This document shows positions 1 through 64,000 of a stretch of 64,000 nucleotides of DNA, piece after piece. How positions within the stretch are numbered: position 1 is the stretch's first letter; each line of letters starts with the position of its first letter. The notes below the pieces were generated by a model. It was not told the origin of the DNA. It ran no database searches and saw nothing but the letters and a program-made list of their open reading frames with translations. Both the position numbers and the translations under genes were made by a program. The stretch is from Aminobacterium mobile DSM 12262 (GTDB lineage Bacteria; Synergistota; Synergistia; Synergistales; Aminobacteriaceae): positions 248,001-312,000 of the forward strand of contig NZ_JAFZ01000001.1 of NCBI RefSeq assembly GCF_000526395.1, written 5' to 3'.

Positions 1-870
1 GGAGGTCTTGTAGACCCCATCCCTGGAGGAACATATACTATGAGTGACGCTTTGTTAAGTAGACTTAAGCTGGGAAAGCCTTGGGAACATGCTTCAAACC
101 TTGGTGGAATTCTTGCAGATGCTATAGCAAATCCTCTTCATATCCCCGCCTTTATTGTGGACCCTGTAGCTGTAGATGAAATGGATGAAGTAGCGAGGAT
201 TACAGGTCTTCCTGAATTGCCTAAAATATCTTTAGCTCATGCTTTAAACGTGAAAGCTACTGTGCGATTAGCTGCGCGAGATCTTGGTAAGCCTTGGGAT
301 AAGGTGAACTTTGTAGTGGCTCATATCGGTGGCGGCTCTACTGTTTGTGCCCATTGCCAAGGGCGTATGATAGATCTTAACAGCGGTAACGATTTTGGCC
401 CATTTTCTCCAGAGCGAGCAGGGGGATTGCCTGCAGTAGATCTTGTACGCCTTTGTTTTAGTGGCCAGTATAGCCTTAAAGACATGCTCCGTAAGCTCGT
501 AGGAAAAGGTGGTCTTATGGCCTATCTAGGGACGAGTGACATGAGGGAAGTAAAGAAAAGAATAGGGTCGGGAGATGCCAAGGCGAAGCTGGCTTATGAA
601 GCGATGGCCTATCAATTTGCAAAAGAAATTGCTGCTCAGGCTACAGTTATGGCCGGTAAAGTAGACGCTATACTGATTACAGGAGGAGTTGCTTACGATA
701 GTGATTTTGTTGCTTTGATACAGAACCGTGTTCAATGGATAGCACCAGTTTTAGTCTATCCTGGCGAAGACGAGATGAAAGCTTTGGCCGATGGAGCCCT
801 TCGGGTTCTTAGGGGAGAAGAAAAAGCTAAAATATACGAACAAAGTCTTGTGGGAGGGAAAATAGAATGA
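1..870 (+). CDS. buk: Butyrate kinase, 5'-truncated by window edge
   Basis: This is an acetate/butyrate kinase family (ASKHA fold) enzyme that makes ATP and a short-chain carboxylate from an acyl-phosphate. The frame is open from base 1: translation before the first ATG (base 40) gives GGLVDPIPGGTY, which matches GGLLKPIPGGTY at residues 74-85 of the second kinase at 2835-3902. About 73 N-terminal residues are therefore missing upstream. Visible motifs are VDPVAVDEM, HIGGGSTVCAH and the C-terminal YPGEDEMKALADG. The stop overlaps the next start (ATGA), so it is translationally coupled to ptb. Substrate could be butyrate or branched-chain acids from amino acid fermentation; sequence alone does not decide. 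Confidence 0.93.
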   Translation, partial: GGLVDPIPGGTYTMSDALLSRLKLGKPWEHASNLGGILADAIANPLHIPAFIVDPVAVDEMDEVARITGLPELPKISLAHALNVKATVRLAARDLGKPWDKVNFVVAHIGGGSTVCAHCQGRMIDLNSGNDFGPFSPERAGGLPAVDLVRLCFSGQYSLKDMLRKLVGKGGLMAYLGTSDMREVKKRIGSGDAKAKLAYEAMAYQFAKEIAAQATVMAGKVDAILITGGVAYDSDFVALIQNRVQWIAPVLVYPGEDEMKALADGALRVLRGEEKAKIYEQSLVGGKIE

Positions 871-1775
871 TGCACAACCTCGATTTTCTGATCGATATGT
901 GTAAAAAGGGGCGACGTATGAACCTTGCCGTAGCCTGCCCCTACGGCGACGATGTTCTTGGGGCAGTATGTGAAGCCCACAAGTTAGGATTGATTAATGG
1001 ACTCCTTATCGGTAACCCTAAAAACATTCGTGCTAAAGCAGAAGAACATGGTTTCGATCTTGCGGGACTTTCTCTTATCGAAGAGAAAGATGATTATTCC
1101 GCAACGGAAAAAGCTGTCCAGATGGTTTCATCAGGAGATGCGGACCTTTTGATGAAGGGGCTCATAAAAACTGCGACGTTGCTTCATGCTGTTTTGAACA
1201 AGGAGTGGGGGCTTCGAACTGGATCTCTTCTTTCCCACCTTTTCCTTTTTGAGATACCTCTTCTCCAGAAAAGAGTCATTGGTATCTCTGATGGGGGTAT
1301 GAATATGTACCCAGATTTGAATGCTAAAGTTGCTATCGTAGAAAATGCGGTAAAGTGTTACCATAAAATTGGTGTTAGTAATCCCCTCATTGCAGCTCTA
1401 GGCGCTGTAGAGGTGGTTAATCCTGATATGCCTGCCACTCTCCATGCTGCGGCTCTTACCCAAATGAACCGCCGAGGTCAGATTACTGGATGTACTCTCG
1501 ATGGGCCTTTTGCTCTTGATAATGCTGTAAGTATAGAGGCAGCGCAGATTAAAGGTATTGATTCGCCTGTAGCAGGACATGCTGACATGCTTTTAGTCCC
1601 TTCCATAGAGGCGGGTAACATGATAGGTAAAGTACTGTTGTATATGACTGGGGGGCGGGGGGCGGGTGTTATCCTTGGAGCTAAAAAACCAATAGTGCTC
1701 ACTAGTCGTTTCGATTCTATGGAAACAAAATTGCTTTCTATAGCCCTTGGAGCTGTGGTAGCGAGTAAAGATTAG
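867..1775 (+). CDS. ptb: Phosphate butyryltransferase (first copy)
   Basis: A 302-residue phosphate acetyl/butyryltransferase family protein, which exchanges CoA for phosphate on an acyl-CoA, giving the acyl-phosphate used by butyrate kinase. Family blocks seen are EVVNPDMPATLHAAALTQM (about residues 180-198), DGPFALDNAVS and PVAGHADMLLVPSIEAGNM. Its ATG overlaps the stop of the upstream kinase. It is clearly paralogous to the next gene, but the N-terminal halves differ strongly, so the duplication looks old. Acyl-chain preference cannot be read from sequence; isobutyryl- and isovaleryl-CoA are plausible in an amino acid fermenter. Confidence 0.93.
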   Translation: MMHNLDFLIDMCKKGRRMNLAVACPYGDDVLGAVCEAHKLGLINGLLIGNPKNIRAKAEEHGFDLAGLSLIEEKDDYSATEKAVQMVSSGDADLLMKGLIKTATLLHAVLNKEWGLRTGSLLSHLFLFEIPLLQKRVIGISDGGMNMYPDLNAKVAIVENAVKCYHKIGVSNPLIAALGAVEVVNPDMPATLHAAALTQMNRRGQITGCTLDGPFALDNAVSIEAAQIKGIDSPVAGHADMLLVPSIEAGNMIGKVLLYMTGGRGAGVILGAKKPIVLTSRFDSMETKLLSIALGAVVASKD

Positions 1776-1824
1776 TTTTTTATTTTAAATTCTATCAATT
1801 CTATCAAGGAGGTCTTTAATTCTC

Positions 1825-2757
1825 ATGGAACAGATTCGCTCTCTGACTCAACTACTTGAGTATGCAAAGAAAATTGGTTCGGAAAAAGGGCCCAAAAAGC
1901 TTTCTGTTGCAATGGCGGAAGACGCAGGTCTTCTCTCTGCCATTGAAGAGGCCAGAATTGCTGGTTTTGCTGAAGCCATATTGGTTGGACACAAGGAAAA
2001 GATAGAGGAGGCAGCGAAAGAAGCTAATATCGATTTAGCTCATTATGAAATAGTGGACGAGGTTAAAGGAGAGGCATTTATGGGCTTGACTGCCGTAGAA
2101 AAAGTTTCTTCCGGCAAAGCTGATATCTATATGAAAGGGCAGCTCCATACCAACCATTTCCTTCGCGGAATGTTGAACAAAGAGGTGGGGCTACGTAAGG
2201 GGAAAAATACCATCTCCCACTGCTATTTTCACTCTGTAGAAGGATACGATAGAGTTTTCTTTATTGCAGACGCAGCTTTTAATATGTATCCTGATCTGCA
2301 GGGCAAGGCAGATATTCTTCAAAATACAGTGAATTTTGCTCGAGCTTTTGGAGTTGCAGAACCTAAGGCAGCAGTATTGGCAGCTGTGGAAGTGGTTAAT
2401 CCTGACATGCCTTGTACTATTGATGCTGCGGCATTGACTCAGATGAATCGTCGTGGTCAGATTAAAAATTGTATTGTTGACGGTCCTTTCGCTCTTGATA
2501 ACGCAGTAAGTGAAGAGTCTGCTCGCACGAAGGGAATAATATCTCCAGTGGCGGGGCATGCCGATATCCTTCTGGTTCCAGATATTGAAGCTGGTAACAT
2601 GATGGTCAAAGCTCTTGTCTATTTCTCGAAAAACGAAACAGCTGGTTTAATTCTCGGAGCGGCAGCACCAGTTATCTTGACGAGTCGTGCTGATTCGCCG
2701 AGAGCCAAACTTCTTTCCATAGCCGCAGCTGTTGTTCTTTCATCCTTCGAAGAATAA
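1825..2757 (+). CDS. ptb: Phosphate butyryltransferase (second copy)
   Basis: A 310-residue paralogue of the preceding gene with the same reaction, acyl-CoA plus phosphate to acyl-phosphate plus CoA. It carries EVVNPDMPCTIDAAALTQM, DGPFALDNAVS and SPVAGHADILLVPDIEAGNM. A strong ribosome site (AAGGAGGT, about 1807-1814) precedes the ATG. It lies 49 bases after the first copy and 77 bases before the second kinase, giving the order buk-ptb-ptb-buk. A perfect hairpin separates it from the following buk. Confidence 0.93.
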   Translation: MEQIRSLTQLLEYAKKIGSEKGPKKLSVAMAEDAGLLSAIEEARIAGFAEAILVGHKEKIEEAAKEANIDLAHYEIVDEVKGEAFMGLTAVEKVSSGKADIYMKGQLHTNHFLRGMLNKEVGLRKGKNTISHCYFHSVEGYDRVFFIADAAFNMYPDLQGKADILQNTVNFARAFGVAEPKAAVLAAVEVVNPDMPCTIDAAALTQMNRRGQIKNCIVDGPFALDNAVSEESARTKGIISPVAGHADILLVPDIEAGNMMVKALVYFSKNETAGLILGAAAPVILTSRADSPRAKLLSIAAAVVLSSFEE

Positions 2758-2784
2758 CCCCTAATACAATTAAATATACCTCAT

Positions 2785-2813
2785 GTAGAGAGGGCTTTTA
2801 AAGCCCTCTCTAC
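2785..2813 (+). other. Perfect intercistronic hairpin without a T-tract
   Basis: A 13-bp perfect inverted repeat (GTAGAGAGGGCTT, loop TTA, AAGCCCTCTCTAC) lies between ptb and buk. It is followed by ACAAAAGAG rather than U's, so it is not a standard intrinsic terminator on either strand. It may be an mRNA-stability or processing hairpin that sets the ratio of the two enzymes, or a weak attenuator. It ends 22 bases before the buk start. Confidence 0.6.
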
Positions 2814-2834
2814 AAAAGAGAAGGAGGAGCAATC

Positions 2835-3902
2835 GTGAGGATACTTGCCATAAACCCAGGCTCTACGAGTACTAAAATAGCTCTTTTCGATGACACATCT
2901 CAGGTTTGGGATGATGCACAAAGGTACCCGATCCATCAGATCCGACAGTTCCCCTCCATTTCAGCTCAGGAAGAATTCCGTTTTATAGAAATTAAAAAAA
3001 TATTGGAAGTACATAATACAGACCCATCTTCTCTTGATGCTATAGTGGGAAGAGGTGGCCTTTTGAAACCCATTCCTGGCGGTACTTATATAATAAACGA
3101 TGTAATGCTTGATGACCTTCGATCATGTCGATACGGTTCTCATGCCTGTAATCTTGGAGCCCCCCTGGCTTTTAGGCTGGCTCAGGAAAGTGGATGTGGG
3201 AAGGCTTATACTGTAGATCCAGTTGTTGTAGATGAGATGATTCCCGAAGCACGCCTTTCTGGATTGCCAGAAATAGAGCGTCGCTCTCTCTTCCATGCGC
3301 TTAATCAGAAGGCGGTTGCGCGTCATGCTTCTTCAGAACTAGGGAAAGAGTATAAGGAATGCTCTTTTATAGTAGCCCATATGGGTGGAGGTATATCTGT
3401 AGGAGCTCACGATCATGGGCGAGTCATAGATGTGAATAATGCTCTTGACGGAGAAGGACCATTTACCCCGGAACGATCTGGCTCTTTACCTGCAGGGACT
3501 CTTGTACACCTTGCCTTTAGCGGTCAATATGATTTGAATGGTCTTTTAAGGCGTTTAGTAGGGGAAGGCGGAATTGTCGCCTATCTTGGTACGAATGATT
3601 TGAGAGAAGTTTTACAAATGATCGAGGCCGGAGACGCAAAAGCGGCTCTTATTTTTGAAGCCCTAGCCTATCAGATTGCAAAAGAAATAGGGGCCTCGTC
3701 TGCGGTGTTGAAAGGTTTGGTAGATGGAATTATCCTCACAGGAGGCCTTGCGTATAGTGAAAGCCTTGTGGAAAAAATCCGAAAAAGGGTTTCTTTCATT
3801 GCTCCAGTTTTTGTCTACCCTGGAGAGGATGAGCTAAGAGCATTAGCAGAAGGAACGCTTCGTGTCCTTACAGGTCAGGAAAAACCGAGAGAATATCGTT
3901 AA
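2835..3902 (+). CDS. buk: Butyrate kinase (second copy, complete)
   Basis: A complete 355-residue butyrate kinase. The N-terminal phosphate-binding signature of acetate/butyrate kinases is at residues 6-13 (INPGSTST); VDPVVVDEM, HMGGGISVGAHDHG and VYPGEDELRALAEG follow. The start is GTG, chosen because AAGGAGGAGC ends five bases upstream and the usual family N-terminus (RILAINPGS) follows at once. The gene is last in the cluster and is followed by a strong terminator. It pairs with the second ptb to give substrate-level phosphorylation of ADP from acyl-CoA. Confidence 0.95.
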   Translation: MRILAINPGSTSTKIALFDDTSQVWDDAQRYPIHQIRQFPSISAQEEFRFIEIKKILEVHNTDPSSLDAIVGRGGLLKPIPGGTYIINDVMLDDLRSCRYGSHACNLGAPLAFRLAQESGCGKAYTVDPVVVDEMIPEARLSGLPEIERRSLFHALNQKAVARHASSELGKEYKECSFIVAHMGGGISVGAHDHGRVIDVNNALDGEGPFTPERSGSLPAGTLVHLAFSGQYDLNGLLRRLVGEGGIVAYLGTNDLREVLQMIEAGDAKAALIFEALAYQIAKEIGASSAVLKGLVDGIILTGGLAYSESLVEKIRKRVSFIAPVFVYPGEDELRALAEGTLRVLTGQEKPREYR

Positions 3903-3940
3903 ATATGAAGAGAAAAAGGGCCCCATTCATGAGGGCCTTA

Positions 3941-3996
3941 GATTGCAGACACAGCCCCTCGGAAAAGTCTTTCCGAGGGGCTGTGTTCGTCTTTTC
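3941..3996 (+). terminator. Terminator of the buk/ptb cluster; member of a dispersed hairpin repeat
   Basis: The hairpin has a perfect 17-bp stem (ACACAGCCCCTCGGAAA at 3949-3965, its complement at 3970-3986) and is followed by TCGTCTTTT. The whole 55-base segment starting GATTGCAGACA recurs on the minus strand after the malic enzyme gene (49843-49897) at about 44 of 55 positions, including loop and flanks, so the two share descent. Confidence 0.85.
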
Positions 3997-4037
3997 ATAA
4001 AGATCTGGCGAAGTTTTATTTGCAAAAAAAAGAGAGA

Positions 4038-4066
4038 ATGTTATGATTATTTTGGTTTCGTATAAT
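4038..4066 (+). promoter_or_regulatory. Probable promoter of the IclR regulator gene
   Basis: A perfect TATAAT lies at 4061-4066, 30 bases before the favoured start. The -35 region is weak (ATGTTA at a 17-base spacing), so the call rests mainly on the -10 box and on its place just after a terminator. Confidence 0.4.
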
Positions 4067-4096
4067 AGATGAAAAATCCATGGAGTGAAACAAATA

Positions 4097-4846
4097 ATGA
4101 AAAACCAGAGTCAAATTCGAGTTATAGATAGAGCTTTTACTCTCCTTTTTTTTATGGCCCATGAAAAGAGGCCTATGGGTGTTACAGAGATAGCTCGAGG
4201 TGTGAATCTCCCGAAAGCTACCGTATATCGAATTCTCGACAGTCTCGCAGTCCAGCGCATGGTGATTGAACGAGAAGGTTCGTATGAAATGGGACCGGCT
4301 ACATTATTTTTAGCTGATGCCTATCGTTCTCAAGTAGCTTTTGCCGAGGTAGCCAGGCCTTTTTTAGAGAAGCTGAATAGAGGAACGAAAGAGACCGTTC
4401 ATCTCTTTATCTTCGAAAAAGGGGAGTTATTTTACCTCGATAAACTTGAAAGTCCTTACCAAGTTCGTATGCATTCGAGAGTAGGAGTGAAAGGGTCTTT
4501 AACCCGCCTTTCAGCAGGACAAGCGATACTTTCCTGTCTTCCTAAAGAAGAAGTTATTCAATTTCTTGGAGAAGAGGCGACTCCTGGCCTTTTCTCTGAA
4601 TTGCAAAAAATTCAAAATCGAGGATATGCCATTGATGATGAAGAAAACGAAAAAGGTCTTCGTTGCGTAGGGGCTGCAATTATGGATGCTCATGGAGACC
4701 CTGTAGGTGCGATTAGTATTTCAGCTCCAGTATATCGTTTAGATTTTCAGGTGATCTCTCAGTATGGAGAAGAGGTTTGTCAGACGGCAAAGTTTATTAG
4801 CGAGGCTTTAATACGCTATGAAAAAGAGAGGAACCAAAACACATAA
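4097..4846 (+). CDS. IclR-family transcriptional regulator
   Basis: A 249-residue IclR-type regulator: N-terminal winged helix (about residues 8-65, with VTEIARGVNLPKATVYRILD as the recognition helix region) and a C-terminal GAF-like effector domain (about 80-245, with HSRVGVKGSLTRLSAGQA and GLRCVGAAIMD). I prefer ATG 4097 to the GTG at 4085 because GGAG at 4082-4085 is spaced correctly for 4097. It lies directly upstream of, and in the same direction as, the aminotransferase/aldolase pair, so it probably controls them in response to a small carboxylate such as glyoxylate or a hydroxy-oxo acid. That assignment is inference. Confidence 0.9.
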   Translation: MKNQSQIRVIDRAFTLLFFMAHEKRPMGVTEIARGVNLPKATVYRILDSLAVQRMVIEREGSYEMGPATLFLADAYRSQVAFAEVARPFLEKLNRGTKETVHLFIFEKGELFYLDKLESPYQVRMHSRVGVKGSLTRLSAGQAILSCLPKEEVIQFLGEEATPGLFSELQKIQNRGYAIDDEENEKGLRCVGAAIMDAHGDPVGAISISAPVYRLDFQVISQYGEEVCQTAKFISEALIRYEKERNQNT

Positions 4847-4885
4847 AACTAAAGAAGCCCTTTATGGCTAAAGGAGGAGTAGGGT

Positions 4886-6043
4886 ATGCTTCGAACACCT
4901 AAACTGGTTATGATCCCAGGGCCAACGCCTGTTGTTCGGTCTATTCAAGACCAAATGGGTCGGGAAACAGTTGCTTTTGGAGATCCCTTCTTTGTTCAGG
5001 ATTATAAGGAAGTTCTGGCCGATCTGAAAGAGCTTTGGAAATGTAGTGGTGAAGTATTTGTAATTGCTGGTTCTGGAACATTAGCCATGGAAATGGCTAT
5101 AGCCAACATTACAAAACAGGGGGACCATGTGTTGATTTGCTCGAATGGTTTTTTTGGCGACAGATTCATTGAGATGTGTCAGCGAAAAAGGCTTAATGTA
5201 GATGTCCTTTCAGCTCCTTGGGGTACGTCTGTTACAGCGGATGATGTAGAGAAAAAGTTGGTAGAGAAAAAATACGATGTTGTGACAGTTACTCACGTAG
5301 AAACTGCCACAGGGGTAGTAGCTCCCATAGAAGCAATTGGTAAAGTAGTAAAAGCTCATGGGGCTCTCTATGTTGTTGATGGCGTTGCTGCTACTGCTGG
5401 AGCAGCGCAATATGTGGACCCTATGGGGATTGATGTGTTGCTTTCCTGTTCGCAGAAGGCTTTTGGCGTTGCTCCCGGCCTTGCCATCCTTTGGGCAAGT
5501 AGAGAGGCTGTGGAGAAAAGAAAATCCTTAAATCCCATTCCCGAATCCTATATAGACTTCGAAAAATGGCTTCCTGTAATGCACGATCCCTCCAAATATT
5601 GGGGAACGCCGGCAATTAATCTGATCTGGGCGTTGAAAGAATCTCTGCAGATTATTAAAGAAGAAGGGATTGTTGAACGTTACGCTCGACATCTTCGTCA
5701 GGCTGCTTTTGCAGATGGGGCTCTTGAGGCCATAGGTTTTACTGTGGCAGCAGAAAAATTGTTCCGAGCACCCACTCTCTCTGTATATCTCTATCCTCAA
5801 GACGCCAATGTAGATGATTTACAGTTCCGAAAAATCCTTGCTGAGGAAGGAACTCAAACAGCTGGTTGCCTTGGCGAATATGCAGGAAAAGGTTTTCGAA
5901 TGGGACATATGGGCAATATAGATAAACATACTCTCGTCTCGGCAGTAGCATCTGTTGAAAGGGCTGCCATGCGATGTGGTATGAATGTAGAACCTGGTAC
6001 GGGGTTGAGCGTTCTACAACAAGGGCTTGTAGATGAGCATTAA
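4886..6043 (+). CDS. Class V aminotransferase, alanine-glyoxylate / serine-pyruvate type
   Basis: A 385-residue PLP-dependent fold I (class V) aminotransferase of the alanine-glyoxylate/serine-pyruvate group. PGPTPV near residue 11 is the family N-terminal signature; VVDGV (Asp about 165) binds the PLP ring nitrogen and SCSQKAFG carries the Schiff-base lysine at about K191. Likely reaction: glyoxylate plus alanine or serine to glycine plus pyruvate or hydroxypyruvate. RBS AAAGGAGGAG precedes the ATG. The next gene is a HOGA-type aldolase that would make glyoxylate, which supports the AGT reading. Phosphonate or aspartate aminotransferases of the same class remain alternatives. Confidence 0.85.
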   Translation: MLRTPKLVMIPGPTPVVRSIQDQMGRETVAFGDPFFVQDYKEVLADLKELWKCSGEVFVIAGSGTLAMEMAIANITKQGDHVLICSNGFFGDRFIEMCQRKRLNVDVLSAPWGTSVTADDVEKKLVEKKYDVVTVTHVETATGVVAPIEAIGKVVKAHGALYVVDGVAATAGAAQYVDPMGIDVLLSCSQKAFGVAPGLAILWASREAVEKRKSLNPIPESYIDFEKWLPVMHDPSKYWGTPAINLIWALKESLQIIKEEGIVERYARHLRQAAFADGALEAIGFTVAAEKLFRAPTLSVYLYPQDANVDDLQFRKILAEEGTQTAGCLGEYAGKGFRMGHMGNIDKHTLVSAVASVERAAMRCGMNVEPGTGLSVLQQGLVDEH

Positions 6044-6080
6044 ACTCTTTCTCTTCAGGATGTTCTCGTTCTTAGCACGG

Positions 6081-6118
6081 GAAAGAGGGGTTTGCTCTGC
6101 ATAGAGCTCCCTTTTCTT
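6081..6118 (+). terminator. Possible attenuating hairpin between aminotransferase and aldolase genes
   Basis: A GCTCT-GCAT-AGAGC core stem is flanked by GAGGGG and TCCC, with CTTTTCTTAT after it. The stem has internal mismatches, so it would terminate only partly. It sits in the 98-base gap between the two genes. Confidence 0.3.
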
Positions 6119-6141
6119 ATATGGATGGGAGGAACGCAGGT

Positions 6142-7068
6142 ATGGCTGGAATGGAAGGAATTTTTGCCCCAATAGCAACAGCTTTTGGAGATGATGAACG
6201 CATTGATCTGGCACGTTTTCAGGAAAATATAGAGAAGTTTAATGCCACGTCGTTAGAAGGTCTTGTTATCCTTGGCAGCAACGGAGAGTTCGTTCTTCTC
6301 TCCCAAGACGAAAAAGTATCTTTAGTTGCAGAAGCCAGGAAAAGACTTTCTCCACATAAAAAAGTAATAGCAGGAACAGGCTGTGAGTCTTTAAGGGAAA
6401 CTATTGAGCTCACAAAAAGATGTGCAGATGCAGGAGCTAGCGCAGTTCTTATTGTCTCGCCATCCTACTATAAAAGCGATATGACTTTTGAAGCACTTGA
6501 AAAGTTTTTTACGGCAATAGCTGATGCATCTCCTCTTCCTGTCATGATCTATAACATGCCTCGAAACACAGGGATTAACATCCCTTCTTCTTTAACCGTA
6601 AAACTTGCCTATCATCCTAATATCACAGGCATAAAAGATAGCTCGGGGAATATTACTCAAATTGCTGAAGTTGTGGCAAAAGCTCCTGAGAACTTCTCTG
6701 TTTTTGCCGGTTCCGGAAGTTTCCTGTTAGCGACTCTTATGCTTGGTGGCGTAGGGGGAACTCTTGCTGTGGCCAACGTTGTTCCTAATTACTGTGTAAC
6801 TATCTATAACGCATGGAAAGCTGGAGAAATAGAAAAAGCACGGAAATTACAGCTGGCTCTTCTCGACCTCAATGCGGCAGTAACGTCTCGTTTTGGTATA
6901 GGCGGCATGAAAGCTGCTATGGATATAGCAGGATTTTTTGGTGGAAGTGCCCGATTCCCCATCCTCAATGCATCAGAGGGAGCGAAAAAAGAAATCCGGG
7001 CAATTTATGAGAAAACTATCGCTGCTTATAAAGCTATCACAGGAGAAGAATATCTCGGGATTTCCTAG
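6142..7068 (+). CDS. DapA-superfamily aldolase, probable 4-hydroxy-2-oxoglutarate aldolase
   Basis: A 308-residue class I pyruvate aldolase of the DHDPS/NAL family, with catalytic Tyr in YNMPRNTG (about Y137) and Schiff-base Lys in GIKDSSG (about K165). The C-terminus (LNAAVTSRFGIGGMKAAMD, then GFFGGSARFP) closely resembles what I recall of mitochondrial 4-hydroxy-2-oxoglutarate aldolase (HOGA1: NAAVTRRFGIPGLKKIMD, then YYGG). It would split 4-hydroxy-2-oxoglutarate into pyruvate and glyoxylate. I chose ATG 6142 over 6121 because GGGAGG (6127-6132) lies nine bases before it. True dihydrodipicolinate synthase is less likely given the context beside a glyoxylate-type aminotransferase. Confidence 0.8.
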   Translation: MAGMEGIFAPIATAFGDDERIDLARFQENIEKFNATSLEGLVILGSNGEFVLLSQDEKVSLVAEARKRLSPHKKVIAGTGCESLRETIELTKRCADAGASAVLIVSPSYYKSDMTFEALEKFFTAIADASPLPVMIYNMPRNTGINIPSSLTVKLAYHPNITGIKDSSGNITQIAEVVAKAPENFSVFAGSGSFLLATLMLGGVGGTLAVANVVPNYCVTIYNAWKAGEIEKARKLQLALLDLNAAVTSRFGIGGMKAAMDIAGFFGGSARFPILNASEGAKKEIRAIYEKTIAAYKAITGEEYLGIS

Positions 7069-7093
7069 GATTGGAGAGGGAAGAGGCCTGCCT

Positions 7094-7771
7094 TTATTTT
7101 TGTCGTTTGGCCTCTTCCATAATTTCTATGCCAGAACTGGATCCGAAGATAGTGGCTCCTGCTGCTAGAAAATTATTTACGTGTTCAAGTTTTTTTACGC
7201 CACCTGAAACTTTAATACCCTTCAATCCTTTTAAGGTCTTGGAAATGCAGGAGACTTCGTCGATAGTGGTAGGTTTGCCGGCAAAGCCTGTTCCGGTCTT
7301 TATAAAATCAATCCCTTCGAATTCCATAGATAGAAGACAGACGTGCTCTATTTCTTCTTGGGTGAGGAGGGGAGTTTCGATAATAAGTTTCAATATTTTC
7401 CCTTCAGTGACGGAGGAGAGTTCTTGCATTTCAGTGTATAGAGAGTTCCAGGCCTTTGATTTCACTAAATTTATATTAAGAACAACATCAAAATCAGTAA
7501 TAGCCGACCCCATATTACGATATGCTTCTATCTCCCGACATTTTAACAGGGTGGGGATATATCCAAGGGGAAAGCCTACTACAGCGGAAAAATGGCAGGA
7601 ACGCCCTTCAACTCTGGATATAGCTTTTCCCAGAGCAAAGGGAGGAATGACCAGGCTTCTAAAACCATAAGGTACGCTTTTTTCGACGAAGGAAATAATT
7701 TCTGGCAGAGTTGCCGTCTGCTTTAATAACGTATTATCAATGCACTTTTCGAGGGAGGAATAGAGTTTCAT
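7094..7771 (-). CDS. deoC: Deoxyribose-phosphate aldolase
   Basis: A 225-residue class I aldolase that splits 2-deoxyribose 5-phosphate into glyceraldehyde 3-phosphate and acetaldehyde. Motifs are IDNTLLK near the N-terminus, VVGFPLG, the Asp of DVVLNI (about D95), the Schiff-base lysine in IKTGTGF (about K158) and IKVSGGVK. The RBS GGAGGTGCC precedes the ATG. It is convergent with the aldolase gene, with only 25 bases between stops and no obvious terminator. No other nucleoside catabolic gene is adjacent. Confidence 0.92.
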   Translation of the reverse strand: MKLYSSLEKCIDNTLLKQTATLPEIISFVEKSVPYGFRSLVIPPFALGKAISRVEGRSCHFSAVVGFPLGYIPTLLKCREIEAYRNMGSAITDFDVVLNINLVKSKAWNSLYTEMQELSSVTEGKILKLIIETPLLTQEEIEHVCLLSMEFEGIDFIKTGTGFAGKPTTIDEVSCISKTLKGLKGIKVSGGVKKLEHVNNFLAAGATIFGSSSGIEIMEEAKRQK

Positions 7772-7890
7772 AATGGCACCTCCTGATTCTTTTAAGGTTA
7801 TTTACTATATTACCACCTTTAAAAAGAAGAATTTAAAGGGTAGAATGATCCCACGCTCTTCGAAAAGAGGGGCTACAAAAGGAGGGCCTC

Positions 7891-8322
7891 ATGGTTCAAA
7901 TAAAAAATGGAGACACTATATCGGTTCATTATAAGGGAACCCTTGAAGATGGAACAGTTTTTGATGCCTCTGAAGGCAGGGAGCCGCTAAAATTTAAAGT
8001 AGGATCTGGCCAGGTTATTGATGGTTTTGATAAAGCAGTTTTAGGCATGACCGTTGGGGAAGAGAAGACAATAAACGTTCCCCCCCAAAAAGCTTATGGC
8101 GAGTACGAAATGGAACTGACCATGGAAGTACCTGCCGAACATATTCCAGATGACCTCAACCCAAAGGTTGGAGAAGTACTGCAAGTTCAAACTCCAGACG
8201 GTAATACTTTCAATGCTTTAGTTGCAGATGTATCGGAAAAAGGGATGCTTCTCGATGCGAATCACCCGTTGGCGGGAAAAACTCTTATTTTCGATATAAC
8301 CATAGTTGAAATCCACGAGTAA
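7891..8322 (+). CDS. FKBP-type peptidyl-prolyl isomerase, SlyD-like
   Basis: A 143-residue FKBP-type prolyl cis-trans isomerase with an inserted chaperone flap, as in SlyD. VHYKGTLEDGTVFDAS and GSGQVIDGFDKAVLGM are the FKBP strands; YGEYEMELTMEVPAEH starts the insert-in-flap domain, and the C-terminal LAGKTLIFDITIVEI closes the FKBP fold. It lacks the His/Cys-rich nickel-binding tail of E. coli SlyD, so it is probably a general folding helper rather than a metallochaperone. RBS AAAAGGAGGGCC precedes the ATG, and a strong terminator follows. Confidence 0.93.
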   Translation: MVQIKNGDTISVHYKGTLEDGTVFDASEGREPLKFKVGSGQVIDGFDKAVLGMTVGEEKTINVPPQKAYGEYEMELTMEVPAEHIPDDLNPKVGEVLQVQTPDGNTFNALVADVSEKGMLLDANHPLAGKTLIFDITIVEIHE

Positions 8323-8325
8323 AAA

Positions 8326-8370
8326 GAAAACCTCCGAAGAGAAATAGATCCTTTCGGAGGTTTTCTTTCA
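8326..8370 (+). terminator. Intrinsic terminator after the FKBP gene
   Basis: A 13-bp perfect stem GAAAACCTCCGAA (8326-8338) with its complement at 8353-8365, followed by a short T-rich stretch. Confidence 0.85.
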
Positions 8371-8409
8371 CAAAGGAACTTTTCTAGAAAAGGTCAACCT
8401 TTAAGGCAC

Positions 8410-8438
8410 TTGTTACAAAACATATTCCAGTGTAAAGT
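8410..8438 (+). promoter_or_regulatory. Possible promoter for the OB-fold-like pair
   Basis: TTGTTA at 8410-8415 and TAAAGT at 8433-8438 are separated by 17 bases, with TG directly before the -10 box. It lies between the FKBP terminator and the small-protein gene. Confidence 0.4.
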
Positions 8439-8495
8439 AAGAACGAGAGATATAAAAACTCTCAAAAATCCACAGCCACAAGGAGTGATGTGCAT

Positions 8496-8789
8496 ATGCT
8501 GACGGAGAACATCGTTACGGTGGCCGGGACTCTGCATCATGTACAGGGGGATAAGGTTCTCGAGAACAGGTTAGGGAAATATGTGTCCTTTGCAGTGAGA
8601 CAAGAGACCCCGTGGAGTGATGGGAGCACCCGGCGCGATTTTCTGCTTATGCGGGCGTATCATCCCGAGTTGCGAGAATGGGTTTTAAGTCGTGAAGAGG
8701 GCACGCCTTTGCGGGTAGAAGGAGATGTTCGTTCGTCGTTAGGTAGCGGAGAGATGTACGTCCATGTTCGTAAAATAGAGGAAATTTAA
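8496..8789 (+). CDS. Small SSB/PriB-like OB-fold protein, copy 1
   Basis: A 97-residue protein I do not recognise as a named family. Its pattern (VAGTLHHVQGDKVLENRLGKY, then FAVRQETP, RRDFLLMRAY, a spacer, PLRVEGDVRSS, YVHVRKIEEI) matches the strand order of single-strand-DNA-binding/PriB-type OB folds: V.GRL, F.LAV, F..V.AF, V.VEG.LR, V..IE. I chose ATG 8496 over GTG 8490 because AAGGAG at 8480-8485 is spaced for 8496 and the paralogue aligns from there. It lies 117 bases before a close paralogue. Nucleic-acid binding is inference; an unrelated beta-barrel is possible. Confidence 0.75.
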   Translation: MLTENIVTVAGTLHHVQGDKVLENRLGKYVSFAVRQETPWSDGSTRRDFLLMRAYHPELREWVLSREEGTPLRVEGDVRSSLGSGEMYVHVRKIEEI

Positions 8790-8906
8790 AGGGAGGGTTC
8801 TGTGCCTCCCTTTTTTCGTGGTTTGCCATATACCTTGGCGGAGCGTCCTGTTCGTGGTATATATGTTCTCCATACGAAGCCAGGAAAAAGGAGTTGGACG
8901 GTAGCA

Positions 8907-9206
8907 ATGGTGGAAAATTTAGTAAAGATATCAGGAAAACTTCACTTTGTAGAGGGAGAAAGCTTCCAAGAAAGCCGCGTAGGAAAATATCTTGTTTTTT
9001 CCGTAAAACAGGAAACGCCATGGGAGGATGGCAGTATTCGCCGCGATTTCCTTCTCATGCGAGCCTTTGACCCAGCTATTCAGAGATGGGTTTTGGCAAG
9101 ACAGGAAGATACTCCTGTCCGTATAGAAGGAAAACTGCGCTCCTCTTCGGGTAGTGGGAAGATGTATATCTCAGTGGAGACGATCGAAGAAGTTAAGGAG
9201 AACTAA
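8907..9206 (+). CDS. Small SSB/PriB-like OB-fold protein, copy 2
   Basis: A 99-residue paralogue of the preceding gene. Shared blocks include GKY, QETPW.DGS.RRDFLLMRA, RWVL.R.E.TP.R.EG..RSS.GSG.MY. The open frame extends up to 8802, but the homology with copy 1 begins at ATG 8907 (MVENLVKISG), and AAGGAG (8887-8892) lies upstream with loose spacing. The tandem pair has no neighbouring replication gene. Two copies with conserved cores but different surface residues suggest heteromer formation or divergence after duplication; that is inference. Confidence 0.78.
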   Translation: MVENLVKISGKLHFVEGESFQESRVGKYLVFSVKQETPWEDGSIRRDFLLMRAFDPAIQRWVLARQEDTPVRIEGKLRSSSGSGKMYISVETIEEVKEN

Positions 9207-9217
9207 CTCAGTAAAAA

Positions 9218-9259
9218 AATAATAAGGCCGAAGTTTTCCCATGCTTCGGCCTTATTATT
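9218..9259. terminator. Bidirectional terminator between convergent genes
   Basis: A 16-bp perfect stem AATAATAAGGCCGAAG (9218-9233) with its complement at 9244-9259. A-rich sequence on one side and T-rich on the other would let it act on both the OB-fold gene and the convergent tpx gene. Confidence 0.88.
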
Positions 9260-9316
9260 GTGATTAAATATCTGTGCAAGCTCCTCTTTTCAACACATGA
9301 AGGGAGTATATAGCTT

Positions 9317-9835
9317 TTACTTTCTTGTGAGTTGCTCAAGCGCCTTTATTGCTTTTTCATAGTTGGGTTCGTTGGTGGCCTCTGGAACGATTTCTACGTA
9401 GCGAATAGTATCATCCTTATCTACAACAAAAACAGCTCTGGCAAGAAGGCGGAGCTCTTTCAACAATACTCCCCAATTTGTTCCGAAAGAGGCATCGCGA
9501 TAATCTGAAAGAGCAATAGCTCTGTCAATTCCTTTAGTAGCGCAAAAACGTTTTAGCGCGAAAGGGAGATCCATGGAGATATTTAATACAACCACATTAT
9601 CTGGCTGTTTTGCTGCATCTTCATTGAACCAATGGATCTGAAGGTCGCAAACCGGAGTATCAAGAGAAGGTGTAACGGATATGACTTTAATTTTTCCTTG
9701 AAAATCTTTTAAAGTTTTTGGAGCTAAACCCTGATCAAAGACGGTAAAATCTGGAGCCGCATCTCCTAAGGAGAGTGCCGGCCCTATGAGGGTCAAAGGA
9801 TTTCCTTTCATTGTAACGATTCCGGTTCTTTCCAT
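9317..9835 (-). CDS. tpx: Thiol peroxidase
   Basis: A 172-residue atypical 2-Cys peroxiredoxin of the Tpx family, which reduces H2O2 and alkyl peroxides. The peroxidatic cysteine is in TPSLDTPVCDLQ and the resolving cysteine is in LPFALKRFCATKGI; both are present. I start at the ATG at 9835 (MERTGIV): reading the minus strand, GGAGGTGAAG lies just before it, and the ORF start 18 bases further upstream overlaps that ribosome site. The role is oxidative protection in an anaerobe. It diverges from the HD-GYP gene across an A+T-rich gap. Confidence 0.93.
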   Translation of the reverse strand: MERTGIVTMKGNPLTLIGPALSLGDAAPDFTVFDQGLAPKTLKDFQGKIKVISVTPSLDTPVCDLQIHWFNEDAAKQPDNVVVLNISMDLPFALKRFCATKGIDRAIALSDYRDASFGTNWGVLLKELRLLARAVFVVDKDDTIRYVEIVPEATNEPNYEKAIKALEQLTRK

Positions 9836-9952
9836 GTTTATCTTCACCTCCATATACTTTATACCAGTATATTTATTTTATCATAAAAATGAAGCTCTTT
9901 TCTTTTAATTAAAAAGTGTAGTAGTATTTAAACTGAAAATGAGTAAAATAAA

Positions 9953-9969
9953 TATAATCAAAATATAAT
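9953..9969 (+). promoter_or_regulatory. A+T-rich promoter region ahead of the HD-GYP gene
   Basis: Two TATAAT boxes (9953-9958 and 9964-9969) sit in very A+T-rich DNA 60-77 bases before the start. No clear -35 box is seen, so this is only a likely promoter zone. Confidence 0.3.
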
Positions 9970-10029
9970 AGAGAGTAAAAAATTTTTGTGGAGAAGGGAT
10001 CGATGCTTTTTTAAATCGGGGGCGTTTTT

Positions 10030-11208
10030 ATGAATCTAGCACGAAAAATTCCTGTGTGGGATATTCCTTGCTGCAGTGGAATGATCATGGAAGATGTTCT
10101 TTCACAGAAGGGAGCTTTATTGCTCCCCAAAGGAACGAGTCTTTCTAAAATGGGAGACTCCCGTTTGTCTCTTGCCCATTCTTTAGCAGATCAAGGAGTT
10201 CGATACGTTACTGTCCGAGAGGATGTAGAGTTCATACTCAGTGAAATTTTTGAAGTACTGGATGCTATGGAGGTCCCTTCAAATCCTGTAGATCGCCGCC
10301 TTACTCTCCAGACGATTCAAGAAATTCGAAGAAATTTCAGTGCTATTGCTTCTGGAGAAGTATCTCAGGTATGTCTCGTTCCTCTCCTTAGAATAGGGCG
10401 CCTCTTGGCGCTGACGATTACAAACAACCCCAGAATACTTCTTTCTCTCAGTAATGTTCGAGAACAGGATCAATATACTTTTGTTCATTCCTTTAACGTA
10501 GCGCTTCTCGGTGGTTTTTTAGCCTATCGCCTTGCTCCTGAAAACAATTCGTTGGTAGAGGCAGTTACAACTGGTGGTCTTCTCCATGATTTAGGAAAAG
10601 CTAGGCTTCCTCTTTCTATTTTAAACAAGCCCTCTAGGCTCACAGAAAAGGAATTCGATGAGGTAAAAAAACATCCTATTTATGGAGCAAGTATTGCAAA
10701 GCAACTTGGAGTGGATGACAAAGATATTCTTGCAGTTATAGAGGGTCACCATGAAAGAGTGGATGGAACCGGCTATCCGTATCATCTCTGTGGGGCTCAT
10801 ATTCCTCTTCCTGCTCGTATTGCCGCAGTAGCAGATGTCTTCGATGCATTAACTACAGTAAGGATATATAAAGAATCTGTGCCTCTTCATCGCGCTATTT
10901 CTATTATTATAGAGAATGCCGAGTATCATTTTGACAAAGCTGTAGTGTCGGCTTTTTTAGGGGCTGTTGGGATTTATCCGCCAGGTACAGTAGTGCAACT
11001 TTCGGACAATCGAATGGGTATTGTTATTGCGGCAGGAGAGAAAAGTATTCTCCGTCCCCGTGTCTTGCTTAAAACAGACGAAGAAGGGGAGCGATATGAG
11101 GAGCACGTGGTTTTGGATCTCTCTTCAGCTCCTCACCTCTTTGTTCGTTCCGCGCTTGATGATGTAGGGAAGCGAAAAGACTCGGTGATTCTGCGCGAAT
11201 TTCACTAA
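10030..11208 (+). CDS. HD-GYP domain protein, probable c-di-GMP phosphodiesterase
   Basis: A 392-residue protein with an unrecognised N-terminal region (1-145), a central HD-GYP domain and a short C-terminal beta-rich tail (about 315-392). HD is at H186-D187 (GGLLHDLGK), HP at 215-216, and HHERVDGTGYP gives GYP at 248-250. These are the metal-binding and substrate motifs of HD-GYP phosphodiesterases, which hydrolyse c-di-GMP. There is no receiver domain, membrane segment or signal peptide, so it is cytoplasmic. It converges on nudC with stop codons overlapping in CTAA at 11205-11208. A GGDEF cyclase lies on the far side of the glucan operon. Confidence 0.9.
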   Translation: MNLARKIPVWDIPCCSGMIMEDVLSQKGALLLPKGTSLSKMGDSRLSLAHSLADQGVRYVTVREDVEFILSEIFEVLDAMEVPSNPVDRRLTLQTIQEIRRNFSAIASGEVSQVCLVPLLRIGRLLALTITNNPRILLSLSNVREQDQYTFVHSFNVALLGGFLAYRLAPENNSLVEAVTTGGLLHDLGKARLPLSILNKPSRLTEKEFDEVKKHPIYGASIAKQLGVDDKDILAVIEGHHERVDGTGYPYHLCGAHIPLPARIAAVADVFDALTTVRIYKESVPLHRAISIIIENAEYHFDKAVVSAFLGAVGIYPPGTVVQLSDNRMGIVIAAGEKSILRPRVLLKTDEEGERYEEHVVLDLSSAPHLFVRSALDDVGKRKDSVILREFH

Positions 11209-11984
11209 TCTCTCGTATGCTCAAGATAGTTATCAATAAGACGGCGAGAAATGCTGGCACGAGGTGGTATTTCCGGCATGGAATAAGGAGAATACCAGTC
11301 GGCAGCCTCAATCTCTTTCTCGTCAATTTGTATATTGCCTGCCTTCCACGAAGCAGTAAAACCTACCATAAGAGTATGGGGGAACGGCCAAGGCTGACTC
11401 CCAAAATAAGTTATATCTTGAATTTCTAACCCTACTTCCTCTTTTACCTCTCTGGCAACAGCTTCCTCAAGTTGTTCTCCTGGTTCTACAAAACCAGCAA
11501 GAATACTGTAACGGTTGGGAGGGAAATGAGGGCTGCGCGCCAAAAGAAGATGTCCATCTTTTTCTATGGCTACGGCGATTACAGGTGTAACAGGCGGATA
11601 GGTTATTGTATGGCAAACAGGACACTCTAAGGCTCTATCTATAACATGTTCTCGCAGTACTGAACCACAAGAAGCACAAAATTGAGTTGTCCGTCTCCAG
11701 TTCATGATTTGGTATGCTTGTCCAGCTACGTTAAAACCTCTCTCTCCTAAAAGATCGTAGAGGCTTCGAAGAGAGACAAATTTTGCTCCAGCAGGAGGAT
11801 ACGTATCTTCTGACACTTCCCCCCAGAAGTGACCTTCTCCCTTAGGAGATCCTACGCTTCCCTGCCGTATATAAGGTAAGGCTAGTTGAGTGCTTTCAGC
11901 AACAGAAAAGAAAGAAGAGGAAGGATTTTCTTTCAGCAGCAGATGGTCTTTCCGAAAAATGAACATAAATGATTCTTGCTTCAT
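11205..11984 (-). CDS. nudC: NADH pyrophosphatase (Nudix)
   Basis: A 259-residue NudC-type Nudix hydrolase that cleaves NAD(H) to NMN(H) and AMP and, in E. coli, removes NAD caps from RNA. A zinc ribbon (FCASCG, then CPVCH) is followed by the Nudix box (GFVEPGEQLEEAVAREVKEE) and the NudC hallmark SQPWPFPHTLM. I start at MKQESFMF (11984), 20 bases after the opgH stop; the longer frame would overlap opgH by 49 bases. It is the last gene of the minus-strand run. Confidence 0.92.
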   Translation of the reverse strand: MKQESFMFIFRKDHLLLKENPSSSFFSVAESTQLALPYIRQGSVGSPKGEGHFWGEVSEDTYPPAGAKFVSLRSLYDLLGERGFNVAGQAYQIMNWRRTTQFCASCGSVLREHVIDRALECPVCHTITYPPVTPVIAVAIEKDGHLLLARSPHFPPNRYSILAGFVEPGEQLEEAVAREVKEEVGLEIQDITYFGSQPWPFPHTLMVGFTASWKAGNIQIDEKEIEAADWYSPYSMPEIPPRASISRRLIDNYLEHTRD

Positions 11985-12004
11985 AGAAAATTTCAGCCCT
12001 TTCC

Positions 12005-14104
12005 CTATTCGAGTCCCCACTGAGCAGCTCGTTCCCATTCGGGGATACGCCATACCCTCTGATGAAGTTCTTTGAGCTGTTCGGGATCTCGCAGAAGTTC
12101 CATCTTTTCCTTTTGAGTTAAACTTTCGGGACCGTAAAGTAGCGCCTTCTCCTGAATGTCTTCCCGCCGACGACGTATGGAAGGAGATGCGATCCTGTGA
12201 CGAAGAATTAAAGATGTATGGAGTGCCAGAACAGTAGGGTCCACTACAGCACGAACAAACCCCTGTTCTCGAGGAAGAGGAAACGGAGTATACGATAAAG
12301 GGGCTTCCATTTTTTCGTCGAGTATTTTCAATTCCAGCGGAAGGTTTTTTTCCTCTGGAGTAAGCAATATGCCATTACGTTTTAATGCTTTCCCAATACT
12401 GACCCGGCTCGTGAGCGCCGATATTGGGACTGAGAAGAACAAGGCTCCTAAAATAGGAGACATCCACCAAAAAAAAGAGGGGTTGAATTCGTACAGCAAA
12501 GTGCCCCACAAAGCGGCTAAAAGAGTTTGACCTATATGGTATTGAAAAGCATCTCCCCACGTTGTTCCGCGATCGTCTCGTGTTTGAGTCCCCCAGCCAG
12601 TGGCTCGTCCTGCCAGAGTCATTACTACGAAACGGCTGTGGAAAATCATGCGGATAGGTGCCAAAAGGGTAGAAAGTACAATTTCTATAAGAACACTGAA
12701 ACAGAGTCGAATAAATCCGCCAAATTGGTGCGCTTTTTTTTCCACAAAGGTAATGTACAGGATGGTCAATACTTTGGGAAGAAAAAGGATAAGGACTGTA
12801 GATCCTAAAAGTGTGATAGCCCAATGAGGATACCAGACGGGCCATTCGGGGAAGAGGGCCAGTTCGGCAGAAGGGAAATATTGTGGTTCAATGATGACCT
12901 CTGTTATTGCTTCTATAGAACTTAAGACGAGGAACAACAGCCACAGGAACGCAGAACCATAAGACATAACGCCGTTTATAAAAAGAGCCCGATGAACAGG
13001 GAAAAGCCCTCTTGTAAAAATAAGTCGAAGATGCTGTAAATTCCCCTGGCACCACCGTCGGTCCCGTTTCAGTTCATCAAGGAGAGTAGGCGGGGTTTCT
13101 TCATAACTTCCTTCCATATCGTAAGCAAGCCATACGCCATATCCTGCACGGCGCATAAGAGCTGCCTCTACGAAATCATGACTCAAAATATCCCCGCTGA
13201 GAGGGCCTTTCCCGGGAAGACGAGGAAGTTGACAATGCTCCATAAAAGGTTCCACGCGAATAATAGCGTTATGGCCCCAGTACTGGGCATCTCCAAGAAC
13301 CCAAAAGTGAAGGCCGGCAGCGAAGATAGGGCCGTAGGCTCGGTTTGCGAATTGTTGAACTCTGGATATAAGGGATTGCCGGTTTACTGCCGCTGGAGGC
13401 GTCTGTAAAATTCCTATATCAGGTCGCTGTTCCATAATTTGCACCATACGAACCATGGTAACGCCTGACATGATACTGTCTGCATCGAAAACAATCATGT
13501 ATCGATAACTCTTCCCCCATCTGCGACAAAAATCTGCTACGTTTCCACTTTTCCTTTTCACGTTGCTTTTTCTGTGACGATAAAAGACAGACCCAAAAGC
13601 CTCTTCTTCACGACAAAGCTCATACCAGGCAGTTTCCTCATGAACCCAAACGTCAGGGTCTGTGGTATCGCTCAGAATAAAAATATGGAAATTCTGATCT
13701 TGTCCAGTGTTTCGAAGGGTCTGTAATGTTGTGCGTACGCCAGCCATAACCCGATGAACATCTTCATTGTAAATGGGCACTAAAATAGCAGTTTTTGCCT
13801 CTGGATCTTTTATATCCAAAGGAGTGTTCTTAATATCTGATGTTAATGAAAAGCTCTTTTTCTGTTTTAAAAGCACAAGAAATCCCAGCATAGCTGTCCA
13901 AAAGCCTATGGATATCCAAGCAAAAAGGATGGCAAATACCACCACGAGCCCTATTTCTAAGGGGGTTTCACCTTTATAGGGCAAGACTCCCGCCATGTAA
14001 CGGCTGGCTGTAATGGTAGGGACTATAATAAGGCTAAGGAGAATAATCCTTCGCCAGCTTGCAGAACGTGTCCATTTGATCTCTCTATTCTCTTGAACGT
14101 TCAT
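12005..14104 (-). CDS. opgH: Glucans biosynthesis glucosyltransferase H, catalytic and membrane part
   Basis: A 699-residue inner-membrane family 2 glycosyltransferase that polymerises UDP-glucose into the backbone of osmoregulated periplasmic glucans. It aligns with E. coli OpgH from about its residue 130: FAWISIGFWTAMLGF, LVPIYNEDVHRV, KRKSGNVADFCRRWG, FDADSIMSG (the DxD motif), GHNAIIRVEPF, LSHDFVEAALMRRAG and LKRDRRWCQGNL (QxxRW-type site). Several membrane segments flank the catalytic region. The start has a good RBS (AAGGAGA). The N-terminal cytoplasmic part found in the E. coli protein is absent here and appears to be encoded by the preceding small gene. Confidence 0.95.
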   Translation of the reverse strand: MNVQENREIKWTRSASWRRIILLSLIIVPTITASRYMAGVLPYKGETPLEIGLVVVFAILFAWISIGFWTAMLGFLVLLKQKKSFSLTSDIKNTPLDIKDPEAKTAILVPIYNEDVHRVMAGVRTTLQTLRNTGQDQNFHIFILSDTTDPDVWVHEETAWYELCREEEAFGSVFYRHRKSNVKRKSGNVADFCRRWGKSYRYMIVFDADSIMSGVTMVRMVQIMEQRPDIGILQTPPAAVNRQSLISRVQQFANRAYGPIFAAGLHFWVLGDAQYWGHNAIIRVEPFMEHCQLPRLPGKGPLSGDILSHDFVEAALMRRAGYGVWLAYDMEGSYEETPPTLLDELKRDRRWCQGNLQHLRLIFTRGLFPVHRALFINGVMSYGSAFLWLLFLVLSSIEAITEVIIEPQYFPSAELALFPEWPVWYPHWAITLLGSTVLILFLPKVLTILYITFVEKKAHQFGGFIRLCFSVLIEIVLSTLLAPIRMIFHSRFVVMTLAGRATGWGTQTRDDRGTTWGDAFQYHIGQTLLAALWGTLLYEFNPSFFWWMSPILGALFFSVPISALTSRVSIGKALKRNGILLTPEEKNLPLELKILDEKMEAPLSYTPFPLPREQGFVRAVVDPTVLALHTSLILRHRIASPSIRRRREDIQEKALLYGPESLTQKEKMELLRDPEQLKELHQRVWRIPEWERAAQWGLE

Positions 14105-14123
14105 CCATACTTTTCTCCTTGAA

Positions 14124-14486
14124 TTAACGTGTTCTCGATGGCCCGAAAAGGTCTCGTGTCCATCGATGAATAAAAATTTTAAGGGCTGTAAGCCATGGCG
14201 TTCGATCGAAATTTTTTGAAACCATAACGCCTCTGTTCATAGAAGGAATAGAGGCTATATGCTCTCCCTGCGCATCAAGAACACCTTTGTTGAGCCCTCG
14301 TTTCTCGATTGTATAAGCCAAGCTATTCATAGCCTCTTCTATGCTGTAGGTGTTTGCTTGTTTTAAAGACTCCAACGCAATCTCAAGCCCCTCAAAAGGA
14401 GGCAGATCCATAGCGCGAACATAAAGTAATACTCTGTCTCGCACAACTTGCCATGTTTCCATGTTTTTTTGTTGTAGTGTTGGCAT
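14124..14486 (-). CDS. Split-off OpgH N-terminal domain (small protein)
   Basis: A 120-residue soluble protein between opgG and opgH. The C-terminal stretch (residues about 88-118: MVSKNFDRTPW, then RWTRDLFGPSR) resembles E. coli OpgH just before its first membrane segment (SSMFPDPWRTNP, then FWDRLRGRD). It stops 19 bases before the opgH ATG in a different frame, but opgH has its own strong RBS, so this looks like a genuine two-gene arrangement and not a recent frameshift. In E. coli this part of OpgH is reported to bind FtsZ and delay division when UDP-glucose is plentiful. Whether this stand-alone version does so is unknown. Confidence 0.75.
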   Translation of the reverse strand: MPTLQQKNMETWQVVRDRVLLYVRAMDLPPFEGLEIALESLKQANTYSIEEAMNSLAYTIEKRGLNKGVLDAQGEHIASIPSMNRGVMVSKNFDRTPWLTALKIFIHRWTRDLFGPSRTR

Positions 14487-14504
14487 AGGATTTCCCCTCC
14501 TTAC

Positions 14505-16139
14505 CTAGGGACGAAAGTCATAGGTCCAGATTTCTGTAAGAGGTTCAGGGATATTTTCCCCTTTTTTAAGGAAAGCTGAAAGTTTGACAACAGGCTTGCG
14601 GTCTGGTACCACACTTTTTAACTTGTCGATGGGAACAGCTATTTGGAAGCTCAATCTCCATCCACCTGTTTCTGGATTTTTCAAAAGCTGCTTTCCCAGT
14701 AGAGTTCCGTCCCCTTCTATTTTAATATCGCTGGCCAGGCCAGTTTCAGCCGATATTTTATTAAGTTCCTCGCCTTCAAAATCAATAATAAAACGATATA
14801 CTCCCTCTGCTTTTTCTGTAGCTGAACGTGTATGAGCAGCTAGGGCAGGTTTCTCTATCTTCAAAAGAGAGGAAGGGTACTCCCATTTCATGGTGTATGT
14901 AAATGTGAGCGGAATAGGGAGCTCTCCTTTCTTTCCACTTTGTTCTTTTGTATCGGAGTTTCCGATTTTCATTTCTGGAACCCAGAAAGCTACGATATTA
15001 TCGTTTATTTCGCTGTCGGTAGGAATTTCTATAAGCTCTATATGCCCTTTTTTCCATTCCTCGCCGGGAATAATCCAGAGGCTTGGCCGTTTCTCATACC
15101 AGGCTTCAAGGTCTTGGTAATGATCGAAGTTTACATCACGCTGCATAAGGCCGAATCCCTTAACACCATATCCTTTATATTCAGAGATCAAGAGGCGGTT
15201 TGGATTTATGAGAGGGCGCCATATCCATCGGCCATCATCTGTTGCTACCAGAAGCCCATCAGAATCATGAACTTCTGGTCTGAAATCACCTGGTCGCCCA
15301 TTAGAAGTCTCTCCATAGAAGAACATACTAGTGAGAGGAGCGATCCCTAGTTTTAGCGTGTCTTTGCGTTTAAATACAGTGCAGATCACATCCATGGTTG
15401 TTTCGTCTCCAGGGGTAATTGTAAATTTATAGGCTCCTGTACAGCTAGGACTATCGAGAAGAGCGTAAATAACCATGGATTGTGCATTAGCGGCAGGTTT
15501 TACGAGCCAGAACTCTTTAAACCAAGGGAACTCCTCACCTGAAGGAAGAGCTGTGTCAACAGCCAGTCCTCGCGCAGAAAGACCGTACTGCTGGTTGCGA
15601 GCCACAGCTCGGAAATAACTGGCCCCAAGGAAAACAGCAACTTCGTCGGAGTACTCTCTTGTATTGATAGGGTAATGAATTCTGAAGCCGGCAAAACCGA
15701 GGTCCGAAGGAAGAGATTTCTTATTCAAAACATTCTTCCCGTAATCGAATAAATCTGCGGAGAAAGAAAAATCTTCTACTTTTCCCCGATCCACTATGTG
15801 AACATGCACAGCTCGGTTGTAGATCATTCCAAGATGGAAAAATTGCACGGAGAATGATCGTTTCTCGCCCTTCCAAAGAGCCTTTTCAGGAATAAAACGA
15901 ATATCGCGCCATTCATCGTAAGAGAGCTTTGCGAGTATTTCCGGAACGGTTCCTTGTGGGTCTATATATGGTCTGGAGGCGAGGTCCTGTGCTTGTTTTG
16001 CCACAGCCAAAAATCCAAAATTTTCTCCTGGGGAAGACGATGCGGCAAAGAGAGAGTATGGAAAAAAAAGAACGCAGAACAACAGTGTATATAAAGCAAT
16101 ATATCCGAATCGGATATTTCTGAACTTCCATGCTTTCAT
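14505..16139 (-). CDS. opgG: Periplasmic glucans biosynthesis protein G
   Basis: A 544-residue secreted OpgG/OpgD family protein needed for backbone branching/modification of periplasmic glucans. An N-terminal signal sequence (about residues 12-33, LYTLLFCVLFFPYSLFAASS) is followed by family blocks LSYDEWRDIRF, FHLGMIYNRAV, FLGASYFRA, GLSARGLAVDT, EFPWFKEFWL, GRPGDFRPEVHDSDGL, WRPLINP and QRDVNFDHYQD. I start at ATG 16139 (MKAWKF), because AAGGAG inside the end of the MarR gene is spaced for it and is too close to the ATG at 16151. A periplasmic product implies a two-membrane envelope. Confidence 0.95.
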   Translation of the reverse strand: MKAWKFRNIRFGYIALYTLLFCVLFFPYSLFAASSSPGENFGFLAVAKQAQDLASRPYIDPQGTVPEILAKLSYDEWRDIRFIPEKALWKGEKRSFSVQFFHLGMIYNRAVHVHIVDRGKVEDFSFSADLFDYGKNVLNKKSLPSDLGFAGFRIHYPINTREYSDEVAVFLGASYFRAVARNQQYGLSARGLAVDTALPSGEEFPWFKEFWLVKPAANAQSMVIYALLDSPSCTGAYKFTITPGDETTMDVICTVFKRKDTLKLGIAPLTSMFFYGETSNGRPGDFRPEVHDSDGLLVATDDGRWIWRPLINPNRLLISEYKGYGVKGFGLMQRDVNFDHYQDLEAWYEKRPSLWIIPGEEWKKGHIELIEIPTDSEINDNIVAFWVPEMKIGNSDTKEQSGKKGELPIPLTFTYTMKWEYPSSLLKIEKPALAAHTRSATEKAEGVYRFIIDFEGEELNKISAETGLASDIKIEGDGTLLGKQLLKNPETGGWRLSFQIAVPIDKLKSVVPDRKPVVKLSAFLKKGENIPEPLTEIWTYDFRP

Positions 16140-16147
16140 AGAGATCA

Positions 16148-16618
16148 TCACTCCTTATTAAACAGAACGCTAAGTTCATCATTCTTCAACAACAAAGCAT
16201 TAGATGCCATGCGGGAAATAAGATAAAAAGCGGTTGCTCTTTCTTCTGGACTCAAACCCTCTTGAATTTGAGAACTTAATTCTTTTAAGACCTTTTCCAC
16301 GAATGGTAGCACATTTTCCCCTCGAGAAGTGAGGAAAACTTGATTGGCTCGTGCGTCATCTTTACAACGATGACGTTCTATAAAACCGAGATACTCTAAT
16401 TTTTTAAGAGCCCTGGCAGTTGTCCCTTTATCGAAACGAAGAGTTCCTCTAAGAGCTTCTTGTGTTTGTCCATTTTGTTTCTTGAGAACGAGGAGAAAAG
16501 CATAGTTTCCACTTCCAAGCCCTACTGGTTCAAAGGCTCGATCTAGAAGACACTGCATTTGCCGATAGAGACACGAAAGCCACCTGCCAAGTTGTGGAGG
16601 AGCGTCATTGCTGGTCAT
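16148..16618 (-). CDS. MarR-family transcriptional regulator
   Basis: A 156-residue MarR-type winged-helix protein. The central region QEALRGTLRFDKGTTARALKKLEYLGFIERHRCKDDARANQVFLTSRG (about 52-100) is the winged helix with the R-D-x-R wing tip. It lies between a MATE efflux gene and opgG, overlapping the opgG ribosome site, so it probably represses one or both. Its last codons (AAG GAG TGA) double as the Shine-Dalgarno site of opgG, which indicates tight coupling. The ligand is unknown. Confidence 0.88.
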   Translation of the reverse strand: MTSNDAPPQLGRWLSCLYRQMQCLLDRAFEPVGLGSGNYAFLLVLKKQNGQTQEALRGTLRFDKGTTARALKKLEYLGFIERHRCKDDARANQVFLTSRGENVLPFVEKVLKELSSQIQEGLSPEERATAFYLISRMASNALLLKNDELSVLFNKE

Positions 16619-16640
16619 ATTAATAGCACACCGTCTTTCT

Positions 16641-17978
16641 TCATGGTTTAAGTATCTGATATTGTCGGAAAAAAAGTCTGGCTGTTATAAGAAAAGAGAG
16701 AATATCAGATACGGGAAAAGAAATCCATATCCCTTTTAAATGGAAAAAATGCGGCAGAATCATAAGAAGAGGAAGAAGGAAGAGAACCTGTCTGCTGAGG
16801 GAAAGAATAAGGGACGCCTTAGCTTTTCCCAATGCCTGAAACATTGATGAGCCTGTGATTTGGAATCCTACTAAAAAAGAAGCCAAAATAACGATTCGCA
16901 GAGCGTTGCTTGCCTCTCTCAGAAGATCAGGATCTGTAGTAAAAAGTCCGATAATTTCTTGAGGAAACAAAATACCGATGAGAAAAGTAGCTGAAGCCAT
17001 AATACTTGCTGCAATAACGGCTAACTGCACTACTTTTCTGGCCCTGTCGAAATGGCCAGCTCCGTAATTAAAACCGAGAATAGGTTGAAGTCCTTGTGCA
17101 ATGCCGACAATAGGCATAAATGAAAAAGACATGGCACGATTTAAAATGCCGTAAACAGCTACGGAAATATCGCTACCATAATATATCAAGCTGTTGTTGA
17201 GAAATACAATAATGGCACTGCCGGCAGCCATGCGAACGAAGTCAGATGCCCCGACACTTATTATGGCTTTCATATATGCCAATTGTGGAAAGAAGTATTT
17301 CAATGCGATGACAAGAGAGCTTTTTTGCGAGAAGAAAAAGTAATATATCATCCAGCACGCCATAGCGATTTGTGCAATAACGGTAGCTATGGCGGCGCCA
17401 CGAATTCCCATGTGAAATACAAATATAAACAGGGGGTCAAGAACCATATTTAAAATAGCAGAAATAATCATGCTGATCATGGCTACCCTAGCATTTCCTT
17501 CAGAACGAGCCGCATGATTTGCGGCCATTCCAAAACCTACAAAAGGGAATCCGAGGAGAATAATTTGTAAATACTCCCTGGCGTAAGGCAGAATTGTCTC
17601 ACTAGCTCCGAATATTCGCAGTAACTTTTCTTGTAGTAAAAGGCCGCTTACTAAAAGGGTTGTGCTGAAAAAGAGAGAGAGAAAAATCATATTTCCTAAA
17701 GCTTTGTAAGCTCGACGAAATTTTTTAGCACCTAAGCTCCGAGAAATAAGAGAAGCCCCTCCAGTTCCGATAGTAACAGCAAGAGATGAGGCTAGAAGCT
17801 GAATGGGAAAAACGATAGCTGTACCTGCGAGTCCCAGAGCTCCCACACCTCGTCCTATAAAAATAGCATCTACTATGTTATAAGAAGCTTGAACCAACAT
17901 TCCTACAATAGCAGGTAAGGAAAGCTTCCACAGAAGGCGTCCAACCTTTTCATTTGCAAGTAAAGCATATCTATCCAT
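16641..17978 (-). CDS. MATE-family efflux transporter
   Basis: A 445-residue, about 12-helix multidrug/cation antiporter of the MATE (NorM/DinF) family. Motifs: KVGRLLWKLSLPAIVGMLVQASYNIVDAIFIGR split at the N-terminus, GTGGASLISRSLG, and GIAQGLQPILGFNYGAG in the second half, an internal-repeat feature of the family. I start at ATG 17978 (MDRYALL) because GGAGGG lies directly upstream. It shares an operon with a MarR regulator, a common pairing for drug efflux. The substrate is unknown. Confidence 0.92.
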   Translation of the reverse strand: MDRYALLANEKVGRLLWKLSLPAIVGMLVQASYNIVDAIFIGRGVGALGLAGTAIVFPIQLLASSLAVTIGTGGASLISRSLGAKKFRRAYKALGNMIFLSLFFSTTLLVSGLLLQEKLLRIFGASETILPYAREYLQIILLGFPFVGFGMAANHAARSEGNARVAMISMIISAILNMVLDPLFIFVFHMGIRGAAIATVIAQIAMACWMIYYFFFSQKSSLVIALKYFFPQLAYMKAIISVGASDFVRMAAGSAIIVFLNNSLIYYGSDISVAVYGILNRAMSFSFMPIVGIAQGLQPILGFNYGAGHFDRARKVVQLAVIAASIMASATFLIGILFPQEIIGLFTTDPDLLREASNALRIVILASFLVGFQITGSSMFQALGKAKASLILSLSRQVLFLLPLLMILPHFFHLKGIWISFPVSDILSFLITARLFFRQYQILKP

Positions 17979-18037
17979 ACATATCCCTCCATATAAAAGC
18001 AAGGAAATAGTATAGACAGAAAACGTTGCATATGCAA

Positions 18038-19663
18038 CTATCTTTCGCTATCAGCCATTTCTTTTTTTCGACGCGCTTTAAACTCGTACATTCTGGCGTC
18101 AGCCACTTTTACTGTTTCTTCCAGAGTTGGAGCATCAGAAGGACAATGAGCAACGCCATAGTCTGGAAAGACAGGGAAACCGGCGCTAGCGGCACTTCTC
18201 TGTACAATTTTTGTGTAAAGGCGATCCATAATTTTCCCGGCCTTTTTTAAGGGGAGATCAGCAAAATAGATGAGAAATTCGTCTCCTCCCGACCGAGCTA
18301 CGTAGTCAGTCTGACGAAGACCTTTCCGAAGAAGGGCCGCAATTTCTGCCAAAGTTCGGTCTCCCCTATCGTGCCCGTATGTATCGTTAACTTTTTTGAA
18401 GTTTCCTAAATCAATAACTGCAATACAAGCGCTACCTGCGGTGTGTTGGATGCGAAACTCTTCTTCTCTAAGTCTTTTGACCATGTAACGACGATTCCAA
18501 AGTTCCGTGAGAGGATCGATCATGGCGTCATGTGCTGTTTTTTGAACGGCAGAGTTGAGAGCAATGTTCACTTCTTCCAGTTCCTTACTCTTCTTTTGTA
18601 GATCAGCGAGAATTTTTTTCCGGCGTTCATACTCTACAATGAATAAAATGCTACTAATAAGCAGTATGAAAATAATAATAATAGTTACAGTTTGAAAACG
18701 AGTTTTTATATGCAAATCTTGCTCTTGAAGAGAGAACAGAGGGACCATGGAAACAATTTTCCAGAAATAGTCGGAAGATGCATTGAGTGTCTTGTTTAAA
18801 TCAAAGGGACGTATTGTTGTAAATGTAAAAAGGCCTCGTGGTGTTTTAAGCTGCCCGCGCTCTTGGGAATATATGAAAGAGGCTTCTTGCGGAAAGATTT
18901 CAGAGAAATTTTTATGCTGCTTGATGGCTTCTTCTATAAAAGGGTTTGTCTTTTGTAACCAATCTCCGTGGTGATTGAGTAACATAATAGTACTCATGGA
19001 AGAAGAGGCTCTCAAAAGAGTGAGAAGATCCTCAGTTGAATAATGGAAAATGAGGACGCCGATCCTGTTCCCTTCATGGGCAAAAACAGGAGTGGCAAGG
19101 CGAAGAATTGGCTCGACAAGAACATGATGGGGCTCTCCCTCTGTGTCTGGAGGAAAAACATATATTTGCCCTTTTCGCAGTTCCATAGTGGATTGGAAAT
19201 AGTCGAGATTGAAAGTATCTTGCGAATCTGCAGTGGGCCGTGCTACTATGGGCGATCCATTGTTATGTTGAATAAAAATTTTTTTGCGACTTGACGTATC
19301 TAATAAGCAAATTTGGTTGTAGATATCTTTGCTTTTGGCAAAGGTAAGGAAAAGGCTTTCGAGGGCGCGCATCTGAGTTTCAGATAGCTCATCACCATGT
19401 TCTGCACTATTCTCGCATGCTTGAGCCAGGAAGAGGAGGTCTTGAGCGACCATATTTATATTTTGATGAACTATTTCAAGACGAGAAGCACAAAATTGCT
19501 GTTCTAGACTGGCGAGCAATTCGTTATGTTGGGATACTTCCAAAGCGTAGATTCGACCTATGAACCAAACCACAGTAAAAAGCACGGGAAGAATCCATAT
19601 AAAATGGCGTAATACTTTTTTGAACTGTTCCCAACGAAGAGTTCTCTCTGGTCGAATAGGCAA
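18038..19663 (-). CDS. Membrane-anchored GGDEF diguanylate cyclase
   Basis: A 541-residue sensor cyclase: a first membrane segment (about 17-37), an extracytoplasmic sensing region (about 38-310, CACHE-like in layout), a second membrane segment (about 333-353), a short coiled coil and a C-terminal GGDEF domain. The active-site GGDEF is at 459-463 and the inhibitory RxxD (RQTD) lies five residues upstream, so it should be an active, product-inhibited c-di-GMP synthase. It stands 59 bases upstream of the MATE-MarR-opgGH run on the same strand. The signal it senses is unknown. Confidence 0.92.
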   Translation of the reverse strand: MPIRPERTLRWEQFKKVLRHFIWILPVLFTVVWFIGRIYALEVSQHNELLASLEQQFCASRLEIVHQNINMVAQDLLFLAQACENSAEHGDELSETQMRALESLFLTFAKSKDIYNQICLLDTSSRKKIFIQHNNGSPIVARPTADSQDTFNLDYFQSTMELRKGQIYVFPPDTEGEPHHVLVEPILRLATPVFAHEGNRIGVLIFHYSTEDLLTLLRASSSMSTIMLLNHHGDWLQKTNPFIEEAIKQHKNFSEIFPQEASFIYSQERGQLKTPRGLFTFTTIRPFDLNKTLNASSDYFWKIVSMVPLFSLQEQDLHIKTRFQTVTIIIIFILLISSILFIVEYERRKKILADLQKKSKELEEVNIALNSAVQKTAHDAMIDPLTELWNRRYMVKRLREEEFRIQHTAGSACIAVIDLGNFKKVNDTYGHDRGDRTLAEIAALLRKGLRQTDYVARSGGDEFLIYFADLPLKKAGKIMDRLYTKIVQRSAASAGFPVFPDYGVAHCPSDAPTLEETVKVADARMYEFKARRKKEMADSER

Positions 19664-19856
19664 AAGATCACACTCCTATAGTCGATATAGGTCATTTTAT
19701 TATATCTATAAAGAATTGTACCTAAATAGAGGAGGTTCGAGAAGGGGCGGGAGTCTCTCCTTTCAATTTTATTTTAATGTTTAGAGGGGGTGTCGCTGCA
19801 GAATCTTTACAAAGACGTAGGAGAGACGTAATGTTGTTGAAGAAGGGGGCGAAGAA

Positions 19857-21026
19857 GTGTTTTTTGATGCCGATTTTTCTCGATATAAAAAAAATATTAT
19901 TCTCATACTTCTTACATATTTTTCAATTTTTGCTTATTCTCATGTTTTCTTTATGCTCCCCCCGTTTCTCCTTCAGAGGGGATTTCAGCCCCAGAGCATT
20001 GGGTGGGTTATGAGCGCGTTTTATTTAGCTGCAACTATGACTAGGCCCACTGCGGGGTGGTTTCTTTCCCAATTTGGAATTCGGAAGACCATGCTTTTTG
20101 CCGGAAGTGTCTGTTTCGTAGGGGCTTGCCTTTTTGCTTGTATCCCCTTGACTCCCCATGCTCTTTGGGGACTTCGTTTTTTTATGGGTGCTGGATTTAG
20201 TGTGTTTGTGGTAGCGACTACAACCTATCAAACCCTTGTTATTCCTGCTGCTATTCGAGGCCCAGCTTTTTCCATAACAAGTATTGGCGGTGTTTTGACT
20301 TCTTTTTCCATTATTCCTCTGGCGGAGTTTTTTATTAAAGGAGGGCATAGCACATACTATCTTTTTATGGCGTCTTTAGCTTCTCTTGTTTCTATGTGCG
20401 TAGCTTCTTTTTTGCCTCCTGTAGAGAAGAATATTGTCAGTGAAGGGAATCATCATGTTTCTTATCTTTCTCTTTTCAAGGAAACTCCTATAAAATATTT
20501 ACTTATTTCTTGTCTCTTTCTTGGACTGACAGACTCCTCTATTGCCTACGCCTCAAGTTTAGCTATTGGGCGAGGACTGAACTCTTCCATCTTTTTGATG
20601 GCTATCTCTTCTGGCGCAGTTATTGTACGACTTTTTGGAGGGGGCCTTTATAAGAAAGTTTCGCGCATAGTGATAGCTGCCCCGGCTATTGGGCTTATGG
20701 GTGGAGCACTTATGGGAGCATCTTTTGCTGGAAGTAATAGCGCTATAGCCCTTTGGGGATTCCTTTATGGTGTGGCGGTGGGGTATGGGTACCCTACCCA
20801 TCTGGCTCTTATTGGCGATATGATCCCCGAATATTTCAGGGGACATGCTTCTTCCATGGTCTATTTTGCCATGGATATAAGCTGGACTCTTTTGCCTATC
20901 TATATAGGATATGCCTCTGCTCTGACGAATGTCTCCTGGGCTTTCCGCGGTTTTTCCCTTTTTGCCTGTGTGGCTTCAGTATTAGTGTATCTTTTTGTTT
21001 GGAAGAGGATCCGCAAGAACAAGTGA
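19857..21026 (+). CDS. MFS transporter
   Basis: A 389-residue, 12-helix major facilitator protein. The N-terminal half has FYLAATMTRPTAGWFLSQFGIRK (loop 2-3 signature region), and the second half follows the same plan (SGAVIVRLFGGGLYKK). I give the GTG at 19857, with GGGGG nine bases upstream. A stronger AGGAGA plus ATG at 19831 reads in another frame that would join this one by a -1 slip at an A8 run (19887-19894), so the true start is uncertain. The 3' end overlaps the convergent DUF2284 gene by 45 bases. The substrate is unknown. Confidence 0.85.
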   Translation: MFFDADFSRYKKNIILILLTYFSIFAYSHVFFMLPPFLLQRGFQPQSIGWVMSAFYLAATMTRPTAGWFLSQFGIRKTMLFAGSVCFVGACLFACIPLTPHALWGLRFFMGAGFSVFVVATTTYQTLVIPAAIRGPAFSITSIGGVLTSFSIIPLAEFFIKGGHSTYYLFMASLASLVSMCVASFLPPVEKNIVSEGNHHVSYLSLFKETPIKYLLISCLFLGLTDSSIAYASSLAIGRGLNSSIFLMAISSGAVIVRLFGGGLYKKVSRIVIAAPAIGLMGGALMGASFAGSNSAIALWGFLYGVAVGYGYPTHLALIGDMIPEYFRGHASSMVYFAMDISWTLLPIYIGYASALTNVSWAFRGFSLFACVASVLVYLFVWKRIRKNK

Positions 21027-21956
21027 GTACATTTCCATGGTCATACTGTCTCCAGCAATGGCACGAGCAGTCTCCATCATATCGATGTTGTATTCTTCGT
21101 GCATAGGGAATTGGAGTTCCGGCAGATGGCATCGAGCTTGGGGCATAAGACACTGTTCTTCAGCACAGAGAGGGCAGCGAATTGGAAGTTTAAAAATAAT
21201 GGTTTCTCCGAGTCTTTTTTCCCAAAGCTTTTCTAGCTCTTTAAGCCCTAGCCATAAGGTTTTTCGATGGTCTCTCATGTTTTCCCGCTCCTCTTTTTTG
21301 AGGATCGGCGAGCAAATAAGAAAAACTTTTTTGTAACGCTGGATATATTGATGGCTTTCAAGAATTGTTTTTTGGGAAAAATAGCCACTGCTCAATGGAC
21401 AGGTGCGGTTTAAATTCCCAAGACAGTCCCCGCACCACTGTCGAGTCCCTTCCTTTATCACAATATCTTCAAAAGATGCAGAGAGAACCCGAAGACCAAG
21501 ACAGTGAACAAGCTGTTTCTCTTCGGGGGAAAGAGGCAACGGTATCCCTTTCCCGTGAGAAGGTTCTGGTGGGATCTCTTTTTTGAGCGCGCAGCGAAGT
21601 ACTGAGGAAACGTCGCCAGGTCCGTGACTATAGTAGATGAGGGGATAATGTAGTTTTTTGCGAAAGTTGGTGGCATGATGGATAGAAAGGGCGCTTCCTC
21701 CACAAATAACAGGTATATTTCGACCTGAAGCAATGGAAAGAAGAGAGAACAATTCACTCAGGCATTCTTCGTCTGGACATGAGAAAGCAAGAACATCTGG
21801 CGTATTTGCCTTCAGAAAAGAAAGCAAATGACATCCTTTGAATCTTTCTCCTAGATTGATAATAAAGACCCCTTCTTCTTCCAATGCCTGTGTAATGAGA
21901 TACTTCCCAAGAAAATTGGAGGAAGGGGCCACTGTTGCGAATGCTATTTTTACCAC
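20982..21956 (-). CDS. B12-binding-like Rossmann domain fused to DUF2284 cysteine-rich domain
   Basis: A 324-residue two-part protein. The first about 125 residues look like a cobalamin-binding-type Rossmann domain (VKIAFATVAPSSNFLGKYLITQAL, PDVLAFSCPDEE, NIPVICGGSAL). The rest looks like DUF2284: WCGDCLGNLNRTCPLSSG then CPLCAEEQCLMPQARCHLPEL and EYNIDMMETARAIAG, a cysteine pattern typical of this predicted metal-binding family. The B12-type DxHxxG histidine motif is not obvious, so cobalamin binding is doubtful. I prefer the GTG at 21956, with AGGGGG at good spacing; it overlaps the stop of the upstream transporter. Function unknown; a metal or Fe-S redox or corrinoid role is conceivable. 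Confidence 0.75.
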   Translation of the reverse strand: MVKIAFATVAPSSNFLGKYLITQALEEEGVFIINLGERFKGCHLLSFLKANTPDVLAFSCPDEECLSELFSLLSIASGRNIPVICGGSALSIHHATNFRKKLHYPLIYYSHGPGDVSSVLRCALKKEIPPEPSHGKGIPLPLSPEEKQLVHCLGLRVLSASFEDIVIKEGTRQWCGDCLGNLNRTCPLSSGYFSQKTILESHQYIQRYKKVFLICSPILKKEERENMRDHRKTLWLGLKELEKLWEKRLGETIIFKLPIRCPLCAEEQCLMPQARCHLPELQFPMHEEYNIDMMETARAIAGDSMTMEMYSLVLADPLPNKKIH

Positions 21957-23200
21957 AGCCATCCCCCTATTTTTATCCAGATCCAGCAAATCAGAAGAGA
22001 TGCGAGCGTTACAGGAATTCCTACCCGGGCATGTTCTTTCCAAGAGATGAAGAGGCCTAAATTCCGGGCTCCATTTACTACGATGATATTTGCAATGCTG
22101 CCGACGACGATGAGGTTCCCTGCAAAAGTACTGCTCAACGCGAGAATAGGGCCTGCAAGAGCTCCTTGGACCATAGGCAATAGCAACATAGTTGCTGGAA
22201 CGTTAGAGACGAGATTAGACAAGACGACAGTAATTGTAAAAAGCCAAAAATCTTCCCCTATCGATATCCCCATGACGTGGAGGATGCTCTCGATGGAAGT
22301 GAGTCCTCCTGCCCGAGCAAAGGCTCCGTTGACAATGAAGAGGCCGATAAAAAGAAGAATCAATTGCCAATCGATGAGAGCGAGCATCTTTTGAGATGTC
22401 ATCGTCCTGCTTATAAGTAAAATACCGGCAGCTCCTATTGCTATCATATCTCGCGGGAAGGGTGAAAAAAGGAAAAGAGACACGACACCTGCAAGGACTC
22501 CCATTCCTTTTGCTGTTTGCCACAGATCAAAAGGGATCTCCGGCATTGTCGGCATCTTCTCTACATGGCAATAATGCCAGTTGTTTCTAAAAATATAGGC
22601 TATGATAGCCCATAGAGCTATCAGTGAGAGTGTGACTGGTACAAGGGAAAAAAGAAAATAGCGAGAAAAAGAGAGATGAAGTTGTTGCCCTATAAGCATG
22701 TTTTGGGGGTTCCCTATAAGAGTAAGAGCCGAACCTATATTCGAAGAACAAGCTAAGGCGAGAAGAAAGGGTAAAGGGTAAAGTTTTTTCTTCACACATC
22801 CTTGTCCTAAAATAGGAGTCATGGCCAAGCAGACAATATCATTAGAGAGCAGTGAAGAGAGTGTTGCAGATAAGATTATGACAAGGGCCAGGAACTGGAG
22901 AGGGGAAAGGGGAAGCGAGGCCGCAAATTGTGTTACTAGAGTATAAAAGCCGCTCTGTCTGAACTGGGCAGATATAACCATAAAGCCGAAAAGAAGTAAG
23001 ATAGTGGAAGAATCTATGTCGAGAAGACTCGCCATGCCTAACTTCTCGACACCAACAAACAGCGTAATAGCCCCAAGAAGAACAATGCCGGTGCGGTCAA
23101 GAGCTAAACGGGGAAGACGGCCGGCAACCATCCCTAAATAGACGATTATAAATATAATATAGATGAAACCTTTAGCTACAGAAATATCGACCATAAACAT
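21950..23200 (-). CDS. ArsB/NhaD/CitM superfamily ion transporter
   Basis: A 416-residue polytopic membrane protein of the ion transporter superfamily (ArsB, NhaD, SLC13-like). Both pseudo-repeats show the family pattern: STILLLFGFMVISAQFRQSG and LLSNDIVCLAMTPI in the first half with NIGSALTLIGNPQNMLIG; LILLFIGLFIVNGAFARAG and LVSNVPATMLLLPM with NLIVVGSIANIIVV in the second. Substrates in this group include Na+/H+, arsenite, citrate and sulfate, and the sequence does not decide. Its stop overlaps the start of the DUF2284 fusion, so the two are probably co-expressed and functionally linked. Confidence 0.88.
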   Translation of the reverse strand: MFMVDISVAKGFIYIIFIIVYLGMVAGRLPRLALDRTGIVLLGAITLFVGVEKLGMASLLDIDSSTILLLFGFMVISAQFRQSGFYTLVTQFAASLPLSPLQFLALVIILSATLSSLLSNDIVCLAMTPILGQGCVKKKLYPLPFLLALACSSNIGSALTLIGNPQNMLIGQQLHLSFSRYFLFSLVPVTLSLIALWAIIAYIFRNNWHYCHVEKMPTMPEIPFDLWQTAKGMGVLAGVVSLFLFSPFPRDMIAIGAAGILLISRTMTSQKMLALIDWQLILLFIGLFIVNGAFARAGGLTSIESILHVMGISIGEDFWLFTITVVLSNLVSNVPATMLLLPMVQGALAGPILALSSTFAGNLIVVGSIANIIVVNGARNLGLFISWKEHARVGIPVTLASLLICWIWIKIGGWLW

Positions 23201-23285
23201 GAGTCTATCAGATTGAATGGAATTGTCTATGTTCTATAAAGGGCATATGCTTCCAAGCAAATAATGTATATGAAGGGAGAAAAAA

Positions 23286-24596
23286 ATGAGGCTTCAAAGA
23301 GAGTTCCGTTTCCTGCATTGTGCAGATCTTCATCTAGATAGTCCTTTTAGAGGAGTTTCCCGCTATTCAGCATTTGTTGCTGAAAGGTTGCGGGAAGCAG
23401 CCTTTCAGGCTTTTGAAAAAGTGGTAGATCTGGCACTTCAAGAAGAAGTAGATTGTGTGCTTATAGCAGGGGACCTTTACAATGACGCAGATCGAAGCCT
23501 TAGGGCCCAGCTGGAATTGCAGCGCCAGCTTGTTCGTCTCAGTGAAGCCGGGGTCTACGTATATGTAGCTCACGGAAACCACGATCCACTCTTAGGTGAA
23601 AGTGCTGATCTAAAACTGCCAGACAAGGTCTTCTGTTTTGAAAGTTCGGTAGGCATCTTTCCCCTTTTGGCCAGGGGAGGAGAAAGGGTTGGTTCTATAT
23701 GGGGCTACAGTTATCCGGTGAGGGATGTAACTGATAATATAGCAGTTCAAATGATCCCTTCTCAAGAAGATCGAGAACATGGACTTTGTCTTGCGATGCT
23801 CCATTGTAATGTAGGCGGAATAGAGGGGCATGAAAACTATGCTCCCTGCTCTCTTGACGATTTAAAAAAATCAGGGATGGATTATTGGGCTCTCGGCCAT
23901 ATCCACCGTCCCATGATTTTAGAAAAAGGGGCCCCTTGGGTTGTCTATTCTGGTACTATTCAAGGACGCAGCATAAAGGAAACTGGACCTCATGGATGCA
24001 GTGTAGTACGTGTTTCAGAACAAGGACATATCTCATCTCTTTTTTGTCCCACAGATATTGTTCGGTGGAAGAACACTTCTCTAGATATATCTTCTTTCAG
24101 AACAGACCAAGACATATTGAACGCTTTCGATATGCTGAAATCTGAGCTAAGAGAAGCAGCGGAAGAGAGAGGCCTTATAGTGCGAGTTGCTATTAAGGGA
24201 CGAAGCCCTCTCCACCGCTCTTTAACCAGAGATGGATATCTTGATGATCTTACCGCGGAACTGAACTGCGAAGAAGAGCGTTCTGATTTTGTATGGATTG
24301 AAGGATGTATTGATGAAAGTAATCCTGACTATAATCTGGATAATCTCAAAAAAACCCAAACTTTTGTAGGAGACTTTTTAAGAGAAGTGGAATACGTAAC
24401 TTCTCATATATCCAACAAAGAAGAGCTTTTTGAAACTATTGACGGAGCTTTGGGATCTTCTCGCTGGCGTCGTCGAGACCTTGAGTTCCTTTTAGAAGCT
24501 TTTACTATAAAAGATGTAGGCGATATTGTAAAAGAAGTGGAAATAATAGGCGCAGATGGCCTTATGGGGGAGGAAGACGATCCGTGCGGTTCGTAG
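23286..24596 (+). CDS. SbcD/YhaO-like metallophosphoesterase (DNA repair nuclease subunit)
   Basis: A 436-residue calcineurin-like phosphoesterase. Metal-ligand motifs: FLHCADLHLDSP (residues 9-20), GDLYND, HGNHDP (about 95-100) and LGHIHRP (about 203-209). A roughly 200-residue C-terminal cap follows. With the next gene it forms an SbcCD/Mre11-Rad50-like pair; size and partner match Bacillus YhaO better than classical SbcD. It overlaps the next start by 13 bases. The likely role is processing of DNA ends or hairpins. Confidence 0.92.
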   Translation: MRLQREFRFLHCADLHLDSPFRGVSRYSAFVAERLREAAFQAFEKVVDLALQEEVDCVLIAGDLYNDADRSLRAQLELQRQLVRLSEAGVYVYVAHGNHDPLLGESADLKLPDKVFCFESSVGIFPLLARGGERVGSIWGYSYPVRDVTDNIAVQMIPSQEDREHGLCLAMLHCNVGGIEGHENYAPCSLDDLKKSGMDYWALGHIHRPMILEKGAPWVVYSGTIQGRSIKETGPHGCSVVRVSEQGHISSLFCPTDIVRWKNTSLDISSFRTDQDILNAFDMLKSELREAAEERGLIVRVAIKGRSPLHRSLTRDGYLDDLTAELNCEEERSDFVWIEGCIDESNPDYNLDNLKKTQTFVGDFLREVEYVTSHISNKEELFETIDGALGSSRWRRRDLEFLLEAFTIKDVGDIVKEVEIIGADGLMGEEDDPCGS

Positions 24597-27500
24597 AGTT
24601 CTACATTCGTCAATTTGGTCTTCTGAGGGAGGTAGGAGGCTCTTTCTCTCCAGGATTGTCTCTCATCGTCGGGGAGAACGAAAGTGGCAAAACCACACTG
24701 ATGAATTTTTTCCGTTACTGCCTTTTCAACTTCCCTCATGGCCGCTCCAATCGTAATTTTTATCTTCCTCCGGACGGGAGAGCACAACAAGGCCAGCTCA
24801 TAGTGGAGACTACAAATGGAGTCTCTCTTGCCTTTGAAATGAATGGGCGGAAAATCAATGTTTCTGGGCAAGGCGAAGGGATAAATGTAGATGCTCTTCT
24901 CGGTTATCTTGACAGAGAAACATATGAGAGAGTTTTTGCAGTTGGTCTTGAAGATATGCAACAGATCAAAACTCTTAACGACCAAACAATTCAAAATCGT
25001 TTCTTTGCGGCTGGAGCGGGGTTGGGCACAGCTTCTCTTCCATGCTTGGTAGAAACGCTCTCTTCCAAACAGAAAAAACTCTACCACCCAGAAGCTCGAA
25101 GCAGAAATTCAGCGATAATCAATGGCCTTTTACAAAAGTTGCGTCAAATAGATGAAGAAATCAAGGTGTTGCAACAACAAAAGTCTGAGTTCATTAAAAT
25201 GCAAACAATGTTGAGAGACCAAGAGAAGCGCATAGAATCTGTGCGAAAAGAATTGGAAGAAAAACGCTCCACACTCTCTCTTTACGAATGGATTGAAAAG
25301 GCAAGGACTCCATGGATAGAGATGGAGGAGTCGCAGAAAAAACTTCATGCCCTTGGCGAAATTTCGTCTTTCCCAAAAGACGGACTAACACATCTTGCCA
25401 CTATAACGGAAGAAATCAAGAATAAAGAGCAAGAGTGCAGAGAGCTTCAACATGAGGAAGAGCACTTTCTTGAAGTTCTTCAATCTCTGGAAAGAAAGCC
25501 TTTTAGAGGAGTTCTAGAGAAAAAAGGAGAGATCAGATCCGCAGTTCAAAACCGGGGAAGAATAGAGAGAGAAGAGGAGGCATTACGTACGCTAGAAGGA
25601 GAAATCGCCAGCATGAGACATGAGCTGGAAAAAGAACTCAGTAATCTCTATCAGGGGTGGTCCTTGGAACATCTTTATAATATAGATCTTTCTTTTAATG
25701 TATGTAAATATGCTCACGATTTGCAAAGCCGTCAAGAGGAAATTCGATCTCAAATAGCAGCTCGACAAGAAGCTCTCATTCAGGCTCGGCTTGAAATGGA
25801 GAAAGCGGCGGATACAGAAAGAGAGCTCTATAAAAAAGCAGAAGAGGCTTGTTTGAGTACCCCTCCCCTTTCAGAGGAAACTCTTCGAGAGGAGCGCGGA
25901 CATTTGCGGCAAACCTTTTTATGCTGTAATCAGGCCCGTCTTGCTTTGCAAGAGCTTCAAACATCATCGCGCTCTTCCCAGCCAGTTTCAAAACAATGGG
26001 TGTTAAGCACTGTTGTTATGGGGGTTATGCTTTTTTCAGGAGTAGCTTTTTTATGGAAAGGGTTTGGGGAGAAAGTTCCTTTCGAAATGATTATAGGTGG
26101 AGCTCTTTGTTTTTTAGGAACGGCAGCGTTCTTGGGGAATTGCTATGATAGAAATGTGAAGGAAAAAGAAAAGAGATCGTATCGCTTGAAACTTCAGGAA
26201 GAGTGGGAGGAAAGCAAGGAGATTTTAAACGGTATTCTCCAAAACCTCCATATAAAAGAACCTTTGGAATCATACGCTCAACTTGAGAATATAGAAGCCC
26301 TTATAGACAGCTATCTAGACTGTTTAAAGCAAAAAGATCAATGTGTTGCTGATTGGGAGGCGGCCCAAAAGGCGAGGGAACGGAGGCAGCTTCTTTATGA
26401 CGAGGGAGAGAAGGCGCTTAAAGGTTTTTTAGTGGTTCAAGAAGGAATAAAAGAGGCTTGGCAAGAGCTTGTAGAAAGCTCAAAACTCCCCCCTTCTTTG
26501 GAACTCTGTCACTTTGTCGAATTTGAAGGGCGTGTGAAACAGCTTCGGCAACATGGCGATCGCATAAAAGAGGCAGAAAAAAAGCTTTCTTTTGCTGCTT
26601 CATACCTTGAAAGTCGCCTTATAGAAATAAAAGAACTTTGCCTGGAAATTGCTCCAGAGAAAAACGAAATTTCAACTTACAGAGAGATAGTCCCAACAAT
26701 AGATTTTCTTTCATCCATATTGGATGAAAGCATGAGTCTTCAGGAGAAATTCAGCAGATTGCACGAAAACAAGGAGCAATGTTCCAGACGTCGCAAAAGT
26801 GCCGAAGAGGAGCTACAACAGTATATTTCAAGAAAGGAAACTCTCTTAAGGGAAGCTGATGCGTGTAATGAAGAGGTTTTTTATCAAAAAGGTATTCGGT
26901 GGCAGGAATCTCAGAAATTAAAATATGCCATAGAAAATTATCGCCTCTCTTTACTTACTATAGCTGGTGGGGAGGGGAATCTGCCCCTTCTCATAAAAGA
27001 ACTTGAAGAGAGGACGCCGGCAGAATCTCATACCCTTTATATGGAGTCGAAGGAAAAAGAGCGTACTCTTTCTTTGCTACTTGAGGAGTTGAATGAAGAG
27101 CTTGGTACCATAAAAAGTCGTATGCAGAAGCTTGAGAAGGATAAAGAATTAAGCGCCATTCTTTTCCAAAAAGAATGTCTTATAGAACAGAGTAAGCAAA
27201 ATCTCAAAAAATGGATGTCTACAGTTCTTTGTCGATACATCGTGGAGCAGACGAGACGGAAACACGAGAAAGAGCGGCAACCGGAAGTTATACGAAAAGC
27301 CAGCGATTCTCTTCAGCTTATGACTCATGGACGATACTCTCTCATCTCTTCTTTGTCAGGACAAGGTGGTTTTTCCATAGAATTGGAGGAAGAAAAAGAG
27401 AAATGGCGGAAAACGGAAGAAATATGGAGCAGTGGTCTGGCCGATCAAGTATATCTTGCCCTTCGTTTAGCTCTTTCGGATCTTTATGGTAAGCGTTCAG

Positions 27501-27721
27501 AGCCTCTTCCCCTTATTCTGGATGATGTGCTTGTCCGTTTTGACGAAAAGAGGCAGTTGGGGGCTGCAAAAGCTCTTTTAGATGCAGCGTGTAAAACGCA
27601 GATTCTTCTGTTTTCCTGTCGCAAGGAGTTGATTAGAATTTTTCACGAGCTTGATGGACAAAAGAACAATTTTGTGAAAGTGTTCAGTTTAGCAGAAGGG
27701 AGATTGCAATGTTTGATATAA
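24584..27721 (+). CDS. YhaN-like SMC/Rad50-type ATPase
   Basis: A 1045-residue AAA ATPase: Walker A at about 29-38 (VGENESGKTT), long coiled coils (about 185-440 and 530-930), and a C-terminal half with SSGLADQVYLALRLALSDL (signature region) and LPLILDDVLVRFDEKR (Walker B, about 972-987). Two hydrophobic stretches (about 470-490 and 500-520) interrupt the coiled coil, as I recall for Bacillus YhaN, and replace the zinc hook of Rad50. The start is GTG inside the end of the nuclease gene. Partner of the preceding metallophosphoesterase. The hydrophobic pair suggests membrane attachment. Confidence 0.9.
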   Translation: MRFVEFYIRQFGLLREVGGSFSPGLSLIVGENESGKTTLMNFFRYCLFNFPHGRSNRNFYLPPDGRAQQGQLIVETTNGVSLAFEMNGRKINVSGQGEGINVDALLGYLDRETYERVFAVGLEDMQQIKTLNDQTIQNRFFAAGAGLGTASLPCLVETLSSKQKKLYHPEARSRNSAIINGLLQKLRQIDEEIKVLQQQKSEFIKMQTMLRDQEKRIESVRKELEEKRSTLSLYEWIEKARTPWIEMEESQKKLHALGEISSFPKDGLTHLATITEEIKNKEQECRELQHEEEHFLEVLQSLERKPFRGVLEKKGEIRSAVQNRGRIEREEEALRTLEGEIASMRHELEKELSNLYQGWSLEHLYNIDLSFNVCKYAHDLQSRQEEIRSQIAARQEALIQARLEMEKAADTERELYKKAEEACLSTPPLSEETLREERGHLRQTFLCCNQARLALQELQTSSRSSQPVSKQWVLSTVVMGVMLFSGVAFLWKGFGEKVPFEMIIGGALCFLGTAAFLGNCYDRNVKEKEKRSYRLKLQEEWEESKEILNGILQNLHIKEPLESYAQLENIEALIDSYLDCLKQKDQCVADWEAAQKARERRQLLYDEGEKALKGFLVVQEGIKEAWQELVESSKLPPSLELCHFVEFEGRVKQLRQHGDRIKEAEKKLSFAASYLESRLIEIKELCLEIAPEKNEISTYREIVPTIDFLSSILDESMSLQEKFSRLHENKEQCSRRRKSAEEELQQYISRKETLLREADACNEEVFYQKGIRWQESQKLKYAIENYRLSLLTIAGGEGNLPLLIKELEERTPAESHTLYMESKEKERTLSLLLEELNEELGTIKSRMQKLEKDKELSAILFQKECLIEQSKQNLKKWMSTVLCRYIVEQTRRKHEKERQPEVIRKASDSLQLMTHGRYSLISSLSGQGGFSIELEEEKEKWRKTEEIWSSGLADQVYLALRLALSDLYGKRSEPLPLILDDVLVRFDEKRQLGAAKALLDAACKTQILLFSCRKELIRIFHELDGQKNNFVKVFSLAEGRLQCLI

Positions 27722-27722
27722 T
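27717..27722 (+). promoter_or_regulatory. -10 box consistent with a near-leaderless regulator mRNA
   Basis: TATAAT ends 11 bases before the regulator's ATG, and no Shine-Dalgarno sequence is visible between them. If used, transcription would start within a few bases of the start codon. No good -35 box is present. Confidence 0.35.
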
Positions 27723-27733
27723 TTAAAAATAAT

Positions 27734-28420
27734 ATGAAAAACATTCAGATTGTTCTTTACGACCCTGATCTAGTTGATCTCCCGCAATCTTGCAATATTA
27801 TTGTCTCTGTTCAAGGTTTTAAGTTGGCAGGGCATGCCAGGTCTTTGTGTGAGCTAGAAAATCTACTTAGGAGTTGCCCCATTCAGCTTGTAATTGCGGA
27901 ACCCTTTGGAGAAGAAGAGCGTTTTGAAGAAATCCTTGATTTTCTTTATTCAGTACGACCTGAGTTTGATACCCTTATTGTTTCTAAGCAAAACGATGGG
28001 AAATTCATCGCTCGTGCTTTCCGGTCGGGAGTCTTCGATTATATTGTGAAGCCTTTCAAGTGTGAACGCTATCGAGAAAGTTTAATCCGGTTCCGATGTT
28101 ATTACTCTCTTTTAGGAAGTTCCCCTCCTCAATGGCCTCAATCTGTTGTTGACAGAATAAAGCGAGTTCGGGTCTCTTCTCAATTTTCCAATCAAGGATT
28201 GCCGAAAGGGTTGCACCAGAAGACTCTCGATCTTGTTCGAAGCGTTCTCAGGGAATCGTATTCTTTTGTTTCAGCCTCGGAGGTAGCCGAGAAAGCTGGT
28301 TTAGCAAGATCCACCGTTTGGCGATATCTTGAATATTTATGCCGCATAGGAGAAGCAGTTAGCGTGAATCAATATCGATCGCAAGGCCGACCCACTCGTT
28401 GTTATCTTTCTATCCATTGA
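27734..28420 (+). CDS. Orphan CitB/DcuR-type response regulator with Glu at the phospho site
   Basis: A 228-residue regulator: receiver-like domain (1-120) and a C-terminal helix-turn-helix (about 160-228; SASEVAEKAGLARSTVWRYLEYL), as in CitB/DpiA-type regulators. The position of the phosphorylated Asp (LILLDIYMP in relatives) reads QLVIAEPFGE, so it is Glu56. The N-terminal acidic pair is reduced to one Asp (LYDPD), while the conserved Lys and Pro (VKPF) remain. No sensor kinase gene is adjacent. It may be locked in an active-like state or work independently of phosphorylation. It may control the chemoreceptor gene downstream. Confidence 0.85.
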   Translation: MKNIQIVLYDPDLVDLPQSCNIIVSVQGFKLAGHARSLCELENLLRSCPIQLVIAEPFGEEERFEEILDFLYSVRPEFDTLIVSKQNDGKFIARAFRSGVFDYIVKPFKCERYRESLIRFRCYYSLLGSSPPQWPQSVVDRIKRVRVSSQFSNQGLPKGLHQKTLDLVRSVLRESYSFVSASEVAEKAGLARSTVWRYLEYLCRIGEAVSVNQYRSQGRPTRCYLSIH

Positions 28421-28544
28421 AAGCATAAAAACAAAAAGGACAAAACTCGGACATAAAAGTCAAAAATTGCATTTCATTCCTCTATCTGGTTCAATCGTAA
28501 CTCGTTGTCTTTTTAATCATAGGAATTCTTAAGGAGGAACAAAG

Positions 28545-30671
28545 GTGCATTTTAACAGGTTAGGCACTCGTATAGCAGTGCTTGTTTTGTGCTCTCTCAT
28601 TGTGGCCGTAAGCGTAGTGGCCTTCAGTTCCATGAGAATTAGTGGTCAGGGGTTGACTCGTATGTCTATTAATTATGAACTCTCTGTAGCCGGAGAAAAT
28701 GCGGAGAATATTAATGGGATTTTTACAAGATACTCTCAGGTAGTTAAAGACATTCGAAATGATGTGGCAGCCCGCTTCGATAGGTTGCGACAAGACGAAA
28801 TTACGTCAAATTGGTCTGATTTCAAGACAAAAATTCTTCCCATACTTGATTATCTAGGGCAGGATTTCTCGTCAGTTCGGCAAGTTTTTATTACCTTGAA
28901 CCCAGAAATTTTTGGGAAAGGCGCTCTTTATGACCTGACGCTTTCCCGGCAAGATGGTCGCTCGTCTTTTCAAATGATCCAAGATGACTTCAATTCTGCA
29001 GAACAGTTACTTGATCGTAATAATGTTGAGTCAGCTTGGTTTTGGAAGGTCTTAGATCGGCGAGATACCGTTTGGAGTGACCCGCAAAAGACAAACGGAA
29101 TGTACCTCATGACTCTTTCGGAGCCTGTCTTTAAAGATGGGAAAATTGTAGCGGTTGTAGGTATGGATTTCGATGCAAACTTTATACCGGAGAAGCTCAG
29201 AGCTCAAAAAATTTACGATAGCGGATATGTCTGGCTCCTCAACGAAGCAGGACACTTTCTTTACCATCCGGTAGACGAGTTTATTGGCGAAAGGCTTGAT
29301 CAAATAGAAGAGGGTCATTACTCCCAATATTGGGAACAAATACAGAGAGAGCCGGCGGGGCGGTTTATTTCCGATTTACGGGGAGACGTTATTTCTGTCT
29401 CCTATAAGACCCTTCCAAATGGCATGATTTTAGGCACTCAAGCATGGAAATCAGAGGCTTTTTCCTCTGTAGAAGAGATAAAAAGAACAGTGACTATTAC
29501 TACAGTTCTTATCTTGGCTGCTGCGCTGCTGGTAACATTTTTGTCTGTACGAAAGATGACGGAGCCCCTGAAAAACGTAGCTATGAAAGCTCGCTACATA
29601 TCAGAGAACAACGATTTGACTGTCCGTCTCCAATCAAGGTCACAAGTGGCAGAGATTAAAGCACTTGTAGAGTCTATTAATGGGATGATAGATAGTATTT
29701 CACAAGTGGCGGGATCTATTCTCCATAGCTCTCAAGCTGTCCTCGAGAAAGCTGAAGATATGAGCGCAGCTTCAGAGGAGTCGGCCGCGGCTATTGAGCA
29801 AGTTACAGAGTTGTCCCGCCAGGCTGGCCTTAAAACCCAGGATTCCGCGGCAGCGCTGCAACAGGCAAATGCCGGTATTCAGGAGGTAGCGGCAGCTGCG
29901 CAATCTGGGGCTAAAGCTGCTGCTGAAGCTGGCGAAAACGCCGCAGATATTACAGAGGCAGCCCATCGTGGTGGAGAAGCGGTAGGAAAGATGAGCAACC
30001 TTATTGGTGAAACTTCCGATGCTGGTGGGAAGGTAGGAAAAGCCATTCGCCTTCTGGCAGACTCTGTGGAGAAAATTTCAGGTTTCGTCAACGCTATTAC
30101 ATCTATTGCTGATCAGACAAATCTCTTGGCATTAAATGCTGCTATAGAGGCAGCGAGAGCAGGAGATGCAGGGCGAGGCTTTGCTGTTGTTGCAGAAGAA
30201 GTGCGGAAATTAGCGGAAGAGTCGGCAAAGGCCGCTGATGAGGTCAATAGTGTTATTGAGGAAATTAGCGGCAGAAGCCAGGCAGCTTTGGTAGATCAGA
30301 ATAATGCGGAAGAACGTATGGTACAACTTGTAGCAGTGGCTAAAGATACCCGTTCAATAATAGAAAAAGTTGTGGAAAGTGTTGCGGTTGTTTCTGACCA
30401 CGTTCAGAGCATTGCTGCTACCATGGAAGAGCAATCAGCGAGTGCTCAAGAGATGACGGCAGGTATGGATAGTGTTGCTCGTTCTGGACAGGAGATGGCT
30501 GATCAGATGAATCAGATATCCCAATCTATGGATGACCAGGCGAAGGTTACTGAATCGATAGCCCGTTCTTCAGAAGAATTGGTACAGCTTAGCCAAGCCA
30601 TGGAGAAGGTCGTAGCTACCTTTAAACTTCAGGAAGGTGAAGAGCAGAAAAGGGCTTTGATACAAGCCTGA
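28545..30671 (+). CDS. Methyl-accepting chemotaxis protein with CACHE sensor
   Basis: A 708-residue chemoreceptor: membrane segment 1 (about 9-28), a large periplasmic double-CACHE-like domain (about 35-300; [32 protein letters not shown] split across), membrane segment 2 (about 315-335), HAMP (about 337-390) and the methyl-accepting domain, whose hairpin tip contains [19 protein letters not shown] and [22 protein letters not shown] sensors of this layout often bind amino acids or carboxylates. GTG start with AAGGAGGAAC upstream. A terminator follows. Confidence 0.94.
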
Positions 30672-30703
30672 CTTTAAGAGAATTTTTCTCTGCTTAAACT
30701 ATA

Positions 30704-30742
30704 AAAGGGCCTCTCAAGGGAAACCCTCGAGAGGCCCTTTTT
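30704..30742 (+). terminator. Intrinsic terminator after the chemoreceptor gene
   Basis: A 12-bp perfect stem AAAGGGCCTCTC (30704-30715) with GAGAGGCCCTTT (30729-30740), ending in a T-run. Confidence 0.88.
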
Positions 30743-30816
30743 GTGGATCAGATAAGACTGATTATTGTTTTTTATCCGTATACACGAAATAATTTATAAA
30801 GACAGCCTTTTTACTA

Positions 30817-30825
30817 TGGTATTAT
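30817..30825 (+). promoter_or_regulatory. Extended -10 promoter of the 5-oxoproline operon
   Basis: TGG followed by TATTAT (30820-30825) gives an extended -10 element about 30 bases before the first start. The -35 region is poor. Confidence 0.4.
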
Positions 30826-30855
30826 AAGGTTAATTTATCTATGGAGGTGGTTTTT

Positions 30856-32085
30856 GTGAGTGAACCTTTAAAAACGACGCTAGAAAAAGAAAGGACAATG
30901 GACAAGAAAGGGACATTAAGTGTGTTACTCGGAGCTGCCTTCCTGATGGCCACTTCTGCCATAGGACCTGGCTTTTTAACTCAGTCAGCTGTTTTTACAG
31001 AAAAGCTGGGCGCCTCTTTTGCTTTTGCCATTCTGCTTTCCCTTATCCTTTGCTTTATTGTTCAAATTAATATTTGGCGAATATTAGCTGTATCCGGTAT
31101 GCGAGCTCAGGATGTAGCAAACAAGGTCCTTCCGGGCTTAGGATACTTTTTGGCTTTTGCTGTGGCTTTAGGCGGCCTTGTTTTCAACATTGGCAATATG
31201 GGCGGGGCTGCGCTGGGGCTTAATGTATTGGCTCAAGTTCCTTTACCTGTAGGAGCTGTCATAAGTGCAATTATAGCCATTATTATCTTCTTGAGAAAAG
31301 AGCTTGGCAAGGCTATGGACTCTTTCACTAAGATACTTGGTTTTATGATGATAGCTTTAGTTCTATATATGGTTTTTAACACGCATCCCCCTGTAGGCTC
31401 AGCGCTTAAAGAGGTGGTACTCCCTTCTAAAATTGATTGGATGATTGTTCTCACTCTAATAGGTGGAACAGTAGGTGGATATATTACCTTTGCTGGAGCC
31501 CATCGTATTATCGATGCTGGTATTGTAGGGAGAGATAATCTTGATTCCATTACTCGGGGAGCCTCTCAAGCCATAGGTATTACGGGGATTATGCGAATCC
31601 TTCTTTTTCTTGCGGTGCTAGGTGTTGTAACCATGGGGCATACTCTTGACCCGGCAAACCCTCCTGCATCAGCGTTTCGGCTTGGTGCTGGAGAACTTGG
31701 CTACAAGATTTTCGGAATCGTTATTTGGGCTGCAGGAATAACATCGGTTATTGGGGCATCCTATACATCTATTTCTTTTCTCCGTACTCTTTTCAAAACG
31801 GTAGAAACCCGACTTCGTTGGTGGATGATTGGGTTTATCATTATTTCTACAACAATTTTTATAACCGTTGGTCAACCGGTGAAGCTCCTTATTTTTGCGG
31901 GATCCATCAATGGTCTTATATTGCCCCTTTCCCTCGTATCTGTACTTTTGGCAGCTTATAAAAAAGATGTTGTAGGAGATTATCATCACCCTGTATGGTT
32001 AGCTGTTGCGGGGTACATAGTGGCAGCCTTCACTTTATGGATGGGCGTTACGTCTTTTACTAAAATATTCACTATTTTCTCTTAA
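30856..32085 (+). CDS. ycsG: NRAMP-like transporter, YcsG type
   Basis: A 409-residue membrane protein of the NRAMP superfamily with about 11 helices. The first-helix motif ATSAIGPGFLTQ replaces the DPGN metal-binding motif of true Mn/Fe NRAMPs, so metal transport is unlikely. Bacillus ycsG stands with the same neighbours (ycsF, ycsI, kipI, kipA), so uptake of 5-oxoproline or a related compound is the reasonable inference. I start at GTG 30856, because GGAGGTGG overlaps the ATG at 30841 and is spaced for the GTG. First gene of the operon. Confidence 0.85.
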   Translation: MSEPLKTTLEKERTMDKKGTLSVLLGAAFLMATSAIGPGFLTQSAVFTEKLGASFAFAILLSLILCFIVQINIWRILAVSGMRAQDVANKVLPGLGYFLAFAVALGGLVFNIGNMGGAALGLNVLAQVPLPVGAVISAIIAIIIFLRKELGKAMDSFTKILGFMMIALVLYMVFNTHPPVGSALKEVVLPSKIDWMIVLTLIGGTVGGYITFAGAHRIIDAGIVGRDNLDSITRGASQAIGITGIMRILLFLAVLGVVTMGHTLDPANPPASAFRLGAGELGYKIFGIVIWAAGITSVIGASYTSISFLRTLFKTVETRLRWWMIGFIIISTTIFITVGQPVKLLIFAGSINGLILPLSLVSVLLAAYKKDVVGDYHHPVWLAVAGYIVAAFTLWMGVTSFTKIFTIFS

Positions 32086-32126
32086 AAACATATCTGTTAC
32101 CAGGTGTTTGGGAGGTGAACCTCGTT

Positions 32127-32876
32127 TTGACAGAACAAGAATGGCCCAAGCTTCTTTGCGCAGGAGACAGTTGTATCGTTGTTGAGTTTGGTAATTCTAT
32201 TTCTCTTGATGTAAATGCCAGAGTTCAGGCTTTAAGGCATGTCTTAGAAGCTAAGAATATTTCAGGTATTCAGGAGCTTGTTCCAACCTATCGGTCTCTT
32301 GCTGTGTATTTTGATCCTGTTAAGGCGGAACCATCTCGATTCCGTTCTCTTTTAGAACGTTTGGCTTCTACAACTGGTGTCGGGCTCAGTTCTGAAAAGG
32401 GAAAAGTTATTGTTATTCCTGTCTGTTACGGTGGCGAATTTGGCCCAGACCTTCAAAACGTTGTGAAACATACTGGCCTGGTGGAGGAAGAGGTCATTAA
32501 ACGCCACAGCGCTCCTGACTACTATTGCTATATGCTGGGGTTTACGCCGGGGTTTTCATATCTTGGAGGCATGGATGAGACAATAGCCACTCCTCGCCTC
32601 TCTGAACCGCGGGAACGCATCCCTGCTGGTAGTGTAGGTATTGCAGGTAAGCAGACGGGGATATACCCTATCGACAGCCCAGGCGGATGGCAGCTTATAG
32701 GACGAACTCCGCTCACTATGTTCGATGCGAGCCGTGAGTCGCCTACATTAGTAGATGCAGGCTTCTGGATTCGTTTCCACCCGATTTCTCCTGAGGAGTA
32801 CCGCAGCATAGAAGAAAAGATTTTTCATGGAAACTATACCTTAGAATTTCACGAAAAAGGGGAGATGCCGGCATGA
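32127..32876 (+). CDS. pxpB: 5-oxoprolinase subunit B (KipI family)
   Basis: A 249-residue carboxyltransferase subdomain B (KipI/PxpB) protein. Family blocks: CIVVEFGNSIS, LVPTYRSLAVYFDP, IPVCYGGEFGPDL, YMLGFTPGFSYLGGMDE, TPRLSEPRERIPAGSVGIAG and TGIYPIDSPGGWQLIGRTP. With PxpA and PxpC it hydrolyses 5-oxo-L-proline to L-glutamate using ATP. I prefer the TTG at 32127: the in-frame GTG at 32115 lies within GGAGGTG, which is itself the ribosome site. It overlaps pxpC by four bases (ATGA). Confidence 0.93.
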   Translation: MTEQEWPKLLCAGDSCIVVEFGNSISLDVNARVQALRHVLEAKNISGIQELVPTYRSLAVYFDPVKAEPSRFRSLLERLASTTGVGLSSEKGKVIVIPVCYGGEFGPDLQNVVKHTGLVEEEVIKRHSAPDYYCYMLGFTPGFSYLGGMDETIATPRLSEPRERIPAGSVGIAGKQTGIYPIDSPGGWQLIGRTPLTMFDASRESPTLVDAGFWIRFHPISPEEYRSIEEKIFHGNYTLEFHEKGEMPA

Positions 32877-33955
32877 AGCTGAAGGTTATGCAGCCTGGCA
32901 TGCTTACCACAGTTCAAGACGAGGGCCGGTGGGGGTTCCAGGGCAAGGGGATGCCTGTTGCCGGAGCCATGGATCTTTTTGCTCTCAGAAGTGGCAATAT
33001 TATGGTGGGTAATGATAAAAGAGCAGCTGGGCTTGAAGTGACAGTTCTTGGCCCAACTTTATCTGTAGTAGAGGGGCGTGGAACCGCAGTAGTTACCGGG
33101 GCAGATCTCGGTTTTTCCGTAAATGGGGAGTGTTTTCCATGTAATGTTGTGGTAGAAGTGAAAGAAGGGGACCACCTCTCTTTTTCCGGTGTTAAGGGAA
33201 ATGGGTGCAGGGCTTATCTCGTTTTCTCAGGAGGAATTGATGTCCCTGTAATTATGGGGAGCCGCTCTACCTATCTTCGAGCCCATCTTGGCGGTCTGGA
33301 AGGCCGGGCCTTGAAAAAAGGCGACACCTTTTCTACCGGAGAACCTCATGTTCTTTGGGAGCGCTTTATTGGTTTTTCCTGTCCGGCCTCGTCTTTGCCT
33401 GGCCGACAGCTGGATCAACCTCTTAGAGTGGTTATGGGGCCTCAGGATGACGCCTTTACTGATCGTGGGATTGAGACCTTTCTCTCTCAGACCTACACTA
33501 TTTCTGACTCTGCTGATCGTATGGGCTATCGACTAGAGGGACCTGTTATTGAACACAGCGGGGCAGCGGATATTATTTCTGATGCAATTCCTCTTGGGAC
33601 CATTCAAATACCTGGCCATGGACAGCCTATAGCTATGCTTGCTGATCGCCAAACTACAGGGGGGTATACTAAAATTGCTGTTCTTTGCACTCCTGATATC
33701 GGTGCATTAGCTCAGCGATTGCCTGGCCAAAAAGTTCGGTTTCAGAAAATATCTTTTGAGGATGCGGTTGCCGCAACTCGCAAAGAATGCTCTCTTTTAG
33801 ATAGAATCCATCAGCTTGTCGCCACTTGGATTACGCCTATCGCTTCTTCAACTCAAACAACGTCAACGATTCTTGAAGATACTCCTCGCTCTGGAATGTG
33901 GCGTCTCTCTATCGATGGAACTGGTTATACTGTTCATTGGGAACGTCTCGATTAA
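32873..33955 (+). CDS. pxpC: 5-oxoprolinase subunit C (KipA family)
   Basis: A 360-residue biotin-dependent-carboxyltransferase-like protein (KipA/PxpC). Blocks: MQPGMLTTVQDEGRWGFQG, GVPVAGAMD-like GMPVAGAMDLFALR, GNDKRAAGLEVTVLGP, YLVFSGGIDVPVIMGSRST, RVVMGPQDDAF and PLGTIQIPGHGQPIAMLAD. It acts with PxpB as the likely phosphorylation/hydrolysis part of the prokaryotic 5-oxoprolinase. It is translationally coupled to pxpB and 15 bases from pxpA. Confidence 0.94.
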   Translation: MKLKVMQPGMLTTVQDEGRWGFQGKGMPVAGAMDLFALRSGNIMVGNDKRAAGLEVTVLGPTLSVVEGRGTAVVTGADLGFSVNGECFPCNVVVEVKEGDHLSFSGVKGNGCRAYLVFSGGIDVPVIMGSRSTYLRAHLGGLEGRALKKGDTFSTGEPHVLWERFIGFSCPASSLPGRQLDQPLRVVMGPQDDAFTDRGIETFLSQTYTISDSADRMGYRLEGPVIEHSGAADIISDAIPLGTIQIPGHGQPIAMLADRQTTGGYTKIAVLCTPDIGALAQRLPGQKVRFQKISFEDAVAATRKECSLLDRIHQLVATWITPIASSTQTTSTILEDTPRSGMWRLSIDGTGYTVHWERLD

Positions 33956-33970
33956 AGGGGGCTCAATGGA

Positions 33971-34741
33971 ATGTTCAAAGTAGATTTAAATAGTGACCTT
34001 GGGGAAAGTTTCGGAACATATGTATTAGGGCATGATGGCGATGTAATGGCAAGTATTACTTCAGCGAATGTGGCTTGTGGCTTTCATGCAGGAGACCCTG
34101 AAGTCATGGTTAAAACTGTTCAAAGTGCAATGGAAAAAGGAGTGGCTATAGGGGCTCATCCAGGCTATCCTGATCTTTTAGGGTTTGGCCGGAGAAATAT
34201 GAGCTGCTCCCCTGATGAGGTCTATAGTTACTGCCTTTATCAGATCGGAGCGCTCTCAGCTGTCTGCCGAGCTCACGGGGTGTCTTTGCAGCATGTGAAA
34301 CCTCATGGCGCTATGTATAATCAAGCGGCAAAAGATCAAAGGTTGGCCGAAGCTATTGTTTCAGCAGTAAAAGATGGTGGAGATCATCTCATTCTCTTAG
34401 GGCTGGCCGGCTCCTGTTTTGAGAAAGCAGCGCTAGAGGCTGGGGTTTTATTTGCAGCGGAAGCCTTTGCTGACCGGGCCTACCAAGAAGATGGTTCTCT
34501 TGTACCAAGAAAACAGCCTGGAGCTGTAATTCATGATGTACATTTGGCGGCAGATCGAGTTATTAAGATGGTCAGAGAAGGCACGATTGAGGCCATAAAT
34601 GGCGCAGAAATACATTTGAGGCCCCATTCCATCTGTCTCCATGGCGACACACCTGGCGCAGTATCAATGGCACAGGCTATTCGTGAAGCCCTTTCACAAG
34701 CGGGGATAACAGTTTCCTGCCTTAAGGAGGTGTTGGAATAA
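33971..34741 (+). CDS. pxpA: 5-oxoprolinase subunit A (LamB/YcsF family)
   Basis: A 256-residue LamB/YcsF family protein, subunit A of prokaryotic 5-oxoprolinase. Diagnostic pieces are [69 protein letters not shown] and [10 protein letters not shown]. The order here (B, C, A) differs from the common A-first order. Its stop overlaps the start of the next gene (TAATG). Confidence 0.95.
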
Positions 34742-35538
34742 TGAAAGGTGCTGATTTTGCCCTCATGTCCCCCGGAGAGGCTCGAAGGCTTATTCGGTCG
34801 GGGGAATATGCTTCTCCGACTCCAGGTATGGCTAGAGGCTACGTGCAGGCAAACTTAGTAGTTTTGCCCAAGGATTGGGCATATGATTTCCTCGTTTTTG
34901 CTCAACGTAACCCTAAACCTTGTCCGCTCCTCGATGTAACGGAACCGGGAGATCCTGAGCCCAAGCTTATAGCTCCTGGCGCAGATTTGCGAACGGATTT
35001 GCCTAAATATAAAGTATGGGAACATGGCAGGTGCATTGATGAGCCTACTGATGTAATGAAATACTGGCGGGATGATCTTGTCGGGTTCCTGCTTGGCTGC
35101 TCTTTTACCTTTGAAAGCGCTCTTCTTGATGCTGATGTCCCAATTCGTCATATTGAAATGGGACGAAATGTTCCCATGTATGTAACGAATATCCAATGCA
35201 TTCCTTCTGGGGCTCTTTCTGGTCCTATGGTTGTGAGTATGCGACCTATCCCTTATTCTTTGGTGCCTAAAGCCGTTCTTACGACAGGACGATTTCCAGC
35301 GGTGCACGGTTCTCCTGTCCACATCGGGGACCCTAAAGTCATTGGAGTCAGCGATATTGGGAAACCTGATTTTGGAGATTCCGTACCTATTCATGAGGAA
35401 GAAGTTCCCGTATTCTGGGCATGTGGCGTAACTCCCCAAGCTGCATTAATGGCGAGCAAACCGCCCTTTGCCATTACTCACGCACCAGGACATATGTTTA
35501 TTGCATCTGTAAAAGATTCCAATTACGCTATCTTCTAA
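34741..35538 (+). CDS. ycsI: DUF1445 family protein, YcsI / D-glutamate cyclase-like
   Basis: A 265-residue DUF1445 protein. Visible family blocks: [20 protein letters not shown] split, [73 protein letters not shown] and [13 protein letters not shown]. Often annotated as a putative hydro-lyase; the mammalian relative DGLUCY is reported to cyclise D-glutamate to 5-oxo-D-proline. Placed last in the 5-oxoprolinase operon, it may feed that enzyme or a racemised product. It ends on a CTAA shared with the convergent GNAT gene. Confidence 0.9.
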
Positions 35539-36341
35539 AAATCATGGGGAAGAATTCTTCGAAGGACCTTTGCTTTTTTCTGGATCAGATGAACGAGTTC
35601 TTCCCCACTCTTTCCTAAATGCCTCGTGGAAGAGCTTCTTGTCCCATAAAGAACAGAATATCCCGTATGGTTCTTTTTGAGGGCGTACCCGTAATATCCC
35701 ATAGAGAGAAGGGCCAGTTGGCTATCATAGTCTTCAAGAGGAACTTCTATATGTTCATGTGTACAGATTTCTGGAAGGGCTCGAAGGTCTTTGTGGAGGA
35801 TGAAGCGAAGATATCCTCCATATTTTTCTTTGAGATCCACTACAAGAAATCCAGATCGCAGCATATTTCTTAAACTGTAATTATTGAGAGGAGAAATTGT
35901 AGTATGAAGATGGTAGCGATAAGGGTAGAGGAGGTTTTCCGCTTTTAAGAACGTGAAGTGTTGAATGTAATTCCCTCGAAAAGCTTTTGCAGTTATGCAG
36001 AAGTCCATGACGGCAATACGATTCCGTTCCTTATCGGGAAGGCGGAGATCTGCTAGGGCTTCTTCCACATATTTAGAACCAAAAGAAACTGCTCGCATGG
36101 CGATAAGAACTTCTTCTGCAAAAATTCCAATAACAAAACCTTGTCCTAATATACTTTCTTCAATAGTGTGTTCAGCACAAAAAATGTTCTCGTCACCAAT
36201 TTCTTTTGCGATCTTTTTATGGAGGCTCAAAGCGAGGGAAATATCTTCTTTTCTCAAGAGCCTCATTTTACATAAAACATTACATCGAAAACCATGACTT
36301 TTCTTTACCAAGAAAAAGGTCTCTTTAAAAGTTCGTCTCAT
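35535..36341 (-). CDS. GNAT-family acetyltransferase-like protein
   Basis: A 268-residue protein with a GNAT-like core (about residues 25-185): [53 protein letters not shown] (the acetyl-CoA-binding region, though without a clean RGxGxG) and [19 protein letters not shown] with a following [12 protein letters not shown]-terminal extension of about 75 residues is unrecognised. I start at ATG 36341, after GGAAGAGGTGACTGC; the longer frame overlaps promoter-like sequence. Substrate unknown. It diverges from dnaK and converges on the oxoprolinase operon. Confidence 0.75.
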
Positions 36342-36497
36342 GCAGTCACCTCTTCCTATTTTGGGTAATATAAAAAACAAAGGGCAGAAAAGATATACTT
36401 CATTGAAATATGAAGTTATTATACACAAAAAATAAAAGTTTGCATGAGATATGGGGATCCCTATGGCTGAACGTAAAAAAACAAAGAATAAGCGATT

Positions 36498-36545
36498 TGA
36501 CCAATATTGACATATAACCCTTAAACAGTATAATTTTATTGGTCA
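36498..36545. promoter_or_regulatory. Palindromic operator-like repeat bracketing the dnaK promoter
   Basis: TGACCAATA (36498-36506) and its perfect complement TATTGGTCA (36537-36545) flank the -35 and -10 boxes exactly. A further GGTCA half-site lies ten bases on (36551-36555). The layout suggests a dimeric repressor, or two dimers, acting on the promoter. Confidence 0.55.
36507..36534 (+). promoter_or_regulatory. Consensus sigma-70 promoter of dnaK
   Basis: TTGACA (36507-36512) and TATAAT (36529-36534) are both perfect and separated by 16 bases, 43 bases before the start codon. This is the strongest promoter seen in the window. No CIRCE element (TTAGCACTC/GAGTGCTAA) is present. Confidence 0.88.
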
Positions 36546-36576
36546 CTAAAGGTCAGTGCGATTGGAGGGGTGAGAA

Positions 36577-38466
36577 ATGAGAAAAGCAGTTGGTATTGAT
36601 CTTGGAACTACAAACTCCGTTATAGCTATCATAGAGGGTGGTATGCCTTCTATTATTGCCAATGCTGAAGGTGGTCGAACGACACCATCTGTTGTGGCTT
36701 TTACCAAAGACGGAGAGCGTTTAGTTGGTACTATGGCAAAGCGCCAGGCAACCTTAAATCCTGATGGAACTCTTTACTCTGTAAAACGTTTTATTGGGCG
36801 TACGTACGACGAAGTAACGTCGGAAATGAAGATTGTCCCCTATAAAGTGAAAGAAGGGCCCAATCGAGCTGTGCGTTTTGAGGTATGGGGAAAAGAATAT
36901 GCGCCAGAAGAGATTAGCGCCCAGGTATTAAGGAAACTCGTAAATGATGCGAGCTCTTATTTGGGAGAGAGCATTACTGATGTGGTTATTACAATTCCTG
37001 CATATTTTAATGATGCCCAACGCCAGGCTACAAGAGATGCAGCCCTTATTGCTGGGTTAAACGTGCTGCGTATTATTAATGAACCTACAGCCGCTGCTCT
37101 TGCTTATGGTTTAGATAAAAACAAGGAGCAGAAGATTCTTGTCTTCGATCTTGGCGGTGGAACCTTCGATGTGTCAATTCTGGATATAGGAGAAGGGGTG
37201 GTGGAGGTATTGGCCACTTCAGGTGACACTCATTTAGGTGGGGACGATTTCGATAAAGTATTAGTAGATTATATTGCCGATGAGTTTAAAAAAGAAAATG
37301 GTATTGATTTACGGAAGGACAGGCAAGCTTTGCAGCGATTATATGAGGCGGCAGAAAAAGCTAAGTGTGAACTGTCTGGTCGTACCTCAACAGAGGTGAA
37401 TCTTCCTTTTATTACTGCTGATGATACGGGCCCTAAACATCTTACTATGACTATTACCAGAGCCAAATTCGATCAGTTGACGGAGCATCTTGTAAAACGC
37501 TGTCTCAAGCCCATGGAAGATGCATTGTCATCGGCTAAATTACAACAGGCTGATATAGATGAAGTAGTGATGGTAGGGGGAGCTACTCGAATACCTGCAG
37601 TACAGGACCTTGTGCGGAATTTTACTGGAGGTAGAAATCCCAATATGTCAGTGAACCCTGATGAAGTTGTGGCCATGGGAGCTGCTATCCAGGCGGGTAT
37701 TTTAAAGGGAGAAATGAAAGATGTTCTTTTGTTGGACATAATTCCTCTCTCTCTTGGCGTGGAGACTATGGGGGGAGTTATGACGAAGCTTATAGAGAAA
37801 AATACTACGATCCCATATAAGAAAACAGAAATTTTTACCACCGCTGAAGATAATCAACCTGCTGTGGATATTGTTGTTTTGCAAGGCGAGCGAGAGATGG
37901 CAGCAGATAATAGAATTCTGGGGAACTTTAAGCTTGAAGGTATCCGTAAAGCTCCTCGTGGTATTCCTCAAATTGAAGTAACTTTCGACGTAGACGCAAA
38001 TGGAATATTAAAAGTCTCAGCTCGAGATAAGGATACTAGTAAAGAACAGCAGATCACTATTGCTGGGTCCACGAACCTCGATAAAAAAGAGGTAGAGCGA
38101 ATGGTTCAAGAAGCTCAGGAACATTCAGCGGAAGATCGAAAGAAGCGGGAAAAGGCCGATGCTCGTAACGAACTAGAATCTCTTTCTTATCAGTTGGAGA
38201 AGACTTTGAAAGAGAAGGAAAGTATGCTTGAAGAGACACAGAAAGTCAGGGTTCGTAACGCTCTTGAGGAAGCAAAGGCCCTTGCTAAAAATAGCGATGC
38301 CACTCTTGAAAATTTGCGAGTATCCATATCAGAACTTCAACAGACGTTTCAAACTGTTATGGCTGCTAAGACTCCTGGTACGAGCGGAGGAGAAGAAAAA
38401 GGTTCATCGAAAGAAGATGTGGTAGACGCCGAGTTTATTGATCCAGATGAAAAAAACGAAAGCTGA
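36577..38466 (+). CDS. dnaK: Molecular chaperone DnaK (Hsp70)
   Basis: A 629-residue Hsp70 with all domains: nucleotide-binding domain ([13 protein letters not shown] at 5-17, [56 protein letters not shown]), the [19 protein letters not shown] linker, substrate-binding domain and helical lid, ending [11 protein letters not shown]. It refolds proteins in the cytoplasm with DnaJ and GrpE, neither of which is nearby; hrcA is also absent. ATG start with GGAGGGGTG upstream. It has its own strong promoter with a palindromic repeat and a terminator, so it is a single-gene unit. Confidence 0.97.
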
Positions 38467-38489
38467 CATATTGAGGATATTGAAAGTAG

Positions 38490-38524
38490 AAAGGGCCGGA
38501 ACTCTTAGTTTCGGCCCTTTTCAT
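38490..38524 (+). terminator. Intrinsic terminator after dnaK
   Basis: Stem AAAGGGCCGGAACT (38490-38503) with AGTTTCGGCCCTTT (38507-38520), one G-T wobble, followed by TTCATCT. Confidence 0.83.
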
Positions 38525-38602
38525 CTCTTACGACTATTAACGGTATAATACATAGGTGTTATAGAGTTAGAGGGCTATAAAAGCACAAAAGAGGTGAGAG
38601 TT

Positions 38603-39487
38603 TTGGCGTTAAGCTTTGTTCCTTTATCCCTGAATTGTCGTGATGACTATATCGATCTCTTTTCCAAATCGTGTCAGAGAGCATCAGATTACAGTTTTAT
38701 CAACATTTGGGCCTGGGCTGATGAAAGGGATTTTGAGTGGGCCTTTGATGAGGATCTTTGTTGGCTCCGGACAATGTCTCCCTCTCCCGCTCTTTGGGCA
38801 CCTATTGGGCTTTGGAAAAATAAAGATTGGCGGAAAGTGTTAGAGAGCTATTTCCCGGCGGGGGCAGTTTTTTACAGGGTTCCAGAAATGTTGGCTCTTC
38901 AATGGCAAAAGGAGTTAGGAGATAGTGTAAAAATAGAAGAGGAACGAAGCGAGTGGGAATATATCTATCGTGTTTCGGAACTCATCTCTCTTTCTGGGAA
39001 CCGCTTCCATAAGAAGAAAAATCTCTTGCAGCAATTTTTGCGAAGTTACGCATATACCTATGAACCTATTACTTCAAAAAATATCCCCTATATCTTAGAA
39101 ATGCAGGAAAAATGGTGTAAGTGGAGAAATTGTGATGACTCCCCGGGCTTAAAGGCTGAAAGCGAAGCTGTTCATCGCATTCTGGAGCAGTGGCAGGTTA
39201 TGCCCAACATTATGGGAGGAGTTCTTAAAGTAGATGGGCAAATGGTAGCTTATACTGTGGCTGAAAGTAGTGGAGAAGACACAGTAATTATTCATTTTGA
39301 AAAAGGACTAACAGATTATAAGGGGGTTTACCAAGCTATCAATCAAATGTTTTTGGAAAGGTCTGCTCATTCTTTTACGTGGGTGAATAGAGAGCAAGAT
39401 ATGGGAATTGAGGGGATCCGAAAGGCTAAGATATCGTATAATCCAGTATATTTTCTTAAAAAATTTATTGTTACATGGGATAGATAG
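38603..39487 (+). CDS. DUF2156 (phosphatidylglycerol lysyltransferase C-terminal-like) protein
   Basis: A 294-residue protein of the DUF2156 group, a double GNAT-like fold also found at the C-terminus of MprF. Typical pieces: SDYSFINIWAWAD, LISLSGNRFHKKKNLLQQFLRSY split, HFEKGLTDYKGVYQAINQMF, and WVNREQDMGIEGIRKAKISY near the end. In MprF this domain moves an aminoacyl group from tRNA to lipid; stand-alone members are mostly uncharacterised. I prefer the TTG at 38603 because GAGGTGAG is spaced for it. A TATAAT at 38544-38549 lies upstream. Confidence 0.85.
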   Translation: MALSFVPLSLNCRDDYIDLFSKSCQRASDYSFINIWAWADERDFEWAFDEDLCWLRTMSPSPALWAPIGLWKNKDWRKVLESYFPAGAVFYRVPEMLALQWQKELGDSVKIEEERSEWEYIYRVSELISLSGNRFHKKKNLLQQFLRSYAYTYEPITSKNIPYILEMQEKWCKWRNCDDSPGLKAESEAVHRILEQWQVMPNIMGGVLKVDGQMVAYTVAESSGEDTVIIHFEKGLTDYKGVYQAINQMFLERSAHSFTWVNREQDMGIEGIRKAKISYNPVYFLKKFIVTWDR

Positions 39488-39521
39488 TTTTTTACACAAT
39501 ATACCTTAGGAGGGACTATAT

Positions 39522-40913
39522 ATGCTCGATAAGGCAATAGATGGGCTTAAAGATGAACTCATAGCCGCAGTACAGGAATCGGTGCGTATTCCCAGTGTTG
39601 CAGGGGTTCCTGAAGAGGGTGCCCCCTTTGGGAGAAATGTGAAACTGGCACTTGATCATGCATTGAATGTAGCGTCTCAGCTCGGTTTTCGTGTTAAAAA
39701 CGTGGATAATATGGCCGGGTACGGGGAATGGGGCGATGGGAAGGAGATCGTCGCCATATTGGGGCATCTTGATGTAGTTCCTGAGGGGACAGGATGGAAG
39801 TATCCTCCTTTTGGAGGAGAGATTCAAAATGGCATTATTTGGGGACGAGGGGTTCTTGACGATAAGGGGCCTACTATTGGTGCTCTTTTCGCATTAAAGG
39901 CTATTAAAGATCTCAATATCTCACTGAAACGACGGATTCGTATAATTTTTGGAACGAATGAAGAGTCGGGAAGCCAGTGTATGGCTCGTTATATACAAAC
40001 AGAGGAACTGCCGGCAGCCGGATTTACTCCTGACGCAGAGTATCCTATTATTTACGCGGAAAAAGGGGTTCTAACCTTAACGTGTCATTTTCCCTTCTCT
40101 GGTGACGGTCCTGTAAAAATTGTTTCCTTTAAGGGAGGGGTTGCTCCTAATGTAGTAGCGGCTACGGCTCAGGTCGTTATTCGCGCTTCTGCAGAAGAGA
40201 GGAGACGAATTGCTTCAATAGTGGATGCATGGAATGGGCCGGAGCGGAGTGGCTTTAAAATAGTAGAGGATGGAGTAAAGGGAACAATTACTATTGAGGT
40301 GCAAGGAGTTCCCGCCCATGGAAGCACGCCTCACCTTGGTGTCAATGCCATTCTCTGTCTTGTGGATATTCTTTCATCCATGGACCTCATGAAGAGTCAA
40401 AAACAGTTTATTCACGCCCTTTCATCCCTTATAGGAATGGAAACTGATGGAACATCGCTGGGAATAGCCATGAATGATGATATATCTGGAGCTCTTACCC
40501 TGTGCTTAGGCACAATAGACGGGAATGAGTCTGATGTCCATTTTACTTTAAATATCCGTTACCCAGTGACAAAAAAAGATTCTCTCGTTCTTGACCCATT
40601 GAGAGAAGCTTTGGAAAAAGCGGGAATAGCCGTTACAGATGTTCGACATGCAGCTCCCTTGTATATGGACCCAGAGTCTCCCCTGATTCGCACTCTCCAG
40701 AAGGTTTACAAAGAACAGACAGGTTTTAATCCTGATCTTTTAGCTATTGGTGGAGGGACGTATGCCAAATCTGTGCCTAATGTGGTGGCCTTTGGCCCTA
40801 TTTTCCCAGGGCAAAAGTATACTATCCATGAGGAGAATGAGTGTTGGTCCATAGAAGACCTCATGAAAAACGTAAAAATCATGGCCCATGCTATGGTGGA
40901 ACTAGCACGGTGA
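39522..40913 (+). CDS. M20 family dipeptidase, PepV-like
   Basis: A 463-residue zinc dipeptidase of the M20A/PepV type. Metal and catalytic motifs: ILGHLDVVPEG (His and Asp), GRGVLDDKGPTIGA (bridging Asp), FGTNEESGSQC (catalytic Glu pair), FTPDAEYPIIYAEKG, GVPAHGSTP in the lid domain and AIGGGTYAKSVPN near the C-terminus. It is cytoplasmic, releasing amino acids from dipeptides, in keeping with peptide fermentation. RBS TTAGGAGGG precedes the ATG. Confidence 0.93.
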   Translation: MLDKAIDGLKDELIAAVQESVRIPSVAGVPEEGAPFGRNVKLALDHALNVASQLGFRVKNVDNMAGYGEWGDGKEIVAILGHLDVVPEGTGWKYPPFGGEIQNGIIWGRGVLDDKGPTIGALFALKAIKDLNISLKRRIRIIFGTNEESGSQCMARYIQTEELPAAGFTPDAEYPIIYAEKGVLTLTCHFPFSGDGPVKIVSFKGGVAPNVVAATAQVVIRASAEERRRIASIVDAWNGPERSGFKIVEDGVKGTITIEVQGVPAHGSTPHLGVNAILCLVDILSSMDLMKSQKQFIHALSSLIGMETDGTSLGIAMNDDISGALTLCLGTIDGNESDVHFTLNIRYPVTKKDSLVLDPLREALEKAGIAVTDVRHAAPLYMDPESPLIRTLQKVYKEQTGFNPDLLAIGGGTYAKSVPNVVAFGPIFPGQKYTIHEENECWSIEDLMKNVKIMAHAMVELAR

Positions 40914-41042
40914 TGTAAAGAAAGTTTGAACGGGGAACCGAGTTATGACGACGGTAGGGAGAGGCGACTTGACTCTCTGGCACTATGCTAGGTCCTATAT
41001 GAGCGGATCACTTTGTTGGCGGTGCTGAAGGAGGTAGCCCTG

Positions 41043-42389
41043 ATGAAGCGAGAGAGGATTGTCATTATTGGGGGCGATGCAGCTGGAATGTCAGCTGCAG
41101 GACAAGTGAGGAAACGCCGTCCTCACGCAGAAATTCTTGTCTACGAACGATCCCCTCATACATCTTATTCAGCTTGCGGTATACCTTACTACGTGGCGGG
41201 TCTTGTTGATAATGAGCAAAAACTTATTGTTCGTACTCCTAAAGAGTTTATGCAGAAGCAGAATATTCAGGCTCGGATTTCACATGAGGTTCTCTCTGTG
41301 GATTTTCATAACCGCGCCATCTCGGTTCTTAACCATCAAACGGGAGAGATATTTACAGATACATACGATCAGCTTCTTTTTGCCACTGGAACTCAGCCCA
41401 TCCTCCCGCCCATCCCTGATTTAGAGGGAAAGGGCGTTTTTGCCCTCAGCGTTCTTGAAGACGGTCTCAATCTTCAGCGTTACATAGAAGAGAAAGGACC
41501 TCGAAATGTGGTGGTAGTGGGTGGCGGGTATATAGGCCTTGAAATGGCGGAAGCTTTTTGTATCAGACAAATGAATGTCTGCCTTGTAGACCGCTCGTAC
41601 CAGGTTATGAATACTTTCGATATGGATATGGCGGATCTCATAGCTGAAGCTATTCGTTATGTAGGAACCACTCTCTATCTTGGCGAAACCATGAAAGGAG
41701 TGGAGCGAGAAAAGGGAAATATCAAAGCTGTAATTACCGATCAGCGAACTATCCCTGCTGATTTAGTGGTCCTTGGCCTGGGAGTTCGACCGAATTCAAA
41801 ATTGGCGAAGGAAGCAGGGTTACCTCTTGGGTACAAAGATTCTATTCGAGTAGACGAGTTTCTGCAGACGGAAGAGGAGGGTGTATGGGCAGCTGGTGAC
41901 TGCTCACAAACGTGGCATAGAGTAGCGAACCGCCCTTTTTGGGTTCCCCTCGGATCTGTAGCTAATAAAACTGGTCGAGTGGCTGGCATGAATATGGGGG
42001 GAGAACGTGAACGTTTCCCTGGGGTAGTGGAGACAGCCGTGAGCAAGCATTGCGATCTAGAAGTGGCTCGAACAGGCCTTTCAGAAAAAGAACTGGAAGA
42101 CCTGGGGATGCGCTATGAAACAGTAACAATTAGAAGTCATGTTCGAGCTGGATATTATCCAGAGCCAGGAACTATTAATGTGAAGATGATCGCGGAAGTT
42201 CCCGGAGGGCGGATTCTAGGAGCGCAAATTGTTGGTACCCATGGTTCAGCAAAGCGAATCGATGTAGTAGCTGCGGCTCTTTCTGCCGGTATGACTGCCC
42301 GTGAACTTGTAAACCTTGATCTGGGATATGCTCCCCCTTTTTCTCTTCCCTGGGATCCTATTCAGATAGCAGCTCGTCAGTTCCTTTAG
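41043..42389 (+). CDS. CoA-disulfide reductase-like FAD/NAD(P)H oxidoreductase
   Basis: A 448-residue class with a single redox cysteine (CoA-disulfide reductase / NADH oxidase / persulfide reductase group). FAD-binding IGGDAAGMSAAG at 9-20, the cysteine at about C45 in SYSACGIPYY, NAD-binding VVVVGGGYIGLEMAEAF, the second FAD motif GVWAAGDC, and a C-terminal dimerisation domain. Likely roles are reduction of CoA disulfide, polysulfide or O2 with NAD(P)H. I start at 41043, after AAGGAGG. A 50-base IS-end-like hairpin follows five bases after the stop. Confidence 0.9.
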   Translation: MKRERIVIIGGDAAGMSAAGQVRKRRPHAEILVYERSPHTSYSACGIPYYVAGLVDNEQKLIVRTPKEFMQKQNIQARISHEVLSVDFHNRAISVLNHQTGEIFTDTYDQLLFATGTQPILPPIPDLEGKGVFALSVLEDGLNLQRYIEEKGPRNVVVVGGGYIGLEMAEAFCIRQMNVCLVDRSYQVMNTFDMDMADLIAEAIRYVGTTLYLGETMKGVEREKGNIKAVITDQRTIPADLVVLGLGVRPNSKLAKEAGLPLGYKDSIRVDEFLQTEEEGVWAAGDCSQTWHRVANRPFWVPLGSVANKTGRVAGMNMGGERERFPGVVETAVSKHCDLEVARTGLSEKELEDLGMRYETVTIRSHVRAGYYPEPGTINVKMIAEVPGGRILGAQIVGTHGSAKRIDVVAAALSAGMTARELVNLDLGYAPPFSLPWDPIQIAARQFL

Positions 42390-42393
42390 TAAA

Positions 42394-42445
42394 GAAGTGC
42401 ACCCCGAAAGGTGGACATAGAATCCAGCATTTGGAGGTGCACTTC
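42394..42445. repeat. 52-bp IS3-end-like palindromic element, copy 1
   Basis: GAAGTGCACC and GGTGCACTTC are perfect 10-bp terminal inverted repeats around ACATAGAATCCAGCAT. The ends recall IS3/IS150-group terminal repeats (TGCACCCC..AA..TTGGACA pattern, from memory). The reverse complement is nearly the same as the element at 47498-47547. It lies between convergent genes and may serve as a bidirectional terminator. Confidence 0.7.
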
Positions 42446-42451
42446 AAAAAA

Positions 42452-42847
42452 CTATTTAGATGGGTTGACTCTATTCAGTTGCTGTTCGAACGTCCAACGA
42501 GTCAATTCTTGGCGGAGAGAAAGAATTTTTTCATGAAGAGCTGTTGCTTTGTTCCGATCGACTTGAGGCTCAGATAGTTCGAGCTGGAGTTGAAGATGGG
42601 ACCTTCTCATTTCATTCCACTTGTTTTGTATTTCTTGGGGGATATTGGCAGCGTTCGGGCGATTTCCGTTAGGAGATATCCATCGAGTGCCTTCTCTCAT
42701 GTTGCCTTCCATAAAGTGATGCCCGTACATAGTCCCCCTACAGGAGTACCCATCAAATCCGTGTCGGTCCCCCCAGCCTCCATGAGCCCAAGCAATTCCT
42801 GTTGCCATAACAGCTATCAACCCGGCAAGAACAACTATTTTCTTCAT
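42452..42847 (-). CDS. Small periplasmic Spy/CpxP/ZraP-like protein
   Basis: A 131-residue protein with a clear signal peptide (about 1-21, cleavage after AWA), a Gly/His/Met-rich middle (HGGWGDRHGF, YGHHFMEGNM) and a C-terminal helical region (about 70-125; RRSHLQLQLELSEPQVDRNKA then HEKILSLRQELTRW). This is the plan of the Spy/CpxP/ZraP family of periplasmic chaperones and metal-responsive proteins. His/Met content suggests copper, nickel or zinc contact. RBS AAGGAGGAGG precedes the ATG. No two-component partner is adjacent. Assignment is by pattern, not by a strong motif. Confidence 0.7.
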   Translation of the reverse strand: MKKIVVLAGLIAVMATGIAWAHGGWGDRHGFDGYSCRGTMYGHHFMEGNMREGTRWISPNGNRPNAANIPQEIQNKWNEMRRSHLQLQLELSEPQVDRNKATALHEKILSLRQELTRWTFEQQLNRVNPSK

Positions 42848-42944
42848 CTCTAAATGCCTCCTCCTTGCTTTTTAATAGGAGTATAAAACCCCCAGGGAGT
42901 TTAGAGATCGTAGAAAACTACATGGTTTTGTTACGCATATTTAC

Positions 42945-43206
42945 TTATTTTAAGACAGCGTCATTTTTTACGGCCACGCCAGAGTTCCCCCCTCTGGAAT
43001 GAAGAGCTTCCACAACCTCCATGCCAATAAGCCCTCCACCTTATCACCACAGTTTTTTACAGATCCGCCATCAATAGATGCTCGCATTGCCAAGGTATCG
43101 GACATTGTCCATAACGTAAACACTCTCTCCAAATTCGCCCCCTGCCTCTGCCGCCTCCATTGGGGGGGGCTATATGTAACATGGGTATATTGATGTTGGA
43201 GAGAGC
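42945..43206 (-). pseudogene. Remnant of a pyridine nucleotide-disulfide oxidoreductase
   Basis: Reading the minus strand from about 43160, one frame gives MEAAEAGG then VYVMDNVRYLGNASI, a shifted frame gives DGGSVKNCGDKV, and a further shift gives GGGLIGMEVVEALHSRG before a stop at 42945-42947. GGGLIGMEVVEAL is the NAD-binding glycine motif of this flavoprotein family, with the usual upstream segment. At least two frameshifts and stops make it non-functional. It fills the gap after the DUF3343 gene, which runs in the same direction. Confidence 0.65.
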
Positions 43207-43431
43207 CTATGTCTCCTCTATTTGGTGAAAGCTGGCAACATCTATCTTTTTTTTCTCTATAATATGACGAATGCTCTCTTCTTTATCGCAGGGATAGCTA
43301 CATGCTAATCCACAGCTTGCCGAAAGTTGCCGCGGAACGGGAATTATTTTTACATCCAGTCCTTCTTTCCTACAGATCTTCTCGAACATAAGTGCCATAC
43401 TTGTGACATGGAAAGTAGCCAAGCATTTCAT
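43207..43431 (-). CDS. DUF3343 (putative Se/S carrier-like) small protein
   Basis: A 74-residue DUF3343 protein. The pattern FHVTSMALMFEKICRKEGLDVKIIPVPRQLSASCGLAC, quoted here as FHVTSMAL, KIIPVPRQLSASCGLAC and the final SFHQIEE, matches a family annotated as putative Se/S carrier-like and found near selenium or sulfur transfer genes; the single conserved Cys pair is CGLAC. I start at ATG 43431 (MKCLATFH), since GGGGAGGTG lies upstream and the longer frame has no homology. It diverges from the leader-peptide operon. No selenium gene is visible in the window. Confidence 0.8.
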   Translation of the reverse strand: MKCLATFHVTSMALMFEKICRKEGLDVKIIPVPRQLSASCGLACSYPCDKEESIRHIIEKKKIDVASFHQIEET

Positions 43432-43576
43432 GATTTTTCTCAGACACCTCCCCAAAATAGAATGATACATAGAGAGTATATCTTCTTTAGAGAAAAATTT
43501 ATTGTACAATTTCTCGCGTTATTATGGATTAAAAATGATATTATTGTTGTCTAATGATACATTTGATCAGAATTCC

Positions 43577-43605
43577 TTGACGATAGGTAAAAATCATGGT
43601 ATGAA
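43577..43605 (+). promoter_or_regulatory. Promoter of the Phe-leader operon
   Basis: TTGACG (43577-43582), 17 bases, then TATGAA (43600-43605) preceded by TGG, an extended -10. Predicted start of transcription is near 43612, about 27 bases before the leader ATG. Confidence 0.7.
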
Positions 43606-43638
43606 AGGGTAAATTTTCAGAAAGAGGCGGAGTCTTTT

Positions 43639-43719
43639 ATGAATTTGTCTTTATTTATCAGTTTTGTTTTTTCCTTTTTCTTTTTTGCTTTTTGGTATCG
43701 ACGCGGGGGGGCTTTCTGA
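43639..43719 (+). CDS. Phenylalanine-rich leader peptide
   Basis: A 26-codon open frame too short for ordinary gene calls. It starts with ATG six bases after GGAG (43629-43632) and begins MNLSLFISFVFS; four consecutive Phe codons follow, then A-F-W-Y-R-R-G-G-A-F and TGA. Nine of 26 codons are Phe, and Phe-Trp-Tyr are adjacent at codons 18-20. This is the composition of attenuator leaders such as PheL, in which a ribosome starved for charged tRNA(Phe) stalls on the Phe codons. A perfect terminator begins 33 bases after the stop. A small hydrophobic membrane peptide is the alternative, but the terminator argues for attenuation. Confidence 0.78.
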   Translation: MNLSLFISFVFSFFFFAFWYRRGGAF

Positions 43720-43751
43720 GCCGACCGGCGCAGGTCTTCTTTTGGCGCTTA

Positions 43752-43789
43752 GGCCAGGACCCCCAGAAAAGGGGTCCTGGCCTTTTTTT
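43752..43789 (+). terminator. Attenuator terminator of the Phe-leader operon
   Basis: A perfect 12-bp stem, GGCCAGGACCCC (43752-43763) with GGGGTCCTGGCC (43771-43782), then seven T's (43783-43789). It lies inside the transcription unit, 84 bases before the DUF3100 start. A G7 tract at the end of the leader frame (43705-43711) could pair with the C5 of its first arm (43760-43764) as part of an antiterminator. Confidence 0.92.
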
Positions 43790-43872
43790 ATTTTTATAGC
43801 CCGAGAAAGGAGGAGAGGGATAGGGCTTTGAAATCAATATTTTTTTAGCATTTATTTAGAGGAGGTACAATT

Positions 43873-45054
43873 ATGGATGCGGTGAGTGCTCTTTTAGTCA
43901 TAGCACTGGTATATGCGGTGGGAGACGTTGTCGCCCAAAAAACAAAAGCTATATGTTCCATGCTCTTTGTATCAGGCATTGTCTTCATGGTTGGGTTTTG
44001 GTTGGGGATTCCCACCACTCTTTTTGAGGATGCAGTCATTGTAAAGTTCTCTTTAGCTCTCATTCCCATGCTCATGGTTCATATGGGAACGTTAATGAAA
44101 TTGAGAGATTTAAAAGATGAGTGGAAAACTGTTCTTATCGCATTGGCTGCCATTGTAGCAGCAGCTATTGCCTTGTTCTTTTTAGCAGCTCCTATTATTG
44201 GTAAACAATATGCTCTTACGGCAGCGGGGCCCATCTCCGGAGGAGTTGTAGCTACTCTTATTATGAGTGAGGCGGCAAAAGCCAAGGGATTGGAGTCTGT
44301 GCTGGTTTTTGTGACCCTTTTGTTGGTTCTTCAGAATTTTGTTGGTCTTCCTATAGCTTCTATTTGTCTTTCCAGAGAAGGACGACGTTTGCGAGATATT
44401 TTCCGAAAAGGAGAGCAAGGACAGGCAAATCTGCATGCTCAAGTGAAAAGTGATCCAGAACAGCCCACATGGAGATTGTTCCCCGCAACGCCAAAAGATC
44501 TTCGTACGCCTTTTATCCTTCTTATGAAAGCCATGTTAGTAGGGTGGCTCGCAGTTTGGTTTGCAAAGGTTCTTGGTGGAGTAATCAATCAGTTTGTTAT
44601 GGCTCTTATTTTCGGCATTATTTTTTATGAGATAGGGTTTCTTGAACATAAGATTCTTGATAAGGCAAATTCCACGGGGTTGGCTCTTTTTGCTCTTTTG
44701 GTTCCTATCTTTATGAGCCTCAACAAAGCAACCCCTCAAATGGTGGCTTCTCTTATAATACCTATTGTAGTAGCCTTTGCTATATCGGTTGTAGGAATAG
44801 TAGCAGTGGCCTTTCTTTCTGCCAAGATCTTTGGTTATTCTTGGGAGATGAGCCTTGCTATAGGTGTTTGTTGCCTTTTTGGTTTCCCGGGTACTTTTAT
44901 CGTCTCTCAAGAAGTAGCGAATGCGGTAGGGGAGACATCAGAGGAAAGAGATTTTATTTTGACGGGGATCCTTCCTAAAATGCTAGTCTCTGGGTTTACA
45001 ACTGTTACGATCGCTTCTGTATTTTTAGCTGGATTTTTAGTCAAATTCATATAA
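43873..45054 (+). CDS. DUF3100 membrane protein, probable transporter
   Basis: A 393-residue DUF3100 protein with roughly 11 hydrophobic helices and a hydrophilic loop near residues 168-205. Pieces: VALVYAVGD-like VIALVYAVGDVVAQKTKA split, PMLMVHMGTLMKL, GPISGGVVATLIMSEAAKAKG, and GVCCLFGFPGTFIVSQEVANAVG. The family is uncharacterised; neighbours in many genomes are amidohydrolases, as here (next gene 16 bases away). RBS GGAGGTACAATT precedes the ATG. The Phe-rich leader and terminator upstream imply control by aromatic aminoacyl-tRNA supply, so uptake of N-acyl-amino acids, peptides or aromatic amino acids is a reasonable inference. Confidence 0.85.
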   Translation: MDAVSALLVIALVYAVGDVVAQKTKAICSMLFVSGIVFMVGFWLGIPTTLFEDAVIVKFSLALIPMLMVHMGTLMKLRDLKDEWKTVLIALAAIVAAAIALFFLAAPIIGKQYALTAAGPISGGVVATLIMSEAAKAKGLESVLVFVTLLLVLQNFVGLPIASICLSREGRRLRDIFRKGEQGQANLHAQVKSDPEQPTWRLFPATPKDLRTPFILLMKAMLVGWLAVWFAKVLGGVINQFVMALIFGIIFYEIGFLEHKILDKANSTGLALFALLVPIFMSLNKATPQMVASLIIPIVVAFAISVVGIVAVAFLSAKIFGYSWEMSLAIGVCCLFGFPGTFIVSQEVANAVGETSEERDFILTGILPKMLVSGFTTVTIASVFLAGFLVKFI

Positions 45055-45069
45055 GAAGGTGCTTGTTTT

Positions 45070-46269
45070 ATGATTTATGCTCAAATTGCTGTGTGTGCCG
45101 AGGAAATAGAACAAAAAGTAATAGAACTGCGACGGGATTTCCATGCTTATCCGGAACTTCCCTGGAAAGAAGTAGAAACATCTAAAAAAATAGAAGAAAA
45201 TCTTCGATCTCTTGGATATGAAAATATTCGTCGAGGTTTTGGCGGAACAGAGAGCGGGGTAGTGGCGGATATAACGGGAAAAGCGGATGGGCCTACCCTC
45301 GCTCTTCGTGCAGATATTGATGCCCTTCCCCTCCAGGAGGATGTGGATGTACCATGGAGATCTACTTGTGATGGAGTAATGCATGCCTGTGGTCATGATG
45401 CTCATGCTGCCATTCTTTTGGGTGTCGCCCATATATTGGCCTCCTTGAAAGAGCAAATCTCTGGTCGAGTCCGGCTCATATTTCAGCCTGCAGAAGAATC
45501 AGGAGTCCGATCTGGTGCCAAGCAGCTTATTGAAGAAGGGGCCCTTGATGGCGTAGATGCTATTGGAGGTCTTCATGTCTGGAGTCCCTTACAGATGGGG
45601 AAGGTTGGTTTTCGAAAAGGGGCTATGATGGCTTCTGCGGATATTTGGGATATTTATGTGAAGGGGCGAGGTGGTCATGGTTCCAGACCTCACGAAGCAG
45701 TAGATCCCACCATTGCTGCCGCTACGATGATATCCACTGTCCAGACGATCGTGAGCAGGGAGATTGACCCTCTTGAGACAGTGGTAGTAAGTGTCGGGAA
45801 GCTGGAGTCGGGAACAGCTCCTAATATTATTCCCGAAACGGCTCATATCCAGGGGAATATACGCACAACCAGTCCTGTTATTCGAGATAGTATGGAAGGG
45901 CGGCTTCGGCGAATTGCGGGCGGCATAGCTTCAGCCCTTCGTTGTGAGGCGAAGGTCGCCTTTACTCCCGTATACCCTGTGACGGTGAATAATGATGCTA
46001 TGGCAGACATGCTTCTTGACGTCGTGAAAAAGGTAAAGGGAGAAGAGAGTTATGAAGAAGTTGCCACTGTTATGGGATCTGAAGATTTTAGCTTTTATCA
46101 GCAGAAGGTGCCTGGGGTCTTTTGCTTTCTAGGTATGGGAGATCCAGCAAAAGGGAGTGACGCACAACATCACTCACCCCAGTTTCAAGTTAACGAGGAT
46201 GTGTTGAAGGATGGTGTGATTCTCCTTTCTTCTTTTGCCTTTCACTTCTTCCAGGCATCATCGTGCTAA
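45070..46269 (+). CDS. M20 amidohydrolase (aminoacylase/hippuricase type)
   Basis: A 399-residue M20D amidohydrolase. LRRDFHAYPELPWKEVETS at the N-terminus, LALRADIDALPLQED, MHACGHDAHAAILLG (metal ligands), FQPAEESGVRSGAK (catalytic Glu), the lid-domain GRGGHGSRPHEAVDP, and GSEDFSFYQQKVPG near the end are the usual motifs. Relatives release amino acids from N-acyl derivatives (N-acetyl-, N-benzoyl-amino acids, gamma-glutamyl-type amides). It lies 16 bases after the DUF3100 transporter under the same leader. Together they would import and deacylate an N-blocked, possibly aromatic, amino acid. Confidence 0.92.
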   Translation: MIYAQIAVCAEEIEQKVIELRRDFHAYPELPWKEVETSKKIEENLRSLGYENIRRGFGGTESGVVADITGKADGPTLALRADIDALPLQEDVDVPWRSTCDGVMHACGHDAHAAILLGVAHILASLKEQISGRVRLIFQPAEESGVRSGAKQLIEEGALDGVDAIGGLHVWSPLQMGKVGFRKGAMMASADIWDIYVKGRGGHGSRPHEAVDPTIAAATMISTVQTIVSREIDPLETVVVSVGKLESGTAPNIIPETAHIQGNIRTTSPVIRDSMEGRLRRIAGGIASALRCEAKVAFTPVYPVTVNNDAMADMLLDVVKKVKGEESYEEVATVMGSEDFSFYQQKVPGVFCFLGMGDPAKGSDAQHHSPQFQVNEDVLKDGVILLSSFAFHFFQASSC

Positions 46270-46282
46270 GTAAAGCAAAAAA

Positions 46283-46325
46283 TTCTTGATTATGGTACAT
46301 TTAACCATAGCGGCATAATCAAGAA
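46283..46325 (+). other. Nested intercistronic hairpin
   Basis: TTCTTGATTATG (46283-46294) and CATAATCAAGAA (46314-46325) are perfect complements. An alternative inner stem, TATGGT/ACCATA, overlaps the same bases. No T-tract follows, so it is not a plain terminator. It lies 23 bases before the next start. Confidence 0.55.
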
Positions 46326-46348
46326 CAGAATAGAGGTGGAGAAAGATT

Positions 46349-47479
46349 ATGAAGTCTCTACGGGAACCTTATAGAGGCTGCCAGGTTGCAGATCTCGATA
46401 CTCCTTCTCTCTTGGTGGATCTTAATGTGATGGAGAGAAATATCCGATGGATGCAGGAAAAAGCTAACATATCGGGAGTGAAGCTTCGGCCTCATGTGAA
46501 AACCCATAGAACTCCCGATCTGGCTAAAAAACAGGTAATGGCTGGGGCGCAAGGAATTACTGTGGCAAAGCTCGGAGAAGCGGAGGTTATGGCCTCTGCT
46601 GGCATTAATGACATTTTTGTAGCCAACGAAATTGTTGGTGATATTAAAATGGAACGGCTTCTTGCCTTAAGCCGAAGAGTTCGGATTGCTGTGGGTGTGG
46701 ATAGCGCGGAACACATAAAAATGTTGGCTGAAGCCTTTGATGGAGAAGCCCGTCCTTTGGATGTCATGATCGATATAGATACAGGAGATCATCGAACAGG
46801 CGTAGCTCCTGGAGAAGAAGTTTTGGAACTGGCACGTCTTATTCTTTATCGGGATTCCGTGAGGCTGAGGGGTCTTTTTACCCACGATGGTCATAGCTAT
46901 GAAGCGAATGATTTGGCAGAAATCAGAGCCATCTCTTTAAAAAGCCAACAAGATGTGATCGAAACAGCGACGTTATTAAGAAGAGAAGGCATTGCTGTAG
47001 AGGAATTAAGTGTCGGCTCTACTCCGTCCCTCTTGGTTTCAGATATTGTACCTGGTGTTACAGAAATTCGTCCAGGTACCTATATCTTTATGGATGGAGA
47101 CCAAGCGCAGGTTATTGGTTCATATCAACACTGTGCCCTTTCGGTCTTGGCGACAGTTATAAGTTGCCCGTCACCTGACAGAGTGGTTCTTGACAGTGGT
47201 ACGAAAGCCCTCACTTACTTTGTACAGCGTCATGGCATAACACGAAGTAGGGGGTTTGGTGTTCTTAAAGAGCGGTCATCTGTTTATCTTTATAGTTTAT
47301 CTGATGAGCACGGCCTTTTCGCCCCGCCTCAAGATATGTCTTTTCATATTGGAGATAAGGTTGAGATTATTCCTAACCACGCTTGCCCTACATGTAATTT
47401 ATATTCGGTTATGTATGGGGTCAGAAATGGAGAGGTGCAAGAAGAGTTCAAAATTTTAGCAAGGGGAATGTCACGATAA
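46349..47479 (+). CDS. D-threonine aldolase / D-serine dehydratase-like PLP enzyme
   Basis: A 376-residue fold III PLP enzyme with an alanine-racemase-type barrel (about 15-265) and a C-terminal metal-binding domain. LDTPSLLVDLNVMERNI starts the barrel, the PLP lysine is in RPHVKTH (about K51), SVGSTPSLL and EIRPGTYIFMDGDQ follow, and the C-terminal NHACPTCNL holds the His and Cys metal ligands seen in D-threonine aldolase/DSD1 enzymes. It would cleave D-threonine or another D-beta-hydroxy amino acid to glycine and an aldehyde, or dehydrate D-serine. Third gene of the leader-controlled operon, though a hairpin precedes it. Confidence 0.88.
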   Translation: MKSLREPYRGCQVADLDTPSLLVDLNVMERNIRWMQEKANISGVKLRPHVKTHRTPDLAKKQVMAGAQGITVAKLGEAEVMASAGINDIFVANEIVGDIKMERLLALSRRVRIAVGVDSAEHIKMLAEAFDGEARPLDVMIDIDTGDHRTGVAPGEEVLELARLILYRDSVRLRGLFTHDGHSYEANDLAEIRAISLKSQQDVIETATLLRREGIAVEELSVGSTPSLLVSDIVPGVTEIRPGTYIFMDGDQAQVIGSYQHCALSVLATVISCPSPDRVVLDSGTKALTYFVQRHGITRSRGFGVLKERSSVYLYSLSDEHGLFAPPQDMSFHIGDKVEIIPNHACPTCNLYSVMYGVRNGEVQEEFKILARGMSR

Positions 47480-47497
47480 AAAAGCCCGTCTTCAAAC

Positions 47498-47547
47498 GAA
47501 GTACACCCCAAATGCTGGATTCCTGTCCGGCTTTTGGGGTGCACTTC
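47498..47547. repeat. 50-bp IS3-end-like palindromic element, copy 2
   Basis: GAAGTACACCCCAAA and TTTGGGGTGCACTTC form a 15-bp terminal palindrome with one mismatch around TGCTGGATTCCTGTCCGGCT. It is the inverted counterpart of the element at 42394-42445, sharing AAATGCTGGATTC. Like copy 1 it lies between convergent genes. Confidence 0.7.
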
Positions 47548-47576
47548 ATTCATCAAAAAGAAGAGCTTTCCTGGTT

Positions 47577-48827
47577 TTAGATGTTTTTGTCTATCTGGCG
47601 CAGTATTTCTTCTCGCAATTTATTGAGAGGAATGCCGGTCTCCCTGGAGATGCGCTTCAGGTCATCGTATTCAGGATTGACACGAAGGCGCTCCTTTCCC
47701 CACCAAGCTTCTTTAATGCGGACAAGGCCAAAAGTTGTCTCAATTGGAGTAATGTGATGATGTAGCTTTATTCGATCCACTTTATATCGACGAAGTCCTA
47801 AGGTTGTTGTTCCTTTGAGGATTATTTCGGCAGCCTTTTCTTCCATATTCTCCGACACGAGGCAGCAAAGCCGAATAGCGGGGCGGCCTTTCTTCATGAT
47901 AATAGGATCAAGCCATACATCCATAGCCCCAGCAGAGAAAAGACGCTCCATTACTGGCTCGTAATATTGGGGATTCATGTCATCGATATTTGTTTCTAAC
48001 ACGATCCCCTCATCTCGTAAAAAAGGTTCTTCCTTAGTAGCGGTGGAAGATTTCCCTTCGTTCTCTCTTTCAAGAAGAATGGCTCGCAGGAAGTTAGGAA
48101 GATCACTTTCCCGTTCTCCAAGGCCTCGTCCACTGCGAAGAATAATTCCCTCAGGTATGTTCCCAAATTCGTGGGCAAACATTTTTACGAGCAGAGCTCC
48201 CGTGGGTGTAACTCGCTCCATAGGACCTCCCGCAGAATAAATGGGAATGCCCGCCAAAAGCTGTTCCGTTGCTGGAGCTGGCACAGGAAGGATTCCATGT
48301 GCACATTCCACTGTGCCACTCCCAACGTTAAGAGGAGAACATACAATTTTATCTGGAGAGAGCATCTCTATAAGTACACAGGCCCCCACTATATCCATAA
48401 TGGAGTCGACAGCCCCTACCTCGTGAAAGTGTACCTTTTCTGGCGGGAGGCCGTGAACCTTCCCTTCCGCTGTGGCCAAAAGGAGAAAAGCCTTTTTACT
48501 CTTGTCTTTTACTTCTTGGGAAAGACTGCTTTTATCGATAATCTCCCATATGTCCATGAGACCTCGATGGGGGTGATCTTCGCTACTTTCTATCTTCACG
48601 CTGATGCCGGAAAACCCTTTCCGAACTACATCAGAAACGAGAATGTTATACCCTTCGCCCTGATGGTGGACATTTTCATGCCCATGGTCGTGATAATGTC
48701 CATGAGGAATGTGCAGTGTGCTCATCTTCCTCAAAAACTCGTCTCTATCTAGGCCGAGGTCGAGAAGAGCTCCGAGAAACATGTCTCCTGAAATGCCGGA
48801 GAAGCAGTCTAAGTAAAGAATTTTCAT
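47577..48827 (-). CDS. larC: Nickel pincer cofactor synthesis protein LarC
   Basis: A 416-residue LarC (DUF111) protein that inserts nickel into the pincer cofactor of LarA-type racemases, in a CTP-dependent step. LDCFSGISGDMFLGALLDLG at residues 5-24, a His-rich segment (HGHYHDHGHENVHH, about 43-56), KVHFHEVGAVDSIMDIVGA and METNIDDMNPQYYEP-like LETNIDDMNPQYYEPVMERL are diagnostic. It is a single continuous frame, unlike the two-part larC1/larC2 of Lactobacillus. larE lies just upstream; larA and larB are not in the window. Confidence 0.94.
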   Translation of the reverse strand: MKILYLDCFSGISGDMFLGALLDLGLDRDEFLRKMSTLHIPHGHYHDHGHENVHHQGEGYNILVSDVVRKGFSGISVKIESSEDHPHRGLMDIWEIIDKSSLSQEVKDKSKKAFLLLATAEGKVHGLPPEKVHFHEVGAVDSIMDIVGACVLIEMLSPDKIVCSPLNVGSGTVECAHGILPVPAPATEQLLAGIPIYSAGGPMERVTPTGALLVKMFAHEFGNIPEGIILRSGRGLGERESDLPNFLRAILLERENEGKSSTATKEEPFLRDEGIVLETNIDDMNPQYYEPVMERLFSAGAMDVWLDPIIMKKGRPAIRLCCLVSENMEEKAAEIILKGTTTLGLRRYKVDRIKLHHHITPIETTFGLVRIKEAWWGKERLRVNPEYDDLKRISRETGIPLNKLREEILRQIDKNI

Positions 48828-48852
48828 TGGCTGTCCATCCTTCCTATTCTGT

Positions 48853-49680
48853 TCATTCTACAATCCATTTTCGCCCCCACTCGTATCCTTCCAGATCGAG
48901 TAAGATTTGTTTAAAACCTGCATCTCTTATTATCCCTATAACCTCTTCCCTTTTGGACAAAATCTGCTCAAGTTGAGGCAGTGGAACCTGTAGGCAGGCT
49001 ATATCTTTAAAAACTCGTATTCGAACTTGGCGAAATCCTGCCTTTCGTAGATTCCATTCCCCCTTAGCTACCTGGGCACATTCCCAAGCTTGCAGTTCAT
49101 GCCCTTCCGGAAATCTTGTGGCCAGACAAGCTGTTGGTTCCTCGTTCCACCATGATATTCTTAAATCCCTAGCGAGTTCGCGTACTTTTTGTTTCGTTAT
49201 GTTTGATTGCGCTAAAGGCGAGAATATCTGGGGTATGCCCTGTAAGACTTTTGTTCCCAAACGGGAAGGATCTTTCAGGTCATCGGCGTTGGAACCTTCA
49301 AGGATAAGGTCTGCTTTAAGAGAGCGGGCTACGTCTAAAAGTTCTGTGGCACGGGCTTTTTTACAGTACCCGCATCGCTCCGCGCTGTTTTTCATAACCT
49401 CTTCTATATAAAGTTCTGGGCCTGGGAGAGGCTTTAGCGTGACCCCGAGACTGTGACAATATTGAATGCCTCGTTCCATTTCTTCCGCAAAATGGAGGAA
49501 GGACCTGAACATAACGGCGTGTATTTTTTGTGGGGGGATGAGAGACGCCATAATGCCCACAAGAACTGAGCTATCAATTCCCCCTGAAAATGAGATGACA
49601 CAACAACGACTCTTCTCCAGTTTCTCCAAAATGTCCTTTTTTAGGTATTTGCTTATAACATCACGACTCAAATCTCTCAC
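48853..49680 (-). CDS. larE: ATP-dependent sulfur transferase LarE
   Basis: A 275-residue PP-loop enzyme that gives sulfur to the pyridinium precursor of the nickel pincer cofactor. PP-loop SFSGGIDSSVL (about 30-40), ERCGYCKKARATELL (paired Cys), LILEGSNADDLKD and EPTACLATRFPEG; the Cys in this last motif corresponds, as I recall, to the sacrificial Cys of Lactobacillus LarE. The start (GTG 49680) has only a weak RBS; a TTG at 49671 after AGGTGAG is possible. It forms an operon with larC, 25 bases apart. Confidence 0.92.
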   Translation of the reverse strand: MRDLSRDVISKYLKKDILEKLEKSRCCVISFSGGIDSSVLVGIMASLIPPQKIHAVMFRSFLHFAEEMERGIQYCHSLGVTLKPLPGPELYIEEVMKNSAERCGYCKKARATELLDVARSLKADLILEGSNADDLKDPSRLGTKVLQGIPQIFSPLAQSNITKQKVRELARDLRISWWNEEPTACLATRFPEGHELQAWECAQVAKGEWNLRKAGFRQVRIRVFKDIACLQVPLPQLEQILSKREEVIGIIRDAGFKQILLDLEGYEWGRKWIVE

Positions 49681-49842
49681 CTGCTCTCTCGATTACATTT
49701 CATGATTGTACCATCCAGAAATGAAAAAAATCTAAAAGGGGAGAATAGATAAAAACTCTTCCTCGTCGCCTAGGGATGTTAAGGGGGGATCTATGGCCGA
49801 AATATCGAATTAATGAGGGAGAGGCTTCGTCAGCTCTTTATA

Positions 49843-49897
49843 AAAGCAGACAAAGCCCCTCAGAAAAACTTTTCCAAGGAGCTTTGTCTGCAATCTG
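49843..49897 (-). terminator. Terminator of malic enzyme; second member of the dispersed hairpin repeat
   Basis: Reading the minus strand: GATT then GCAGACAAAGC, interior TCCTTGGAAAAGTTTTTC, GAGG, GCTTTGTCTGC and CTTTTA. The outer 11-bp stem is perfect. It matches the buk terminator at 3941-3995 at about 44 of 55 positions. The rest of the 272-base gap between larE and this gene shows nothing further. Confidence 0.8.
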
Positions 49898-49952
49898 AGG
49901 CGACGATTCCATCGTCTTTCTCTCGCTTTAAGAATACCCTGTGTTATGAATT

Positions 49953-51137
49953 TTAGATTCTAGCAACTCCTGTTTTTCTCGCAGCTCGGGCAACTGCTTC
50001 CGCTACAGCGGAGGCGACGCGAGGGTCCAGAGCTTCAGGAATAATGCGTTCTGGAGAAAGTTCATCATCAGAAATAAGGGCTGCTATGGCATGACTGGCA
50101 GCCAGTTTCATTTCCTCGTTAATCTCCTTTGCTCGAACGTCAAGAGTGCCACGGAAAATACCGGGGAATCCGAGGCAGTTGTTGATTTGGTTGGGGAAAT
50201 CACTGCGTCCTGTGGCTATAATAGCGGCTCCTCCGGCTTTGGCCTCGTCGGGATAGATTTCGGGAGTGGGGTTGGCCATAGCGAAGATAATAGAATCTTG
50301 AGCCATGGTTTTTACCATCTCAGTGGTAATAACGCCAGGAGCGGAGATACCAAGGAAAATATCGGCATTTTTAAGGACATCAGCCAGATTCCCTTTCTCT
50401 TTTGAAGGGTTTGTGTGCTGAGCGATTTCTTCTTTGGCCCAGTTCATATTATTGGGTCGTCCTTCGTAAATAGCACCGCCGCGATCGCAGAGAATAACAT
50501 TTTGCGCTCCAGCAGAGAGAAGGAACCGGCAGATAGCGATTCCCGCTGCTCCAGCACCACTCATTACGATCTTTACGTCCTCTATCTTTTTCTTCACTAT
50601 CTTCAAGGCATTGATGATACCTGCAAGAACAATAACAGCGGTACCATGCTGATCATCATGGAAAACAGGGATGTCACATATTTCTTTAAGACGCCGTTCA
50701 ATTTCAAAACAGCGTGGAGCTGAAATATCCTCGAGGTTTATGCCGCCAAAAGAAGAAGTGATAAGAGCTGTTGTTTGTACTATCTCATCAGGATCTTGAG
50801 ATTTAATGCAGATGGGGAAAGCGTCAACTCCGGCAAATCGCTTGAAGAGCACGGCTTTGCCCTCCATAACGGGAAGAGCTGCTTCTGGCCCAATATTTCC
50901 CAGCCCTAAAACTGCAGACCCATCGGTAACAACGGCAACCATATTTCCTTTGGAGGTTACTTCATAAACAGCGTCGGGATTCCGTTTAATTTCGTTGCAA
51001 GGTTCCGCAACGCCAGGAGTGTAGGCAATGGATAGATCGGCCATACTTTCCACGGGAAGTTTGCTCGTGATTGCTACTTTTCCTCTCGTCCGACGATGTG
51101 CTTCCAGTGCTTGTGCATAGATTTCTTCTTTTCTCAT
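49953..51137 (-). CDS. NAD(P)-dependent malic enzyme (short form)
   Basis: A 394-residue malic enzyme (malate to pyruvate, CO2 and NAD(P)H). SIAYTPGVAEPC (catalytic Tyr), VVTDGSAVLGLGNIGPEAALPVMEG split, AVLFKRFAGVDAFPI (catalytic Lys), FHDDQHGTAVIVLAGI (metal-binding Asp pair), and the Rossmann GAGAAGIA are all present. The length fits the short bacterial form without the phosphotransacetylase domain of MaeB. RBS AAGGAGGACAC precedes the ATG. A decayed citF tail lies just upstream in the same direction, so it may once have been part of a citrate fermentation operon. Confidence 0.95.
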   Translation of the reverse strand: MRKEEIYAQALEAHRRTRGKVAITSKLPVESMADLSIAYTPGVAEPCNEIKRNPDAVYEVTSKGNMVAVVTDGSAVLGLGNIGPEAALPVMEGKAVLFKRFAGVDAFPICIKSQDPDEIVQTTALITSSFGGINLEDISAPRCFEIERRLKEICDIPVFHDDQHGTAVIVLAGIINALKIVKKKIEDVKIVMSGAGAAGIAICRFLLSAGAQNVILCDRGGAIYEGRPNNMNWAKEEIAQHTNPSKEKGNLADVLKNADIFLGISAPGVITTEMVKTMAQDSIIFAMANPTPEIYPDEAKAGGAAIIATGRSDFPNQINNCLGFPGIFRGTLDVRAKEINEEMKLAASHAIAALISDDELSPERIIPEALDPRVASAVAEAVARAARKTGVARI

Positions 51138-51173
51138 TGTGTCCTCCTTGTAGGTGTTCTTTGTGAGAGAAAG

Positions 51174-51447
51174 TTACAAAACTCGACGAATAGTGTCGAT
51201 GATCTCCCCATCTCAATATTCTACTTGTCCAACCACCTTTTCGTCTCGGGTTAATGGGACAGGATTTCCCGTAATTTTTCTTGATATTTGCTGTAATTCG
51301 TGAGCATCCCTCTACAGGAAGGTTTGCTTTTTCTAAACGTTCCTGTAGATTTCCCCGAAGAGGATTAACAGCCATTACCCGATCTGTTACAAGAACATCC
51401 ACTGTTTCCCCTGGCTCCTTTTTGTCTTTAAAATCTCCGTGATACAA
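51174..51447 (-). pseudogene. citF: Decayed C-terminal fragment of citrate lyase alpha subunit
   Basis: The minus strand gives TVDVLVTDRVMAVNPLRG and NLQERLEKANLPVEG in one frame, then, after a +1-type shift near 51245, TRDEKVVGQVEY, an in-frame TGA, and DGEIIDTIRRVL followed by TAA at 51174-51176. CitF proteins end with VDVLVTDRVAVNP...KVVAVVEYRDGTVIDVVRQV, so the order and spacing match. A frameshift plus a stop (CGA to TGA would explain Arg to stop) makes it non-functional. The rest of citF and the other citrate lyase genes are missing. Confidence 0.8.
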
Positions 51448-51475
51448 TTATCGCAAGAGCTTTTACGGAGGTGAC

Positions 51476-54400
51476 ATGGTGGTCGGCAACAAAAGAAAAA
51501 TTATACTTCTGTGCTCTTTCATTCTTATTCTCGCACACATTCCAGCTTTTGCTTCGGGACGGGATGAAATTGTGTTTGAGCATCTTTCCTTGGAGAAAGG
51601 CTTATCACAGACCACCGTGAATGCCATTTTGAAAGACCACCGTGGATACATGTGGTTTGGAACTGATGGTGGGTTGAACCGCTACGATGGTTATACCTTT
51701 CGGGTGTTTCGACATGAGCCCTTTTCCACTACATCCCTGTCGAACAATATTGTAACGTCTTTATATGAAGATGCAGAGGGTTTTTTATGGGTGGGGACTT
51801 TCGGTGGTGGGCTGAATCGTTTTGATCCTGTTACCGAAACTTTTCGTGTGTATCATTATCCACCTAACTCGAAAACGTTTCCTCCTATAGACCTGATCTC
51901 TAAAGTAATTGGAGACAAAAAAGGAAATATTTGGGTAGGAACATTCCAAAAGGGGCTTGCACGTTTCAATCCTTCAAACAACACGTGGAGTATCTTTAAA
52001 AGTGACGATGAATCAGGGCTGGGCGGGAATAAGATCACTGCTTTTTTTGTTGATACAACAGGAACGTTGTGGGTAGGGACTGATGGAGGGCTGAGTGAGT
52101 ATAAAGGGAATGATATTTTCCAGACCTATCGACCGACTGTCTTTCCCTACGTTGCCATTACGGCTATTACTGATGGGCGAAAGGGGAATCTCTGGATTGG
52201 GACGGAGTCTGGTCAACTCTATCTCCTCCACACGCGGGAAAAATGGTTTGAGTATATTCCTCTTGTAGATGAAAACAACAGAGTTGTTTCTTCAAGTACC
52301 ATTACGGGTTTATATCAAGATATCTTTGAAGACCTGTGGATTGTCACAGATGGAGGGGGACTTCTTCGGTATGACCGAGGAACGAAGCAGGTCCTGACCT
52401 ATCAGATAGAAAGAGACAACCCTCATTCCTTGCGGGATAATAAGATCCGGGCCATTTATGGCGATAGAAAAGATACGATCTTTCTGGGAGATCTTACAGG
52501 TATCGTGTGGCTGGGCACCCATTCCGGAGGGGTAGAGAAATTTCATCTGAAGCGCCCCTTCCAACGATACAATGGCAAGTCTTTTCTTATCCGTCAAGTG
52601 TCGGGTGATAATGTGTATGCGGTCTATAAAGAGGGGTACGATTCTTTATGGGTAGGTACCTATGGAAATGGGATCAAGGTTATCATGAATAATGGAACCG
52701 TTCAGCATTATCGCCATAATCCAGATAATTCTCAAAGCGTATCCAGCGATCGAGTGCTTGCCTTTTTCCGCGATAGAGAGGGAACAATGTGGGTTGGAAC
52801 AGATAATGGCCTTTGTCGTTTCAACAGATCAAATCAAGACTTTACTCTCTTTCTGAATCAGCTTTCTGAATCCTCTCTTAGTGGAAGTAACAAAATAACT
52901 TCCATATTGGAAGATTCAAACGGTACTTTCTGGGTTGGCACAATGGAAGGTTTGTATCGTTTCCTTCAGGAAGAAGGTCTTTTTTATTCTATCCCATGGT
53001 CGTCTCCCATAGCAGATGTTTTAAAGAAAGATCTTATTTCCTGCTTATTTGAAGATAGCCAAAAGACCTTGTGGATAGGGACTGTAAGCAATGGTTTTTA
53101 TTGCATTGATCTTCAAAATAACAGTGTAAAACACTATTTCTATGATCCCACCAATTCTCAAAGCTTTCCGGGGAATAGAGTTTTTTCTATTTATGAAGAC
53201 CGTGACAGGACTTTTTGGATAGCGACAGCTGAGGGACTCTGTCGTTTCGATAGGAAGTATGAGACCTTTTCCCTCCTCACATCAAAAGATGGCTTTGTGA
53301 GCGACTCCATTCGAGGAATCTTGGAAGATAATTATAAAAATTTGTGGATCAGCACTGGAAACGGTCTTTCCCAATATGATATTAAGACAGGCGCTGTTCG
53401 AAATTACAATCTGGGGGATGGGCTCCAGGCAAAGGAATTTAACGCAACTGCTACTTTTAAAGATTCTTTCGGCCGCATGTATTTTGGGGGCATTAATGGC
53501 TGTAACAGCTTTTTCCCCACTGATGTCTGGGAAAACTCCCACATTCCTCCTATTGTCATCAACAGAGTATTGGTTATGAATAAACCGCTTCAGCCCTACC
53601 GTACGAAAGATGGGAAGCCGTGGGCTATCCTCAGCTATAGAGATAACTTCCTTTCCATAGATTTTTCAGCTCTTGACTACACCCATCCTGAGTCGAATCA
53701 GTACCGCTATAAACTGGAAGGTTTTGATATGGACTGGGTTTCGGCAGGGAATCGACATTATGCTCATTACACCAATCTTCCTCCTGGAAGGTATACGTTT
53801 AAAGTTATGGGTTCAAATAATAATGATGTTTGGAACAAAGAGGGAACATCATTGCTTTTGGATGTAGTTCCGCCGCCGTGGAAGACTCCGTTGGCCTATG
53901 TTGGATATATGTTTCTGACCGTTATTCTCTTCTGGTTTGTACAGAAATATCTCAAGAACCGACAAGAGAAGGAGACGGAACGAAGGTTGCGGCTTGTTAC
54001 GGAAAAAAATAATGAACAGCTTCGTTGTATTAATACGAAACTTGAAAAGGCTCGTTTGCAGGAGGAGGCATATCGCGATCAATTAAGGGGCTTAGCTTCA
54101 GCCCTTTCTATGGCAGAGGAGAAAGAACGTCGACGTATTGCAGAAGAGGTACATGATTCTATCGGTCAAAATCTGGCTTTAACAAAGATTCGACTTGCCT
54201 TACTCTCAGAGTGTGTAGAAGAGAGGCAGATAAAAGATGATATTAATGGTATTTTACAAACACTTGAGGGCTCTATTCAAAGTACGAGAACGTTGACCTT
54301 TGAGTTAGGTTCACCAGTGCTCTACCGTTTAGGTTTTCCAGCCTCTGTGGAATGGCTTGCTGAAAAGATGGAAGAAAACTATGGCCTCCAGGTATCGTAC

Positions 54401-54739
54401 GAAAACCGCGGCCTTCCCGAAAAAATGAATGATGACTTAAAAGCCTTTCTTTTCAGGGCACTACGAGAGCTTCTTATGAATGTAGTGAAGCATTCCGGAG
54501 TTCGGCAGGCTCATGTTAAAACGTCTTGTTCTGCCGGAACCATTTGTCTCACGGTGTCTGATTCGGGAAAAGGATTCGATGCTCACTCAATTGATGACGG
54601 GATCTCTAAAAAACAAACTTTTGGTCTCTTCAGCTTGAGAGAGCGCCTTTGTTCTCTGGGTGGGCACTTGGTCATCACCTCGAAGGAAGGGAAAGGCGTC
54701 CGTATAACTATATTTGTGCCAGTTAATTCCTTTAAATAA
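51476..54739 (+). CDS. Two-component beta-propeller sensor histidine kinase
   Basis: A 1087-residue membrane sensor kinase. Signal peptide (about 6-26), then many propeller repeats with GxxWVGTxGGL-type motifs (GYMWFGTDGGLNRYDG, GFLWVGTFGGGLNRFD, NLWISTGNGLSQYD), a Y_Y_Y domain (about 715-790; YKLEGFDMDW, LPPGRYTFKVMG), one membrane segment (about 806-824), a HisKA_3 dimerisation helix with the phospho-His in EEVHDSIGQN (about H892) and an HATPase domain ending in FSLRERLCSLGGH. The propellers lie in the periplasm and probably sense a glycan or other ligand. The cognate regulator follows eight to seventeen bases later. Confidence 0.94.
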   Translation: MVVGNKRKIILLCSFILILAHIPAFASGRDEIVFEHLSLEKGLSQTTVNAILKDHRGYMWFGTDGGLNRYDGYTFRVFRHEPFSTTSLSNNIVTSLYEDAEGFLWVGTFGGGLNRFDPVTETFRVYHYPPNSKTFPPIDLISKVIGDKKGNIWVGTFQKGLARFNPSNNTWSIFKSDDESGLGGNKITAFFVDTTGTLWVGTDGGLSEYKGNDIFQTYRPTVFPYVAITAITDGRKGNLWIGTESGQLYLLHTREKWFEYIPLVDENNRVVSSSTITGLYQDIFEDLWIVTDGGGLLRYDRGTKQVLTYQIERDNPHSLRDNKIRAIYGDRKDTIFLGDLTGIVWLGTHSGGVEKFHLKRPFQRYNGKSFLIRQVSGDNVYAVYKEGYDSLWVGTYGNGIKVIMNNGTVQHYRHNPDNSQSVSSDRVLAFFRDREGTMWVGTDNGLCRFNRSNQDFTLFLNQLSESSLSGSNKITSILEDSNGTFWVGTMEGLYRFLQEEGLFYSIPWSSPIADVLKKDLISCLFEDSQKTLWIGTVSNGFYCIDLQNNSVKHYFYDPTNSQSFPGNRVFSIYEDRDRTFWIATAEGLCRFDRKYETFSLLTSKDGFVSDSIRGILEDNYKNLWISTGNGLSQYDIKTGAVRNYNLGDGLQAKEFNATATFKDSFGRMYFGGINGCNSFFPTDVWENSHIPPIVINRVLVMNKPLQPYRTKDGKPWAILSYRDNFLSIDFSALDYTHPESNQYRYKLEGFDMDWVSAGNRHYAHYTNLPPGRYTFKVMGSNNNDVWNKEGTSLLLDVVPPPWKTPLAYVGYMFLTVILFWFVQKYLKNRQEKETERRLRLVTEKNNEQLRCINTKLEKARLQEEAYRDQLRGLASALSMAEEKERRRIAEEVHDSIGQNLALTKIRLALLSECVEERQIKDDINGILQTLEGSIQSTRTLTFELGSPVLYRLGFPASVEWLAEKMEENYGLQVSYENRGLPEKMNDDLKAFLFRALRELLMNVVKHSGVRQAHVKTSCSAGTICLTVSDSGKGFDAHSIDDGISKKQTFGLFSLRERLCSLGGHLVITSKEGKGVRITIFVPVNSFK

Positions 54740-54756
54740 CGAGAGGAGTGTACGGC

Positions 54757-55413
54757 ATGACAATTCGCATCTTACTTGCCGATGATCATCAAATAGTGCG
54801 GGAAGGATTACGTCTTCTCATTGAACGGCAACCAGATATTTCTGTTGTTGCCGAAGCTGGGGATGGTTTTGAAGCAGTGGCTTTGGCAGAGTCGTTTCGC
54901 CCTGATATTGTAGTTATGGACATAAAAATGCCTGGAATGGATGGAATCGAGGCAACAGAAGAGCTTCAGATTCGGGCTCCTGAAACGAAAGTGGTAGCTC
55001 TTTCTATGTATGCAGATCGCAACTTTATTTCTGAAATGCTTCGGGCAGGAGCGAAAGCGTTTCTTCTAAAAGATTGTGCCTCTACCGAGTTGGTTGAAGC
55101 CATAAGGACAGTCTATGAAGGACGAATATACCTTGGGCCAAGCGTATCGAAAATAGTAGCGCGCATGTACGTGCATTTTGTACAGCAGGGAACGTCTCCG
55201 GGAGAGGAAAAACTTACAGCCAGAGAGCGGGAGGTATTAATACATCTAGCAGAGGGGAAGACCAATAGAGAAATAGCAGATCTTCTCCACCTGAGCGTAA
55301 AAACCATCGGCACCCATCGGCAAAACATGATGCGAAAACTTGGCTTTGAGACCATAGCAGATTTAGTGAAATATGCTATTAGAGAAGGTCTTATTTCCTC
55401 AGATCAACAGTAG
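54757..55413 (+). CDS. NarL/FixJ-family response regulator
   Basis: A 218-residue regulator: receiver domain with acidic pair (LLADDHQ, D9-D10), phospho-Asp about D55 (VVMDIKMPGMDG) and Lys (FLLKD), followed by a LuxR-type helix-turn-helix (about 150-215; LTAREREVLIHLAEGKTNREIADLL and VKTIGTHRQNMMRKL split). I start at ATG 54757 with GAGAGGAG spaced correctly, not the GTG at 54748. It lies directly after the propeller kinase, which is its evident partner. Targets are unknown; the glycerate kinase gene downstream is a candidate. Confidence 0.95.
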   Translation: MTIRILLADDHQIVREGLRLLIERQPDISVVAEAGDGFEAVALAESFRPDIVVMDIKMPGMDGIEATEELQIRAPETKVVALSMYADRNFISEMLRAGAKAFLLKDCASTELVEAIRTVYEGRIYLGPSVSKIVARMYVHFVQQGTSPGEEKLTAREREVLIHLAEGKTNREIADLLHLSVKTIGTHRQNMMRKLGFETIADLVKYAIREGLISSDQQ

Positions 55414-55568
55414 TTAAAGCTTGTGAGGGGAAGGGTGAAGCGAAGGATGTTATACAGAGAAACTTCCGAAGGACAAGAAGAGTACAGATCCGAAGCGAAG
55501 GCAGGAGCATTTGGGAAAGAAAATTCCATTATAGGGAGTTGTGTCCATTTGCGACAAGGGGTTCGGTT

Positions 55569-56819
55569 ATGACTCTTCACAGAGACGCGAAAAATATTGT
55601 TCAGTATGCTATCGACGCTGTTTTACCAGAGCGTGCGGTACGGGAGCAGCTTCGGAAGAAACCTTGTAAGGGGCGAATTATTCTTGTTTCTATAGGGAAG
55701 GCTGCCTGGCGCATGGCAAAAGCCGCTGTAGATGAGGTAGGGGATCAGATAGAAAGAGGTATCGTCATTACAAAGTATCATCACAGCCGTGGCCCTCTTG
55801 CTAACCTCTCTATTTGGGAAGCGGGGCACCCTCTGCCAGATGAAAATTCTTTAAAGGCTACATCAGAAGCGCTGAAAATTACCAAAAACCTTTCTGCAGA
55901 CCATCAGGTACTCTTTCTTGTTTCTGGAGGTGGTTCCGCTCTTTTTGAGAAACCTAAAGAAGGAGTAACCCTTGAAGATTTTATAGAAATTACAGATCAA
56001 ATGCTCCGTTGTGGCGCCAATATTGTGGAAATAAATGCAATTCGTAAACGTCTTTCCGCTGTAAAAGGTGGGCAATTTGCCCAATGGGTAGCTCCAGCTC
56101 ATATTTACTCTATTGTCCTTTCTGATGTTTTAGGAGATCGCCTCGATAGCATCGCTTCTGGTCCGGCTTATCCTGATGCCACTACGTCTAGACAAGCTTT
56201 AGAAATTGTTTCTCGTTACAATCTCGCCATGAAACCTTGTTTCTTTAAGATCCTTGAAGAGGAGACGCCGAAAAAAGTAAGCAATGTAGAAACATTTATT
56301 TCAGGGAGCGTAAAAACCCTCTGTGAAAAGGCTGCGGAGAAGGCTCATGATCTCGGATATAAAACTTTTATTTTGACGACAACACTTAACTGCGAAGCAA
56401 GAGAAGCGGGGACTTTTTTAGCTTCGATAGCGAGAGAAGAAAGAGCCTATTCTCGTCCGCTTGAGCCTCCTTGCGCCATTATATTGGGTGGAGAGACAAT
56501 TGTTCACTTGAAAGGGAAGGGGAAAGGGGGCCGTAACCAAGAACTGGCTTTGGCTGCGGCTTTGGAGATACAGAATATGCCTGGCGTTGTTCTTATTTCT
56601 GTTGGATCTGATGGCACCGATGGGCCTACTGATGCTGCTGGAGGTATAGTGGATGGGAAGACAGTTGAAAAAATATATCATAGAGGAGCAGATCCCTACA
56701 CCCTACTTGAAAACAACAATGCCTACCACGCCTTACACATGGCGAACAGCCTCATAAAAACAGGTCCAACTGGCACGAATGTGAACGATCTTACAGTGTT
56801 GCTCGTAAAGAAGCTGTAA
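55569..56819 (+). CDS. Glycerate 2-kinase (GckA/MOFRL family)
   Basis: A 416-residue type II glycerate kinase, which phosphorylates D-glycerate to 2-phosphoglycerate (older annotations: hydroxypyruvate reductase). N-terminal DUF4147 region with ILVSIGKAAWRMAKAA, GHPLPDENSLKA, FLVSGGGSALFEKPKEG and IRKRLSAVKGG, C-terminal MOFRL region with GGETIVHLKGKGKGGRNQE, SVGSDGTDGPTDAAGGIVD and GPTGTNVNDLTVLL. I start at 55569 (MTLHRDAKN). The link to serine/glyoxylate metabolism fits the aminotransferase and SHMT genes elsewhere in the window. Confidence 0.93.
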   Translation: MTLHRDAKNIVQYAIDAVLPERAVREQLRKKPCKGRIILVSIGKAAWRMAKAAVDEVGDQIERGIVITKYHHSRGPLANLSIWEAGHPLPDENSLKATSEALKITKNLSADHQVLFLVSGGGSALFEKPKEGVTLEDFIEITDQMLRCGANIVEINAIRKRLSAVKGGQFAQWVAPAHIYSIVLSDVLGDRLDSIASGPAYPDATTSRQALEIVSRYNLAMKPCFFKILEEETPKKVSNVETFISGSVKTLCEKAAEKAHDLGYKTFILTTTLNCEAREAGTFLASIAREERAYSRPLEPPCAIILGGETIVHLKGKGKGGRNQELALAAALEIQNMPGVVLISVGSDGTDGPTDAAGGIVDGKTVEKIYHRGADPYTLLENNNAYHALHMANSLIKTGPTGTNVNDLTVLLVKKL

Positions 56820-57121
56820 CGGGCTGACCAGGTACGTATTTCCCCTCTTTTGTTTCATCCTTTTTTTGATAAAATGTTTTCTTGTAGAAATGTTCCCAGG
56901 TTTTTTAAGAGAAAAATTTATAATTTAAAACATGTAAATATAGAGACCCTACAATGATATCTAGGTCTAAAGTATCATCTTGATCTTCCTGATTTACTGA
57001 GAAACATCATCCTTTGTAGCGTTTAAAGGATGTATTTTCAGCTATTTGCTGATAGTACTCTATGGTGGCTGTACCTAAAATGTGATGTTGGCAGTACAAT
57101 AACGAAGGAGGGTGCAGTCGA
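56820..57121 (+). other. Structured, gene-free leader ahead of the SLC1-type symporter
   Basis: No coding frame or known riboswitch is apparent. TATAAT at 56919-56924 may be a -10 box. Several small inverted repeats follow: AGACC/GGTCT, ATGATA/TATCAT, CATCCTTT (57008-57015) with AAAGGATG (57025-57032) then TATTTTC, and TCAGC/GCTGA (57038-57052). Some could be alternative structures in a regulated 5' leader. Confidence 0.35.
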
Positions 57122-58357
57122 ATGCAAGAAAAGAAAAAAAAGCTCGGTCTTCTTCCACGTCTCATTATTGCAATTGTTTTAGGAATAGTGTTTGGGGCTT
57201 ATATGCCGGAAGTAGTAGTTAGAAGTCTAGCTACTTTTAATGGTATTTTTGGGAACTTCCTCGGTTTTGTTATTCCTCTCATTATCGTCGGATTTGTGGC
57301 CCCAGGCATTGGAGATCTCGGAAACAACGCAGGGAAGATCCTCTTCCTTACGGTGGTGATTGCGTATGTTTCTACCCTTATTTCAGGGACTGTTGCATAT
57401 ACAGTAGATACGGCGATTTTCCCTAGAATTATACAGGAAGGCAGCATGTTGGCTTCAGCGACAAATCCTGAGGAGGCGTTGTTGGCACCGTACTTCAAAA
57501 TCGATATGCCGCCTCTTATGGGTGTTATGAGTGCCTTGCTCATTGCCTTTATTCTTGGCATCGGAATGGCCGTTATCAATAGCAAAAGCCTCAACAGCGT
57601 TATGCACGAATTTCAGTCGATAATAGAGAAACTGATCAGTGCTGTTATCATCCCCCTGCTTCCAGTCCATATTTGTGGTATTTTTGCTAACATGACCCAT
57701 GCTGGTGAAGTTCAAACGATTATGTCGGTGTTCTTGAAAGTGTATGTCGTTATCATTGCTCTTCATATTGTGATTATTCTTTTCCAGTACACTGTTGCTG
57801 GAGCAGTAGCGAAAGTAAATCCCTTTAAAGCTATTAAAAATATGATTCCAGCGTACCTTACAGCGATAGGAACGCAGTCTTCTGCTGCTACAATCCCTGT
57901 AACCCTGCGCCAGACACTAGAAAATAAGGTCTCTCCCCGGGTAGCACAGTTTGTTATCCCCTTGTGCGCCACTATCCACTTGTCGGGCAGCACTATTACC
58001 CTTACGAGTTGTGCCATTGCCGTTATGATGCTTCACGGAATGCAGTTCTCTTTTGCTTCAATGTTTCCTTTTATCATTATGCTGGGTATCACCATGGTCG
58101 CAGCTCCTGGCGTTCCTGGCGGAGCTGTTATGGCAGCCCTTGGTGTGTTGGAGTCCATGTTGCATTTCGATCCTAACATGCTGACCCTCATGATCGCTCT
58201 CTATTTGGCTCAAGATAGCTTTGGCACAGCATGTAACATTACAGGTGACGGAGCCATCGCATTGCTTGTAGACAAAATGACAGGCAGCTCATCAACATCA
58301 ACGTCGTCAACAACTACGTCGTCAACAACTACGACGTCAGAGGCTTATACACATTAG
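57122..58357 (+). CDS. Dicarboxylate/amino acid:cation symporter (SLC1/DAACS family)
   Basis: A 411-residue Na+ or H+-coupled symporter of the GltP/GltPh/SstT family. GTQSSAATIPVTL is the serine-rich re-entrant hairpin HP1, and VPGGAVMAALGVLESM with TACNITGDGAIALLVDKM contain HP2 and the substrate-binding Asp/Asn of helix 8. The usual substrates are glutamate, aspartate, serine, threonine or alanine; position before tdh-kbl-glyA favours threonine/serine. The C-terminus carries an unusual Ser/Thr-only tail of about 17 residues encoded by 15-bp repeats. RBS AAGGAGGG precedes the ATG. Confidence 0.93.
   Translation: MQEKKKKLGLLPRLIIAIVLGIVFGAYMPEVVVRSLATFNGIFGNFLGFVIPLIIVGFVAPGIGDLGNNAGKILFLTVVIAYVSTLISGTVAYTVDTAIFPRIIQEGSMLASATNPEEALLAPYFKIDMPPLMGVMSALLIAFILGIGMAVINSKSLNSVMHEFQSIIEKLISAVIIPLLPVHICGIFANMTHAGEVQTIMSVFLKVYVVIIALHIVIILFQYTVAGAVAKVNPFKAIKNMIPAYLTAIGTQSSAATIPVTLRQTLENKVSPRVAQFVIPLCATIHLSGSTITLTSCAIAVMMLHGMQFSFASMFPFIIMLGITMVAAPGVPGGAVMAALGVLESMLHFDPNMLTLMIALYLAQDSFGTACNITGDGAIALLVDKMTGSSSTSTSSTTTSSTTTTSEAYTH
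58301..58330 (+). repeat. Perfect 15-bp tandem repeat in the symporter C-terminal codons
   Basis: ACGTCGTCAACAACT occurs twice in tandem in frame (58301-58315 and 58316-58330), encoding Thr-Ser-Ser-Thr-Thr each time, with degenerate partial units on both sides. Repeat slippage would change tail length without a frameshift. Confidence 0.8.
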
Positions 58358-58365
58358 CATAAAGA

Positions 58366-58397
58366 GGAGGACCTCTTCGGAGGTCCTCCATATTTTT
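58366..58397 (+). terminator. Intrinsic terminator after the symporter gene
   Basis: GGAGGACCTC, a TTCG tetraloop and GAGGTCCTCC make a perfect 10-bp stem (58366-58389), followed by ATATTTTTGG. It separates the symporter from tdh. Confidence 0.85.
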
Positions 58398-58440
58398 GGA
58401 AAAATGTTTTCCGCAGTAAATTGTGAAGGGGGCATGGGTA

Positions 58441-59394
58441 GTGAAAAATATTTTAGTTACAGGTTGTTTAGGTCAGATAGGAACAGAATTGGTAAAAAAA
58501 CTTCGTAAGGGATATGGTGCTGACCATGTTGTTGGTTCTGATGTGAAGACAACTGGCGTAGAAAAACTAGGAGATGGCCCTTTCGAAATCCTTGATGTTC
58601 GAGAAAGCCAAACTATTGCAGGGCTTGTTGAAAAATATAATATCGATACAATTATGCATTTGGCGGGTTTGCTTTCAGCTGTGGGTGAAATGAAGCCTCA
58701 GCTCGCTTGGCAGATCAATGCAGGTGGGCTTTTTAATGTTCTTGAAGTGGCGCGAGAGAAGAGAACGGCCATCTTTTTCCCAAGTTCTATCGCGGCTTTT
58801 GGTCCAGGAACGCCTTTAGACCATACTCCCCAGGATACAATTCAGCGCCCAGCCACTATGTATGGGATTACAAAGGTAACAGGAGAGCTGTTGTGCGATT
58901 ACTACCATCTGAAATATGGCCTTGATACTCGAGGTGTTCGTTTCCCAGGACTCATCTCTTATGAAACAGAGCCTGGCGGTGGTACGACTGATTATGCAGT
59001 GGATATCTATTATAAGGCTATTACAGATGGTCATTATGATTCTTTTATCGCGGCAGGAACATATATGGATATGATGTACATGCCAGATGCCATCAATGCT
59101 GTGGTTCAGCTCATGGAAGCTGATGGCGCGAAGTTAAAGCACCGCAATGCTTTCAACATTTCCGCCATGAGTTTTGAGCCGGAAGAAATTGCGGCCTCCA
59201 TTCGAAAATTCATGCCCAATTTCACTATGGGCTATAAAGTAGATCCGGTACGACAGGCTATTGCTGAGTCGTGGCCCAATTCTCTGGATGTACATGCGGC
59301 AAAAGAGGAGTGGGGATTCAATCCTCAGTATGACCTGGATAAAATGACAGAGGATATGTTAAAGCACCTGAAAGAAAAACTGCTTAAAAAATAA
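58441..59394 (+). CDS. L-threonine 3-dehydrogenase, SDR type
   Basis: A 317-residue NAD-dependent epimerase/dehydratase-like enzyme that oxidises L-threonine to 2-amino-3-ketobutyrate. NAD-binding VTGCLGQIGTELVKKL, MHLAGLLSAVGE, catalytic FPSSIAAFG and YGITKVTGEL (YxxxK), FPGLISYETEPGGGTTDYAVD split, and MYMPDAINA match the SDR-type threonine dehydrogenases (as in Cupriavidus and animal TDH), not the zinc alcohol-dehydrogenase type. I start at GTG 58441 because GGGGG ends eight bases upstream. The next gene uses its product, which supports the call. Confidence 0.92.
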   Translation: MKNILVTGCLGQIGTELVKKLRKGYGADHVVGSDVKTTGVEKLGDGPFEILDVRESQTIAGLVEKYNIDTIMHLAGLLSAVGEMKPQLAWQINAGGLFNVLEVAREKRTAIFFPSSIAAFGPGTPLDHTPQDTIQRPATMYGITKVTGELLCDYYHLKYGLDTRGVRFPGLISYETEPGGGTTDYAVDIYYKAITDGHYDSFIAAGTYMDMMYMPDAINAVVQLMEADGAKLKHRNAFNISAMSFEPEEIAASIRKFMPNFTMGYKVDPVRQAIAESWPNSLDVHAAKEEWGFNPQYDLDKMTEDMLKHLKEKLLKK

Positions 59395-59560
59395 AAAAGG
59401 GGAATTTAGTTCTTATGTCACAAGATTGCTAGTCACCCCATAATAACTCCATCTAGTATATCTATTAATGGGGCCTGTAATGGAAGATGTATTTCCCATA
59501 TGAAAAAGCAGGGGGCGGCAATAAAGAGGAGTGTTCCAATTTTATAAAGGGGGAAGAGAT

Positions 59561-60754
59561 ATGACTGTGAAGAAAACATTTATTACAGAAGAATTGGCCC
59601 GACTTAAACAAGAGGGACTTTACACAAATATTCCTGTAATTTCCAGCCCTCAGGGAGCATGGGTTGAAATTGGCGGCAGAAAATATCTTTCCTGCTGTTC
59701 TAACAACTATTTGGGTTTTTGTAATGATCCATCTCTCATAGAGAAAGTAAAGAAATATGTAGATACGTGGGGAGTTGGTCCTGGAGCTGTCCGGACCATT
59801 GCGGGAACTTTGGCTATTCACGTTGAACTTGAGAAGAAACTCGCTCAGTTTAAAGGGGCTGAGGCAGCGATGCTGGTTCAGTCCGGCTTTTGCGCTAATC
59901 TTTCTGCCATACCACCCCTTGTAGGGAAAGAAGATTTGATTTTTAGTGATGAGTTGAACCATGCCTCTATTATTGATGGGTGCCGCCTGAGCCGTGCTGA
60001 AGTTGTGCGTTTTAAGCATGCGAGCCCATCAGACTTGGATGCTCAGCTCTCTCTCTATGACGATCGTAATTGCCGGAAACTTGTTATTACTGACGGCGTT
60101 TTTTCAATGGATGGAGATATAGCCCCACTGCCTCAGCTTGTAGAGGTAGCCGAAAAGCATGGTGCCATGGTTATGGTGGACGACGCTCATGGCGAAGGCG
60201 TATTAGGGCGTGGCGGTCGAGGAATTGTAGATCACTTTAATCTCCATGGCCGTGTTGATGTGGAAGTGGGAACTCTCTCCAAAGCTTTCGGTGTCGTCGG
60301 TGGTTTTGTTGCCGGCAGTGTGGAACTTATAGACTATTTGCGTCAGAAAGCCCGTCCAAATCTTTTCAGCAGTGCTATGACTGTTCCTGATATAGCTGCC
60401 AACCTTGCGGCTCTTGAGGAACTATCTGTCAGCGAAGAGAGAGTCAACCGTCTTTGGGAGAATGGGCGTTACCTTAAAAAAGGTTTGAAAAATCTTGGAT
60501 TCAATATAGGACATAGCGAAACTCCAATAACCCCTGTTATCATCGGCGAGGCCTTGGACGCAAAGCGTTTCAGTGCCAGACTTTTCGATGAGGGAGTTTT
60601 TGCAGGAGCTATTACGTTCCCCACTGTCCCCATGGGTACCGCTCGGATTCGTGTTATGGTCTCTGCTGCCCACACTCAGGAAGATCTCGATTTTGCTTTG
60701 GAGAAATTCCAGATGGTAGGCGAGGAAATGAAAATTATTTCATCACGCAAGTAG
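59561..60754 (+). CDS. kbl: 2-amino-3-ketobutyrate CoA ligase (glycine C-acetyltransferase)
   Basis: A 397-residue alpha-oxoamine synthase that splits 2-amino-3-ketobutyrate with CoA into glycine and acetyl-CoA. [31 protein letters not shown] split, [37 protein letters not shown] and the PLP-lysine motif [16 protein letters not shown] are present. The start at ATG 59561 follows GGGGGAAGAG; the longer frame has no support. It lies between tdh and glyA, giving threonine to glycine plus acetyl-CoA, from which the ptb/buk type of kinase route can yield ATP. Confidence 0.95.
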
Positions 60755-60779
60755 CACCAGAGAGAAAGGAGAGGTTTCT

Positions 60780-62036
60780 ATGTTTGAGAAGTCATGGGAA
60801 GTGTTGGTAAAGACAGACCCAGCTATAGCCGATATCATAAGCCGCGAGAGGGATCGTCAGGATCATGGTATCGAGTTGATCGCTTCCGAAAATTTTGTTT
60901 CTCCTGCAGTGTTGTGTGCTATGGGGTCTATCCTGACCAATAAATATGCGGAGGGGTACCCGGCCCACCGTTATTATGGTGGCTGCCACATTGTTGACGA
61001 GGCCGAAAATCTGGCACGAGACAGAGCGAAGAAACTCTTCGGGTGCGATCATGTGAACGTACAGCCTCATTCAGGTTCTCAGGCCAACATGGCAGTTTAC
61101 TTCACATGCCTTAAGCCAGGGGATACGATTTTGGCCATGAACTTGTCCCATGGCGGACACCTGACCCACGGTTCCCCAGTAAACTTTTCAGGGAAGCTTT
61201 ATAACATTGTTCCCTATGGAGTCAGCCGAGATACGGAGACCATCGACTTTTCCGAAGTAGAGCGGCTGGCGTTGGAACATCATCCGAAGCTTATTGTATG
61301 CGGAGCGAGCGCCTATCCTCGCGAGATTGACGCTGAGAGATTCAGAGAGATAGCGGACAAAGTAGGCGCTCTCCTCATGTTTGACATAGCCCATATAGCA
61401 GGACTCGTGGCAGCTGGACTTCATAAAGATCCGGTTCCCTTCTGCGACTTTGTAACCACCACGACCCACAAGACCCTTCGGGGTCCCCGGGGCGGTATGA
61501 TCATGTGCCGAGAGCAGTATGCGAAAGACCTGGACAAGAGCATCTTCCCGGGAATGCAGGGAGGTCCTCTGATGCACGTGATCGCGGCGAAGGCAGTAGC
61601 CTTTGAGGAAGCCCTTCAGCCGTCCTTCAAGAGCTACCAGAAGAAGATAGTGGAGAACGCCGCCGTTTTGGCTGACGAGCTGTTGAGCCACGACCTTCAT
61701 CTCGTATCAGGTGGAACGGACAACCATCTGATCCTCATTAACCTTACGAGCCGCAACGTGACAGGCAAGGCAGTGGAGGCAGCGCTTGACAAGGCTGGGA
61801 TTACGGTGAACAAGAATACGGTTCCCTTCGAGACCCAAAGTCCCTTTGTGACGAGCGGCATCCGCATCGGGACCCCGGCGGTAACCACCCGTGGTTTTGG
61901 CTCAGACGAGATGAAGAAGATAGCGGCGTGGATCAACGACGTGGTGGATAATGTAGAGAACGAGAAGGTGTTGTCGAGGATCCGCGGTGAAGTTCTGGAG
62001 CTGTGCGGAAAATATCCTCTTTACGCAGGGTTTTAA
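60780..62036 (+). CDS. glyA: Serine hydroxymethyltransferase
   Basis: A 418-residue fold I PLP enzyme interconverting glycine plus methylene-tetrahydrofolate and serine. [58 protein letters not shown] and the PLP-lysine motif [17 protein letters not shown] are intact. From about 61250 onward the codon choice shifts toward G/C-ending codons (AAG, GAG, GAC, CTG, GGC), unlike the flanking genes and the first third of this gene. It completes the threonine-glycine-serine module. RBS AAAGGAGAGG precedes the ATG. Confidence 0.97.
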
Positions 62037-62062
62037 TCATATCTACTCCTTTACAAAATAGT

Positions 62063-62096
62063 AGGCTGGGATTTTTTCCCAGCCTTTTCTTTTTTG
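62063..62096 (+). terminator. Intrinsic terminator after glyA
   Basis: AGGCTGGGA (62063-62071) and TCCCAGCCT (62077-62085) form a 9-bp stem, followed by TTTCTTTTTT. Confidence 0.88.
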
Positions 62097-62183
62097 CAGA
62101 ACTGTAACTTGAATAAAAATCTTTTCCAGTGTATTCTTTCTCTCAGAATTGAAGTCCGTGTTTTGAATATGGAGGAAATTGTA

Positions 62184-63008
62184 GTGCATTCAATGGTTCG
62201 TCGAGCGTTGTCTTTTTCGTTAGGGGCTCTCTATTTTTCCTATATTTTAGCCCCTATTTTTTTGATTTTAGTGGGGTCTTTGGGGGCGAAATGGTTTGGT
62301 ACCCTGCTCCCAGAAGGGTTTACGTGGTCATGGTATTTGGATCTTTTTTCTCAGCCCATGTACATGGATGCCTTGAAAAGAAGCCTTCTTGTAGCCTTTC
62401 TGACTGTTGTCGGTAATGCTTTTATCTCTCTTCCTGCTGTATATGCCGTTCATGTTCTTGACAGACCAGTGTTGCGATCTATCTTCAACTTTACAATTCT
62501 TTTGCCAGTAGCTATTCCTCCTGTTGTAATGGGACTCGGCATGATACAGGCTTTTAACTGGCCAGGAATGGCTCTTGTAGGTACATGGCAGCTTCTTGTT
62601 GCTGCCCATATGGTTTATACTCTCCCCTTTATGCTCCGTCCCCTCATGGCGAATATGGATCTCATCAACTGGAAAACACTGGAGGAAGCGGGATTTTCTC
62701 TTGGTGCTGGAACCATGGTTATGATGCGCCGTGTACTGGTTCCTAATCTTCTGCCAGGGCTTATTTCTGGGGCTCTTATGACATTTGCCATGTCTTTAGG
62801 GGAGTTTCAGCTCTCGGTAATGCTTACGGGTTCTCAGAGTCAGACCTATCCTGTTGTTTTATATCAGGCCTTTTACGTAAGTACGGGCTTTGCCTGTGCT
62901 GCTACTACAATATTAGCTGGACTCTCCCTTTTCTCTCTCTTTTGTGTGTTGGGGCTAGGAGCCCTTTTTGGTAAATCAGGTCACGAACAGACACTTCTCG
63001 GGAGTTGA
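62184..63008 (+). CDS. ABC transporter permease, PotC/PhnV-like
   Basis: A 274-residue inner-membrane permease with about six helices. The EAA-type cytoplasmic loop is LEEAGFSLGAGTMVMMRRVLVPNLLPGL, shown here as LEEAGFSLGAG and VLVPNLLPGL, which contacts the ATPase. Resembles permeases of polyamine, phosphonate or iron importers. I start at GTG 62184, eight bases after GGAGG; the longer frame runs into the glyA terminator. Only one permease is seen here and no binding protein precedes it, so the partner permease and binding protein must lie elsewhere, probably beyond the window. Confidence 0.85.
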   Translation: MHSMVRRALSFSLGALYFSYILAPIFLILVGSLGAKWFGTLLPEGFTWSWYLDLFSQPMYMDALKRSLLVAFLTVVGNAFISLPAVYAVHVLDRPVLRSIFNFTILLPVAIPPVVMGLGMIQAFNWPGMALVGTWQLLVAAHMVYTLPFMLRPLMANMDLINWKTLEEAGFSLGAGTMVMMRRVLVPNLLPGLISGALMTFAMSLGEFQLSVMLTGSQSQTYPVVLYQAFYVSTGFACAATTILAGLSLFSLFCVLGLGALFGKSGHEQTLLGS

Positions 63009-63013
63009 GAAAT

Positions 63014-63499
63014 ATGAAAATAGTGAGTGTTATAGGCACATCAACTGCAGATGAAACCGTTTGGAATAATGCGTATCAAGTAGGACGGCTTCTTGCGAAA
63101 AACAGATGTGTTGTGGTGTGTGGTGGTCGCGGTGGAGTTATGGAAGCAGTGTGTCGTGGCGTCGCCGAGGGAAAAGGGATATCTATTGGTATCTTACCGG
63201 GAGAACGTTCGGAAGCTAATTTATGGGTGACGATCCCCCTTTCTACGTGCCTTGGAGAGGCGCGTAATACGGTTGTAGTTTCAGCTGGGGACGTTGTAAT
63301 TTCTATTGGAGGAGCTTTTGGGACCCTCTCTGAAATAGGGTTTGCCCTAAAAATGGGGCGGCCGGTAATAGCTTTGGGGACGTGGCAGATTCAGGATGAA
63401 AAAGGCGAACCAGCGCCGCTAATTCATGCCGAAACTCCTGAAGAAGCAGTACAAGTGGCTCTTTCCATATTTGAAAATGAAAGGGACGAAAAAGAGTGA
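63014..63499 (+). CDS. TIGR00725/LOG-like Rossmann nucleotide-binding protein
   Basis: A 161-residue protein of the TIGR00725 group related to the LOG/DprA fold. VSVIGTSTADE at the N-terminus, VVVCGGRGGVMEAVCRG, GILPGERSEAN, and ISIGGAFGTLSEIGFALKMGRPVIAL (the PGGxGTxxE-like motif, here GGAFGTLSE) show it. LOG relatives are cytokinin-type nucleoside monophosphate phosphoribohydrolases, but this subgroup is uncharacterised. I start at ATG 63014 with GGAG nine bases upstream. Its placement between an ABC permease and its ATPase, with overlap to the latter, is unusual. Confidence 0.85.
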   Translation: MKIVSVIGTSTADETVWNNAYQVGRLLAKNRCVVVCGGRGGVMEAVCRGVAEGKGISIGILPGERSEANLWVTIPLSTCLGEARNTVVVSAGDVVISIGGAFGTLSEIGFALKMGRPVIALGTWQIQDEKGEPAPLIHAETPEEAVQVALSIFENERDEKE

Positions 63500-64000
63500 G
63501 TAGTGTAGATCTTCAACATGTAGTAAAACGATTCGGCCATTTTATTGCGGTAGATAATATTTCTTTAAAGGTAGAGAAGGCCGAATTTTTATCTCTTCTT
63601 GGCCCCTCAGGTTGTGGTAAGACTACAACGTTGCGCCTTATAGCGGGCTTTCTCCGTGCTGATGAGGGGAAAATCGTTATTGGGGGAGAGGATAAAACCC
63701 ATACTGGGCCTCGAAATCGAAGAGTGGGCCTTGTCTTTCAGAACTACGCTCTTTTCCCCAATCTCAGCGTTTTTGAGAATGTAGCTTTTGGTCTCAGAGT
63801 TCAAAAAGTAAAAGAGAAAGAGATAGAACAGCGAGTTATGGAACTTTTGGAAATGGTAGGGCTTGCAGAGAAGCGTTGCGGGTACTCCAAAGAACTTTCT
63901 GGTGGACAGCAACAGCGAGTAGCTCTTGCTCGAGCTCTTGCCATTCGTCCCGATGTTTTGCTTCTTGATGAGCCTCTTTCTGCTCTTGACGCTAAGGTAA
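63496..64000 (+). CDS. ABC transporter ATP-binding protein, cut by window end
   Basis: A GTG-initiated frame overlapping the previous stop (GTGA) and open to the last base, giving 168 residues of a PotA/FbpC-type ATPase. Walker A LGPSGCGKTTTLRL (about residues 35-48), Q-loop VFQNYALFPNLSVFENVAFG, signature ELSGGQQQRVALARALA and Walker B VLLLDEPLSALDAKV are all visible. It drives the importer whose permease lies at 62184-63008. Substrates of relatives include polyamines, thiamine, phosphonates, sulfate and ferric iron; nothing here decides. The C-terminal regulatory domain lies beyond the window. Confidence 0.93.
   Translation, partial: MSSVDLQHVVKRFGHFIAVDNISLKVEKAEFLSLLGPSGCGKTTTLRLIAGFLRADEGKIVIGGEDKTHTGPRNRRVGLVFQNYALFPNLSVFENVAFGLRVQKVKEKEIEQRVMELLEMVGLAEKRCGYSKELSGGQQQRVALARALAIRPDVLLLDEPLSALDAKV

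Follow-up and report, generated by a model that had tools for sequence, protein, structure and literature searches.

A phenylalanine-rich leader ahead of an uptake operon in Aminobacterium mobile is very probably a switch sensing aromatic amino acid shortage

Leader-peptide attenuation is a textbook mechanism for the biosynthetic operons of Proteobacteria and of a few other groups. In Aminobacterium mobile, a member of the Synergistota, a Phe-rich mini-gene and an intrinsic terminator precede an uptake operon, which raises the question of whether this arrangement is a real on/off switch and what it would sense. The analysis of the surrounding 64-kb stretch of DNA (the window) and of related genomes indicates that it very probably is such a switch and that it responds to a shortage of aromatic amino acids. 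More specifically, it is highly likely to be a ribosome-mediated transcription attenuator that senses the supply of aromatic aminoacyl-tRNAs (Phe first, also Trp and Tyr) and a divergent member of a Synergistota-wide family with exchangeable key codons. The case is built on anatomy, conservation, covariation, the match between leader codons and downstream genes, and missing pathway genes.

Anatomy of the leader and the genes behind it

The features of the locus are collected in Table 1. The sequence-only reading had described a promoter, a Shine-Dalgarno (SD) sequence, a 26-codon frame with nine Phe codons, a G7 tract and a terminator followed by T7; all of them could be read directly and are kept in both same-genus orthologues. 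The terminator stem is perfect, as claimed, and measures 13 bp instead of the proposed 12 bp. The window thus contains both an SD-preceded ORF with clustered key codons and an intrinsic terminator between this ORF and the structural genes, three of which follow in the same direction. When both strands of the 64-kb window were surveyed for SD-preceded short ORFs (15–45 codons), the leader ORF, counted at two nested starts, was the only one among 292 with at least six aromatic residues in eight. The calculated fold energy of the whole window leader corresponds to a z-score of -2.5.

Table 1. Features of the leader, the operon and its surroundings, and further elements of the same genome (G000; contigs C1 and C2). 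Plain coordinates are window positions.
Feature	Coordinates	Strand	Basis or remark
Se/S-carrier-like protein (PF11823), divergent neighbour	43207–43509	-	
Extended -10 promoter	43577–43605	+	TTGACG 43577–43582 (-35), 17-nt spacer, TGG-TATGAA 43597–43605; read directly
Shine-Dalgarno-like purine tract GAGGCGGAG of leader ORF	43624–43632	+	conserved GAGG core
Leader ORF MNLSLFISFVFSFFFFAFWYRRGGAF*	43639–43719	+	translation: 26 codons, 9 Phe
Key codons FFFF-A-F-W-Y, proposed ribosome stall site	43675–43698	+	translation; same-genus counterparts SFFFAYWYP, SFFFGFWYR
Predicted antiterminator element (post-key-codon segment, stop codon, terminator 5' arm)	43690–43765	+	folding; R3 match
G7 tract at leader ORF end, predicted antiterminator 5' strand	43705–43711	+	complementary to CCCCC 43760–43764
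Intrinsic terminator AGGCCAGGACCCCCAGAAAAGGGGTCCTGGCCT (43751–43783), then T7	43751–43790	+	perfect GC-rich 13-bp stem
Gene 1, predicted transporter, unnamed family, CitS-like predicted fold	43873–45054	+	sequence searches, AlphaFold model
Gene 2, M20D amidohydrolase (TIGR01891)	45070–46269	+	401 bits vs cut-off 154; PF01546, PF07687
Gene 3, PLP enzyme, D-threonine aldolase / BhcC type	46349–47479	+	profile matches PF01168 + PF14031
LarC (nickel-pincer cofactor synthesis)	47577–48827	-	
LarE/NAD-synthase-like gene	48853–49680	-	
PF11299 (DUF3100) gene	C1:14796–15497		outside the window
L106, YYY leader before PaaK-like ligase	G000:C2:310568–310646		strong R3 match
L107, FFYFYF leader before YkvI-like transporter, aminotransferase, LarAH10-type racemase	G000:C1:955609–955683		strong R3 match
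L200, Met-rich (MMM) leader MNIIMVIAMNSMMMCMCGG... before MetN-type ATPase (ABC + NIL)	G000:C1:433773–433857		weak match, E 0.04–0.05
L201, Ile/Leu-rich (IIIILLVII) leader MNINWNILINIIIILLVIISCGS... before NSS (sodium:neurotransmitter) symporter	G000:C2:237239–237325		weak match, E 0.04–0.05

A small hydrophobic membrane protein, or a chance ORF in front of an ordinary terminator, would account for the same features with no regulation at all. The segment MNLSLFISFVFSFFFFAFW could be a transmembrane stretch, and terminators are ordinary between transcription units. However, this terminator serves the leader transcript only, because the upstream gene lies on the opposite strand, and the promoter is directly upstream of the leader; related leaders such as MWWR, MMMCGM and QQFYFSFYYG are not membrane spans, and leader and terminator are linked by covariation. 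We consider this explanation extremely improbable. A sequence resembling the PF11823-like neighbour is also found upstream in the loci of both congeners.

The first gene of the operon had been taken for a DUF3100 protein, to which the attenuator would have given a functional handle. That assignment was abandoned, and the handle with it: the product has no PF11299 match at E<10, and the true PF11299 gene of the genome lies elsewhere. It is without a Pfam or NCBIfam match, with nothing credible in Pfam even at E<10, and searches against PDB sequences gave no match. An AlphaFold model built from 19 orthologues and paralogues (pLDDT 84) resembles the Na+/citrate symporter CitS (TM 0.62, E 1.3e-5), and gene 1 is accordingly predicted to encode a secondary transporter of an unnamed family, which shares only the predicted fold with CitS and the 2-hydroxycarboxylate transporters and, at about 19% identity, falls outside their sequence family. 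The other two assignments, an M20 amidohydrolase and a D-threonine-aldolase-like gene, were borne out by profile matches. Gene 2 carries the M20 catalytic and dimerisation domains, has YxeP and ILR1-like 2 as its nearest solved structures, and adjoins the transporter gene in most orthologous loci. Gene 3 stands behind this pair only in the window's genus among the loci viewed. Convergent to the operon lie LarC and LarE/NAD-synthase-like genes.

Orthologous leaders and the predicted fold

Close relatives of the transporter occur in 37 of the 183 genomes of the order; a contig scan with the transporter returned one relative only, from a UBA4066 assembly. Both same-genus orthologues keep the promoter (TTGACG N17 TGGTA(T/A)GAA), the terminator and a leader with FFF...(F/Y)WY (MKKSLVREFFSFFFAYWYPCEEAL and MIHFDFINRKAISFFFGFWYRSEGAF), and the first half of the leader is divergent among these species. 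The G-tract and its opposing arm read GGAGG/CCUCC in G001 as against GGGGG/CCCCC in the window's genome and in G002, which looks like a compensatory change within the genus. The orthologous operons of other families have leaders with FYYW, FYFWY, FYFSFYY or Trp-Trp. More distant leaders include MKKNNASGCFYYWQTTSVCPQEPGSA, MKKMIVTGFFYYWQTMMVCLEEPGSA, MTVFCGSFYFWYGCHTVGLSPETDV and M(K/R)RMSSQQFYFSFYYGVH.VGI.LRSDV, and a second copy of the operon in distant relatives is preceded by ...NGMWWRSVG....

Orthologues that have the terminator and lack a Phe-rich frame, which would speak against the sequence-only reading, were sought. Aromatic codons and terminator are kept in the orthologues of g1, f10, g22 and g36, leader and terminator are both missing from the family f9 orthologues, and those of family f8 carry Tyr/Ile/Leu-rich key codons (LPYIIILS, FEIVIYLS). 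Phe/Ile codons are found at one g36 locus with a terminator, and a paralogue in G181 (38% identical) has a Met/Cys leader. Thus, of the two features expected from an alignment of related genomes, the compensating stem change was found (in G001), but Phe codons fixed across the gene family were not (f8; G124, with Phe/Ile). Judged from these leaders, the sensed amino acid appears to shift within the transporter family while the key-codon principle holds.

Alternative pairings were analysed by folding 15 leaders with the ribosome placed at defined positions. The predicted antiterminator is a single long extended hairpin, which runs from directly after the key codons to the 5' arm of the terminator and has the stop codon inside it; RNAalifold also arrived at it de novo, with changes on both sides of its pairs. 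A ribosome placed on the key codons leaves the terminator 5' arm paired upstream at a calculated probability of about 0.6–0.9; once the ribosome is moved to the stop codon, the value drops to 0.0–0.2 in 12 of the 15 leaders. In the window's genus the calculated change is smaller (0.7–0.9 to 0.6–0.7), the arm keeping local partners, and moving the ribosome from the key codons to the stop makes the fold less stable, with energies going from about -25 to -31 kcal/mol to about -7 to -12 kcal/mol. Compared with dinucleotide shuffles, the hairpin energies are strong in f8, G123 and G181, moderate in f10 and g1, and weak or indistinct in copy b of g36; the z-scores in the window's genus are only -1.5 to -2.1. 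In silico, therefore, the antiterminator is exclusive with the terminator and dependent on the ribosome position, clearly in most clades and more weakly in the window's genus. A short duplex between the leader and the terminator 5' arm was also considered as the antiterminator and was rejected, since in most leaders, that of the window among them, it did not outperform shuffled sequence, and it scored only slightly above swapped pairs.

From these data we infer the following course of events. RNA polymerase would transcribe the leader with a ribosome trailing behind, and when Phe-, Trp- or Tyr-tRNA is scarce, that ribosome would stall at FFFFAFWY. The RNA from the G-tract to the terminator 5' arm would then be free to form the long antiterminator hairpin, and the operon would be transcribed by readthrough. 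With a good supply, the ribosome would reach the stop codon within the hairpin and melt it, allowing the terminator to form. The orthologous leaders and the folding support the proposal that a scavenging-type operon is attenuated through the ribosome in response to aromatic amino acids.

A related RNA element across the Synergistota

The find is larger than the sequence-only reading proposed, as the same RNA element occurs throughout the phylum at ilv, met, paaK and other genes. When the order was searched with a covariance model built from the hairpin (R1), the element turned up at many other genes. Of its refined versions, R2 found it in 71 of 183 genomes, and R3, applied to the whole phylum, in 100 of 188 genomes and 46 of 63 genera, with family f11, which is not part of the order, among them. 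R3 was trained on loci of other genes and included no leader of the window's transporter family; in the window it gave a sole match, at the predicted antiterminator (E 0.0028). Because this match has an E of 0.09 genome-wide and G001 was missed, the window element is best regarded as a divergent member of the family. Attenuation at this locus would rest mainly on its own anatomy and its orthologues, to which the family adds a strong analogy.

Among 85 further loci that were read, 84 run into an intrinsic terminator, even though the model ends at the terminator 5' arm, and the outer antiterminator stem is closed in 83 (mean z -2.75). Over 84 loci, 92.8% of cells are paired as against 85.7% in shuffled alignments, and the covariation score is 0.340 as against 0.211 (0 of 500 shuffles), in alignments (A3/A4) that were fitted to the model and so favour structure; sliding the partners ruins the signal. 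Of 82 relatives of the element, 68 are preceded by a TTGAC-N15-20-TANNN(A/T) promoter, compared with 2.6% in shuffled sequence.

A conserved RNA core with covariation would also be expected of a ligand-binding riboswitch or a T-box into whose fold the ORF falls by accident, and transporters and amino-acid genes are typical targets of both. However, Rfam gave no match at the gathering score, whether for the window element or for 23 related loci, and only chance-level matches at a permissive threshold, so that the element could not be assigned to a T-box or riboswitch class by Rfam match. Moreover, the sensed amino acid tracks the codons, with the same core at aromatic, branched-chain (BCAA) and Met genes. 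We find a riboswitch or T-box exceedingly hard to credit here.

In 51 of the 57 loci with a known gene function, the leader type agrees with that function, compared with 18.6 on shuffling (p<=5e-5); leaders were labelled automatically by maximum residue count, and the few MMM-containing Met leaders mislabelled in this way were counted as mismatches. The genes for the acetolactate synthase small subunit (ilvN, 14), dihydroxy-acid dehydratase (ilvD, 1) and threonine-dehydratase-like proteins (2) are preceded in all 17 cases by Leu/Val/Ile leaders (for example LVLVLVLLIS and IIIITS). Met-rich leaders, with MMM in nearly all, stand before MetQ (9), O-acetylhomoserine sulfhydrylase (metY, 6) and MetN (1). 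The PaaK-like CoA ligases (24) have YYY/FFF-type leaders in nearly all cases, the sodium:solute symporters (SSS; 6) an FWYGYYF leader and the PorC-like proteins (2) an IIIIIS leader. A group of seven transporters, presumably YkvI-like from our reading of the sequence and without a Pfam match, has aromatic leaders in the window's genus and Leu/Val/Ile leaders elsewhere. The ilv and met loci serve as internal positive controls, and the window's own genome holds four further elements (Table 1).

These swaps bear on a second kind of leader peptide. In a TnaC-like mechanism, the nascent aromatic-rich peptide itself would bind a free aromatic amino acid within the ribosome, arresting translation; aromatic residues before a membrane transporter and a catabolic gene recall tnaC-tnaB, and the stop codon has a nearly fixed position within the element. 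Nevertheless, FWY, LVI, MMM and WW are exchanged wholesale in front of the same RNA, following the downstream gene. Aromatic/Ile leaders with a recognisable core GUGGG(A/U)CC translate it in frame 0 (35 of 35), and BCAA/Met leaders do so in frame +1 (31 of 31); therefore it is the RNA that is conserved and not the peptide, and the residues after the key codons form no conserved arrest motif. The element is also common to the biosynthetic ilvN, ilvD and metY, which fits starvation sensing. An arrest peptide is in our judgement very unlikely, and attenuation by charged-tRNA supply is the preferred reading.

Several loci depart from the usual arrangement. Two aromatic leaders (YYFYYWF) with a terminator (L182, G043:C14:72517, and L195, G052:C163:4185) have no long ORF within the following 1–1.9 kb and no Rfam match, and four Leu/Val/Ile-rich leaders with a terminator in f7 genomes (L153–L156) have no clear gene directly downstream. 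At L112 (G178:C76), the aromatic leader and terminator are intact and the PaaK-like frame present in relatives is absent; the gene has possibly been lost or broken. One genome (G059) has two PaaK-like genes, each with its own attenuator (L122, RFFF; L123, RYYF), and these leaders could report differing preferences for Phe and Tyr derivatives.

Aromatic supply and known attenuators

In the window's genome (99.7% complete), chorismate synthase, prephenate dehydratase, prephenate dehydrogenase and TrpA were not found, and the positive-control genomes all matched. Chorismate synthase, prephenate dehydratase and TrpA are also absent from the two congeners, G182, G178 and G038; prephenate dehydrogenase matches in the two congeners were sub-threshold only. 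Aromatic scavenging makes sense in the window's genus because it is without chorismate synthase. The genomes with Trp-Trp leaders G119–G122 are without TrpA and with prephenate dehydratase, and in those of the leaderless f9 the aromatic pathway genes are mostly present. An exception to this correspondence between leader and auxotrophy is L072 (G123:C187), a Trp-Trp leader in a genome (82% complete) with a TrpA match.

What the operon brings in may be a blocked aromatic amino acid or peptide, a suggestion helped by the M20D partner and the missing shikimate pathway; the CitS-fold transporter, the M20D hydrolase and the PLP enzyme would import and hydrolyse such a derivative in a shikimate-less organism. 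Other loci of the family point in the same direction. PaaK together with indolepyruvate oxidoreductase, which is present, could yield aromatic amino acids through the reductive carboxylation of aryl acetates. Phenyllactate and other hydrophobic 2-hydroxyacids are substrates of LarAH10-group enzymes (PMC7583248, PMC11770544). The transporter/M20D pair would add an N-acyl or peptide-bound aromatic source, and the three kinds of loci would together be consistent with an aromatic-acquisition regulon where the shikimate pathway is lacking.

On the broader scale, we think it reasonably probable that a phylum-wide Synergistota family reuses one antiterminator/terminator RNA, exchanging key codons and the reading frame through the core, so that the leader labels the substrate class of the gene that follows. 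In shikimate-less genera it would form the regulon proposed above, fed by aryl acids via PaaK and a reversed indolepyruvate oxidoreductase, by aryl-lactates via LarAH10/Ldh2-type operons, and by N-acyl or peptide-bound aromatics via the CitS-fold transporter and M20D. One RNA family with interchangeable amino-acid specificity would then govern uptake and salvage as well as biosynthesis genes across the phylum. The substrate class of orphan transporters (CitS-like, YkvI-like, SSS) could be read from DNA through the leader codons, and the way in which amino-acid fermenters without the shikimate pathway secure their aromatics would have an explanation open to testing.

The closest textbook relatives are pheL/pheM (pheA, pheST) and trpL of enterobacteria, with which the element shares tandem key codons in a short ORF, a terminator before the operon, an alternative antiterminator and proposed stalling on uncharged tRNA. 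In contrast to pheL and trpL, the predicted antiterminator is one hairpin that extends across the stop codon and takes in the terminator 5' arm, a separate 1:2 hairpin being clear only in f10; the genes serve uptake and hydrolysis, and the aromatic leaders mix Phe, Trp and Tyr. The tnaCAB operon of E. coli likewise has a leader peptide before uptake and catabolism of an aromatic amino acid, but tnaC senses free Trp via an arrest peptide and Rho, whereas charged-tRNA sensing with an intrinsic terminator is favoured here.

Outside Proteobacteria, the Corynebacterium ilvB-II uORF (uORFC-75-1; PMC11109978, PMC10272879) is alike in its Ile/Leu/Val-rich uORF with one antiterminator-containing stem and one terminator stem; it differs in belonging to another phylum and serving one gene and one amino-acid group, not a motif family with changing specificity. 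The Acholeplasma uORFC-13-1 (PMC8632094) has a Phe-codon uORF just before a terminator, but it precedes the biosynthetic aroF in unrelated taxa. Firmicutes His-leader attenuators (PMC9413887) and an attenuation survey (PMC2965389) also concern leader peptides outside Proteobacteria, though with a single specificity (His); in the parts of PMC9413887 consulted, Synergistetes are mentioned for the HisR repressor only and not for attenuators. A screen by Stav et al. (2019; PMC6429828) included 78 intergenic regions from the Synergistetes member Thermovirga lienii, for which the main text gives only the SLH motif; two F/Y uORFs at shikimate genes appear there with no source genome stated. In the open-access literature we found no report of leader-peptide attenuators in Synergistota, in a search that covered the main text of PMC6429828; an overlap with its supplements is possible. 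The attenuator family across the phylum is thus apparently previously undescribed. The mechanism belongs to a known kind, shared with the leaders above, and what is new, as far as these checks reach, is the RNA family, the way it is reused with exchanged codons, and the genes it targets.
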